Positions 1-64,000 of a stretch of 64,000 nt of DNA are shown in pieces. The notes below the pieces were generated by a model, which was not told where the DNA came from, ran no database searches, and saw nothing but the letters and a program-made list of their open reading frames with translations. Source of the DNA: Medicago truncatula (Eukaryota; Streptophyta; Magnoliopsida; Fabales; Fabaceae); NCBI RefSeq assembly GCF_003473485.1, contig NC_053045.1:57702494-57766493 (forward strand), in the 5' to 3' direction. The translations under genes were made by a program, and so were the position numbers. How positions within the stretch are numbered: the first letter of the stretch is position 1; each line of letters begins with the position of its first letter.

Positions 1-1135
1 ATCTTATGTCAAGCCTGCTTGATAATTAGCACAACTCTCCTGAGACAAGCCACATCAACATTTCAATTGAACATGTAAATAATAATATTGAAGAAATTAT
101 TAATTAATAGACCATCATCCCCGTTCATCATCCACATCATAGTTTTGCTTTGACTCTTCATCATCCCTCCTCATGTACACCATCGCCAGAAACCAACAAC
201 ACCTCTTCAATTGCTTCTCCTGTTTTGCCAACGCAACCTCTCCCACCAAAAACAAATCACAGATCTGAATGAGGTAAAACTCAATTTTTAAGTAACCCAC
301 AACCTCTCCCCTTACCCTTTCACTCATTTATGTGTTCCTTTTCTTCATGTTTCTTCTTGTACAACCCATTGCTCTTGTATTTTAACAGTTGATGCTTTCC
401 GGTTCAGAGATTTGTGTAGTTTGACATCAAGTATAACAAATTGTGTTTTTTCAATTCATGTGAACGACCCATTATTCCTTTATCTGAATCTGATAAAATT
501 ATCCATCAAACTTAAGTGGAGGGAAAATTGAAAGACATTGAACAAATTTATGGATGATGATATTTTTAAGTGAATGGACAGAACAGACAACAGGTTACTA
601 GAGAATGAGTAAATTGCTCGAAATGAAGGATAGAGGCGAGGATTGAGCACAGTAGCATAAACAATTAAAAACACTTTTTTCTTTACGGATAATGGTTTTT
701 TTTTTTTAGAAATAAGAAACTAATAATAAAAGTATGTATTTACCATTAAAATATGTTTCAGATTTTTTTATTGTTTTCATTACAGCAGGTCAGCAACCCA
801 CAGCTGTCCTTCAACAAGCAACTTGTGTGTGGTGCACAAATTTAACATTTGTGCACCTTAAATGCCACCTAGGTTACATCCTTCAGCATCGATGACATGT
901 ATTTGGTATTTGAATGAATAAGTATGGTCGCGAGTTGATTTATCACCACTTGTGCGGCAATATGAGGCATTCATATGCTGTACTATAGATGAATGTCTTT
1001 TAGTTGATGATAATTTAGTAGGGTTGTAGGTAATCAGGTTAATACTCTTTTTTTTTATTGATCCTTTGGTTGGAGTGTGGTCCTTTTGCGTGATCATTTA
1101 CTGTTGGTAGCTGATATGAATAGTTAACTATTAGC
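1..1135. other. Intergenic, no gene recognised
   Basis: AT-rich sequence without a convincing coding segment. Short open frames here have no recognisable domain and no matching splice pattern. I see no repeat with readable ends. Confidence 0.5.
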
Positions 1136-1139
1136 ATGT

Positions 1140-1430
1140 TGATATGAAGGGTGGAACTGGCGTCAGAGGTTATTAGATTGGGGGAATGTTATGATTTGGT
1201 GCAGTTGATAAGTGGAATTGGAAGTTCGATTCTGATGTTGGTTTTTCAGTTAGTGGAATTTATCACATGTTATCTAATGACGAGCATGTTGACGACACAA
1301 ATGTATCAAATGTTGTGTGGATTAAATATGTTCCTATGAAGGTTTCATTATTTAGTTGTTTGTTACTGAATGATATGATTCCTACAAAGGACAATTTTAC
1401 TTGTTATTCATGTGGATTAAATACGATGTC
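1140..1430 (+). mobile_element. LINE ORF2 remnant, zf-RVT region
   Basis: The translation carries two blocks typical of plant non-LTR retrotransposon ORF2 just after the reverse transcriptase. The first reads WNWRQRLLDW near 1150-1185. The second, in another frame, runs from about 1225 to 1430 and contains FSVSGIYHML, then VVWIKYVPMKVSLFSCLLLN, then MIPTKDNF and a Cys pair. This is the reverse-transcriptase zinc-binding (zf-RVT) pattern of VW-K-VP-KVS-F-W-LL with PTKDNL. The blocks are out of frame with each other and the CxxC/HxxxC finger is incomplete, so this is a dead fragment. Related LINE pieces occur at 19914-20300 and 41767-42300. Confidence 0.7.
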
Positions 1431-3089
1431 AGCAAGCCAATGAATGAAAGGAGAAGAAGAGTCCTCAAAATAAAACACCCATAAAAGAGTGGAATCAAAT
1501 TGATTGTGCTCACATGCATTCCTTGAAGATGTGATTATTATAAGTTTAACATTGATGTTGTTGTTCGATGAATAATATATGGGGTATTGGAATAGTTTTA
1601 TTAGCGATGCAGATGATTTCTTGTTGGCCGCGGTCACTCGCTCATTTGAGGCTGCATGCATACGATGTTGATAAACTTATAGGTTTGAGATTAGTAGCCC
1701 TCCACAGCTTGCTCAAAACATGGTTTCGTCAAGTTGCTCGAAACATGCTCCTACCTTTGCTTGTTGAACTCAACCATAGATGGAAAATTCAATACTAGAA
1801 AGCTTAATGGAAAATAAAGCTTAATTCAATGCAAGTGGGAACATCCTCTTGAAAAATAAAGCTTAATGGAAAATTCAAACTCAACCAGAGATGTCTTATG
1901 TAGCTCATGTTCTCTGCCGGATTAAAGAGTACTTTGCGGCAAGCTCAATACTAGAAATGATCAACAAATTTTACAATTTAAAGAAATATTGAAACAGAAT
2001 AAATCTGGACACCAGCAATAATAGAACAGAATTGGAAACCAATTCACATTTTAAACGGCTTTGTTTACTTTGATGAAATAAAGAAGAGGGAAAAAAAAAC
2101 ACAATATCTCACTAAATTGTTTCGGTGTACCCAAATCCCTCACCAATAGATCAATCCTAGTGGCTTTGGCTTTACATCTAGCTAGCTAGTTTGACACTGA
2201 ACAAGGATAATCTCAACCCATTTATTAATGAATAAGGGGAAAATGAGATGTGATAAGTCAAGGAGATCTCATTACCTCTTACAAAAAAGGGACGTCTCAT
2301 TACAAGCAATTACATGATAAGATAGATAGGAGCTGTGACTTGTGATAAGGGGCATTCAATTTTGTTCCAGCAATATTAGAAAAAGTAATTTTGTACCATA
2401 ACATAACACCCACAGGCCATAAAATAATCAGATATACTAAGTTTGAAAATCACATAATTTTAGTAATATAATATATAATTGTTCATACTACTGACGATAA
2501 TCAAGATACATATATATATATGCTACACGTGATATCCCAAAGCAGGGGAGATAGTAGTATATAACCATGACCATCTCATGAAATCATACCTCAAAATAGA
2601 TTGTGTTATCAATGATATTGAGTTTGACATGCCATATTAATCTCCATTCCAAAGCAGGCTGCATATTATTAAAACTAATGCATAAAATTACCACCTCAGA
2701 AATTTGAGAAAGCTTTGCAATCAGAACTGAAGCTATTAGTCTTCTTTTACACCTTTGTTGTTAAAATGCTAAGTTGTAGAAACAACACCGGTTCTCAAAA
2801 GCCCATGAATCACAAACATCAACAAGCTCTCAGTCAATGCTTTTATACTTAAAATTACTCCAAACAGTAACATTGGAATCTTTTTAAGAATAAAGCTGAA
2901 GATGAAGAGGATATGTTGCTAACATTGGTAAATCAGTTGAACCTTTCTTCTCAAAGTTATATCAACAGACACTAAATGATTCTCTGAGCACACATCACCT
3001 GGCAAAGTGTAACAAGAGTCAAGAACTGAACCTGTCAAGATCATCCTCATTTTTCTAATCGGAATTCGGCAGCAAAGCTATCTGAATTA
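1431..3089. other. Intergenic, no gene recognised
   Basis: No coding region is supported. The phrase ATGCATAAAATTACC near 2679 recurs near 3577, on the other side of the LTR-like block at 3090-3560, which hints at an older duplication. Nothing else is recognisable. Confidence 0.4.
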
Positions 3090-3560
3090 TGCAGGAAAAT
3101 GGTTCAGAAGTGATCTCAGAATTTACTCAGCTCGATAGGCGAGGAAGTGTATAAGAGCCAATGAACCATGCTTGATCATTGTTAGGTGAAAGGTAAACTT
3201 AGTAAAGTTAAAATTTGAAGAGAAGGAAACAACAGCATGAATGGTGGAGATTGAAAGAGGTGTTGGTTCTGTCATAGAAACAGTCAAATTGGGACTTCCT
3301 CTGTTAGGGTTGTGCAAACTGATCATAGATTCTCTTGAAATCTTGGGTATATTTATATATTCAATGATTGTGAATTGATTAGAATGAAGAGTCAACCATA
3401 TATAGCCCTACCATTAGACCAGCTACAGCAGGTGAGTAGTCTAAGCTGACTGACACTAGTCAGCCAGTTAGTTACAGGGGTGTGCTAAGGAAAGGTCTAT
3501 AGCAAGCTCTCATGAGCTTGCATTAGGTTTGGCTGTACCATCCTTCAATATCCTCTAACA
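3090..3560 (-). mobile_element. Candidate solo LTR (copia-like)
   Basis: Read on the minus strand, this block begins TGTTAGAGGATATTG and ends CCTGCA, giving TG...CA ends over 471 bp. A TATA-like GGGCTATATATGG lies about 150 bp in. The flanks are CAATT before the TG end and TAATT after the CA end, a 4-of-5 match to a 5-bp target-site duplication. No second LTR, primer site or pol gene is visible, which fits a solo LTR left by recombination. An open frame of 90 codons inside it is not a recognisable protein. The family assignment is an inference. Confidence 0.5.
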
Positions 3561-4370
3561 AATTGTTAAAAAAAAATGCATAAAATTACCTCCTCAAACA
3601 GGGCAGCTGCATACCACTTCTACTCTAGACTCTAGAGTCTATTAGTCTTCTATGACTCTTAAAGGAAAAAGGGTTGTGCAGTTCCTATATAGATATTCGA
3701 TGTAATAGATTTCAAATACTGGCATGATTTTCTATTAGAGAAAACTGACACTTATCATCAATATCCATTCAAAACAAATTCAGTTACATCACAGGTAGAA
3801 GAGGAATATCCAACTCAAATAACATATAACAGATACAAATCTAGTGTAAATTAGTAGTTTAATATGCAAATAATTGCCCACCATTCCCCCGCTCTCATTA
3901 TAATCATCAACAGCCATTTGGTCTTCTGATGAATTCAAAACTTGACCGAGCTGCTAAAGAAAGATATGAGTCAAAGACTTGACTTCTTCTAGTATCTGAA
4001 ATCATAAAAATAAAAATGGAGGGCAATATATGCTTACTCATACATTCTAAATATATGTAATTGCTCTCCTATTCCCACTTATTTTTGTTAGAAATTCAAG
4101 CATTGTTCTAATCCATAATTCATGAGGATATATAATATTAAACAACCCACCTCTTAAAAAACAATTTATTGTATAGAATAGAACAATTATATTATCCAAC
4201 CACAAACGCAATCATTCTCTTGTGTCAATTACTTAGAGTTAAAAGAAAAATTAGTGATATAAGTAAAAACTGTGACCAGCAACAAAAAAGGTTCCAACTT
4301 ACTGAGCAAGTGGAACACCACAGTTAAACTAGAACAAGATGAACAAACATAGCATTGCTGGTTTATAAAG

Positions 4371-4605
4371 TTACACCAAAATATGCTTTGACAACTTATG
4401 CAAGCACCAGATGCTAGCATCCTCCTCCACGGAAGCTTCATCTCCAAAACGTTTCACATACCTTTGCAGGAACAGCTCATCCTTCAAATAAAATGGTGCA
4501 GTTAAGCTAGCATCCTTCTTCATCAAACCTTTGGAAAGAAGATACTGGATAACAGAAGCCCTTGGACTAAGCCTTTTCTCTGGATAACAGAAGTTGGGAA
4601 TGCCG
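4371..4605 (-). pseudogene. mTERF-family C-terminal fragment
   Basis: On the minus strand, reading to a TAA at 4371-4373, the translation has the signature end of plant mTERF (mitochondrial transcription termination factor) proteins. It shows EKRLSPRASVIQYLLSKGL, then MKKDASLTAPF, then DELFLQRYVKRFGDEAS. Plant mTERF proteins act in organelles on RNA and DNA. Their last repeat normally reads LEKRLIPR..V...L.SKGL. No upstream mTERF repeats are found in frame, because the sequence beyond about 4605 turns into the repeat block at 4614-5052. After EEDAS the tail diverges from the usual LLKLYE ending. I take it as a truncated relic of a tandemly expanded family; an unannotated 3' exon of a distant gene is less likely. 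Confidence 0.65.
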
Positions 4606-4613
4606 GTCTCTGG

Positions 4614-5052
4614 TATTGAAGTGTCAAGAAATGTACCTCATTCTTTTGATATTTGAATACCATTATTTAATCCCAGCCTAAGAAGAATTTAATCTTTTGA
4701 CAGACAGGAACAATGGGAATGTCGGTCGAATATTGGAGTCATGCTGCTTGGCAAGTTTGAATTTACCTCATTCAAAGGTAAGACAATTGTTGCAGTTGGG
4801 AGGTACAAACGTCACACTGCAACAATTGTCTTCCTTTGAATGAGGTAATTCAAACTTGTTAAACGGTAGGAATCCAGCATTTGATTAGCATCTTGAATAC
4901 TAATATTGAAGTGTCAAGGAATGCACCTCATTCTTTTGACACTTGAATACCATCATTAAAGATGCTGATCGGATGTTGGAGTCATGCTGCTTAGCAAGTT
5001 TGAATTTGCCCTATTTAAGGGTAAGATAATTGTTGCAGTTGGAAGGTACATT
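4614..5052. repeat. Imperfect direct repeat pair with inner hairpin
   Basis: A segment starting TATTGAAGTGTCAAG and including ACCTCATTCTTTTGA, TTGGAGTCATGCTGCTT and ATTGTTGCAGTTGG occurs twice, at about 4614-4807 and 4909-5050. The inverted copy at 4816-4858 sits between them and pairs with part of the first unit. The unit is not recognisable as coding. Confidence 0.65.
4752..4858. ncRNA. Hairpin with about 43-bp stem, small-RNA precursor candidate
   Basis: The arm at 4752-4796 (CAAGTTTGAATTTACCTCAT onward) pairs with 4816-4858. Only two single-base bulges interrupt the stem, and the loop is about 19 nt. The stem length fits a plant MIRNA or young inverted-repeat hairpin. No promoter or mature sequence can be identified, so RNA production is unproven. 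It may simply be a by-product of the surrounding repeat. Confidence 0.35.
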
Positions 5053-5059
5053 CTCTAAT

Positions 5060-6277
5060 GTAATGTAATGTGATAACATATATAGTTGAATATGCATAAT
5101 ACATTTTGTTTTGAATGGAACAATAATTATCTTATTTATTCACTTTTCGAATTTATTTATTCACTACGCAATTTTAATTAGTTGAATTCACATTAGATTT
5201 AATTAGTTTTTATTCGAATACGCAATTATTCAAAACGTGACTTTAATCGAAATTATTCCAAATGCGATTTTATTTTAAGTACCATAATGTCAAACAAAAT
5301 GTGCGCGACACAAAAATAAAATATAAAAAAATCCAAAACAATTAGGCATTAAAAGTCATTACATTCATTCTTCCTCGTCACACAAGTCAATCGGGTTGCA
5401 CACTACAATCCCTATGGCACCTTGTTTTGGTTGAGGACCAAAATAGCATGTCATCCCGCTCCTCCTCAACCTGGACTGATTGTACACCGGCACCCTCGAA
5501 CCCTTCTTTTTTTCGGAACCATCACAAACAATTATGTGCTATGTCATAGGCGATTTTTCTTTGTTCTTCTCATCACCCTGAATGTTACCCTGATTCTAAT
5601 TTTGAGACATATTTACATTTAAAAAAATGGCGATCAAAACCTAACTAAACAACAATGCTATAAAATCATAAAATAAAAAACTAAACCTAAACTTAAACCA
5701 TCATCAAAACCTACACCTAAACCTAAACAATTATACAACGATTCATCAAAACATAAAACTAACAATTCAATAAAAGTTCTCTAACAATTCTAACCTAAAC
5801 TATCCTAACATATCATAAAATCATAAAATCAATAAAACCTATATAATCGAAATTTAACAAACAAAAAAAAAAACAAACAATTCGACCACAAAATAACAAT
5901 GCAATATGATTCAAAAAACTTACTTGTTTTTGTGATTGAAATTGGCTTGGAATGACTTAAATTGCTCAAAATTGCACCTAAGAGATCAAAAAACGTAACA
6001 ATGGAGTTTTGGAAATTCCTATGTCTGTTCTGTACTTATAACAAATTTTCGACAGTTTACTACCGAGGTTTTCCTCGGCAGTTAACTGCAGCCGATTATT
6101 GAATTCCTCGACAGTTAACTGTCGATGGGGCAAAAACGTATTTTACTTGTGTGCCTCAGCCTTATGCAATGTGTCAACAACGATTCTCTAAAATCAATTC
6201 AACTAAAATCAATTATAACCACCGCATAATCAAATACACACTTGATTGTTATATGTAGGGACATTAAACTAGTTTCC
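5060..6277. other. Intergenic, possible transposon remnant
   Basis: No intact gene. On the minus strand an open segment near 5363-5535 encodes a basic stretch followed by a TCYFGPQPKQGAIGIVVCNP-like tail, perhaps from a transposon ORF; I do not recognise its family. Around 5670-5740 there are scattered CCTAAAC motifs in a wider A/C-rich tract, too irregular to call telomeric. Confidence 0.35.
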
Positions 6278-6400
6278 GTGAGCGTAGCTCAATTGACCGA
6301 GGCAATGCATTGTTATATGTAGCAGTCGGTGTTTGAACCCCAAACACTTCAATTGTTCACCTTAAAAGGTGAATTCTAACCACTACTATTTGACAAAAAT
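6278..6400 (+). mobile_element. tRNA-derived SINE (family B)
   Basis: GTGAGCGTAGCTCAATTGAC resembles a pol III A box and GTGTTTGAACCCC resembles a B box about 50 bases later. The 3' part, CACCTTAAAAGGTGAATTCT, matches the tails of the copies at 40688 and 41014. The copy is diverged. Confidence 0.6.
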
Positions 6401-7023
6401 ACTTAATCAAAATCATTTATTTCTCGTTTTTGTGTGAGTAGTTACCAACCTTTTTCTATGACTAAATGAGAGAATTTGCCTCGCTCTTCTCGTGCATTTT
6501 TTAATTGGGTTATGTGGAAGAAAATTTTGAAATTAAAATGAATAATGAAAAAAATTGACTAAACCATCAAAATGGTCGATGATTTTGTAGAGCGTTCTCG
6601 GCTTATTCATTTTGAATATTTTTAATTTGGTTGTCGAATTTGTATAACATCTCTTAAGTTTGCCCTTCTTTTAATGTTTGTTGATAAACATCGCTAACGA
6701 CAATGATGTCTTTGTTAAGTGTAATGTCGACAACCAAAACAATTCATAACTTTATAAGAGATTTTTAATTTGGTCTTTTGTAAAATGTTTCTCAATTCAG
6801 TCTTTGTAAATGATGTGAATGACGTGTTTGTTAAATGTATTGTTGTCGGTCCTGATCATAAAAAAAAAGATCACAAAATATTTGAAACAACGCTAACTTT
6901 GGGTCTTCTTCTCATTGATGTTACGAATTGTGAAGAAACAAACATTTCTCTTAGTTCACTTTGGAGTGGTGGAAACGTATTATGGTGTTCACTCTTGATC
7001 TTCTCCACCTTTTTTTTTTACTA

Positions 7024-7120
7024 AATTCTATCTGTTTCTAAATATAAGCAAATTTTACTTTATAGATTCATTCAATTAATGATGTATGTGGTTTATATTA
7101 TAAACCACATATAAAGGAAT
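7024..7120 (+). mobile_element. Half of a MITE ending at its palindrome centre
   Basis: TCTAAATATAAGCAAATTTT followed by TAGATTCATTCAATTAATGA and the palindrome TGTGGTTTATATTATAAACC is the left half and centre of a common legume foldback MITE. The matching right half is missing. Confidence 0.5.
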
Positions 7121-7217
7121 ATCTTACTATATATATAAAGGAATTTACCTCTTTCAGCACTTTTGAGTTGGGTTTTTCTCTTTCCAAAATGCCTTTAATT
7201 TTGAATATATATATATA

Positions 7218-7942
7218 TAGGGAATGTATCAAGTGAGAGGAGTTCTTAAAATGAGAGGTGAGAGGGTTAAATCACAACCCTTAGATCAATCATTATCATG
7301 ATATATAATTTTTATTAATGTAGGTAATCTTTTCACACTTTCTTCTCCTTCTCTCTCGCGTCTGTTGCTATTCTGTGTTTATCCCCTTATTTCTCTCGTT
7401 GTCTAACGTATCCATAGTATCAATAGTTGCAGTTTTTTCTTCAAATTTCACTTAGTGGGTTCTGCACAAGCCTTCTTCTTCTTCTTTTTCTTTATCATCT
7501 TTATTCTTTTAATTAAAACTATTTTGCATTTCATACAAAAAAATTGGATTTTTAACTATGATACTCTGCTGAATTTTGGTTGTGGATTCCATGGTGAAAC
7601 ACATGCAGATAAGGGGACATATGAAGATCTGTAAAAGAAGATTTGTTAATGTTAATTGGATCTCTTTTTATGACAATTGAAAAGTTGGATATTTGAATTC
7701 GATGGCGGAACAATTTGTGCATCATCAAATTTGTTCCCTTTTACACCCCTAATTGCTGATGTGAATGGAAGAACTAGAATGGATGAAAATAAAAAAGAAG
7801 GAACGATGCCATGAAAGAGAAAGAGAAGCACATTAACATTTTTAACAAGAAAATCTAACTGAACCGTTTGATCAGATCTAATGGTTGTTATTTACTCCTC
7901 TCACCCTCTCATTTAAAAAGTCCTCTCATTTGAAATGTTCTA
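7218..7942. mobile_element. 725-bp terminal inverted repeat element in a TA tract
   Basis: The left end TAGGGAATGTATCAAGTGAG, continuing through AGAGG and TTAAATCACAACCCTTAGAT, is repeated in inverted form at the right end (TTTCAAATGAGAGG, AACAACCATTAGATC on the opposite strand). The terminal inverted repeats are about 75 bp. Both sides are flanked by alternating TA, so the target duplication cannot be measured. The interior has no transposase, so the element is non-autonomous. Confidence 0.65.
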
Positions 7943-11690
<3,748 letters not shown>

Positions 11691-11794
11691 TTTAGGATTT
11701 TTTGTTGAGAAACATTATAGCATTTATGGTTGAGATCACTATTAATAGCCTACTTAGATAATTGCTTCAAGTCTTCAAGATGGACTTGGTGGAT

Positions 11795-12020
11795 GAAAAT
11801 GTGAATTCATGAAAAGAATGATATTTTGTTTGTTTAAAAGTAAAATATGTTGGTTTCCTCTGAAAATTGAAGGTTCCATCCATAGCCCTTTATAATGTTG
11901 GGATTAATGAAATGTGAATTTATAAAAAGAATGATCTGTTGGTTGTTTAAAACTAAAAAAAAAAAATTGCTCTGAAAGTTGATGGTTCCGTAGCTCGATA
12001 ATGTTGGATTAATCCTACGG
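11795..12020 (+). repeat. Tandem repeat of about 110 bp in the WDR5 3' flank
   Basis: A unit with AATGTGAATTCATGAAAAGA, ATGATATTTTGTTTGTTTAA and CTCTGAAAATTGAAGGTTCC is followed by a diverged second copy (AATGTGAATTTATAAAAAGA, CTCTGAAAGTTGATGGTTCC). Farther on, CTACGGCATTTGAC and GAAAATTTGAAATC also recur (12017-12160) around a long A run. Confidence 0.7.
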
Positions 12021-12829
12021 CATTTGACCTCGTGAGCATTTGACATGTTTTTGCAAAAGAAAATTTGAAATCCCGATCACTACACAAAAAAAAAAAAAAA
12101 AAAAAAAAACTACGGCATTTGACATGTTTCTGCTTACAGCACTGAAAAGAAAATTTGAAATCATGTCCTACCAATCACAAATCCGGAGCATCAACCTAGA
12201 TTCCAATTGAATTTCTTCTCCAGTTGTGTTATTATTGTTAACAAGCAGCCAAGGATTACCTACGATTCAAGTTGCTTTACTGACTTGTACAAATATACTC
12301 ATTACATTCGTTTAAAGTTTGTGCATGATTTTTAAATAAATGATTAATTGTGTTGATTTTTAATGATAAAATTATTATTATTACTAAAACACTTTTATTA
12401 ATTGTAGTTATTGAAATTGTTAAGTTGGATGAAATTCAATAAATAAGAATGTACTAGTAAAAAAAATAAAAATATTGCATTGATATTTTAAAGTGACAAT
12501 TATTTTGAGGAAAAAGAAAAAAACGGGAAGAAGGAGTACTATAATTTCCTCTTAACGAACAAAATTCTATCCTACCGCATATTGCAACTGTATCATGGTC
12601 TTATCATCAAGATCGTTTTTTGAGTTACCGAGAGTTTGCCAATTGATACGTTGCCAGAGTTCTTTAGCTCACACAAATGTAGAATAAAGTAAACAAAATG
12701 AAATACGAACTTAAATAGGGCTTTCATTAATATAATTTGATGATATATCCAATCAATGTTTATAATAAATTTATTAAAAATGAAGTAATACCAAAATGTA
12801 TGTTCTTATTCATGAATTTTATCCAAAAC

Positions 12830-12833
<4 letters not shown>

Positions 12834-12881
<48 letters not shown>
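12834..12881. repeat. (TA)n microsatellite
   Basis: An uninterrupted TA dinucleotide run of about 24 units. Such runs are unstable, so the length is unlikely to be conserved between accessions. Confidence 0.95.
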
Positions 12882-12884
<3 letters not shown>

Positions 12885-13096
12885 AAATTTGTAGTATCTA
12901 TGCACAAACTTCGTTTATAAAACATCTTAAAAAAAAAATTAATATGAAAATTTATGATTTGTTTTTCAAATTAGAACTATGAATATAATATTTTTGCAAA
13001 TTAGTTTTTGATTTTGAAATATTTTACTAATTTATTATAATTTATGATAAAATGAGAACTTTTATTAGAATATACTTATCAAATTTATAATTTATA

Positions 13097-13175
13097 TTAG
13101 CTTAACTCAATTGGTAGGGACAATGTATAATATATGCAAGGTTTGAATTTTAAATCCAAGCCACCACAAAAAATA
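13097..13175 (+). mobile_element. SINE (family B) remnant
   Basis: TTAGCTTAACTCAATTGGTA followed by GGGACAATGTATAATATATG and GGTTTGAATTTT match the A-box and degraded B-box regions of family B. The 3' end resembles the copy near 41377 (CCACCAC...AAAT). Confidence 0.55.
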
Positions 13176-14779
13176 AGAATATAATATACTTATCAAACAC
13201 CTTTTAACACACACATATTTTAAATAGAAAAGACCATTTTTATCAAACAACTTTAACGTTATTTTAAACCTCTTACTTTTACCTTTAAACTTAAATAGCT
13301 TTTTCCCATAAAAAAACAAGGCCAAACGGAAGCTTAGAAGCCAACTTTATTTGTTTGTCAAAATCAATATTTACAACAATACTAATGACATTTTGGGTTA
13401 AGTAGTTCAACTAGTTTGAATTAAAGGTTAAAGAGTTGGAGGTATATGATTCAAGCGGAACGAAAAAAATTAACATAACAAATAACATACTTACATTTTG
13501 TTATTAAAAAACGTATATGTCATTTTTCAATATTAATGACATATTAATCGACGTTGATTTTTCTATTATGTCTCTTCCTAGTTTTTTTTTTTTTTTTTCT
13601 CTTTTCCATTTTTTTCATTTATGTATCTCATAATATTAATTAAAGATAATTTTGTAAAGAGCAATGTTATATAGTGAAACTCTTTATCACGAAGAAGCGT
13701 GTTTTTTAGTTTAAAAGGAAATGAGAACACTACTTTTTATCACTTTAATTTTGGATTTGATGGAATAAAAGCAGGAAATGGTTTTAGTCGTGATTGTTTC
13801 AGGGAAGATTTATCGTGATATTTAGCATTATTGTTTTGTAAAATAGTGTAATTCATAGTTTTTCTTCCGTATACAAGATTAATTACATTTCTTAATTTTG
13901 TACAATTATAAAAATGTAGACAAAAAAAAATGTAGAAAAAAGTTAAAAAAAACATAAACTTGACACGTGTGTGTGAACGAAATTAGATATGGTAACGTAA
14001 AATTGCTTATCAAAGGTATTTTCTGGCGACTGAAAATTTCTGAAACTCAATTATCGCACTTAATTTCTGAAAATTTGATTGTGTGGTCTCGTGATTTTTT
14101 GTTTTGGTTATTGTGGTGCTGTGATAGGGTGTTCCGTATATATGCAACATCTTTTAGTTTTTTTTTCTTGTACGAGTGTTTTTGCATCTTGCATTAACTC
14201 GACGAGAAAAATATTTGTCATGTAAAAAAAATAAAAAATTATCGGACTTAATATATTCACGCAGGAGGATTTTATCGTCCTTCCTCTCTATCACTCTTTA
14301 CTCTTCACTTGAGTAGGATTGGGATCTTCATCGCCACGTGTGACTGCATCATTTCACGCGCTAAAGCGCATGTTGATATACTCTCTTTTTAATTTTTTTA
14401 TTTATTAGTTTCCTTACATCTCCCTTTCTTTTTCTCTATATATCGACAAGAGGCCAGGCAAAGGAGAACTATTTGGGTTTTTTTTTTTTCTTGTAAAAAA
14501 TATTGTGCTTTCTCTTTCTTCGCCTCCTCCGTCGTTCCTTCACCCACATAGTTCAACCCTCGTTCATTAGTAATCATTAAACTTCTTCTTTCATAACGCA
14601 GCAAGGTAACAACTTTCTCTTTATAATATACACAACAACTCTACGTGCATGTGTGCGTGCATGTAAATATCCATATATTTATACATAAATATACGATATC
14701 TAATTTTTTTGTATATAATTGTTTTCTTCACGTTTTCTTTATTTTCAATCTACAACTTACAGATCGGTGTATTACCATC

Positions 14780-17700
14780 ATGATCCGTTTTTGCAGCTTC
14801 ATGCGGGTCTCCCCTGGGTCTTCTTCTCCTTCTTCTGCTTCCATGGAGGTAACTAACTAACACTATTTTTTTTTTAAATTCATTTTATTTTCTCTCGTGC
14901 TTTGCTTGTCGTACACTTTTAATGTACTCTAATATATATTTTCATACAAAATAACTCGAATTATTGTAAATCATTAGTGTAAAAATCTGTTGTTTGTGTT
15001 TTTTAGTTTCATGTCTGTTATTTGTTTATCATATTATGTTTGTCTCGTGTTGTTTTTCTTTTCCTCATTATGTTTTCAGCTTTGACTTAATTGCGTCAGC
15101 TTTTTTTGTGATTGAATGTAATGTGTTTAGTGGGTTTTCACGTATTTGTATAAAGTTTTGAAGATTGTTAGACATCTAGCAATTGCTCACGACTATTACC
15201 CTTCATTGAACAACAATTAACTATTGTTTGTTTCAAAACAGTGATTAAACAATAGTTAATTGTTGTTCAACAATTTTTAATTTTTTTAATGTTCCACCTA
15301 TTTAAAAAAAATTCCTGACAGTAATTAATTTCCGTTGAGGTTTAACCTACTTGGGTTGGTCTGGTGATATTGATTTGGGATCTGAGAGTGTGCCTCAAAG
15401 TTTTGGGTTCAATTCTCCCCAATATCAATTTGGATGAACTAATTTAATTTCTTCACGAAAAGAAAAAAATATCATTTGAAGTTTTTTTTGGTAATTTGAT
15501 GTGTGTCAGCAATTGATAGGTGTCTCTAGAACATTTTTTTTAAAGTTTTCATCTTTGGATTATGGTTCGCTTGTTTCATGAAAATGGATTTGATTAGTAT
15601 ATTCATTTCTTCTTCTTATGATTTTTGTTGTTGTTGATGTTGTTAATTATGAAGTTTGCGTTTTTCTTATGTATAATTGTTTTTTTGTCAAGTAGTTTAG
15701 TGACTAAACTTACACATTATGTGTGAAGAAGTGGAGAATTCGGGGTTCGAACTCCGTTTAAATGTCTATAGAGCTACCAATTGAATTGCATATACATGAC
15801 TAATTGTTATTGTTTAATTTCGGATATTTGTAGAGTATGTTTTATTTGTTTAGTGTTTTAAGCGATGTTAAATAATATTAATATTCACCGTTGCTCCAAG
15901 TGATTGCACTCAACTAGTTAACGAACTTTTATTAAAGGTTGAATCCGTTCAGGAGAATCTAAAGTTAAGTCATAGTTGAAAAAATTCTTAGTCAAACTTT
16001 ACTTATCATCAAGTCGCACAACTAGTTACCGAGCATATCCTTTGAGAACTAGAGCCTAATTTATTTTTTTAAAATATAGAAAATTTATTTATTTTATTTC
16101 AACAACAACCAAGTCTTATTTCACCAAGTGAAGTCAGTTACATGAGTCAAACATTGTCATAAAATTCTATCATATATCATATCCAAGGTTTTAAATAAAG
16201 GTCTCAGTCAAGTTTGTGGTTGCGTTAAGATGTCGCAATTTCGATTGTTACAGATGTTGCATTGCGCATTGTGGTTGTCGCAGCGTGAATTAATCACAAC
16301 ATTGCATAAGTCTTATAAAAATTAATTATACTATCTTATATTGTATAATAGCTTAATTTCTCATTATTTCTTCTTAATTTCATAGTGTAATTATTTTCAT
16401 AATTTAGTAATGAATTTATTTCTTCTACAAATCAAATTAGCCACTAATAAATTCATGTTTCAATGTTTTAAGAAGAGACAAGAGCAAACTCAATTTTCCT
16501 TAAAACCAACTATTGTAAATATATGCTATCTTTAAATATATTTAAATTTTTGGACAGGTGAATGCAGCTGAACCAGATGAACAATCACTTCCGTGGTCCA
16601 TTAAATATGGTGTTTTTGATGATCCGGAAACATCTGTTGAGGTGGGTGAAATTTACCAGGCTGAACTTCCAATTTTAATTTCAAAGTCTGAGTATATTTT
16701 GTTGCAAAATAACACCGAGGCAGAAAGTATACACCACAACTTTCAAATAGGATTACCTATCCCAATAACTTGGATAAAGAGTTATGATATTCGGGAAGAA
16801 ACAAAGATTGGGATGCATGAGGAGCATGAACATAAAGGGCAGATTCTTGTTCCTGGCTCTCGAAGTGACAACTGGACTGAAATTGAAGAGGCCGGTTTAG
16901 TCCTTGGTTTATATATATTTGGGAAGAACTTCGTTGAAGTGAAAAAATTTATCGGCAATAAGAAGATGAAGGACATATTGTCATTCTATTATGGAAAATT
17001 TCGTAAGTCTTACAAATATCAGAGATGGTGTGGATGTAGGGAAGGGAAAAGCAAGAAATGCAACTTAGGGCATAAAATTTTCACTGAATCAAGGCAACGT
17101 GAGCTTTTGTTTCGTCTGATACCGAATGTACCGGAGGAAGTTCAAAATGAATTACTTGAGGTAATGACATAAACAATTTCAAAGTTTTTCATTTTAATAT
17201 CGATTGTTACTCCGTCCATTGTCATGGATTGGATCTATACTTATTGATTTGTCTTCCATACTTATTGCTATGTTCAATTGATTGGTAGGTGTCAGAGACA
17301 CTTGCAGAGAGGAACATTAGTCCAGAAGATTATTTTTCGACTCTGAAAAATTTAATTGGGCTCAAAGCCCTTGTTGATGGATTAGCAATCGGTAAAGGAA
17401 AAAAAGATCTTATATGCCCCCATGTTGATGATGTAAAATCCAATGAAGCTGTTCTGGTCGGTCCTTCAAAAATACCGAAGGGAAAAGCTTGTGCAATGCT
17501 TGAACCCTCAGAAATAATAAGCTTTCTGACAGGAAACTTCAGATTAAGTAAATCTCGAACTGATGATCTCTTTTGGGAAGCCGTTTGGCCTCGTCTACTT
17601 GCAAGAGGTTGGCACTCGGAGGAACCTAGATGTTATAATTATGTTCCTTGTAAGAATTCTATGGTCTTCCTTGTCCCCCGAGTTAAACAGTTTTCAAGGA

Positions 17701-18032
17701 ATCTGCTGAAGGGGGTACAATATTTCGATTCTCCGTTTGAAATCCTCAATAAAGTTGCGTCCAATCCTGAGCTCATTGATCTAGAGAAAAATGCAACGGT
17801 AATTCCACCTCGGGAGAAAGTTCCGGAGGCTTTTGCATTTGGATATCTAGACAAAAAGAAGCGCAACAGAAGTCAGGAGGACTGTTTAGTATCAAAACCT
17901 TCACGACATGTGTGTCGTAAAGTGGAAGGTTCTGGTAGTGGTGGTGTTGCAGGTTCTGAAAATGAGGAAGGAGCAAAGGTTGTCTCCAACGGTAATGGCA
18001 TTGCTAGCAGTAACGAAGGCTTCAAACAATGA
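14780..18032 (+). CDS. ELM2/SANT-like nuclear protein, short form
   Basis: Predicted coding exons 14780-14848, 16558-17160 and 17289-18032 give 471 aa with phase-0 GT-AG junctions. A non-coding first exon probably ends at 14605. The middle exon carries an ELM2-like segment (VGEIYQAELPILISKSEY, then IGLPIPITWI). It is followed by a SANT-type region, WTEIEEAGLVLGLYIFGKNF, VKKFIGNKKMKDILSFYYGK, and the Cys-rich WCGCREGKSKKCN. Exon 3 has LFWEAVWPRLLARGWHSEEP, a block shared by plant relatives of arginine-glutamate repeat (RERE-like) corepressors. In this family ELM2/SANT regions are linked to histone-deacetylase complexes; the role here is inferred. Relatives are usually far longer. After about residue 395 the tail turns low complexity and stops, lacking the C-terminal IDLNLP-type segment that survives in the broken copy at 21735-22909. 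The first exon is the least certain part. Confidence 0.75.
15206..15270. repeat. Perfect 24-bp stem hairpin in the SANT-gene intron
   Basis: Positions 15206-15229 (TTGAACAACAATTAACTATT plus GTTT) are exactly complementary to 15247-15270, with a 17-nt loop. It could be the core of a small MITE or a short hairpin RNA. No larger terminal repeat was recognised around it. Confidence 0.7.
15352..15470 (+). mobile_element. SINE (family A)
   Basis: GGGTTGGTCTGGTGATATTG, then GAGAGTGTGCCTC, GGGTTCAATTCTCCCC and a tail ending in AAAAGAAAAAAAT align by eye with the SINE at 9986-10106 in opposite orientation. It lies in the first coding intron of the SANT gene. Confidence 0.7.
15686..15775 (+). mobile_element. 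tRNA-like SINE remnant (third family)
   Basis: AAGTAGTTTAGTGACTAAAC resembles an A box and GGGGTTCGAACTCCG a B box about 45 bases later. It has no full cloverleaf, so it is not a tRNA gene. No target duplication was found. Confidence 0.45.
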
Positions 18033-18620
18033 TGTCTTATAATGAGAGATTGAATATGACTGTCAGTATCTACTTAGCAGCATATGTTCATGTAAGGACA
18101 CATATTAAAAGACCTTTATGCTTTTGTTGAAGAGAAATGATATTTCTACGACCATTTTCTAATAATTTTTGGGACAACTTTCTCTCTCATACTCACATTA
18201 TATTTTTACTTTCTCTCTCTATTACTTTGATATTTGTGCCAATACATACTTTTCTTGGTAAAAATGTGGTTGTCCATTTAGTTGTCAAGCAAATTAATGT
18301 TCAAATAACACTACTCTTTGTTGAATGTGTGTTTGTCCAAGCAAGGACCTTTGTTATTTCATGAGCTAGAAAGAATATTTATGTTTTTGTTAATGTGATG
18401 TATTTTTTTTGTTAGAAATTAAATATGTGGGTGGATGTTATTATGTATAAATATTCTTATGTTTTGGTGAAAAGAAGAAAACAAATGTGATCGACATTTT
18501 GTTCTGAAATTTTAATTAATTAATTTCTTAAAAAAAAAAAATTAATTAATTATAGATATTACAAGAAATAACAAATGATTTAATTTAATTTGATGGTATT
18601 TCCTTGAAAATATAAGTTAA
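18033..18620. other. 3' flank of the SANT gene
   Basis: AT-rich sequence following the TGA. No further coding exon of the family could be found here, which supports the early end of the protein. A palindromic AATTAATTAATT tract lies near 18510-18555. Confidence 0.4.
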
Positions 18621-18705
18621 ATGAGTTTAACTCATTTGATAAACAATAATGCATATTATATGTCGGGGTTCGAACCCAAACACCTTACTTATTCACTTTT
18701 ATCTA
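18621..18705 (+). mobile_element. SINE (family B)
   Basis: ATGAGTTTAACTCATTTGAT, AATGCATATTATATG and CGGGGTTCGAACCCAAACAC give the A-box, spacer and B-box order seen in the family B copies at 40688 and 41014. Confidence 0.6.
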
Positions 18706-18784
18706 ACATTTATTACGGAATGGTTAATATTACAATTCTTGATAGAACTCATAATTAAGAAAAGTGTTGTTACATCATGAAGCT

Positions 18785-19097
18785 ATTGAGGCTTCTATAT
18801 GAAATTACACCAACTAACTCTTAACTAACATGTAACTAAATTTTGCATCCCTAATAACCTTCTATAAACTGGAAGGTATTAACAACACTTGAGAAATACT
18901 AAAAAGAAATGCCCAAAAAACATTGACAATGAGAAATATGAAATGTCATAACGTTCCATTATATATTATATTAAAGATTAAAATTAGGATTTTGTTATTG
19001 AGGGCCTCTGAAACTTTTGTTTAGTCACACATCACTAACAAAGCTAGCTAATCTCACTTGTGAGATGTGATTTGTGAATTCGTATAGAAGCCTCAAT
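18785..19097. mobile_element. Candidate small TIR element
   Basis: ATTGAGGCTTCTATATGAAA at the left is matched in inverted form by CGTATAGAAGCCTCAAT at the right, with about 313 bp between the outer ends. No target duplication is clear and no protein is encoded. Confidence 0.4.
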
Positions 19098-19235
19098 GAC
19101 TATGAAGAGATATATTATTTTTACAAGACTTGAAAGAAGATTGGGGGACAGAGAAGGGAATTGTAGAACATTTTTTTTTATTCTCATTAATTTTGTTTTT
19201 GAAATTATGTTCAGATTTTATGGGGTTTAGTTTAG

Positions 19236-19238
<3 letters not shown>

Positions 19239-19275
<37 letters not shown>
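19239..19275. repeat. Run of 37 T flanked by a direct repeat
   Basis: An uninterrupted T run. TAGTTTAGGAGTT occurs immediately before and again just after it (AGGGGTAGTTTAGGAGTTG). Confidence 0.9.
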
Positions 19276-19277
<2 letters not shown>

Positions 19278-19913
19278 GGGTAGTTTAGGAGTTGTTGTTG
19301 TTATGGATGTATTGTAATGTGTGGTTTCTATTATTTATTTTTTCTTTCTGAATTTTGTTTCTCAGTTTATTTTTTTAAGAGCAATGGATCCATATTTCAG
19401 TAAATATGTTTGATTTTTTTTTTCAAGTGAAATTAAAATATAGTGAAGATTATTTAATGGTAAAGGTTGAAGACTAAAATTAAAGACGGTGGTGGTTAGG
19501 GTGGTTCTGTTTCTAAGGGTGGAGAGAGAGGAGGTAGAGAGAGAAACTGAGGGAGATTTGATATTGACATACCATAGAAAAATCTTTCCCTTCTCACCCT
19601 AAATGTCATCTAATGTTGTTTGGTTTTGCGGACTCTAAATGATTAAAATAAAAGCAAGGGTGTTCAATACAATTAAAGCACTGCAGTTATAGTTTAAATA
19701 ATTGATAAGCATTTACTTGGAAAAGAATCAAACTATCAACTTACATACAACCAGAAGAAATGATCGTTGGTGTTTCAGTAAAAGAATGCGTACTTAATTT
19801 TATAATCTAAACACCTCCTATACATCATACTTTAAAAACGTTTGGATTATAAAATTCAAAAGTGTTTGTTTTTTGAATTTTAGAATCCTAAGTGATGGAA
19901 AAAAATTATTCTT

Positions 19914-20300
19914 AGGTGTGTGGGAGGTTGTGGCATGAATGAAAAGGTGGATCATTTGTTTGTCAAATGCAATTTTTTTAGTACAATTTGGTCCTTGGTT
20001 TCAAATTGGTTAGGTTTTGTTACGGTGCTTCACGGTGACAACACGGAACATCTTAAACATTTTTGCTATTTATGTGGCTTTTCGATGCAAACACGTTTGA
20101 GATTGAAGATTATTTGGCTCTCGTGTGTGAGTTATCAAGAAAGAAAGAAACACAATTTTCAGCAAGCGTAGGAGAATATACATATGTTATGTGAAAAAAT
20201 TAAGTTTATATCTTATTCGTGGATGAAAGGGAGATACACAACTTTCGTTTTTTATTATTATTACAGGTGGTTTAACCCTCTTCAGTGTATGCAATCGATC
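19914..20300 (+). mobile_element. LINE ORF2 3'-terminal remnant
   Basis: The translation VGGCGMNEKVDHLFVKCNFF followed by IWSLVSNWLGF is the distal Cys/His part of the zf-RVT domain. After an in-frame break it continues LCEKIKFISYSWMKGRYTTF and RWFNPLQCM, the usual C-terminal ending of plant LINE ORF2 proteins. The reverse transcriptase itself is absent, so this is a 5'-truncated dead copy. Confidence 0.75.
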
Positions 20301-20525
20301 TCCAAGTTGTTTGTTTTCTTTTTTTACTCGATTTTTCGATTTTGTATATTTACTTTGTAATTGCACTTTTGAGTCTTTTCAAAAATTGCTTGTGCTGAAA
20401 AGACTTGCTCGGTTTGATTAATATATTCTATTTTGACATTTTCAAAATAAAAATAAATACTTTTTAAAATTGAGGAATAAATTAGCACAAATTTCCACAA
20501 ATTTCATTAGATAATTTTTATTTTG

Positions 20526-20790
20526 GGAAATGTTAACGAGTGCCTCCGAATCTGGAGCACTCTGTAAGAGTTTTAGGTATCGTTTGACCTGATTTTTTTA
20601 GAGTCTTAAAGCTACTTTAAAACAAAGTTAAAATTTAGAACTTTAAGAAAGAAGTTAAAATACTAATTAATAATGTGTTCGGCGTACCTTCTTAAAAAGA
20701 TAGAGAAGTAAAAAAAAAAAATCAGACCAAATAGTACCTTACATGTATTAAAAATTGAATTAGTCTACCACGGCACTAGTTAGCATTTCC
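20526..20790. mobile_element. MITE with GGAAATGTTAACGAGTGCC ends
   Basis: The left end GGAAATGTTAACGAGTGCC is mirrored at the right by GGCACTAGTTAGCATTTCC, giving terminal inverted repeats of about 19 bp around 265 bp of non-coding sequence. The same end motif recurs at 20871-21024 and 56208-56320. Confidence 0.65.
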
Positions 20791-20870
20791 TATTGTTTAA
20801 TCAAAATTCAAAAGGCGGAAACAAATAAAAAGTGAATAAATAACTTGAAAGTTGAAGAAAAAAAAAATAT

Positions 20871-21024
20871 GAGTCTTGTTAACAAGTGCCTGAGGGCACT
20901 CTTAAGGATTCCTAATAAAGAAATTTATTCTTTAAAAAAAGTCAAAAACTCTAATTTTCAATGCATTGATTTCATAAACTTTTAAAAAGTTATTATGCCC
21001 TAAGAACACTTGTTAACATTTCTC
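20871..21024. mobile_element. MITE, same end family as 20526-20790
   Basis: GAGTCTTGTTAACAAGTGCC at the left pairs with ACACTTGTTAACATTTCTC at the right. The element is about 154 bp and non-coding. Confidence 0.55.
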
Positions 21025-21734
21025 AAAAAAATAGTAATATAATCATTTTTATTTCTTTAATACAGCCAGTGTCACAGTTATTCTTGTAAATATATTTTTT
21101 AAAAAAGAATATTTAGTTAGGATAAAGACTTAATTTAATTTTGGATAAACTACAATTTGCAAAACTGAAAAAAAAAACAATTTGAAATCTTCCTCCATAT
21201 ACACTATAACTGCACCCCTCCATGAGGATACTACCTATAGAAAAAAAGAAAGAAAGAATTGAACTATATTGCAGGGCTCTCTTTTCAAGAACCCTTCCAA
21301 AAATATGCGTATACCGCTTAAAGTGACACGCACACGGTATTCTTTAGTAAAAGGCGAAAGAATAGTTCGCTTTGTGCTTATCACACGGTTCCGTGATTTC
21401 TTTTAAGAGAAGCTCTTTCATTTTATAACACAAGAAGCTTACGTTCGCTGCTATACTAGCCGATGTGGGACTTGCTCCCACACGCTAAACATTTCTCTTT
21501 TTCGCCTTTGTTTTATACCTCCACAATCAAAAGCTGCTCTCTCTCATTCACTAATCCACCCATTATGATAAACTGTATCTATCCTTACTAGTTTGTTTCT
21601 GTTATCACTTCATTGCAGACACTTTATCAGGTTAAAAATCTTAAATCTGAACAATATAGTTTAGGTGTTGTTCATAAAAAAGAGAAGAGCAAACAGTTTG
21701 CCTTAGAACCAAATATATTTAAATATTTGGACAG

Positions 21735-22909
21735 GTGAATGCAGTTCAAGTTAATTATAACCTAGTGAATGGTATTGATGAGCAACCAGATGAACAATCA
21801 CTTCTTCCAGAGTGGTCCACTGCTTAAGGTGTTATTGGTGATCCAGAAATATCTGTACCAGGTTGAACTTCCTACTTTAATTTCAAAATCTGAGTATTGT
21901 TGTTTTCAAAGGAACACTAACGAAGCAGAAACTATACTCCATAACTTTCAAATAATTTGGTTAAAGTATGGAGCAGAGAACAACAATGACGGTCCACCAA
22001 AACACGAATGCAAGTCAGCTGGAGTCATCAATAAAATTGAATCTCTAAAACGAGAACGCATAAGAGACTCAAAATGACTTGGACCATGAGAAGTTGAATC
22101 CTAAACTTGAGGCTATTGGCAGTAGACATAAAGGGAAGATTCTTGTTCATGGTTCTTGAACTGATACCTGGACTGAAATCGAAGAGGCCAATTTAGTCCT
22201 TGGCTTTTATACATTTGGGAAGAACTTCGTTCAAGTGAAAAGGTTTATACGCAATAAGAAAATGAAGGATAAACTGTCATTCTATTATGGGAAACTTTAT
22301 AGGCAATAAGAAATTTTATTATGTAAAATCAACCAAGCCGATCCGGTTCGCCCAGAAATACCAATGGGAAAAGCGTATGCAATGCTTGCACCTTCATCTG
22401 ATAACATAATTGATCTAGGTCCTATTAAAAAAAAAGAAAAAAAAAAAAGGGAGCGTAGCTGCATGTAGCCTTAAAAAAAAAAAAAACGGCAACACCGATA
22501 ATTTCTTCGTGGCTCCGAGAGTAAAACAAGAGGAGGTCAGTTTCTGTCGCGATCCAGACAACTCTGTGAGATTGTAACTGCTCATTCTGTGGCTCCCAGA
22601 GTAAATCAAGAGAAGGCCAGTAACCGTCTTTACAACCTAAAATCTAGTGACAGTGTTCCTTCAAGGTTTTCCATCTCAGGTGATGAAAAAATTAGAAGAA
22701 CCTCTGTCAAATCCCAGCTCATTCATCTGCAGAGAAAGTATTCCTGGTGCTAGTTCGTCTGGCACAAAGGAACAACATCAGAAACCTCAGCCATGGACTA
22801 TGATTGACCTTAAATTACCTTTCTCACTAGAAGTTGATGTTGATGAACCTTTTGTGAATGAAGTGTCTGAGATACAGAAAACTGATACAATCATGGAATC
22901 AGGTGAGTA
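21735..22909 (+). pseudogene. Decayed paralogue of the SANT gene
   Basis: This begins at an acceptor (TTTGGACAG) with upstream intron sequence resembling that before 16558. It then follows the 14780-18032 gene with damage. DEQPDEQSLL is followed by a stop after PEWSTA. YQVELPTLISKSEY is recognisable. At about 22150 GKILVHGS runs into TGA before TWTEIEEANLVLGFYTFGKN and KKMKDKLSFYYGK. PEIPMGKAYAMLAPSS matches the GPSKIPKGKACAMLEPSE block. Most of the conserved WPRLLARGW region is missing. The last part (22647-22909) encodes a C-terminus absent from the neighbour, including the EAR-like IDLKLPFSLEVD (normally DLNLP). Several stops and frame changes make a normal product unlikely. The P450 gene lies downstream on the other strand. 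Confidence 0.85.
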
Positions 22910-23598
22910 AAGGAAAATGGAGTTACAGTACAATTATGCTTCCACCTTGTTTGAGTGTGTCCTCACTCTTAATATTCATTAAATACTTGCACATATGATG
23001 TGATTTTCATTCATAACTTATCGGTGGGTGCTTGTAAGCGTGTTCGCAGTGTGGTTTGGATCATTTATGAAGTGAAAAAATGATCAAATTCAAAAATTAA
23101 ATTACTTGCTCAATGATGAACATAAATAATAATCTAAGAAATCAAAAGGTTAAGTGTTAAATATACTGAACATTGCCTGCTTTCCTATTGCAATAATTAG
23201 ACCCATCGTGATTGTAGGGATCAGGATAATTGTCTCAATCATATCCATTTTTAACCACTAATTCCATTTTATCCTATTGTATTTTGTAAGACAATAGTAC
23301 AATACACTCAACTCACGAGTACATCATCACAAGAAAGCATTGTTATTATTAGCATTAGTTATAAAACAAAGAGAACATACACCTCATGATTGCCATTTGC
23401 AACCTAAAACAGTAGTTTATGTTACAGTAAATATAAAGCAAACGTTTGATCAATTTCTGACCATTCTCAGATTCAACGCTTATCCACTATAACTATTATG
23501 ATTTAGAACTACATTTATGTATTAAAATACAATCCACATGAAGTTTTTATCTCATTGTTCGACATATGTTACTAATCGAATCAATGAGTCAATTGGTC
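22910..23598. other. Region between convergent SANT pseudogene and P450
   Basis: AT-rich with no coding sequence seen. It presumably contains the 3' UTR of the minus-strand P450 gene. Confidence 0.4.
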
Positions 23599-26007
23599 TC
23601 AAGAACGTTTCTCTACGGTAACCTTTAATCCATGTGCCATTGATAAAATAGTCATCATTCTATATCTCACTTGATGATCAGGCACTAAACTGAACTTGTA
23701 AAATCTGCACATAATAGCCAACACCATCCTCATTTGAAGATATGCAGAATCCTTACCTAGACATATCCTTGGCCCTGCCTGTGTAATCAAAATGAAATTT
23801 TAGGTGTTTGATAATTTTGAATCCTGGTTCAAAAATATAGGTTAAACTATTTACCTGGAATGCTGTGAATTTGAATGGAGATTCATTCTTAAGAACACCA
23901 TCTTTGAACCATCTCTCAGGTTTAAATGAAGCTGCATCAGGCCCCCAATTATACTCCATTCTTCCCATCGAATATGGAACATAAGTTACCATCCCTCCTG
24001 CTTTTATTTTTGTACCATCCGGCAACACATCATCCTCTATCACACCCTTGGGATCCTTCAATCAACAATTGATATTTGCACTAAAACATTATTAGTTATT
24101 GATATATTTAAATGTGTGTGACTGAATACAATGTGCAATGTGGCCACGCACAACCTAGACCCAAAAAATGCATACCTGAGGAACTGCCGGATACAATCTT
24201 AGAGTCTCAGTTATGACTGCATGCAAATAATGCAACTTCTCTAGTGAATCTTTATTCAATAACTTTGAAAATTGTACTACCCTTTGATTGAACAATTCAA
24301 GGTCATCTTTATCATCACATTGAGGCAATGTAACATTCTCTTCCTTTGCTTGATTCTCCTCAAAAGTTTTGAGCTCTGAGTAAAGTTTTTCAGCAACATG
24401 GGAATGTGTCATCACCATATATATAGCCCATGATAGAGTTGTTGCCGTTGTGTCTCTACCAGCAATCACAAAGTTCAAAACAACGTCTCTCAAACTTTTG
24501 TCACTTGCATGGTTTTCTCCCAATTCAATGAATCTTGATAATATATCATTTTTTATCTGTTTTTAATAAGGCAAGAGTTATATGTTAATATAAATGTTTT
24601 AAAAACAAAACCAGATATCAAACTTGTGAGACCTTTGGTCATGGTTAAGTTGATTCAATCTATTAGACCACAATTGAACCAAATAACTGAGAACTGATCG
24701 CAGTTGATGGATCGACATATTGACCAGTTACGAACTCCACTAGTTGAAGTGGCTACCTCATTTGTTAGCATTTTGGCGCAATATTAAGGTTCACATCGCA
24801 ACTGCAACCACGACTACAACTACAGTTTAGAACCATAATATTAATATGTAGTACCTGATTTTGTTGGCCATTCTTTTTGGCATCCTCTATCTCTGCCTTC
24901 CTTCTTCTTATTACTGAGTAAGTGAAATCATCAACGATTTTGATGCTCTTATCAAGTTGTGCTTCTGACCCAAGATTTAGAATTTTCTTCATTTTCCATA
25001 GGGGATCAATGAAGCGAAGTGTCACAATTATATTAGCAGTATCAAAAGCTTGAGCAAAAGAATTGTTTGGTGAGTTAGGATTCAATGTTCCAATTTCCAC
25101 TCCAAAACCAACTTTGCATATGGAGTCTAATGTCATTCTCATCAATAACTCCTGCAAATTCACATTTGAAACATCGTCAGGCTTAAATGCATTTTTTGTC
25201 TTCCTAAACGTAGGAAATCAAAAGAATAGGTTTGTATTTGAACAGGGAAAAAAATATGTAATAGAGTTTTTGGGGGACTAAAATTATATTTCAGTTACTA
25301 TACTGAAATTAAAAGTGCATTTAAACCATATTATATGAATAAAAAATGTTTGTATTTTGTAGCACCTGCATGTCTATTTGTTGGTTGAGAAAAGATGATT
25401 GACTTAGAATGGTAGAGAGTTTTAAAGCATATTCTTTGAAAACTTTGGTGCTAAAATCCCTCAAATTTCTTGATGCAAATTCTAAGCTCGCAGTTTTCCT
25501 CTGTCTCTTCCAAAGCTCTCCATCAACATTAAATATTCCATGTCCTAGTAGAACCTCCATATATGAATGATACACTTCACCCTGCATTCATAATCACAAG
25601 TATTTCCATCAAAAGATTATTAACATTAAACATGATTCCACATCCACATTTGTCCCATAAGTGTGGGATGTTCTAGAGTTAGAAAAGTGAATTCAAATAA
25701 GGGCTATTGAAGTGAGAAAAAAATCGATTACCTTAGGATAATTATTGAAGTTGGTCTTAAGAACATGTTCAACATTAACAGGATCAGCAATGTATGTATA
25801 AGTTGTGAACGGCATGGGGACCACAACAGTTTTGGACATGGAAAAATATTGGACAAGCCAATCATGCATTCTATCATAGTTCATCAATTGTTCAATTGCA
25901 GCTCCAAGAAATGGCCAAGTTTTGGGTCCTTTTTTGTTCCTTTGACTCCATCTATGTAAGAATATCCATGAAACAATCATGCATATCAATATCACTAACC
26001 CTCCCAT
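23599..26007 (-). CDS. Cytochrome P450, CYP704-type
   Basis: Six exons, in coding order 26007-25732, 25581-25366, 25151-24855, 24556-24176, 24055-23855 and 23778-23599, all with GT-AG junctions and phase-0 joins, give 516 aa. An N-terminal membrane anchor (GLVILICMIVSWIFL) precedes a KKGPKTWPFLGA hinge. The family signatures are present. The I-helix oxygen-binding motif AGRDTT lies near 295-300, the K-helix ExxR is E380-T-L-R383, PERW is at 436-439, and the haem loop FQAGPRIC has its thiolate Cys near 463 and spans the last intron. No disabling change is visible. CYP86-clan enzymes of this type are ER-bound omega/in-chain fatty-acid hydroxylases; CYP704B members make sporopollenin precursors, while CYP704A/C roles are less clear. 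Substrate and subfamily are inferences. Confidence 0.9.
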
Positions 26008-27622
26008 GTTGCATCTATTCTTAAAAGGGACATTATTGTGAGATTCATGTCTTGTCTCACTTTTAAGACATGTAAAATTAGCTCCATATGGATTATTTAA
26101 TGTGTCACAAAAGATGAATGTGTGAGTAAGTTATTTGATGAGTATTTTTATATTAATTAAGTAACCGAGGTGTGGTTAAATAGTAGGTTTTTAACTGGTT
26201 TTTATCTTATATAAAATGGATAGAGTTGTAGCTATGTAGTAACAACTTGATCACAATCTTGTGCCCTTCACCTAAATTTCCTAGGATTACCTTAACTAAT
26301 GGTTTTGTCTTATAGTCTCACCTGTATAAATAACGTATTAAAATAAAGGGAAATGCTAACTTATATTTTTGGGCATAAGTTAAGAAACTAATTGTAGAAG
26401 GTTTTTCTTAGAATTTTTGTGTGATTATTTTAAAATTAATATGTCATTTGAGATGAAAAATATAAGAGACGTGAAGGTGATTCTCTTTTAATTTCAAGGG
26501 TTTGGTCTTGGACCTGGAGGTTCCGGGTTCGAGACACGCAAATGTCCTCAGAGAAAAATAAATGTAAATTTATTTATAAATATCTTTGAATTTGAAAGAT
26601 TTTCTCTACCTTGTACCAGATTACCCCCTCACCCTAAATTATCTTTATAAAAAAAGTGATTCTCTTTTAACTATTGATGTCTGTCTAATTAAACATCTAA
26701 GTTTGTTGTAAGGTTAGAATAATCATTTGTGTAGATTAGCTGATTCACCAAAAAAATACTAAAAAATGTTACATATTATATCACACTATGATAATGAAGA
26801 GTGCATGACTAACTGGTACATATTCTTCGTTTTTTGTGATGATTTCAGGTTCAGAGTAGTTGTTGTTACTTGTTTGTAGGGTGTGCGAATTATTATTTTT
26901 TATTTGAAGATGAGCTTGTTTGACATGGATTTGAGTGTAGTGATCCCATCTGTAGTGCTCAATCATATTCATCAAATTCCTTATAGGAATCATGAGGATC
27001 AGAAGAAGAAAGGGATTTCTAGTATCTTTGTAGACATTTTGGCTCTTAGGCATTTTCCTTGGCATATTTTTTAGCTTTATTTTCGTAAGCTTATAAACCT
27101 ATAAAAACATATTTTGATTATATCTTTGCTTACTGTATGCATATTACATAGCACTTAGAAAATATGAGATCTTGTTAATTGCACATTTCGTGAAATTAAT
27201 GTAAATTTCCAGCAATTTTACATTACCAATCTAACATTTTAATCAAGAGACGGCTATTAACATTTTAAAGTACTGGTCAATCAGCTTAACTCATCTTATA
27301 AGGGATAATGCATAATATGTGGAGGGGCCGGGGTTCGACAATCAATGGATCATTGTCTAAGTTAGAACTTGCCCCATTATCAATACTAATAACCACATGA
27401 AAAAATCGTATGAAACTAAATAATTCAAGTTACATGTTGATTACAGCAGACAAAAATAAGTCTTTCTCAAGTTAATATATAACAGCACCAAAAAGATATT
27501 TTTGTAAAAATAATACAAATTTCACTACTTGTAGAAAGAAGCACTTTAAGAATGCATGGCCGCCAACAACCATAAACAAAACTTGTGAGGACTATAAATA
27601 ATACAAGTTACTTGGGAAAACT
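26008..27622. other. Upstream of the P450 and downstream of SLOW WALKER2
   Basis: No coding exon is supported. It holds a possible SINE piece (26495-26650, with GGTTCCGGGTTCGAGACAC as a B-box-like core) and the family B SINE at 27282-27345. The first 250 bp presumably contain the P450 promoter; no clear TATA box could be assigned. Confidence 0.4.
27282..27345 (+). mobile_element. SINE (family B) partial
   Basis: CAGCTTAACTCATCTTATAA, GGGATAATGCATAATATG and GGGGCCGGGGTTCGACA preserve the family B spacing. The 3' tail is not recognisable. Confidence 0.55.
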
Positions 27623-30600
27623 TCATTGACCAGACTTCTTTTTTCTTTTCTTGGATTTGTTTTTCTTCTTAGGTTTTTTCTCAGCATCATCATCATCTTC
27701 CAGTGTATGCTCTTTCTCAGCATCATCATCTTCCAGTATATGTTCATACTCTTCATAACTTGCAAATGGAGATGCACCACTTTTGCCACCAATTTTACGT
27801 TTTCTTTTTCTTTTGTCAACATTATACTCAACATCATCAATATCACCTATGTCAAGATCATTGTCATCATCAACAGCAGCAAATGGAGTATCCTCTTCCA
27901 TATCTGAGGGTATATCTATCTCTGCATCACTAAGATCACCAATATCGATCTCTCCATCACTAACATCACCAACCAAGTCATCATCGTCCTCATTGGCTAC
28001 ATTATCCAAATCATCATAATCATAGTCACCGTCTGGTCCCAAAGTGGGATCAGCAGAATCCAAGAGATCCTCAATCTCTTCATTATCACTTTCATCACCA
28101 CCATCAACCTCATCATCACCGTCAGCATCAAAATAATCTGCAGCATCCTCGTCATCAGTTGATTTCTTCTTCTTTTTCTTTGGCTTTGAAGAACTCTTTT
28201 TGATTGTATAGAATTTATGGAAAACAAGATCCTCTGGCGGTACATCTACTTCAGCAAGGGAAAGAATCTCAGGCCCAACCAAGAGGTTGTTAATATCCAT
28301 CTGCAAAATGGAAAGGAAAAGATGTTAAACAAGTTGAATCAGAAGGCTGGAGGAAGATGCATTAACCTTAAAAAATCAAGTTGCTGAAAAAGCAACAATG
28401 ATAATGAATATAACAAGCAATCTTAACTCATCAAACATCTACTTCACACAATTAATCAGAATTTTGCACGTCATTAACCAAAATTTCCAGATGATCAAAT
28501 ATACATGATATTCGATTAACCATAATTAGTGTTCAAATATAAACATTAGAAAATTGTGGTTAATTGTGTTCAATGATGGTTAATAAGTAGTAAAACTCGG
28601 TTCTTTTAAATTAACTATCCACTGAATGTAATTAACCACATTTTAATTGCATTAACCGTATAATTTAGTGTAAAATTTGTATGGCAACATAACAACGCTT
28701 TGTTTACCTGCTTGACAGGTTCAATCTGAGAACCACCATGCCAAGTGGTTTGTTTTGGTTTTTTCTCCATGAATTTATCTAGGAAAGCTGTTAAAGAGAG
28801 GTCATTTAAAGGGTTTCCGTTGTAGACAATGTTGGCACCAGAAAGGAGAGTTCTTGCCATGGTGGCAACTGAAGGGTGTGCATGTGAAGCAAGCACCAAT
28901 AACTCCCACCAACTTACATGGTCTGCATTGCTGTTGAGATGGATAAACAATTTAGTTTAGAAGGTGCTACAAGAAAATGAATACAAGAAGGTTCTGTAAA
29001 CATTTAACTGAATGCCTATTTAACAAAAATATTATTTAATTGAATAGAAAATAAAATTAAAATTTGCATGAATTATCAATATAATTTGTTTCTCTAGACT
29101 ATTATGAGAGTTTGAGAATAAGCTAAAAATTTATAGATATGCATAAGTGTTGAGAGTCGAAAGTCCCACATCCAGATAGCGCCTATATTATAATACTCAG
29201 ATAACCTTACATGCTAGTTTTGTATGGTTGAGTCAGGATGGTATTGGAGCCAATATGAGCCACTCGTATTATCAATGAAAAATGTGCAATCATGCTGGAT
29301 TGCAAGAGTTGCTGAATAATCTTTCTTATTATAACGCCCACCAAAGGCACCCACTACTGCAAGCTCTCATCTACTAGAATTGTTAACCACTTTCTCTTCC
29401 CATTAGAGGCAACCACAATATATTATGGACCTAACAACATTTTCCCTATTCCACTCTTACAGTGTATTTTTTCCTAACAACATTTTCCCTATTCCGCTCT
29501 TACAGTGTATTTTTTGTTAGAAGCAATGTGGCATGTGCCTTGCGCAGTTTATGTAAGCCCCAAATGCTTTGAACCAATGATTGCAGAAAAAGTTTATTCT
29601 TTGATATCTAAATGAGAACTAATATGAAAATAAATCAAGCAAATTACCAATAAGAGGGCTCTCTGTGTCGTGGATCATAGCCTCCCGGCAACACAGGCTT
29701 CTTAGCAGATTCCTGTGTTTTTTTAACTTCATCATCTGATTCAGACTTCGATTTCTTGTGTTTCGCTTTACTCTTTTCAAGTGAAAAACTTCCATCCTCC
29801 AAAGCATCGTCTAAATCGTCGTCGTCGTCTTCAGAAGATGCTACCTGATCATCTTCACTTTCAGAAGAATCTGCGTCAGAATTGGCAGTGTCACCATTCT
29901 GAACAGGTACAATATTATCACTTAGTTTCTTTGATACAGTTACAGGTTTCTTATCCGTTTCTTCTATAACATCTTCAAAGTGTTCAAACTCATCGTCAAT
30001 AGACTCGTTCTGCAATGCCGTATTCCTATATGACAAGTGAAGATGATGAATAGATGATTATCCTTTCTGGTCAAATGAATAACAATGTACAAATCTTTCA
30101 CACTGACAACTATAAAAATAAAATAAAAAATAAAAGTAGTAGTAATGGCAATGACATGGAGCAAGCATCACCCAGCATTACTTACCATAAAGGTGGTCTG
30201 GCTTTAAATAGTTCAGAAAGAAGGAAAAGGCATGCACAGGCATGTTGTGGTGGCTGCTGAAGTGCAATCTGAATGAATAAAAAATAGTGTTATCTAATCT
30301 TATCGTATCTTATAACAAGACGAAAGATAGAGAAAGTGAAGTTTAATAATACCTGCAGTAGACGTTTAGAAAATGCAGCTACTCGCTTTAAATTAACATC
30401 CCTTTTCATCGCTCTTAGAATAAGTGCAATAAACATTTCTGCCTGAGAACAAGCTAGTTAGAAGAAATCTACAGGGTGAATAAAAGTAAAAGATCAAGCA
30501 TTTTTGTCCCAAAGGCAACAATTTTAAGAGTTTTCTTACTTTGGATGTATTCATGGCAGCAGGAAGCAGGAGTTTCGAGTACAAAGCACGGTAAAATCGA

Positions 30601-33600
30601 TCACTGGCTATTTGATTCTTGGATGAAATTTTATCAAGAAGCATCAGAGCTTGAACTCCTACATTGAAATTTTTTGAATGAACCTGCAAGGTTATAGTTT
30701 TTGTCAAAACCTTTAAGTGAGAACCAAATGGAAAAGTAGGTTTCAATTATATCAGTGTAGTGATTACCAATTGGAAAAGTACTGGTGTTTGAACATCAAT
30801 GATGTCATCGGCCTCATCACTTGAGACAAAAGGAAATGCTCTATTCACTCCCTATGAAAATAGCAAAAGATTGTGCAAATCAAGACATAGGTTGTGGAAA
30901 ATCCCAGAGAATGACTGAATTTGATGTTAAAAATTTCACAATCATTAATTAATATTAGTTTGTGAAAATTCATAATATTACTATTGTTTACTTACCGTTA
31001 AGAGAGCAGATAGAAGCCTGGAGTCCATTTCGGCATGTGATTCTGAGAACTCTTCGGGTTTTTTCTCTTTTGAATTTTCCTTACTGCTTTTATCAACCGT
31101 TTGACTGTTGCTTGGTCCAGTGATCAAAACCTGTAGATTTCTAATTGTTAATTTTTTCCTATTTTCTAACCTATGAGGATGATCCATGTGTTATCATCGG
31201 TTAGAGATAAGCTAAGGGGTGGGAGGATATTAGAGAAAACCGATACCTTAAATAGTGCAAAATATACATCAATTAGACGTTTCGCCACTTTTGGTCCATC
31301 TCCTTTATTGGTGAGACGTAGTTGGCTCAAGAAGTTAACCTTAAAACACAGAAAAGGGAATGAAATAATTCAGTAAAGGCATGACAAAAGTCATCAAAAA
31401 TTAAACCGCCAGTTTTGTGACTGCAGAAAAGTGATTTCAAAAGATAAACTCTTGCTATTAGAATTTTTCAGTGTGAAGAATTATTACGTTGTGGTCTGAA
31501 ATTTATTTCATTGAATGAGTTGAGTTACAAGACAACATATTTATATAGTTGGAACAGATAATTCAAAGCTTAACATCTAGGAAACGAATTCAAACATAAT
31601 AACTGAATCTTAACAGCTTTAACAGAGGTCATTTTTAAGCATTCAGTGTTATTATGCAATTACAGAATAACTATATATTCAAATACTTACCATACAGAAT
31701 GTTCTCATTTAACATAAGCATCATATGAAGATGGAAATGACAATAAAGAAAAGGTACAGTATGTTGCAAAATCTAATATTGAAGAATGTGTGTGAAAAAA
31801 TCTGCTACATCTGAAGAAAAGAAGCATGGAGCAACCAAGTTTGTGTTCAAATTACTTAAGAACTGTAAGAATAGAAAAGTAAGACTTACAGCATGGTACT
31901 GTCCACGTGGTCCTAAATGAGGCCGAAAGAGAAAAGAATCCACCTCATTAACAACCACAGCCTGCATCAGAAAAATAAATAGCAAGTATAAATTAAGAAG
32001 GAGGACATCATTAACGAAAACAAATTAGGAGGTAAATATGAGACTGAATATACAAGCATGTCTATCATCTTCAGATACCATAAACCAAACGAAGCATGAG
32101 TAACATTTCTTCAAGTATATATCTATTTCCTAGCAACATTGATAAACTCCAAAAGTTGGCTAAAAGATAAATTATTTATACTCCCACAGCTAAATTGAAA
32201 AGGTTGAAACTACAATAGATGTTGAAAGTATACATACCTTCATATTTGGGTGCTGAGACAAAAGGTTGGACAAGTGATAGTCGGCATTAGATGCTGCTTT
32301 ATTATCTGGATCTCCAAGCTGAAGGAAAAAAAAAAAAAAGTGTTTAGTTACAGTTTGTTGGATTTCTGGGAAGCTTACTTACCACCTCCTAAAACCTATG
32401 TAGCACCGACACTAAAAATTGAAGAGTGTCTGGAGACCGACACAAGTTGGTATCCAACATTGACACATATTGCACTAAATCAATTTCACTTTCTTAAATT
32501 ATTATCAATGTCGTGTCCAGCGTCTGTGCAAGTGCTTTGTAGCCTATAACACCATCGAATGAAATATCAAATATGTTTCAAATAAGTCATAGCTCAGTGT
32601 TCACTCACTTTATTAACAAGTGCAGAAAGTAATCTGCGCTCTTGCTCTGACTTCCTACTCAGTAGCACATATATGGTCTGCAGGCAAAAAAAAAAGGACA
32701 GCCACTCAATAGTTATTAGTTTAGTCATAAATTTGTTTAGTATATATGAGAAAATGTGGCACTAAATCTTAAAACATGTCTTCACAGATTACATAAGTTA
32801 CACAAATAAAAATTAAAATGACAAAATGCAAGAGGAAAACAAGCCAAATTATTTCCTGTTAGTCACAGTTTGATTTTCTACAAAAACTCAGTTAAGCCAA
32901 AATGTTGAGTTACTAACCTTTAATGACTTGTTTTTCAGAGCTGGTAGCATGTCTCGGGATGCTTCTTCAAGTGAAACAACAAACCGTTCATATCTGAGGC
33001 AAGTAGGCAACAGAAGATAGCAAATGAAACGCTAAAAAAGCTTGAACTGACAGATAAATGACATGGTTTTTGAAAACTGGCAATATTATGATTACTCAAT
33101 ATTATGATCATAGCGGCCGATAGCGGCGCTATAGCGGCGACGAACCGCTACGCTAATTGTCTTTGCGGTGCGGAATGAGATAGCGGCGCTATAGCAGCCG
33201 CTTCAGCTGCTACAGCGGCATAGCGGATAGCGGACGCTTCAACCGCTATTTGATTTTAGTCGAAAATTTTCAAATTGACACTATTTTTAAAACATTTTGT
33301 ATGGTTTCCGAATTTCTAAATTTATTTTAGGGGATTTTTAAAACCAAATTGACTATGTTGTATGGTTTCTCTGTTCTTTTTTTCTTCCTCTGTTTTATGG
33401 TTTCTCTTGTTTTATGATTTTTTTTATTTATTACTATATCTTTTGATTTATGAATGTCTCATGAGATTTGCATTTATAATTAATTTTATATTAAATATAA
33501 GTTTTTTTAGAAATATGTAAGTTTGTTTATACTCTATAACATTATTATGTAATTTGTTCAAAAAATAATCAGATATCGGTGACCACTATTTGTCATACCA

Positions 33601-36428
33601 CTATACGCTAACCTGCTATCCCACTTTTGAGGTCGGACTCTACACACCGCTATCCGAGATTGACTACTATGTTGAATTTTGATTAAGACTTTTGATACTA
33701 TGTTGGAAACTTTAAAGCTTTCATAAGATTTGGGTGTTTTGTATGATTTATGAATGTTTCATGAGATTTGAATGTTATATTTAATTTTATATTAGATATA
33801 TGTTTGTTTATAATTTATAGTATTATTTACGTAATTTGTCAAAAAAAGTTATCAAATAGTGGTCATAGCGCTATCCGCTATCCCGCTATAGCATTTTTGG
33901 GGTCAGCCGTTACGCGCCGCAATCCGCAATTGACTACTATGATTATGATTACTCAACACTAATATTGAAAATGTGAGGTAAAGCATCACACAGGAAAGTT
34001 TTGTACTGTCAGCTACTACAATTAACAAGCCAGTGGCATTTAGAATGTGCTTAAGAAACCTTTAACCGAGTCAAATCAGAGTATATGATTTATGATTATG
34101 ATCATGAACAAAGTTGTCACACAAACCTCTGCTTCAAACATTCCTCCCAATACCAGAAAAGTAGAAGGGAGTGGCCATCTTTAGTTTCAGGAATGTGATT
34201 TAGTGGCCGCTGTATCAGGGTCTTCAATTTACGATCTGGTAATAAGCTGCGAGCAAGATAGGGAAAAAATGAAGTAATAAGCAAGATAGAGAAAAAATAA
34301 AATCAGTGCATTGGTGATGTATGTGATTCAATGCTATGCAAATTATACATGTTTCCTCTACAGTCCATGTAATCAGATAACTTACAAGTATGCAAACCAA
34401 AAAATTACAACACAATATCATATTTGCACACACACACACACTTATAGATATTCAATTAAATTGACATGTACTGACACTGAAAAATGTATCCACTATAAAT
34501 CATAATAACCATTAGATTAATAAAAAAAAATTGACTTTAATTATATCAACCTCAAAATTCATACAAATAATGGTTTCTGATTGGTTGACAGTGTAAAAAG
34601 ATTTACACCAACAATGAATCAAAATTAATCTTTCTCTAAATATATATAGTTGGCACTTGGTAGAGTATTTAGATGACAAGTATTTTACATTTGATTATTT
34701 TTATCACTTCCAAAACCATCACAAATATTTTTTTCTCATTCTTCTCGGAGAATCTTGTTGAAAAGCCTACATGATTAATGATAGAAGGTTTTTTCATAAT
34801 AGGGAAGGCATGTAAGAGGGAGAGACAATGGGGAAATGCAGACCTTGCAATAAATAATTCTTGAAGTGCTTCAAAGCCTGACAAGGCATGACGCTTTCCG
34901 ACCTTGGATGTCACCATTCCTAGAGTAAACAATAAAATCCATCAAAGGCTCAAAGTCTAGGGCCCATAAGGAAAGGACAGGTGATAATATATCGGTTAAT
35001 GTAAAGCCAAAGTAAAGACACACAGAGGCAATCTCAACAAACAAAACAAAATAAAAATTGAATGGAAGAAAAACCATGACTTTAAAATAATAAATTGCAC
35101 CAACAAAACAGCACATGGTCAAAAAATTGGTGCAAATGAAACTCCCAGCATGAGAAAAGCTGGAATAGATATCCCATAATCCTCAAATGTAAATATAAGT
35201 AATATATGCAGGGGTGTGCTGCTAGGAAAAGAAAACAATTTTTCTTTCAGAACATTAGATAGAACATAGAAATCTGGTAATGATATGTCACATTCAAATC
35301 GAAGAGCTAGTGCAGATTCAAAATAAAGGGGAAACAGATTTTACAAGTCAGAATATGTACAAAGATAAGACAATGAAATGGCTAAAAACTTAGAAAGGAG
35401 AAATCTCAATTTAGAGAACAAAAAATAAAGCCAATAGAAGCCGTCAAAAGAATCAATCATTTCGACGAATATCAATTTCAAGGCATATAGTGTATGTAAT
35501 ACATTACGTAAGTCTCTCTTAGCAGAACAATACAACGTCTTGAGCAAATAATTAAGTAATCAAAACTTGATATATCCACATGTTCTCTTAGCAGTATCAC
35601 CCATCTTGCAATGCTAATCCTTCAATGCATACTAAACTTTAAATTTCTATACATGCATGACAACTCAAACTAAGCATGCATAACAAGATAAATAACAACA
35701 AAATCAATGAAAAACAAAGAATTGAATTTACCTAAAAGTGCATCAAGAGACCTCAAATTTGCAACAGGATTATCACCAACCAAGACAGAAAAAGCAGAAA
35801 CTTTATCAGCAGCAGTACCAGACCTCTGAGTAGAAATCAACATCTTAATATCACTACTACGTCCCCTAGTTGATTCATAATCCTGAGAAAATTGTGCCAT
35901 CAACCTCTCACCCAATTCCCTCTTCTTCTCAGCAAACCCTTTCCACTCTCCCAAATTCTTCATCTCCACTTTCTTCCCTTCCCCGATCACCTTACCTTCA
36001 AGCTCACCTGCATCCTCAAACCAAACACCCAATTCACTTGCTTTCATCAATGGAAGCTTTGGAAGATTCTTGAACTTGTTGTAATACCCTTTTCCCTTAT
36101 TAGCATCGTTGTCCAATGACAGAACAGGTGGTTTCGGTTTAGGTTCTGGTTTTTTCGATTTGGAATTTTCATGGGGTTCGTTGTTTTTGCTAAAAGTTTT
36201 GTTTTTTGGCTTTTGGGTATTTTGGGGAGTGGCTTTTTCAGGTGTTTTCTGTTGTTGTTGTTGTTTCTTTGGTTTGGTTTTGCGAAAATCGACATCATTG
36301 AAACCTGAAGAATCAGTTTGGGAAGTGGATAAGCCGAGTGAAGAAGCGAAAGAAGCTACTTCGGATTTGAGCAGGTTGATGTCTTCTATGTTTGGTAAGG
36401 GTTTGTCGGATTTTGATTTTGCCGCCAT
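27623..36428 (-). CDS. SWA2: SLOW WALKER2/Noc1/CEBPZ-like ribosome biogenesis factor
   Basis: Sixteen exons close exactly to 3099 nt, 1032 aa. Coding order: 36428-35732, 34919-34844, 34246-34127, 32993-32918, 32677-32609, 32318-32238, 31961-31890, 31339-31247, 31130-30996, 30851-30768, 30683-30540, 30442-30353, 30268-30186, 30025-29648, 28930-28708, 28300-27623. The length is near Arabidopsis SLOW WALKER2. The N-terminus (MAAKSKSDKPLPNIEDINLL) leads into a Lys/Pro-rich stretch. The middle has helical-repeat and CCAAT-binding-factor (CBF) region features such as SKNFNVGVQALMLLDKISS and QQPPQHACACLFLLSELFKA. Exons 14 and 16 are strongly acidic with a Lys-rich tail (KPKKKNKSKKRKKKSG). Known relatives form the Noc1-Noc2 complex that moves pre-60S particles through the nucleolus; Arabidopsis swa2 mutants have slow female gametophyte divisions. 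A hAT element, an LTR fragment and other repeats lie in introns, and a Mutator-like element sits 126 bp before the ATG. Confidence 0.93.
29147..29255 (+). mobile_element. Possible TRIM/LTR fragment with primer-site-like sequence
   Basis: TGTTGAGAGTCGAAAGTCCC at 29147 is a typical legume LTR start. About 92 bp later TGGTATTGGAGCC (near 29239) is close to the methionine-tRNA primer site TGGTATCAGAGCC. No matching second LTR was found in this SLOW WALKER2 intron, so it would be partial. Confidence 0.4.
29430..29517 (+). repeat. 43-bp tandem duplication in a SLOW WALKER2 intron
   Basis: CCTAACAACATTTTCCCTAT plus TCCACTCTTACAGTGTATTT begins at 29430 and again at 29473 with one substitution (CCACTC to CCGCTC). 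Confidence 0.85.
32395..32545. repeat. Repeat with GTGTC/GACAC motifs in a SLOW WALKER2 intron
   Basis: TAGCACCGACACTAAAAATT, GTGTCTGGAGACCGACAC, CCAACATTGACACAT and GTCGTGTCCAGCGTCTGTGC give a dense set of GACAC/GTGTC words, as in a dispersed legume repeat. I could not fix its ends or class. Confidence 0.35.
33109..33941. mobile_element. hAT-like non-autonomous element, 833 bp
   Basis: ATTATGAT flanks the element on both sides (33101-33108 and 33942-33949), an exact 8-bp target duplication as hAT elements make. The ends are CATAGCGGCC and, inverted, CATAGTAGTC, sharing only a short CATAG terminal repeat. The left 140 bp are rich in AGCGGC/GCTATAGCGGC units. The right end (CGCTATCCGCTATCCCGCTA, then GCCGCAATCCGC) has a diverged direct copy at about 33480-33671, so the 3' part is duplicated inside. 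No transposase is encoded. It lies in intron 3 of the SLOW WALKER2 gene. Confidence 0.8.
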
Positions 36429-36553
36429 TGTTGCAGGTTGAAGGAAGGAAAGAAGAGAGAAAGTTTCACGTAGTAGAAGAAACAGAACAAACAGGGTTTA
36501 AGAATCTTGGGCCGTGGTAGTTGGGCCCAGCTATGGACTAGCGCAAAATCTTG

Positions 36554-37300
36554 GAAGATTGCTTTTTAGGCCCCCCCAATATCTCTTTAAGCCCCCTAAA
36601 AATACAAAAATAACCTTTATAATACATCCGGTAGTTACATACCGGTAGTGCATTTTAAATTTTCACATTTTACACCTTCGGTATGTACATACCAGAGGCA
36701 CATTTACAAATTTTCGCGTTTATCGCATTATGTTATTTAAATGTACATGTTCTGCTATGTTGAAAAATTCACAAACTTTTGGTAGGGTGCATAAAATTTA
36801 CAGAAATAAAAGGATCAAACTTTTCATTGAATATGACAGAACTCTAAAAAAATTATGCAGAAACAATACGAGAGAGGAAGAAGCAAGGTTTACCTTCTAA
36901 ATGATTGCAATTGAGTAAAGATTGACGCCATTTGTTCTATTAATTGTGATGAAAACACAACAAAAATTGGCCAAAAAACGCAAGGTATGGAACAATATTG
37001 AAGCTTAGAAAATAACTCTTAAAAAACGCAAGGTATGGAACAACGTGGGTGGAGTACGGTATATATATACCGGAGGTGTAATTGAGAAATCGCAAAATGA
37101 ATGTTCCTCCAGAACATAACTACCGAATGCGATAAACGTGAAAATTTGTAAATGTGCCTCCGGTATGTACATACCGAAGGTGTAAAATGTGAAAATTTAA
37201 AATGCACTACCGGTATGTAACTACCGGATGTTTATAAAGGTTATTTTTGTATTTTTAGGGGGCCTAAAGAGATATTGGGGGGGCCTGAAAAGCAATCTTC
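36554..37300. mobile_element. Mutator-like non-autonomous element, 747 bp
   Basis: AAAATCTTG flanks it at 36545-36553 and 37301-37309, an exact 9-bp duplication. The terminal inverted repeats are about 180 bp: the left starts GAAGATTGCTTTTTAGGCCC and the right ends GGGCCTGAAAAGCAATCTTC. Inside, CGGTAGTTACATACCGGTAG and CGGTATGTACATACC blocks recur in both arms, and AAACGCAAGGTATGGAACAA is directly repeated near 36978 and 37025. No transposase is present. It sits next to the 5' end of the SLOW WALKER2 gene. Confidence 0.88.
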
Positions 37301-37309
37301 AAAATCTTG

Positions 37310-38435
37310 TATGCCTAGCCCACGTGTCCATAAGTGAAGATTATTACTTTTCCCCACCATATGCTATTCTCAAGCGTCCTGCAAAAAAGACCAAAATATT
37401 TCTGGTTGGATTATATAATCTGAATCATATTATAAGCATTTTTTGGATTATAAAATTTGAATTATTTCAAATTGTGATTTTTTGTGTTTTCTTTGATGTC
37501 AAAGGTCTCTGTTGACCATCGTAAAATCCTTGCATAAGCTGCAAAGCAGTTGCAGAGATTGTATGAACAGTCAACAATGACCATGACACCATACATACTC
37601 CTAAAAAACTAAAAAAATGTTAAATAAAAAGTAAGAAAAGAGGTGAAGTGATCAATGAAGGAATTTGTTGAAGATGCAAGCCTATTTATAGAAAAAATTG
37701 AGTGTATTCGGATTAATCTGAAACTAACAAAAAAATCGAATTATATTATCCAAATAGCACCAGATTGTATTTTGGAGGGTTTTCATGGATGATGACAGAA
37801 AAAAAAATAAAAAATAAAAAACAAGTAGACAACTTAAAACAACATAAACAACATACTATTCTAGGATGGTGTTCAAACATGTGTTTTTGAACTTGATCTT
37901 GCAGGCCTGTCAACTTTCATATTTCGATCGGCAGGCCAACTGGATCAAGTTTATAATAACACCTTGGCAACTGAGATATTCAGATAAAGAGTTAGAGCCT
38001 CTTTGTATCTATCTATCTATATATTTTTGACAACATGTTGAACATCTTCATCATGCACTTAGATAGAGAGCTATTTATTTGCGACCTCATGAAAAAGATC
38101 TTTAGCATAATGACAAAAATTTCCATGGTTTTGGTGTGTGTGTGTGTTTTGCTGGTAATGAAAATGAAAATAGAAACACTTATGTATAGAGGTATCTAGA
38201 CGTTGTGGCCACAGAAACTGTCGATGCAATGTGGACCATACAAAAGAATCATATGCTGAATGGATTTGGATTATATAATCTAAATTGTACTTACACCCTA
38301 GTTAAATTCGGATTATATAATCTAAATTGTGCTTACACCCTATAAAATTGAGTTGAATTCGAATTATTTTAGCGTTTAAAAGAACATCTTTCGCGTAAAG
38401 TAAAACATAATGAAAATTTAAATTATATTATATAT
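37310..38435. other. Intergenic, AT-rich, no gene
   Basis: No coding sequence is supported. GGATTATATAATCTAAATTG occurs twice near 38270-38330 as a small local duplication. Confidence 0.4.
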
Positions 38436-39109
38436 GCGGGCTGCTAACTTACCTCCACTCAAAAACATGTAAGAGTAAGTTAGCAACCCTACTCCCACTA
38501 GTATTTTACCAAAAAACCAAATAATATCTATTTAAAACAATGTTTTGCGTAAGGATAAATCTGTAAATTGGATTTTATGTTTTTTTTAAATAGAAAACAA
38601 GTTTCTTTTTTTTCCTGTTGGAACATGACAAAGTCGCCAACCTCTAAAAACATTATTACACCCCTCAAAATGTTACTGTTTGTCGGTGATGCCCTTATGT
38701 ATTTTGGCCATATGTATTTTTTTGGGGGAGAAATTACACATTTTTATTGAATATATTTTGGCCATATGTATTTTTCAACAAATAAAAATGTGTATATTTC
38801 AGTATGTGTATAGTTTATGTGTCGAGGCCAATTTGTTAAAAAAAAAAAAAAAAAAGTGTGGAGACCAATAGTGTCCAGGCTTGAATGAAGTTGAGGAAAA
38901 GAAGAACAAATAACGTAACAGTGTCGAGGCCAAGAGCGTTTAAAAAAATGTTTCAAACAAAAAATTATTATAAAACGAAAGTTACAATTATGCCCACTCA
39001 TCAAAGTAGTGTTACTAAAGGCAAAATAGAGTTTATGGTAAATATAAGTGGGAGTAGACTTTCTAACTTACTCCTCCATGTTTTTGGGTGGGAGTAAGTT
39101 AGCAGCCCT
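38436..39109. mobile_element. TIR element with GGGCTGCTAACTTAC ends
   Basis: The left end GGGCTGCTAACTTACCTCCA, continuing through CTCAAAAACATG, is mirrored by the right end (CATGTTTTTGGGTGGGAGTA, then AGTTAGCAGCCC). The terminal inverted repeats are about 70 bp with mismatches. The flanks are TA-rich (TATATATG), so the target duplication is uncertain. The interior is non-coding. Confidence 0.65.
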
Positions 39110-39117
39110 ATATATAT

Positions 39118-39388
39118 GGGATTTGCTAGAACATACCCACTAGTTTTTAGGTGGGAGTGTTTTAACAAGCTACACTTTAAAGTGTATTTAACTACTTTTT
39201 ATCTATAACTTGCTAAAACGCACCTTCTAAAAAATAAGTGGGTGTATCCTAGCAAATGCATATAGAAGCTGCTAACATACATCAACTTATTTTTTAGAAT
39301 TAAGGTGTATTTAACAACTTTTTAGTTATATCTTTGCTAAAACACACCCTAATAAAAACTAATGGGTGTATCCTAGCAAACCCCTATA
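39118..39388. mobile_element. TIR element with GGGATTTGCTAGAAC ends
   Basis: GGGATTTGCTAGAACATACC at the left pairs with GGGTGTATCCTAGCAAACCC at the right. A near-copy of the right end (GTGGGTGTATCCTAGCAAAT) lies in the middle near 39240, so the unit looks like two stacked copies. Confidence 0.6.
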
Positions 39389-39501
39389 TATATATATTAT
39401 TTAAAACATAATAAAACAATTTAATTCAACAACATATAACTAACCATAGATAAAACATAATTCGAGAACATAAAACACGTAATTAAATAAAACATAGCAC
39501 A

Positions 39502-39825
39502 TTATCGCGGATTAGCTAAATTAATGTCTTCGTGTGGTGCGTCAAGGAGTGCCCTGATCTCTTCATAGTACCTGGGTCGGATCAAACTTTTTTGAATTTG
39601 TTCAACAGATCTGACCAACGAAGTGTCCAACTCGATCGACCCTCTAGTATTGTATTGACCAAAGATCGAGAACATGGTTCTCACGTCGTCGTCATTCATA
39701 AGCTTCATCCGGCTGAACCGCATACTCCCGACTGAGTCGGTCGATGGTTGTCGATACTCAACACCATCCACCATTTGTGTGTCTTTGTACTTGAGTTGGT
39801 GGTTGTCTTTGTAAATAAGTTTCAA
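39502..39825 (-). pseudogene. MuDR-type transposase N-terminal remnant
   Basis: A 107-codon open frame encodes SMRFSRMKLMNDDDVRTMFS, FGQYNTRGSIELDTSLVRSV and IQKSLIRPRYYEEI. Strings of the type DDV..MF..F..Y...GPIELD..LVRS are the N-terminal domain that precedes the zinc-finger and DDE parts in plant Mutator-like proteins. No zinc finger or DDE region follows, so it cannot act as a transposase alone. Confidence 0.55.
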
Positions 39826-39829
39826 ATCT

Positions 39830-40495
39830 CCACCATCATCTCACACTCTCTTCCCCTCTCCTCCTCTTTCTTATACAACAATGTGTTTTCATCATTGACC
39901 TTTCATAAAAATAGGGTACTTTGGAAACTCAAAGATTGTATGAACTGTCAATGAGGATGGCAACGCATTGCAAAGAAGTGTAGTTTATCTGGGTGTCATG
40001 TTGGTTTGTTTGAGTGCAAGGTTGATCATCAAGGTTTCTTTCGCCTTACTTAAGAAACATACCTTACCCCAGTCCATTCCTCCCACTGTCTACTTCTCCT
40101 TCCCCTCCCCCCATCACCTTGCACCGCTAGTTTAGCCCCCCCCCCCCCCCCCCCGCGTCCATCTTCTTCTGCTGCAAATTTAGATTTACCCCGTTCCCTA
40201 GACAAGAAATATACTTATTGTAAATATATATAATAATAACATGAGATTTTATGTTATCATTTTGTTCTTTTCTTTTTGTTTATATTTGTATTTATTTTAT
40301 GATTCTGACATCTAAATAATATAAAATAAATCAAAGTGTATTTAAATTCTTGTAAAATGTATTTTCGGATTATATATAATTCGAAAATTTATGGGAATTA
40401 AATTCGGATTATATAATATGAAGGATAGTTTAGGAAAAAACAGGGTGCGCAAGTAACACATAGGGTGGGAAAATAATAGTCATAAGTGAATGGAG
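39830..40495. other. Intergenic with C homopolymer
   Basis: No gene is recognised. It contains a pyrimidine-rich stretch (40070-40190) that includes the C run at 40136-40154. Confidence 0.4.
40136..40154. repeat. Run of 19 C
   Basis: An uninterrupted C run, uncommon in AT-rich DNA. It could form i-motif/G-quadruplex structures and is also a common place for assembly error. Confidence 0.95.
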
Positions 40496-40687
40496 GGAAT
40501 TTTACCTCACACCTATACATTTATACTTTCACCCCATTGTGTTATTTATTTGGTTTAATTGAATACACGATTGGAACGCTTTTTATTAAAAATAAAACGG
40601 TTTTCGATTAAGTGCTATAAAAATAGGAGAAAGTTAACAGACACCTAGACATTAGTTAGGGAAATAAAACAAACAAGTTTTGTCCCT

Positions 40688-40797
40688 GTGAGCTTAGCTT
40701 ACTTGGTAAGGGATAATGCATATTATATGCAAACCCCAGACACCCCACTTATTCACCTTTAAGGTGAATTTCTCTAGCCGATAGACTACTTTACAAA
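40688..40797 (+). mobile_element. SINE (family B), first unit
   Basis: GTGAGCTTAGCTTACTTGGT (A box), AATGCATATTATATGCAAAC, the CCCCAGACACCCCACTTATT segment, CACCTTTAAGGTGAATTTCT and the tail CTACTTTACAAA form a fuller version of the family. The B box is shortened (CAAACCCC). ACAAGTTTT lies on both sides as a likely target duplication. Confidence 0.75.
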
Positions 40798-41013
40798 AGA
40801 AAAAACAAGTTTTTTTTTTAGGAATTTTACCTCACACCTATACATTTATACCTTCACCCTCATTGTGTTATTTATTTGGTTTAATTGAATACAGTATTGA
40901 AACGCTTCTTATTAAAAATAAAACGGTTTTCGATTAAGTGCTATAAAAATAGGAGAAAGTTAACCGACACCTAAACATTAGTTAGGGAAATAAAACAAAC
41001 AAGTTTTGTCCAT

Positions 41014-41130
41014 GTGAGCTTAGCTTACTTGGTAAGGGATAATGCATATTATATGCAAATCCCAGACACCCCACTTATTTACCTTTAAGGTGAATTTCTC
41101 TAGCCACTAGACTACTTTACAAAAAAAAAA
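41014..41130 (+). mobile_element. SINE (family B), second unit
   Basis: A near-identical copy of 40688-40797 arising from the tandem duplication, with an A-rich tail of 12. Confidence 0.75.
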
Positions 41131-41376
41131 AACAAGTTTTTTTTTTTTATAAATAAAGTAGTGTGCAAAATTTTTATTCGATAATTTTTTAACCAGTATC
41201 CTGGAAGCAGTGAGACATTGGTTAGCAAGACCAAAAGAAAAAACATAAAATTAAGACATTTACATTGTTACACCACAAATTATTCGATAATATATAATTA
41301 CATATTGTACATTGATTTGAAGAAAAACGACATAAAAACATTGTACCAATTTAAAACCTGTGTTGATACTTTGTAC

Positions 41377-41460
41377 ACGTGAGTTTACCTTAGTTGATAT
41401 GGATAATAATATATATAAAGTTTGGTGTTCAAACCCCTACCACCACCAAATAATAAAAAT
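41377..41460 (+). mobile_element. SINE (family B-like) remnant
   Basis: CACGTGAGTTTACCTTAGTT, ATGGATAATAATATATA and GGTGTTCAAACCCCTACCAC follow the A-box, spacer and B-box order. The CCACCACC...AATAA tail matches the copy at 13097. Confidence 0.5.
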
Positions 41461-41766
41461 ATTTATGTAAGGTCCGAGTTCAAACCTAAAAAAAAAAAAA
41501 ACTTACTGATGCTCTTAAAATAAAAACTTACTGATGCTTTTTAAAAAAATGAAAAACAAATTGTAATAGGGAATAAACGTTTTATACATGGCTTCCCGAA
41601 ATGTAAGTATTAGGTGCGTTTGTTTTAACTTATAAAATATAGATTTTATTTTAGAGAAAGCAAGAGATTTTTCTTTAGATATTTAAAAGAAAAAAACTCT
41701 GAAGCTTGTGTTTTTTTGGTAACAAAAGGGATGAAAAAAAAAAAGAGAAGCTAAAAAAGACTCATA

Positions 41767-42300
41767 CTAGGGTCGAACAAACTCAACACCTATTGTATCT
41801 GCTAAGAGGATAGAGGCTATATCAGGAGGGGCTTCATTCAAAATAACAAGGCAACTATCACTAAGAGCACCCTTTTTAGCTAGAAAATCAGCTGCAGCGT
41901 TACCCTCACACAATGTATGTCGTAAACTAACCACCCAATCTCTACGAAGAAGCTGTTTAATAGCCATGATGAAATTTCCATATTTGTGATGAACATTCAA
42001 ATCTTTTTGGACGAGGTCAACAACAGTAGTTGAATCAGAGTGACACACCACATGCTTAAATTCAGTATCCCAACACACAGCTTCAAACCATGGTATAAAC
42101 CTAAAATCTCAACATGGAGAATGCAAGGTCTACTAATTTTTCCAAAGAAACCATGCAAAAAAGAACCTGTATGATCCGAATAAGACCACCAAAACCTCCC
42201 AAGTTGGAATTAAGGAATACACTGCCATCAACATTAAGAGCTACTGAATTCATACTAGGACGTTGCCAACTGAAATACGTGCAGGCTGCTGAACATTGTG
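41767..42300 (-). pseudogene. LINE-type RNase H domain remnant
   Basis: On the minus strand VALNVDGSVFLNSNLGGFGG (first catalytic Asp and the GGFGGLIR motif) is followed, after a frame change, by HVEILGLYHGLKL and then WDTEFKHVVCHSDSTTVVDL. It continues with LRRDWVVSLRHTLCEGNAAA and DFLAKKG. This is the RNase H-like (RVT_3) domain found at the end of plant LINEs and in free-standing relatives: DGS, E, SDS and the H...GN.AAD block are all visible. The frame break between its halves points to a pseudogene. Confidence 0.75.
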
Positions 42301-43199
42301 ATTAAAAAACTGACTCTTTTTTAAATATTAAAAAACTAATTAGTTCATGTGTTACCTCATTGTTTTAAAAAAAAACAAAAAATTGAGAAAAGTTAACCTA
42401 CAAACTTTTCATATCAGAGTCAAAATAGATTTTGGTGATGAAATAATTTTTCTAAAAATCTTAAACAAACACTTGAAAATGATAAAAATGATTTTTTTTT
42501 TTTATAAAAAAATAGATTTTTTTTTTATAAAAATCTAAAACAAATGCAGCCTTATTATTCCAAGAATTTATTCCAATTTACTAGAAATACATGAATCTCG
42601 TGTGGGGGTGAACTCGTATTGAAATAGGACATGGTAAAAGTGTGGGTGAAAAATCAATGTATATAGTATTTATGTTAAGAAGAATCTATAAAATATTAAA
42701 TGACAAAAAGGATAAAATTTAATTTTTTTATAATTTACGAGGGCAAAAGTTCATATATATATTGGGGTATAAGGTAAAATTTGCGTGAATAAAACAAAGC
42801 GAACTTAAATCCCTAAAAAAATCGGCGTTGCATCAATGTGTGAAAGAAAATGAAAAGAGGAACGACAACGAAAGATTAGAAGATTTTGAGGTATGTTTAA
42901 TTGATACTTTGTTGATTGAATTTAGTTGTTTTATCTAATTATATGCTTGCAAAATAGTTGAATAAATTTCGGTAGCATCTCAATTTTGCGCCTCTTCAAT
43001 CCCCCTAATAAACCACTTCGATTTGACACATAAACATGTAGTTACGTTCAACCACTTCAATTTTCTTAAATTATTATATGTGTATACAACATCTTGGTCG
43101 TGTTTGTTTCGGTGCTTTATAGTATTATTCTCCTTTGTCGCACATTTATGAGTAGTTTAACATAGTTTCTCAGTTGTTTTTGTTGTTTTCACCACAGAA
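42301..43199. other. Upstream of the F-box gene
   Basis: AT-rich with no coding sequence. The sequence near 42835-42895 (AGAAAATGAAAAGAGGAACG, then GATTTTGAG|GTATGT) looks like a non-coding first exon with a donor, the acceptor being CACCACAG at 43192-43199 just before the ATG. Confidence 0.45.
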
Positions 43200-45066
43200 A
43201 TGGAGCAGGAGGAGGACCGATTATCGAATCTACCGATAATCATTCTTCATCACATTTTGTCGAGTTTGCCAGAGAAAGATGTGGCTAGGACAAGTGTTTT
43301 GTCCAAAACTTGGGCAAATACACGGTTTACTTTTTCTAAATTATCCTTTTCTGATGTTAAATTCAGAGGTTGGATTCCCCAATCAAAGGATGATTTTGAA
43401 AGGAAGAGAAAAAAGTTTATTGATTATGTGACGAGAACATTGTCAAGGTTTTGTGATCGAGGATTGACTATCAAAGAATGTAAGATTACATTGAACCATT
43501 TTGAGCTTCATTGCATGTCAAAGGATGTTAATTTTTGGTTGAAATCGACAAGTGAAAGTGGTGTTGAAGTACTAGAACTTTGTTTGCCCAGTGGTCCCAA
43601 CCATGACGAGGAAGGTCATGACGAATGCTATGTATTACCGATGGGTGTAATTGAAGCAAAATCACTTACCAAGTTGGTATTGATGGGGGGAATCAGAATT
43701 GATCAAGCATTCATGCATCAGTCAATTAAGTTTTTTTCGTTGATAGTATTGTCATTGTGGGAAGTCCTTTTGGGAAATGAGCATGCAATTGAACATCTCA
43801 TTTCTTGTTGTCCTTTGATTGAACATATAACTTTGAATCGTTGTTTGGTGTTGAGCCTTGGAGGCGGCACAAAACTCATGAAGTGTTTGAGCATGCTTGG
43901 TCTACCAAAGCTCAAGACAGTTGATGTTCAAGGAATACAAGAGGTTTATGTCGATGCCCCATGTCTTGAGAATCTATACTATTGTCATGATGTTTTGGAC
44001 GCACCATTTAAGATTCATTTTGATAGCTGCAGAAATTTGAAAGTGGTATACTTGTCTAATTTGAAGGGTAATACTATAACAAATGAATGGTTTCTTGATT
44101 TGTTTTTGAAATTCCCTTTCCTTGAGATATTGAAATTTGCCAATTGCACAATGTCTGAGACGATTAATATTTCAAGTGTTCAACTTAAGGTGTTGGAGTT
44201 ATCTCATTGCCTTAACTTGAAGGAGGTTAACATTGATGCTCCAAATCTATTGTCATGTACATACACAATTGGCGTTGTTGATGGTTTAGAACCTGTTATG
44301 TCTTTTGTAAGAAGTTCTAGTAAACTGGAAGTTGATGTTGAGATCTACATTCATTATATGGAACTTGGTTACCTGAAAGAATTTCTCCAAAACATTAAAC
44401 CTGAAAATGTTTTGGCATCACTATCACTATCTCTATTCATCTACGGGAGAGTAGAGGTGAGTATGAATTCGCTACTTATTTCATTCATTCATTCAGTTTA
44501 CATATTTACACATTTAACTTGTACATTGTGTAGGATGGACGGAACCCAGTCTTTCAAGTTTCATCCCCTCCACCAAGCATTAAACACTTGCATCTACGCT
44601 ATTTTCCAAAACATTATACTTTGTTTTCGTCTCTTCTAAGTATCATACTTTCAAAATGTTGCTCTACAACTATATCTATGAGCTTGCATCCTTGTTGCAG
44701 CAAAGAATTCCTTAAGTATGCATTGTTATTTTCTTTTGCCAAAATCATTGCATCTATATTGATTTATTTTTACAAAAAAAAAAAAAAATGTTGTAGAGAT
44801 CAATATAAATTTTTTGTGGAGCTTCTGAGTTATAACTATATTTTGTTAATTGTCCAAAACTACAGTTTTTCTACGAGACACTAATGAGAAGAAAAGACGA
44901 CGATTGCGTTTGCGGTTCTAGTGATACCAAGTGTTGGTGGCATGGCTTGAAGGATTTGAAAGTCTCAACTTCAAAGAAAATTGATGAGAATGTTGATTTT
45001 AAGACTTGGTTAGAATCGTGGACAGAAATTCCCAATGAGGACATTATCTTTAGACTAAAATTTTAA
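43200..45066 (+). CDS. F-box/LRR protein, 3' splice structure doubtful
   Basis: Exon 1 (43200-44456, 419 codons) starts with an F-box (LSNLPIIILHHILSSLPEKD, then VARTSVLSKTWANTRF) and continues with plant-type leucine-rich repeats (LTKLVLMGG, LIVLSLWEV, LIEHITLNRC, LKTVDVQGI, LKVLELSHC). The donor GAG|GTGAGT joins GATGGACGGAACCC at 44534. Exon 2 encodes PSIKHLHLRYFP...CCSKEFLK. The usual next segment, FFYETLMRRKDDDCVCGSSD and TKCWWHGLKDLKV, lies at 44869-45066 after a good acceptor. However, exon 2 ends AAGTATGC rather than AAG|GTATGC, so the in-frame donor appears to have lost a G. Reading on gives a short unrelated tail. Such proteins recruit targets to SCF ubiquitin ligases by binding SKP1 through the F-box; the target is unknown. 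Confidence 0.8.
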
Positions 45067-45589
45067 TGTTATTACAACTTTAAAAGAGGGTGCATCCTTT
45101 TTTGTTGATTTGTGAGGCCAAGAAAATCTCTTGGATGCGAACCTATAAACTGTATGAATTTATCGCCATTAAATGGCCTTATTGACGATCTTTCCTTCCA
45201 ATAAAAACGTATTAGTTTATTTCTTGGTATTTTAGTTCTAGATAAAGTTAGGTTGTTGATTCAAAATTAGAACGTGTCCTACTCTATATCTATAATCATA
45301 TGGCATTGGCAACCGATGCTTTGTCTAATGTGAAATAAGTAAAAATTATGTTTTCTACCATTGAATCTAGGTTGCGTATAATTTGGACTTGTGAAAAAAT
45401 TGGTCCAATGGATTAGATACAAAGCTGTGTACTTGTTGGCCAGGTTGCAATGTAACCCGCACCTATGTAAACTTGGCTGTACTGGATTATCTTGTTTTTG
45501 CAATTTAAAGAATTAATGTGCAGGTGTTGGTCATCGTACACGACTTTTTTTGTCACATATCAATAGTCTAATTCCCCGTTTTCTATTTT

Positions 45590-46084
45590 GGGTTAAATAC
45601 TTTTTTCCTTTAAATATATTAACTTTTTGTTTTAATTTTTTAAAAAAATTCTTCGACTTTTAGTCGTTATAGAATTTTCAATCATCACTTTTTGTACATA
45701 TTTTTAAGTCAACTTGTGTGACTTTTATATTTTTTAATGAAATTGTGCATAAATGTGTAAAATACTATAAACATCCCTAAAAAATTTAATTTTTTTTAAC
45801 AAAAACATGAATTAAATATGAATTTTTAACCGCAAAAAATATAAAAATTCTTAATTAATTAATGTTTTGCTAAAAATTTCTAATTTTTTTTTTAGAAATT
45901 CTTATAATATTATGAACTTTTCTGCAAAATTTTATTCAAAAATATGACTTCTACACATTAGTTTAATTAAAATGTGACCAAAAATGAATATGAAAAACTT
46001 TTGGGAGACTAAAAGTTGAAGAATTTTTTTAAATAAACTAAAACAAAAAATTAACATATTTATAGAGATAAAAAACATTTTTTT
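45590..46084. mobile_element. Foldback element, about 495 bp
   Basis: GGGTTAAATACTTTTTTCCT, ATATTAACTTTTTGTTTTAA and AAATTCTTCGACTTTTAGTC at the left are mirrored at the right by GACTAAAAGTTGAAGAATTT, TAAAACAAAAAATTAACATA and ATAAAAAACATTTTTTTCC. The arms are about 85 bp. No target duplication was resolved and nothing is encoded. Confidence 0.7.
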
Positions 46085-47641
46085 CCACGTTTCTTTAACT
46101 CCGGTGTTTCCCTTAAAAAAACTCCAGCGTTGGTTCAATTCACTTTAAAAATTTAACGATCCAATGTCATAGAACCCTCTTTTTACATGTTTAATTTTGT
46201 TATATTCCTTTTCAATAAAATATTTTTTATATAAAATTACTGAATATATAACCTCTTTTTACTTGAAAGAAGTGATTTTATTTTATCAGTAGTATTATTA
46301 CTTTAAAATGATTATGGAATGACAGTACAGTGCTTTCTATGTACTGATACTATAGTGTTTTCTATGTACCGTGAAGAGTGTACTATTTAACCTGAAGAAA
46401 CCTCCAGTACCAAGTAGCTCTGATTGGTCCAGCATGAACCAAAACTTCAATTGGTCCAACCTAAACGGCACCTTGAATCTATATGTATTATTCAATGATT
46501 TTTTTTCTAAAAGAATGCAAAATATGTCTCACTTGTATTATAGAATCAGTCAACAACTAATATTTAGAATATGAAATTTGATAAACATCATTCTATGCAT
46601 TTGTAGTCCGTGTCCCTCAAACAACTTTAATCATTTCACAATACTCACCTACTACTTCATTTTTTCATAAGCGTCTTTTATTTTAGATATCATTATAAGT
46701 TTCATTGCCGAAAATGTAGTTGTTATTGCGAGTACTATGTTTCACATTTTGTTTTTCTCTTTCAATTATCAGCATTGGCCTACGATATTATTTTGAAGCA
46801 CCGTCATCAACTGAAATGTATAATGATTTTTGTTTTCTTTTCGCACAGAATCATGAAATTTCCGAAATATTTGATCATCAAGTTCAACTTTTCTAGCCAC
46901 GATGTTCTAGCCCAAAGAGATCTTTTATATAAAAATACTACCTCTGTCTCTAATTATATAACCCTCTTGAAAAAACAACGGGAATTAAAAAATTTGATAA
47001 TGGTAATAAATTTGTTCAAAAATACTATTGTTTTTACAATTTTATCCTTGAAGAGAGAGTTATTTTATATTTTCAATGTAGTATTTAATGTTGAGTGAAG
47101 AAAAAGATGTAGAATAAATAGGGGTATGTTGGTAAAGAATTAATGAATGTACTTTTGCATACACACTCCATGGAATGGAAATTTCTCTGTAAAAAAATAT
47201 AGTTCAAATTTCATTCTTTGGTTAAAATGTTCGTCGCTACAGTTTCTAGGAATATATATACATCCGCTATATATTAGATTAAATTTTGGCAACTACGAAT
47301 CGACTATACATTTGAATCAACACAGGTTGTTGCATGAAGTAGAAAGACGTGGGATTTACATCATTTTGATTTTGACAAGGTTGGAAATCAATATCACAAT
47401 AAATACAAAACAAACACCTAAAAACGAGCAAATGCACCATTCAAAATCCATGAATCAAAAGGTAAAATAAATCTCAACATTCTTGACCGTCTTCCATCTT
47501 AAGGAAGTACAATCTTATCAACTACCACTAATCAAAATAAATTTAGCATGTTCCTCATGTTTTCTTCCTACCCTATGAAGAAATCAATTTCTATTTCAAA
47601 AAAGAATATTTAAAAAATCATCGAAATGAGGAAAAATAATA
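46085..47641. other. Intergenic between F-box and carrier genes
   Basis: No gene is recognised. About 46945-47110 resembles half of a common MITE (CTACCTCTGTCTCTAATTAT at its edge), without a matching right half. TTTCTATGTAC occurs twice near 46335-46370. Confidence 0.4.
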
Positions 47642-50600
47642 TCAATTCAAGGACTCTAGCCAATCTGACACTGTTTCATATGCTACAAATGTCACTGCAC
47701 CGGCAGGTGCAGCTTTAATAGTTGATGGAATTATCCCCTTGTATAGTCCAGCCCAACCCTCTGACCGAAATATCCGTTGCACGGCATCGTACATATTACT
47801 GTATGCTCGATGCTCAACTCGAGCTCCGTATCTGGGATGCCTTTGAAGTCCTTCGATCTATATAGTAAACAAACAATGAAGACCCATTTTTACATTGATA
47901 GGGATAGAATAGCTTTCTTTAATATCCTTGTTTTAGAAGACATAAAAAGACACTATAAAATCAAGTCTAACATCACTGTTTTACCTGAAACCTTTTCTTG
48001 ACAACATCAAGAGGATGACAAACAAGTTTGGCACATGTTCCAGCCGCCAATCCACAAATGAAAAGCTGAAAACTAGAAATATTATCTTCTCCGGTGGTAT
48101 TGGAAAATCTATTATGGTTCCAAGCCTACAATTTCAAATAATACGGATTAGATAAACTGGTCAAAGAGAATTGTACATTGTAAAGTCAAACTGAAACAAA
48201 ATGTTCATCGTGTGTATGTTGTAATCCAATTTCATACTTCACATAAGTTATAAACAAAATTATGGTTTCAATACAAATTTTAATTTTAGTTATGAGTCAG
48301 AATGAAAACATAACAAATTAACAATAGGTATGACCGTATGAGGCATGACCATGAATAACTTATTAAATTAAAAAAATTAACAAAAAAACTCTTGTTTATC
48401 TACATGGTTAATGCAAAATGAGAAGCAAGTGCAAGCTTAGTTATTGCCATGTAAAGCCAATAGCAATCTATGTACAGAGTTCAACGGCTTCAGCCTAATA
48501 AATTGCATGATGCATTCTGAGAAAATCAAATTCTTCTAGCATATGCCAACATTTAAAATGATGACACATACAAAGCAAAAGAAGCAAGGATATCCTACCA
48601 TGTAAAATCTTAAGACAGTCTAGTCTACCATAAAAACTTACTAGAGTTGCACAATGAACAAAGCACAACATCCATTGCATGCAGGACATAATTATGTCCA
48701 ACTAATAATAATGAGATATTAAATAGAGAGGCTGAAATTTTACCGAGGCCCAACGCTTAAATGTATCATAGGTTCCAAATTGTAGTCCTGCATAAGGTAT
48801 AATCTCAACTAGAGTTGGAGACAATCCAGCATACATGCCTTGAAATCCTCGAGTCTGGATGATATCGACGAATGCTGACCTCATGTTAGGATATACCTAA
48901 ATGATGGCAAAATATGTGCAAAACTTTGTTACAAACAAATTAGTTTGAAAATGACCAAAACAAGATTAGTATTTCCACACAACGCAAAACAGAAGAGCTT
49001 AAATGGCACATGCACAAGCAGAGTTCACTGTTTAATTGATAACAGACTCATAATTTCCTATATAACTCAGGACCACCATGATGTTTCTGTTCAGTAATAG
49101 CAATCCTTAAAGAGGCAGGCAACATAGGCTTGCCAGTAGCAAAGGATCAATATTTAACAATACAACAATCATGGTATGCTAATGCTCAGTCCATTCGCCA
49201 TCTAAGCTCCAGGGGACCTTATTAGTAAAGAATTAAAGATATTTAAGAATACTCGTCTATGAGTTGTGGTCTACTGCCATCATGAATCTGTCAACATGTG
49301 GCTTATATGTTGTAGTTTGTGAGGGCAACTGCTACTACTCATCTATGAGATTTTCATTAGATTAAAATATAAACTGCTATAGTGCCCTCATCAATCATCA
49401 TCTATCTTGAGTTCCCAACACTTACTCTTTAATTAAGAATTTGTGCAAAGAATACTACCAAGGCAAATACTATATTTGTATTTTTATGGGAATCGACTAA
49501 TATGTTAAATGTTGCATTTTTTAGTATACTAATTGATTTTGTTGTTTAACAAGATATATTGTATTTATTGGTTTCATCGGTCAATGAAGTTTGACTTTAT
49601 CACAAATGGTTATGTTTAACAATTGCATTCAATTAACAGCTGACAATGGCATTTCAATATATTTGGTTGTGGAAACATGATTTTCACAAAACTTGAAATT
49701 CCAACCCGCAGTGATAGCCTAGACACAAATGGTATCAAGATAGGGAGCTCAATTGCTGAAATGGGGTAACTATCACAAGTGTGAACATTGCAACTGGTGA
49801 TGATTGCATTGCTATGATCTCTGGTACTGGGAATGTATGGATTTCCAATGTTTTGTGTGGTCCTTGTCGTGGATTTAGTGTCGGAAGCCTTGTTAATAGT
49901 GATGGGGAAGATGTTGAAAACATAGATATGAGGAATTACACCCTGAGTTGTAGAAGCAATGGTCTTAGGACTAAAACATGGGCTTCTCCATTGAGCAAAA
50001 CTTGTAAGGTTTCTAATTTTGTCTATGAAGATATTATGATGAATAATGTGTATAAACTCATTGTTATTGATCAAGAATATTGTCCAAACAGCGCTTGCAA
50101 TAATCAGGTTAGTACTTTTAACCCTCATTCTAATTATAATATTAAACCCAACTTACATTTTAATGCCAATTTGATTTAGTGGGTTTAATATTAGAATTGG
50201 AATGTGGCTAAGTACTAATCTTAAAGGTGCAGGCACAATTCAGACAATACTCTTGATCGATAACAACAAAATTAACCACTTTATTCATCACAATATCTTC
50301 AGAGAAAAAATTAGAAGCCTTCAAAGTTTAGCTCAATGGAGAAGCATGTGTTTTAATCCTAAGACCGTTATTTGTGCAACTGAATGTGCAATTCCTCATA
50401 TCTATGTTTTCAACATCTTCCCCATCATTCTTACCAAGGCTTTCAACACCGATTCCATGACCAAGACCACAAAGAACATATGAAATCCAAACATTCTTAG
50501 TACTAGAGATCATAGCAATGCAGTCATCACCCGCTGCAACGTTCACACTTGTGATAGTTACCATTTGAACCCCTATTTTGATACCATCTATGTTTGGGGT

Positions 50601-52908
50601 ACCACCAACACCTGGAATTTCCAGTTTTGTAAAAATCAGGTTTTCACACTCAAATATATTGAAATGTCCTTGTTTGCTGTCAACTGAACGGCATTGTTGA
50701 ACACAACAATTTGTGACAGTCAAATTTCATCGACAGATGAAACCAATAATACAAAAGATATTATAATCGCATACCAATATATCTTGCTAAACAAAAAAAA
50801 AAAATAGTATACCAAAAAATGCAACATTTAACATATTGCTATACTCCCATGAGAAAAAACATATTGTTAGAAGGACATTCAAATATATTATTTGCCTTTC
50901 TTTGCACAAAATGTTAATTAATGAGTAACCGTGGGAACCTAAATTTGTAGATGATTAACGAGGAACTGGAATTATTTATAATAATTCGTGTCCATTAGAA
51001 ATATTTCTAATGGAACATCCCATAGATAAGTAGTGGCAGTTACCCTCACTAACTATAACATGTACCCACCGCTGGACAACAAGTTCAGTGATAACAGTTA
51101 CCCACACCCACGTGTGTAGACGAGTATTCTAAAATATTGATTCTTAACTTTTAAATATGTTGATTCTTTGTCACAAATGGTTATTAAATACATTTTACCG
51201 ACCTTCACGTTAACTAGGAGGACAATCAAATATATATTTTATATCCATCACTGGATTACAGGTTCAGTGATAGCACTTCCCACATCTCATAGACGAGTAT
51301 TCTAAAATATATTGATTCTTTGTCACGAATGGTTATTAAATACATTTTACTAAACTACACGTTAACTAGGAGGACAATCAAATATATATTTTATTGCTTT
51401 AAAGTTGAATGTCTGGCTTGAGTAAGATCATATTTGTCTTCTTTAAAGTGTATGGTGCACTCCAAAAGAATGTGATGCTCTAGAAAACACAACTCACATG
51501 ATATGACCGGATCTAAAAAACTATATTGGCTAATAAGCCAAGAAACCAAAGGGGAACACTCACCCGAGAAAATAATGACGTTGACATAAAACACTGAAGC
51601 ACGAAGATTGAGATGTAGTCGGCCATACTAATGGTGGGGAAAAAACTTAAAGTTGTATGAACTGGGAGGTCTATGAAGCATCACATAATAACAGCCATTA
51701 ATTGGTTTCAATGACCTTCAAAACATTTAATCACACAAATTTACTTTGAAACTATATTACAGCCTTAAATTTATCAATGCTTATACCTTTGGCTCGCCTT
51801 GAGAAGCTAATATGGTTCTGAGAAGATCAAAAGGATATGAACCAACAGTAGCTGCACACCCGGCTAGCGCACCACTGACATAGGATAGATAAGGGCTCAA
51901 ATTAGTGTGATTCTCTGCAGAAACAAATAGCAACCTATGAACAAGCATAAATCTAGAATAATAGAATATATATATTAATTTCCTGGTATGTAACTATATT
52001 TCTAGAGCATGATGTGTACCTAAGCGTATATTTTGGCAGCAAGTGTATATGAACCAATCCATTAACTTCAGATCACACTCTCAGGTCTCAACCAGTGCAA
52101 AAAAGCCTTGTGCAAACAGAGGGTCTCTTTGGATTGACTTATTGAGTTTAACTACTGGATTAAGCACTTGTAAGGCTATTTGGGAGAACTTATGGAAACA
52201 TTTTGCATTTATTTGATCTTTTGTTATACAAATAGCCTATGCATAAGCACTTATATGATAAGCATGTAACTATTATAATGAATTTGAAAACCATATGGGC
52301 CTAACTTCTATGATTTAAAACTAGTGTCTGGCTAATGAAGCAAACACGTTGGAATGAAACACTGAATAACACAATAGAATACCTGACTTAGAAGAACCAG
52401 ATGCAAAAGTCTTCAACTTGTGTAAAACTGTAAATTGAATGGCTGTATATGGCATAACCATGAGCAACGCCGGTACATTGCCTCGCCAAAATCCCTGTAA
52501 ATATGTCACAGAAAAAGTAGCCTTTTGTAAATAAACAAACTTGTTCAGGTTAGAAAAAAGGGTTGCTTAATTTGTACTACTACTACTGCTACTACCTTTA
52601 AACCTTCTTCTCTAAGAATATCTTTGGTAGCTTGAAGCATACCAGTATATTTCGATGGCGCGGAGGAGACCAAATCTTTTTGCAGTAAAGCCCATGAAGA
52701 TGTTGGTTCAAGTTGAACCTGTAATTGTGAATGTTAATAACATGAACATAACAAGAATGAAACAATGAACAAGGTAAAAATAAAAACGTACCTGAAATCT
52801 AATCTTAATAACATCAAGAGGTGATGTTACAGTACGAGAAATTCCACCAGAAATTGCCCCAGCAGAAGAATCAATGATGGCACGATTCAGTTGGCTGGGT
52901 TCCTCCAT
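47642..52908 (-). CDS. Mitochondrial thiamine diphosphate carrier
   Basis: Seven coding exons close exactly to 990 nt, 329 aa. Coding order: 52908-52792, 52718-52596, 52494-52383, 51914-51787, 48896-48744, 48125-47985, 47857-47642. The three mitochondrial-carrier repeats each keep the PxDxx[KR] signature: SPLDVIKIR (Pro30), YPFDLLRT (Pro145) and HPLDVVKKR (near Pro249). They are followed by [28 protein letters not shown] and [14 protein letters not shown]. The N-terminus ([20 protein letters not shown]) and overall text match plant carriers related to yeast Tpc1 and human SLC25A19, which bring cytosol-made thiamine diphosphate into mitochondria for pyruvate and 2-oxoglutarate dehydrogenases. 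A 5' UTR intron probably lies upstream (52909-53116). Intron 4 (48897-51786, 2890 bp) holds the polygalacturonase inverted duplication. Substrate is inferred from family resemblance. Confidence 0.92.
49640..50108 (+). pseudogene. Exopolygalacturonase fragment, plus-strand copy
   Basis: The translation shows TKLEIPT in one frame, then [20 protein letters not shown] in another, [20 protein letters not shown] and [20 protein letters not shown]. Glycoside hydrolase family 28 motifs are present but damaged: the catalytic GDDC is intact, while GHG is changed to CRG and RIK to RTK. Frame shifts near 49770 and lack of the gene's ends mark it as dead. Relatives cut pectin, often in pollen. Confidence 0.75.
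50210..50723 (-). pseudogene. Exopolygalacturonase fragment, minus-strand copy
   Basis: On the minus strand [80 protein letters not shown] and [16 protein letters not shown] are readable. GDDC, GHG and RIK of glycoside hydrolase family 28 are kept; the first motif NTDG is changed to NIDG. It stops at TAA after SPLS, though homology continues ([16 protein letters not shown]). N- and C-terminal parts of the enzyme are absent. Confidence 0.8.
51105..51395 (+). repeat. Direct repeat pair next to the inverted duplication
   Basis: GACGAGTATTCTAAAATATT, TTGATTCTTTGTCAC, AATGGTTATTAAATACATTT and GTTAACTAGGAGGACAATCA occur at about 51120-51238 and again at 51292-51393, a tandem unit of about 175 bp. 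The first copy overlaps the outer end of the right arm. Confidence 0.75.
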
Positions 52909-53313
52909 TGCCACAATAAAAAAATTAAAAAATGAAAAAAACCTAACTTTTTCCCTTTTCGGACTATTGTAACACGAAATCAAACTTGCATTTCCTTTAC
53001 CCCTGTTAATTAATAAGTAAACAGAGTATAATAGTGTGATTAATTGATATTAGGGTTTGGATTTAATTAATTAATGTAAAGGGTAAAAACTAGGAGAACG
53101 AAAAGATGGAATTTTTACCTGTAAGAGAAGAAGATGAAGGAGGCAACAGAGAAGAGAAGGGAGACAAGAATTGAAGAAAGAAGAAAACAAAAGGACCAAG
53201 GTCCTTTGATTTGGTTTTATTATGTCGTGTTATTATTATTCAGATTTAGTTTCCTTTTTTGACAAATTTGCTGGGATTTTGACTCGGATGTTTAACAAAG
53301 GTTTTTTTTTATT

Positions 53314-53353
<40 letters not shown>

Positions 53354-53515
53354 TTTTAATTGGGCGGAGAGATTCTAGCCAGGGAATAATTGTTGCTTTT
53401 TCTTTTGTAGCTCTTCGTGGTGTTCACAGAGTCACATATAAATAGAGGTGACGTTTAACATACACAATACAAAACTCAACTTTTCATTTCAACATTGATA
53501 TATTAGTATTTTATT
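52909..53515. other. Upstream region of the carrier gene
   Basis: The minus-strand 5' UTR probably includes a leader exon beginning near 53200 (AAGGACCAAGGTCC region) with a donor at CTTACAG|GTAAAAATTCC near 53118. An A run of 37 lies at 53315-53351. Confidence 0.45.
53315..53351. repeat. Run of 37 A flanked by a direct repeat
   Basis: An uninterrupted A run. AAAGGTTTT lies just before it (followed by more T and ATTC) and again at its end. Confidence 0.9.
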
Positions 53516-54462
53516 GAGTAAATTACACTCCCTTCCTCTCCTCTCAAAGATCTCTTCTTATGTTAAAATATATATTCCACTCCTTTAAAAAGTAAGATTT
53601 ATACTTCCCAGTATGGGATTTCCTGCTGTAATATTTACATGCAGTTGTACGTTGTAGTTGTTCTACACCGTCTGATCTGAAGTGAAACGTTAAGATCTGA
53701 CATTGTGTGAAATTGTTGAAATTTGTGCTGTAAATTGGAACCGTCAGATCATGGATTGATGGCTGAGATTTGCTACTGCGGCAAACTATGTGAATTTGCT
53801 ACAGCAACAAATCCTGATCCATACTCCCCCTCCCCTATAAAATACTTGAATTACAACCCCCTCCCTTAATAATTAAATATGAACAACATTTTAATCTATT
53901 TTAACATTTTTTTAATATATATTAATTTTGAATCACCATTTAAAAAATATAAATTCGTTTATTTATATCTAAATATCAATGACAATTAAATTTAAATATT
54001 TTGTAATTAATTTTATAATTTAGAGTATAAATTTCGCTTTTAAATAACCATACTTATTCGACTTTAGTAATTTTTCACATATTTTAATTTTATTTTGGGT
54101 TGTTTCATATTTTATAATAGGGTTTAAAACTATATGTTAATGAAATTGTGAATAAAAAATAGAGAAAGATATATATTCAAAATTTGATTATATTAAAATG
54201 AATCCGCAATGTTATTTTTCTTTAAAGTGTGCTGAATTATTTTTTTGTTAGATTATTAGAAGAAGAAAAAATTATTGAGGGACTAAAGCGTAGATTTTAA
54301 CTTAAGAGAGGAGAGGAATGTAATTGAAACTTCCCTCAAGGAGGGGAGTGAAATATTTTCTAATATGTTTTGAATAAGAGGGGAGGGAAGTGTATATTTT
54401 AAAATAAGAGGGAGGGGGATGTAATTCAAGCATTTTTGAAGGGAGGGGAGTGTGATTTACTC
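53516..54462. mobile_element. Mutator-like foldback element, 947 bp
   Basis: TATTTTATT is present at 53507-53515 and 54463-54471, an exact 9-bp target duplication. The ends are GAGTAAATTACACTCCCTTC and, inverted, GAGTAAATCACACTCCCCTC. Further blocks (CTCCCCTCC, AATTACA) recur inside, including CTCCCCCTCCCC near 53824, so the arms are repetitive. Non-coding. Confidence 0.85.
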
Positions 54463-54474
54463 TATTTTATTCAA

Positions 54475-54819
54475 GGCAAAATTACACAATTAGTCCCTTA
54501 ACTTTATTTTAGGTAACACTTTCGTCCTTTATCTTTTTTTTGTCACGATTTAGTCCTTTATGTTATAAAATGACAATATCTTATCATTTTTTATGAGATG
54601 TTTTTCAAAGAAATTTGATTTTATATGCGTGTATGATGAAGATTTACGTTTGCCTATGAGTTTGATGATTTTTTTTTGGAGTTTTTGATTATTTTTTCAT
54701 AAAAAAGGATAACTATGTTGTTATTTTATAACATAAAGGACTAAATCGTGACAAAAAAAAGATAAAGGACGAAAGTGTTACCTAAAATAAAGTTAAGGGA
54801 CTAATTGTGTAATTTTGCC
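54475..54819. mobile_element. Foldback element, 345 bp, abutting the previous one
   Basis: TTTATTCAA flanks it at 54466-54474 and 54820-54828, an exact 9-bp duplication. The long arms start GGCAAAATTACACAATTAGT and include CTTTCGTCCTTTATC and GTCACGATTTAGTCCTTTAT. They are nearly perfectly inverted for about 110 bp, with a loop of about 110 bp. It would fold into a strong hairpin if transcribed. Confidence 0.88.
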
Positions 54820-54990
54820 TTTATTCAATGGCTAGGATTAGAGAAGGGTTACCTCTTTAATAGGTTTATGTGATGCAATGTGTGTATTTGCAATGTTACC
54901 CCAAATTATATGTAATTATATTTATAGATTAATTTTAATTAAAAATGTGATAAATTATTTTAATTTTTTTTGAGCAGATAAATTGTTTTG

Positions 54991-55890
54991 AGTATTGCTA
55001 TTTCACACGACTTTACAACGCACGACAAATACACGACTTGTGTAAAAGTCACGCACACTCCTTTTTATTCTTAATGATTTTGTATAAAAAAAAAAAAAAG
55101 CAACTCAAATCACTCCCACGTTTACAGCGCCAAATGCAATTTCACCGCCACTAATTGATTGATCTCACCACCAATTCTACAGACCTTTGTCGTTTCGTCG
55201 CCGTTGTTGTCTGCTCTACCATCGCCGCTTTTGTATTCACCGCCACGGTTCTCGCCGCACAACTATAACTACATATCGTCGCTGCATCTCCATCCTCAAA
55301 CATCACTTTACTTTGATTCCCCTGTTTCAACATTCAATTCCACAAGTAAGTAAGAATAGTTTGGTTTGTTATTATTTTAATCTAGTTAGATATTTAGAAA
55401 TCATGTTATATCCACTTGTTAATTTAGTTGATTAATTTAAGTTTGTGTTTCGTAAAATTTGCTGCATTAGTGGAAACGGGATCTACTTTTTCTGTCCAAG
55501 AGGAGGTTGATCACATAAATGAAAACAATGATGAAAATTTAGAAGCAAATATTGTTCAATCAGATGATGAACCTAGGATTGGGATGACATTTAGTTCTGA
55601 AGAAGAAGTTACCAATTATAACCCTTTTTCTTGATTTCATCTGCTGCGATCCGAAACAGTAAACACAATATTTGGCGGATTAAAGTTTGGATTGGGAACG
55701 TTGAGCACGGTGTGGTTCTCGAAAAGAGAACACTATTTTTTTTTTGTTTTTTTTCTTAAAGTTAATAAGCCAAACAATTTTTATTTTTTTTTGAATTTAA
55801 AAAAATTAAACATTAATTTGTTGCCATATCATAACTCGTGTGATTTACACGACTGTTTATGTCGTGCACACCAGCATTTCCCTTATAATA
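54991..55890 (+). pseudogene. FAR1/FRS 5' fragment, possibly captured by a TIR element
   Basis: The open stretch 55471-55634 encodes VETGSTFSVQEEVDHINENN and then PRIGMTFSSEEEVTNY, the sequence that normally leads straight into the FAR1 DNA-binding domain of FHY3/FAR1-related proteins, then stops. A preceding GC-richer block (55150-55350) with a donor-like ACAAG|TAAGTAAG resembles a 5' UTR exon. Outside these, TTGCTATTTCACACGACTTT at the left and, inverted, ATGCTGGTGTGCACGACATA at the right look like weak terminal inverted repeats of about 50 bp. A captured gene piece (Pack-type element) would explain this; the ends and a target duplication are not proven. Confidence 0.5.
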
Positions 55891-56207
55891 GAGATAGAGA
55901 TTTGCCACAATTTAAAGGAAAATGTTAACTAATGCACCAAACACTGGTTAAAGACTTTAAATGATAACTTTTTGTGATTTTTTTTTTTTTTGTTACAACT
56001 TTTTGTGAAAATTTGTGTAATAAAGTATATTAGAAATTGAAAATTTTGACATTTTTATGGAATAATTACTTAATTTAAAATGCTTAAATAGTGTTTCAGA
56101 AGCACTTGTTAATTAGTGCCTCCGGCCCCGGACACTTTTAAGCATTTTAAATTAAAACAACACATCAAATAAACCGTTATTCATTTTAAATTTGATATAT
56201 ACTTCCA

Positions 56208-56320
56208 GGGTTATGCTAACAAGTGTCATGATAATTGAAATAAGTGATAAATTAAAGATAAAAAAAAATCAATTTCTAAAGTTTAAAGGTGTTAAATGTT
56301 CTATTTTTGTTAGCATTTCC
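56208..56320. mobile_element. MITE remnant, GGAAATG-TAAC family
   Basis: ATGCTAACAAGTGTCATG at the left and TTTGTTAGCATTTCC at the right resemble the ends of the elements at 20526 and 20871. About 113 bp, non-coding. A related half-end (AGCACTTGTTAATTAGTGCC) lies near 56100. Confidence 0.45.
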
Positions 56321-56952
56321 TATAATTCTAATCATTATTGTTCAGGATTAGCTCAAATGTCAGAAATTCTCTCATACACAACTAATTAGTGCTATGGTCC
56401 GAACACAATGAACCAAACAAATGCCAAATTATAGAAAAAGCTCAAACACAACAAATGCTACACCTTCAACGGTGCACCGCCTGTCCTGGATTACTAACTT
56501 GAAAGTTATTGTACTGTGCTCATCCAAGAGTTGTTTTTCTAATTAATTCCTCTCATGATAAACTTGTAAAAACAATTCCAACTGACAACATTTTTTGAGA
56601 TGAAAGCAATATAATATATTTGATTTTTTTTTTATATAATAGATATTTCAAAGTCATTAAAACATCTTCAAACTAACTTTTTTTATTTGGTCAAGAAACT
56701 AACTTTAATTCTAGAAATTGAAATTGAAAGTAACAAACTGACACCAAAGAAAAACAGAAACACGCTAATATCAACAGCGGGAATCTTCCTGTGTCGATTA
56801 TTTCTCCATCGGTTCTTGACGTCAATTAACTCATATTTACTTCCTCAAACAACCATATAATAACAAAAACACGCAAATCAATTCGTATTTATATCACTAA
56901 ACTGCACCAATTAAAATCCATAGTAATAATTAACAACGTAGGTAACCCCATA
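56321..56952. other. Upstream region of the C2-domain gene
   Basis: No other gene seen. The last 100 bp are A/C-rich with AACAACGTAGGTAACCCCATA before the ATG. No clear TATA box was identified. Confidence 0.4.
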
Positions 56953-57762
56953 ATGGAATACAAGACTTTAGAACTCAACCTCTCATCAGCAAAAGATCTC
57001 AACAACGTTAACCTCTTCTACAAAATGGATGTTTACGCCGTTGTTTCAATCTTCGGCGATCCTCTTCACAAGCAAAAGACTAAAACACCCCTTGATAGAG
57101 AAGCTGGCACTAACCCCACGTGGAATTTTTCCGTAAAATTCACGTTCAACGAATTGCTAGCTCGCCAGAATCGTTTGACGCTCAAAATCACGCTTCGTTG
57201 TTTGCGCAACCTAGTCGATAAAAACATCGGTAGCGTCAAAATTCCACTCAGGGAGCTTGTTCATGACCATACCGGCGACGGAGAATTATTCCAACATGTT
57301 AGTTATCAGGTTAGAAAACCCTCTGGGAAACCAAAAGGTTCCTTCAATTTTTCCTACAAATTTAATCCTCCAATGAAGGAACATGCTACAGGTTATCCTT
57401 CTCCGGCGGTGGGGTCCACATCTGCGCCTCACACCGTCGCAAATCTATCTCCTCAACCGCAATATCCTGCCGGATATGTGTACCCTCCGCCTCCACCGTA
57501 TCATCAACCGCCTCAAATGGGTTACGGTTACCCGCAGCAAATGGAATATGGTTACCCGCCACAAAACGCTTATGGTTACCCGCCACAAAACAATTACGGT
57601 TATCCTCAACAAAACGGTTACGGGGTACCCGGCTCAACAGGCATATTCGTATGAGAAACCTGCAAAGAAGAGTAATGTTGGAATAGGAGTGGGAGCTGGA
57701 TTGGTTGCCGGAGCACTCTTGGTGGACTTTTGATTGGGGATATATATGATATTTCATGCTGA
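56953..57762 (+). CDS. SRC2-like C2-domain protein with two compensating frameshifts
   Basis: A single exon. Residues 1-130 form a C2 domain of the plant SRC2 (soybean cold-regulated 2) type: EYKTLELNLSSAKDLNNVNL, KMDVYAVVSIFGDPLHKQ, GTNPTWNFSVKFTF and NIGSVKIPLRELV. A Pro/Tyr/Gln-rich tail follows with repeated GYGYPQQ/GYPPQ units. The literal frame ends at TGA 57652-57654 (233 aa) after GYGVPGSTGIFV. Dropping one G from GGGG at 57622-57625 restores GYPAQQAYSYEKPAKKSN and GIGVGAGLVAGALL. Adding one G near 57719 then restores GGLLIGDIYDIS, with a stop at 57760-57762 in the original frame. That Gly-rich hydrophobic end is typical of the family. Known relatives are membrane/ER-associated and stress-induced; the Ca-binding Asp set is incomplete here. 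Confidence 0.85.
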
Positions 57763-58742
57763 TGAATTTTAGTTTTAAATATTTTTATTTTTATTTTCTT
57801 TCTATTAACATTTTATTTTAGGACCTCATATACGTTTACCTTTTGGGTTTTTGATCTATACGTATTTGTTCATCTGTTCAAGTCATAATATGACATTGCA
57901 ATGAAAATAAATGGTACTATATGTTTGCAAGCAATGACATTTTCAATTCAACTTCTGTATGATGGCATGGAGAAATGCAAGAGAACTCCTGATACATTTT
58001 CCAAGATTTTTTTAGGCAAATTATATGGTCCATTCAAAAATTTGACTGTATTAGTACATAAAATCTTTCAAGTAACAGTTAAATGAGTTATATTTTGAAG
58101 ACAAAAATTATTTTCCATCACATAATTATAATAATTAAATCTTACTTACGAAAAACACATTTCATTATTTATAAAAATCGTACTAAATTATTTTTTATTT
58201 TATCTTAAAAAATAATCAAAATTCTATATTATGAATTATAAAAATTTAGAAAAATTAAATTATATTATAAGATTTTGGAATAGTATAACAAAGTACGTGC
58301 CTTGAAATTTTGGACTATTTTGAAATTTTAATATATTGATGGACTAGTGTGATTACTTATTACATATCGAAAGACTAAAATGACAATTACCATTTTAGAA
58401 TTGATTTGGTGGAAAGAATAAGAATATATGGGTGATAATCGAATTATAAAATAGGGGTTAGTTAGGTTGCGTCCAGTTAGGAATCTATAACTGTATAATT
58501 GAGATCATATAGTCTAAAGTTTAAAGTTGGTAATTTTAGTTATTACTTTACGAAATTTAAGAGTATGTTTTTTATGACCTTTTGATCTCGATCAGACGAT
58601 CATGAATTACTTGACTGCATACAATCAATAATGGAACTAATTTAAATTCATAAATTGAGCCTATTAGTCGGTAAGACATATGATAACTTCTTTTTCCATC
58701 CTCTGTGATTCTTGAAAACTGTTTTCGCCTAGATTATATTTA
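57763..58742. other. 3' flank of the C2-domain gene, no further gene
   Basis: AT-rich, non-coding. No repeat with readable ends. Confidence 0.4.
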
Positions 58743-59898
58743 TGGTTAATAGTGTTTTTCATCCCTGTAATATAGGTCATTTATGGTTTTCGCCCCTACA
58801 AAATTTTCGGTTCGAATTACATCATAAAACTTTTTTTTTCTTCCACAAAACACACCTCCCCCATCCAACTCAGCAAATTCGCTTACCTGGCGCTGATTTG
58901 ACATTTTTTTTTTAATTGGCCACGTGTAAAAAATATATCTCACATCAGATGATATTTTTAAAATATTTGAAAATAAATTTAAAAAAAAAAATCCAAAAAC
59001 TTATAAAAATATTCAGTTTTTTTTTCCAAAAATTTAAAAAATCGAATATTAAATTTTACAAAATTCAAAAAAAATATTAAGATTTTTTGCGAAAAACAAA
59101 AAAATAGTCATATTTGTTTCCAAAAAATTTAAAAATCGAAAAAAAAAATAGAAAAAATCAGAAAATATAATCAGATTTATTTTATAATTAAAAATATTTT
59201 AAGAAATTCTGGAATTTAATTTTCAAAATAAAAAAAAGGCAAATTTTCAAAATTACAAATATAGAAAAAATTCAGATTTTTTATTCGAAAGTTTTATTCC
59301 ACAATTTTAATAAAATATTGGGAAAAAAAATCATTTCGTTCCACAAATATAAGATTTATGATTTCTACCTCCTCTAAGGAAAAACTTAATTCTAGGAAAA
59401 ATGGAATTTCCACGACTTTTTTAAAACCCTCTAAATTTATATCCAAATTTTTTTAAAAAATCTGACCTTTTTTTTTATTTTGAAAATTTACTTTTTTTGT
59501 ATTTTGAAAATTAAATTCCAGAATTTTTCAAAATCTTTTTAATCGAAAAAAATCTTAATAGTTTTTTTTCTGAATTTTTTAAAAATTATTTTTCGATTTT
59601 TAAAATTTTTGGAAAAAAAACTGAATATTTTTATGATTTTTTTTTATTTTTTAAAATTTATTTTCTAATATTTTAAAAGTAAAATCTGATGTGAAAATAT
59701 TTTTTTGCACGTGGCCAATTAAAAATAATAAAAAATGTCAAATCAATGCTACATAAGCGAATTTGCTAAGTTGGGTGGAGAGGGGTGTGTTTTGGAAGAA
59801 AAAAAAAAGTTTTTCAAGGATGCAAATCAAACAAAAATTTTACAGAGGCGAAAGCCGAAAATGACATATATTACAGGGATGAAAAACACTATTAACCC
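58743..59898. mobile_element. Mutator-like foldback element, 1156 bp
   Basis: The flanks TTATATTTA (58734-58742) and TTATCTTTA (59899-59907) agree at 8 of 9 bases. Terminal repeats of about 190 bp start GGTTAATAGTGTTTTTCATC at the left and end GATGAAAAACACTATTAACC at the right, sharing CTGTAATATAGGTCAT and AGCAAATTCGCTTA blocks. The middle is A/T homopolymer-rich, itself loosely palindromic and non-coding. It is a sibling of 62670-63686. Confidence 0.85.
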
Positions 59899-59907
59899 TT
59901 ATCTTTA

Positions 59908-60836
59908 TTGGTAAATTTGAAGGAGTGTGGTTTTTGAGAAAACAATGGAGAGGTAAAAGTAGCTCTCTTAATTAAGATAACTTGTTTCATATGCACGTAT
60001 TTATTATTGGGCAAAGGAAGAAGATAGATACTTTTTTTCATCTATAACACAAAATAATACGGAACACTCATTATTTAAAAAATTAGAACACAGAACCCGC
60101 TACATTCATCACCCCGTATAAAGGCCAGAATCTACATATTGTTTTTGACACTTAAATTGGAAGACATTGTCTTTTCTCCTTTTTAATTTTGTTGTTTGTA
60201 ACAAAGGAATATGACAAAAATTCCTTTTTTTTTTGAAGGAATGACAAAAATTCTTTTAAATAGTCTTATGCGAGAATTGATCCAACATTCTTTATGTTCA
60301 ATACTTTAATCATAAAATCAATACATATTCCCCGATTAAATCAATTCTAAACAAAGTTAAGATAAACTCAAGTATTAAAAGAAAATTCTGCACCTTCTTA
60401 TAAGCATATTTAGGCTTTCTTTTGTTTTTTTTAACTCAATCCTAATCGATGGAGAATAAGTTCATATACCTAGGCGGGGCTATCGTTTGCAAGTAAAATT
60501 TGGGGGAAAAGATGACCATTTTGGAAGCTGGTAATTAATTGGTTTAAGTCTAATAAATTATATGTTATCCGAATAACTTTATCGCAACCATGAGTAAAAT
60601 AAAGATGATCGCAACCAAAAAATCAAAATAAGCAAAATCTTGTGAAGTTACATGAACTGGTTTTGGATATATTGGAAATCAAAATTATCTGAGGGCAATG
60701 CACATAAACTGGTTTTTTTTATGCCACTTCACTCTCTGCGTCATTATCCTCGTCTAATTTTCTTTGTTCTTTCCGTGAGTATTGTGGTTACTTCACCAGC
60801 AAACATCTAAAGAAGAATATTTCTACACGTAAAAAC
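59908..60836. other. Intergenic, no gene
   Basis: AT-rich sequence without a supported coding region or bounded repeat. Confidence 0.4.
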
Positions 60837-61529
60837 TATTGGGAAATGAGGTTTACGGGGATCATCCTTGAACAATCATAAAAATAAATAAGAAGGATAC
60901 TGTTTTTAATTCAAAACCTTAAAATATAAATTTATGGATCTCTCATCTATAGGTGTTCCACATTCACTTTTTTATCCAATGTGAGATATATTACTTACGC
61001 TTGATATACCAACAATCTCCGCCTCAAGTGTGAGTTCATCTATTATGTAATATATCTCCCTTAAACGAAGTTTTTTCATCAACTTATACCGCCGTTAACA
61101 GCCACCACATCAACCGGACTCACCGTCAGAAAATCTTGGTCAAGAAGACTTTCGACACAAGTAGCTGGTCAAACCCTTCATCGAACTGCGACTCTGATAC
61201 AATTGTTGGGACTTGCGAACAACTTTGATACAACTATTGGGACTTGCGGGGGTCCAAGAGATTGTCACTTTGGTCCTTGAACAATCATACAAGTAAGAGA
61301 GTACCATAGTTTAACCCAAAACCGCGACTCTGATACAACTGTTGATACATGCGGGGGGTCCAAGAGATCGTCACATTGATCCTTGAACAATCATACACAT
61401 AAGAGAGACACCACGGTTTAACCCAAAACCGTAATGCATCAGTTTTATGGGCCCTCTCACTTTTAAAGTGTTCGACATTCACCTCTTCATTCAATGTGGG
61501 AAATATTGCTCACACTTGATATATCAACA
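60837..61529 (-). mobile_element. TRIM retrotransposon with methionine-tRNA primer site
   Basis: Read on the minus strand, the 5' LTR spans 61529-61340 (190 bp), starting TGTTGATATATCAAGTGTGA and ending GCATGTATCAACA. Two bases later TGTATCAGAGTCGC follows, one base short of the primer-binding site TGGTATCAGAGTCGC for initiator methionine tRNA. The purine tract CTTGAGGCGGAGA precedes the 3' LTR at 61014-60837 (TGTTGGTATATCAAGCG, also sharing TATGATTGTTCAAGGAT). The interior is about 325 bp with no gag or pol. It contains an extra partial copy of the LTR 3' end plus two more primer-site-like copies (near 61187-61325). Target duplication not resolved. Confidence 0.8.
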
Positions 61530-62669
61530 AAGATAACTAATTTTATATGCATAATTTTTTTTAATCAAATGTAATTAATTGTTTTTGATATTGTAAAAAA
61601 TAATGTAATCTCAAAGGTGTGATTCATGAAAACTTGTTCTATGAAAGTAAAGAACTCTTTGTCAAAACCAACAAGAATAAAAATGTGGAGTACTATATCG
61701 ACGATCAACAACTGAACATTTCAAACAACTAGCAATAAAGTGTAAAACAAATTCACATGCAAAGCAAACACAATAAGATAAAGTTAGTAGATGAACAAAA
61801 ACACCAAGATTTATAATTACCTAGTTTGACCAGAAAATGATTTGTGTATGGAGAATAAAGTAACTCTAATTCATAATGAATAAATTTCTAACAGCCAGAT
61901 ACAGAAGAGTTGCTATAAATTAACTTCAAAAGTTCTTTTAAGAACAAACTTAATGTTCTACACATTTATCAATCGTTTCCTAGGAATAAAAGACTTGTGA
62001 TTTTCACTCAATTTAAAGTATTTATAATGTATTTACTAGCCCAAAAATCTCTTCTTTAGTCGCTTAATTCTTAGCCTCTAATTTTCACTCCACTTAATGT
62101 TCTACAGTTTTCTCTTCTCTATTTCTTCTATCTTTCTCTTATACCAAACAATTCATCAAATTCATTCTATTTCTCACCTTTTTCTCTCGTCACAAACTCT
62201 CTCTTACCTACTTCTCTTCTATACCAAACACACCCCTAATGAGATGAGATTTCAAGGCATATAAAACAATTACAAATTGGTCCCTATTTTCAAATTTTAA
62301 ATAAGACCCAAAACTTTAAAATTATAAAATAAGTCAAAAATACTAACAATGAAATTTTTTATCACTCTATCCAAACAAAAGCGTTTAAAAATAAAAAAAT
62401 TTCAATTGAATCATTTAAATTGTCTAAAATTCAAAATTTTCAATTATTCATTCAAACATACTCTAAAATCTCATAACAAGGTAAACACCCAACCAAAAGA
62501 AATATATACTTGAAGATGGAATCAACATCATATTGTATATGTACATCTTCATTAATATTTCACAACTTCTTCTCATTTTTTTTTATACCGTCCATCTTTT
62601 CTAGATATATGTATTCACATGTATGCTTTAAGTATTTGATACTTATTTCGTAAAATATATTTTGAAAAA
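61530..62669. other. Intergenic, no gene
   Basis: AT-rich with a pyrimidine-rich stretch (62100-62235, TTCTCTTCTCTATTTCTTCT and similar). No coding region is supported. Confidence 0.4.
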
Positions 62670-63686
62670 GGGTTAATAGACCTTTACCCCCTGTAAATAG
62701 GACACTTTTGGTTTTGTCCCCTATAATTTTGTTTTTTAGATTCCGTCCTGGTAAAATAAAGATTCTTCAGGATTTCCTCCGAGCCATTTGAGTCAGCAGA
62801 ATCTCTGACGTGGCAGCTACGTGTTTTTTTTTTTTTGCCACGTGTGAAAAACATTTTACACGACATTAATAATTAAAAGAATATGAAAAAAAATTCAAAA
62901 ATTATAAAAAACGAATTAATTAGTAGAAAAATAATTTGTTTTTAAAATTATAAAAAAAAATCTCAAATTTATTATATTTCAAAATTTTCGAAATCTTTTA
63001 AAATAATAACGAAAAAGATTCTAAAATATCCAAATATAAATTAAAATTAAAGAAACTTCGAAAAATATTATATTATCTAATTGTTTTATTTTGAAAATTA
63101 AGTTCCAGAATTGTTTTAAAATATTCCTAATTTCGAAAAAATTGATTTTTTTTTCATTTTTTAATTTCGAAAAAGATTTCATAAAAAATTATATTCAAAA
63201 TTTTGTAAAATCTGAATTCTGGAACAATAGTTCAAGATTTTATAAAAAAAAATTCAATAACAAAACTGATTTTTAAAAATTAAATTCCACATTTTTTAAA
63301 TATCTTCTTAATTTCGAAAAAGATATGAATTTTTTTCTATTTTTTAAAATTTCGGAAAAAAAAACCTAAATGTTTTTTAATTTTTGAAAAAAAAATCTGG
63401 TTTGAATTTTTTCAGATTTTTTTAAAAAGATTTTTCATTTTTTTTAATTTTATTTTTTAATTTTTTAAATATAAATGACGTGTAAAATATTTTTTACGTG
63501 TGGCAAGAAAAAAAAAAAAAAGAAGAAAAAGTCACCTAAGTGTCACATCAAAAATTCTGCTGAGTCAATGATCTTAGGGTGCAATCGTGAAAAATCTTCA
63601 TTTTACAAGGACGGAATCTAAATTTTTTTTTTACAGAGGACAAAATCAAAAGTATCATATATTACAGGGGTAAATACCTATTAACC
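62670..63686. mobile_element. Mutator-like foldback element, 1017 bp
   Basis: TTTGAAAAA is found at 62661-62669 and 63687-63695, an exact 9-bp target duplication. The ends are GGGTTAATAGACCTTTACCC and, inverted, GGTTAATAGGTATTTACCCC. Shared inner blocks include TTTTGTCCCCT/AGAGGACAAAA, TTTTAGATTCCGTCC/GGACGGAATCTAAA and GCCACGTGTGAAAAA/TTTTTACGTGTGGC. The centre is A/T-rich and non-coding. Confidence 0.9.
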
Positions 63687-63695
63687 TTTGAAAAA

Positions 63696-64000
63696 TAAAT
63701 AAATAATCAGGATATTCTAAGATAGATGTCTACTCGACACATGTAAGTCTACAATTAGATGTATATTTAATATAACATTTCTCTAATTTTAGACTTCATC
63801 CTTAAAAAAAAAAAAAATAGTATCTAGACTTCATATTAATAGATGAAAGCTGACATATCGTGAATCATCAAAAAATAATTAGGCAAACAAAATCTCTTTT
63901 CTCGAAGAATAAATAATGGAGAATTCTTATGTATTTTGATGTTCAGCTATGTATCGTACTTCAAAACAAACCTCATTCAAAATATAATTCTATTTTTAAA
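63696..64000. other. Intergenic at window end
   Basis: AT-rich, no gene or bounded repeat seen. Confidence 0.4.

Follow-up and report, generated by a model that had tools for sequence, protein, structure and literature searches.

An inverted duplication of a GH28 polygalacturonase exon, predicted to form a long hairpin, in a mitochondrial-carrier intron of Medicago truncatula

The locus

The window analysed here is a 64,000-nt stretch of Medicago truncatula DNA (contig NC_053045.1 of assembly GCF_003473485.1, positions 57,702,494 to 57,766,493). It contains a mitochondrial-carrier gene on the minus strand with an intact-looking reading frame and a spliced product of 329 aa. The protein has three Mito_carr stretches (Pfam, E 1.3e-73), and its 13 matches among solved structures are headed by ADP/ATP carriers and uncoupling proteins. 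Intron 4 of this gene harbours a large inverted repeat derived from a GH28 polygalacturonase gene. A sequence-only reading of the window had placed the repeat in this intron, and the GT-AG exon borders and the spliced protein confirm the location; the thiamine substrate that this reading gave to the carrier is putative. The features discussed below are as follows (window coordinates).

48897-51786, minus strand: intron 4 of the mitochondrial-carrier gene, GT-AG, 2890 nt
49224-50163, plus strand: left arm, with an outer noncoding part, GH28 exon 3 and the start of GH28 intron 3; GH28 sense on plus; in the host transcript the 3' arm, antisense to GH28
49581-50107, plus strand: GH28 exon 3 remnant of the left arm (tblastn with exon 3 of the C3 gene, E 3e-53; translation; Pfam)
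49765-50117, plus strand: 353-nt core of the left arm, aligned without gaps to 50210-50562
50142-50188, no strand: loop region with the innermost cross-centre pair of the predicted fold
50172-51149, minus strand: right arm, same stretch as the left arm; GH28 sense on minus; in the host transcript the 5' arm, sense to GH28
50220-50717, minus strand: GH28 exon 3 remnant of the right arm (tblastn, E 4e-61; translation)
51063-51394, plus strand: partial tandem duplication at the outer right end, units 51063-51242 and 51242-51394

Self-alignment resolves the inverted repeat (49224-51149) into arms of 940 and 978 bp and a small loop. The initial estimate of about 900 bp per arm was thus close, and the span first given, 49246-51140, misses the arm ends by only 22 and 9 bp. 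Arm limits (49224-50163 and 50172-51149) were set by hand from the alignment, and the identity script used 50173-51149. In the arm-to-arm alignment, 743 of 894 bases are identical (83.1%, where about 80% had been judged by eye), with 151 mismatches and 129 gap columns; self-BLAST returns the palindrome as 49219-51154 at 72.4%, with gaps counted. A loop of about 30 bp had been proposed, a fair figure given the 8 nt between the hand-set arm limits and the 45 nt that separate the innermost cross-centre pairs in the minimum-energy fold. The tandem units at the outer right end are 75.7% identical over 181 columns (self-BLAST), 90 bp of them at 93%.

Both arms match Pfam PF00295 (E 7.1e-31 and 7.8e-30), as the description of two opposed GH28 pieces had implied, and each consists of polygalacturonase exon 3 plus the adjoining intron ends. 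In the left-arm exon, the stretch 49581-49751 contains two in-frame stops, the frame shifts between 49751 and 49760, and 49760-50107 is open. In the right arm, the match begins at exon residue 7 and contains one in-frame stop; TAG and TAA are counted when the match is extended into intron 3. GH28 exons 1 and 4 gave no match at the repeat (tblastn, E up to 1), and exon 2 matched only at chance level (tblastn, E 0.053). A functional GH28 polygalacturonase was considered and rejected on the presence of exon 3 alone, the stops in both arms and the left frameshift.

Predicted folding and divergence of the arms

Because the carrier gene looks intact and both arms lie in its intron 4, they are presumably transcribed with the host. 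The host transcript strand is predicted to fold as a single long hairpin of -971.5 kcal/mol with 739 cross-centre pairs, in agreement with the long imperfect hairpin proposed for this strand; eight mononucleotide shuffles of the repeat gave -414.0 to -433.1 kcal/mol. A 798-nt core folds at -458.8 kcal/mol, whereas 20 dinucleotide shuffles average -175 (sd 6.23; z -45.55), and a small inner stem is predicted in this core fold at 50142-50188. With G-U pairs counted, the longest unbroken helices of the predicted hairpin are 42, 33 and 30 bp. By this model, the transcript strand is self-complementary over a long distance, as in endogenous inverted-repeat siRNA loci. The earlier suspicion that such a hairpin might be imperfect or decaying is borne out by the arm divergence, the in-frame stops and the frameshift.

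Mismatches between the arms amount to 15.5% in 49224-49560, 17.1% in 49561-49764, 18.1% in 49765-50117 and 16.2% in 50118-50163, and within 49781-50107 they fall 20, 18 and 25 times on the three codon positions. This even spread, along the arms and over codon positions, appears much as in neutral DNA. Changes private to one arm number 32 (left) and 36 (right), and 20 of these 68 are in third positions, versus 39 of the 84 private to the C3 gene, an intact-looking GH28 relative; a second one, the C8 gene, likewise lacks a third-position excess (11 of 35), which makes this test weak. No sign of selection for coding appears in the codon position of the mismatches, and the wobble-transition test gives no significant sign of selection for pairing in the arms or in the 353-nt core. 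On the transcript strand, wobble-preserving and G-U-breaking transitions number 46 and 36 over the whole arms (p = 0.32, no significant excess), and G-U-keeping and G-U-breaking ones 18 and 19 in the core.

All 33 gap events lie outside the 353-nt core, which nonetheless carries 64 mismatches (Fisher p 2.5e-7 versus the rest of the arms and 0.0018 versus the rest of the exon, for a core that was selected for being gap-free and a gap count that varies with scoring). When gaps were placed at random, 0 of 200,000 trials reached an equally long gap-free stretch. Indels are expected to accumulate faster in AT-rich noncoding DNA. Relative to shuffles, the longest identical run between the arms is 38 (p 0.033), identical 21-mers number 24 (p 0.048), and the three identical runs of at least 21 show no significant excess (p 0.22). 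Run lengths are therefore weakly uneven and gap placement strongly uneven.

Related genes and genomic context

The arms are homologous to extant GH28 genes outside the locus, as a proto-MIRNA locus would be. The nearest intact-looking ones, C3 and C8, are only 72-75% identical to the arms, a level at which few siRNAs would find a closely matching target. For the 920 21-mers of the left arm, best matches at 0, 1 and 2 mismatches number 0, 15 and 30 at the C3 locus and 0, 11 and 36 at the C8 locus; for the 957 of the right arm, they number 0, 7 and 31 at C3 and 1, 8 and 20 at C8. One chosen arm 21-mer occurs unchanged in the C8 gene (C8:11576614-11576634) and with a single mismatch in the C3 gene (C3:14833522-14833542); it finds 5 places in the genome at no more than one mismatch, and its reversed control finds 0.

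Neither the outer piece (49219-49520) nor the tail (51100-51420) matched anything but this locus in a search of the 430-Mb genome that omits very common words and scores the best candidates only. In that search the terminal sequences found themselves, the opposite arm and, at the right end, the tandem copy. No inverted repeat listed in 264 kb (the window plus 20 regions of 10 kb each) has longer arms. Such repeats are common in this sample: the 20 regions, which were hand-picked at round coordinates and are non-random, contain 9 with arms of at least 150 bp. The low-complexity filter was off for this count, and AT-rich simple sequence may account for some of the repeats. Contig C2 carries another GH28 inverted repeat, arranged the opposite way and close to a retroelement-like one, and a foldback-like element of another kind occupies 58744-59897 of the window. 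Rfam gave 0 matches at gathering score, and hence no known MIRNA family, in 47500-53200. Among the literature matches listed, the excerpts contain no description of a polygalacturonase inverted repeat in a plant intron.

Origin and alternative explanations

The explanation that we favour, with a probability of roughly 0.72, is a decaying inverted duplication of a gene fragment in the intron, capable of forming dsRNA and possibly leaking siRNAs. GH28 exon 3 with the flanking ends of introns 2 and 3 would have arrived in carrier intron 4 as a tail-to-tail inverted duplication, after which both copies would have drifted as noncoding DNA. A single palindromic duplication is suggested because the arms share changes relative to the intact-looking GH28 genes, and the repeat is probably tolerated because splicing removes it. 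When transcribed, dicing may give a low, heterogeneous siRNA population with no selected target. JC distances between the arms are 0.17-0.21; with a neutral rate near 1e-8 per site per year, the duplication would, very roughly, be about 10 million years old. The gap-free core counts against this explanation, as uniform drift does not predict it, and so do the two GH28 inverted repeats of different arrangement, which could exceed an effect of family size.

A working endogenous inverted-repeat locus of a proto-MIRNA-like kind, in which DCL2, DCL3 and DCL4 would dice the carrier pre-mRNA hairpin into siRNAs that act in trans on matching GH28 genes, appears unlikely. The long hairpin on the transcript strand, the 21-mer shared with C8 and nearly with C3, and the gap-free core are consistent with it, and IR71-type transcribed long inverted repeats are processed by these enzymes in Arabidopsis, according to excerpts of PMC12825306 and PMC4687873; pairing selection, however, is not significant, and few arm 21-mers come close to the C3 and C8 loci, with a single exact one (right arm, C8). 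The silencing of GH28 genes envisaged by the sequence-only reading is partly supported: structure, strand and a few 21-mer matches permit it, but the arms diverge much as neutral DNA would and the nearest intact-looking GH28 genes are only 72-75% identical. It is very unlikely that, in pollen or root, the carrier promoter drives a hairpin whose siRNAs target a few GH28 genes, with the C2 hairpin acting alike, polygalacturonase dosage tuned and the 353-nt core kept. A cis-acting sirtron, with hairpin siRNAs guiding methylation of the carrier gene or GH28 loci and no mRNA cleavage, is quite unlikely. Intron-derived siRNAs (sirtrons) were reportedly first described by Chen et al. in 2011. The hairpin is intronic and on the host strand, and excerpts of PMC5545994 describe intron-derived, DCL2/3/4-dependent siRNAs as a class, but with the carrier reading frame intact, the host gene shows no visible damage.

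Almost the entire unit is an inverted repeat, as in a foldback or long-TIR (Mutator-like, Pack-type) transposon with a captured GH28 piece; a foldback-like element, though of a different kind, lies in the same window, and plant transposons carrying gene fragments are known (excerpts of PMC1947982 and PMC3310237). We nevertheless consider this origin highly improbable. The outer ends lack another match among the best-scored candidates of the genome search, which makes a multicopy transposon unlikely; the GH28 piece makes up the arms themselves and is not cargo between them; and target-site duplications, sought by eye only, were not seen. Read artefacts can yield inverted duplications, but a chimeric inverted read would leave near-identical arms, and we judge an assembly artefact to be refuted by arms that are 17% diverged with 33 gap events.

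Relation to known systems

The repeat can be regarded, at most, as a candidate for the known endo-IR and proto-MIRNA kind. In Arabidopsis, the excerpted account of IR71 (PMC12825306) gives a dsRNA of about 3 kb from which siRNAs are made by DCL2, DCL3 and secondarily DCL4, and that of endoIR-siRNAs (PMC4687873) states that an RNA-dependent polymerase is not needed. A long RNA hairpin is likewise predicted here, but it is intronic, has a stem of about 0.95 kb at 83% identity, and its siRNAs are only putative. The sirtron class shares with this locus a hairpin in an intron on the host strand, again with siRNAs that are putative here. The soybean GmIRCHS (I locus), in the excerpted text of PMC13051633, consists of pseudoCHS inverted repeats clustered with a CHS gene and is linked to natural CHS silencing and to seed-coat colour. 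Both are natural inverted repeats of a gene fragment in a legume, but GmIRCHS is tied to a seed-coat phenotype, and the nearest intact-looking GH28 genes here stand at 72-75%. Proto-MIRNA loci reportedly arise by inverted duplication of the target gene (Allen et al. 2004). The present locus is likewise an inverted duplication of a protein-gene piece with some family match retained; it differs in its arms of about 950 bp, in showing no sign of kept pairing and in having no match to a curated RNA family.

A hairpin prediction, however strong, is no evidence of silencing, and the case documents the decay of an inverted gene-fragment duplication within an intron. If siRNAs were shown, the locus would exemplify a hairpin of genic origin expressed from a host intron, and it would come with candidate targets already named and a 21-nt site open to testing.

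Structure of the intronic repeat

The host of the inverted repeat is a mitochondrial-carrier gene on the minus strand. Its exons, when spliced, translate into a 329-residue protein, in which a domain search identified three mitochondrial-carrier stretches.

Features of the host gene and of the GH28 repeat in its intron 4
52792-52908, 52596-52718, 52383-52494, 51787-51914, 48744-48896, 47985-48125 and 47857 downward, minus strand: carrier exons with GT-AG borders
48897-51786, minus strand: carrier-gene intron 4
49224-50163 and 50172-51149, inverted to each other: arms of the repeat (894 aligned bases, 743 identities, 129 gap columns)

The sequence-only reading had described two opposed pieces of a glycoside hydrolase 28 (GH28) gene in this intron, and the arm alignment and the exon content of the arms establish that they are real. 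In a self-BLAST the palindrome reaches slightly further, to 49219-51154. GH28 exon 3 is present in both arms, flanked by the inner end of GH28 intron 2 and the first bases of intron 3, in the exon structure of the GH28 gene on contig C3. The alignment to the C3 gene begins at about 49517, and over their outermost 300 bp the arms match none of the other fetched loci. Neither exon 1 nor exon 4 of GH28 was matched at the locus, and the exon 2 match is at chance level (E 0.053); a window-wide search to E 0.01 found no further GH28 exon pieces. A 150-180 bp stretch is tandemly repeated at the right end of the locus. The arms lie tail to tail, such that the host transcript would have GH28 sense sequence in its 5' arm and antisense sequence in its 3' arm. 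Both arms lack three bases that the C3 gene and a second GH28 gene, on contig C8, have, and this shared absence favours a single origin for the two.

Predicted folding

Folding of the intron had been proposed as a check on hairpin formation, and the computed structures predict a long hairpin on the transcript strand. On that strand, the predicted energy of the 1926-nt repeat is -971.5 kcal/mol (-937.9 on the opposite strand), against a range of -414.0 to -433.1 kcal/mol for eight mononucleotide shuffles. The structure contains 739 cross-centre pairs, and its longest uninterrupted helices, counting G-U pairs, measure 42, 33, and 30 bp. A 798-nt core fold reached -458.8 kcal/mol, versus -175 (sd 6.23) for 20 dinucleotide shuffles. 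When the whole intron was folded (one base off, 48898-51787), 434 pairs bridged distances above 800 nt, some of which are not arm-to-arm.

Divergence of the arms

In the outer part of the arms, 15.5% of aligned bases are mismatched; the figure is 17.1% for 49561-49764, 18.1% for the core (49765-50117 versus 50210-50562), and 16.2% for the inner end. Across codon positions, mismatches number 20/18/25. With the C3 and C8 genes as the reference for polarity, at sites where these two agree, 19 changes are common to the arms, 32 are left-private, and 36 are right-private; a further five sites, where each arm departs from the genes in its own way, were kept separate. Third positions hold 20 of the 68 arm-private changes, as compared to 39/84 private changes in the C3 gene and 11/35 in the C8 gene, and this low share in the C8 gene itself makes the test weak. 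Of the transitions, 46 keep a transcript-strand G-U pair and 36 do not (p 0.32); in the core the numbers are 18 and 19. Codon positions, private changes, and G-U transitions thus give no significant sign of selection on protein or pairing.

There are two exceptions to this picture. The 353-nt core, chosen post hoc as gap-free, contains none of the 33 gap events despite 18% substitutions, all 33 lying in the arms outside it. Indels are expected more often in AT-rich noncoding DNA, and the core is only partly explained. The longest identical run and the count of identical 21-mers are in weak excess (p 0.033 and 0.048), but the number of runs is not (p 0.22). Overall, arm divergence points mainly to drift, in keeping with the earlier suspicion that the hairpin may be imperfect or decaying.

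GH28 relatives and other inverted repeats

The genome searched comprised 429,922,655 bases in 42 contigs, with the window at 57702494-57766493 of contig C4. Including the locus itself, the left arm gave 8 DNA matches, and the right arm plus tail gave 9. The best outside the locus are the GH28 genes on C3 (75% and 74%) and C8 (72% and 74%), both with intact-looking exons, followed by decayed tandem pieces on C7, a C5 gene (69%), and an opposed pair on C2 (71-76%). Exon 3 of the C3 gene is similar to plant polygalacturonases of solved structure (ADPG2 scoring best, E 1.1e-38); the subgroup is presumably 'exo'. A GH28 family search listed at least 148 matches (123 of 284 candidates scored), and by eye the locus is the only opposite-strand pair within 5 kb among those listed; the C2 pair was found by DNA search only. 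Medicago Pg11 is described as a pollen gene on chromosome 2 and Pg3 as an infection-thread gene on chromosome 5 (PMC3517903); neither was recognised among the present loci.

Inverted repeats in the fetched C2 stretch (L018)
4167-4875 (C2, about 50,961,670-50,962,370): GH28 repeat, arms about 355 bp, 72.6% over 738 columns
1635-2745: repeat about 1.4 kb from the GH28 repeat, arms about 555 bp, 77.6%
2956-3184: smaller repeat between the other two, 85.5%

The C2 GH28 repeat is head to head and passes directly from exon 3 into exon 4, with the intron missing, from which we infer that it arose separately from the intronic one. Its predicted folding energies are -299.5 kcal/mol for one strand and -314.2 kcal/mol for the other. 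The piece at 1635-2745 was taken by eye for a copia-type gag.

In 20 regions of 10 kb, hand-picked at round coordinates, nine inverted repeats with arms of at least 150 bp occurred in eight regions, and one had arms above 300 bp (329 bp, 69.6%). The window has seven inverted-repeat entries and three separate places with arms above 300 bp. By these counts, the GH28 repeat is unusually long, yet inverted repeats in general are common in this genome sample. Elsewhere in the window are an AT-rich foldback-like element with ends that look Mutator-like or MITE-like by eye (58744-59897; arms about 577 bp, 72.3%), a weak palindrome (62655-63700; arms about 523 bp, 63.6%), a 179-bp inverted repeat (36551-36729 and 37126-37303; 96.6%, 396 bp between arms), and a direct tandem duplication of about 325 bp (40496-40819 and 40821-41146; 95.4%).

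Possible silencing targets

The arms were compared as 21-mers with five loci rather than all 148 listed GH28 places. Best matches at 0/1/2 mismatches were 0/15/30 (C3) and 0/11/36 (C8) for the 920 left-arm 21-mers, and 0/7/31 (C3) and 1/8/20 (C8) for the 957 right-arm 21-mers. The exact 21-mer has five genome places at no more than one mismatch, namely both arms, the C8 gene, the C3 gene, and the C2 repeat; its reversed control has none.

Known substrates of DCL2/3/4 include long transcribed inverted repeats (PMC12825306, PMC4687873), the soybean inverted repeat GmIRCHS is linked to the silencing of its own gene family (PMC13051633), and intron-derived siRNAs are a described class (PMC5545994). 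The locus has the same architecture as these systems; siRNAs, their defining product, would be a putative product here. In the ordinary reading, the locus is an inverted pseudogene fragment within an intron. A regulatory reading, based on the predicted structure and the few 21-mer matches, is possible, in which the locus would act in silencing.
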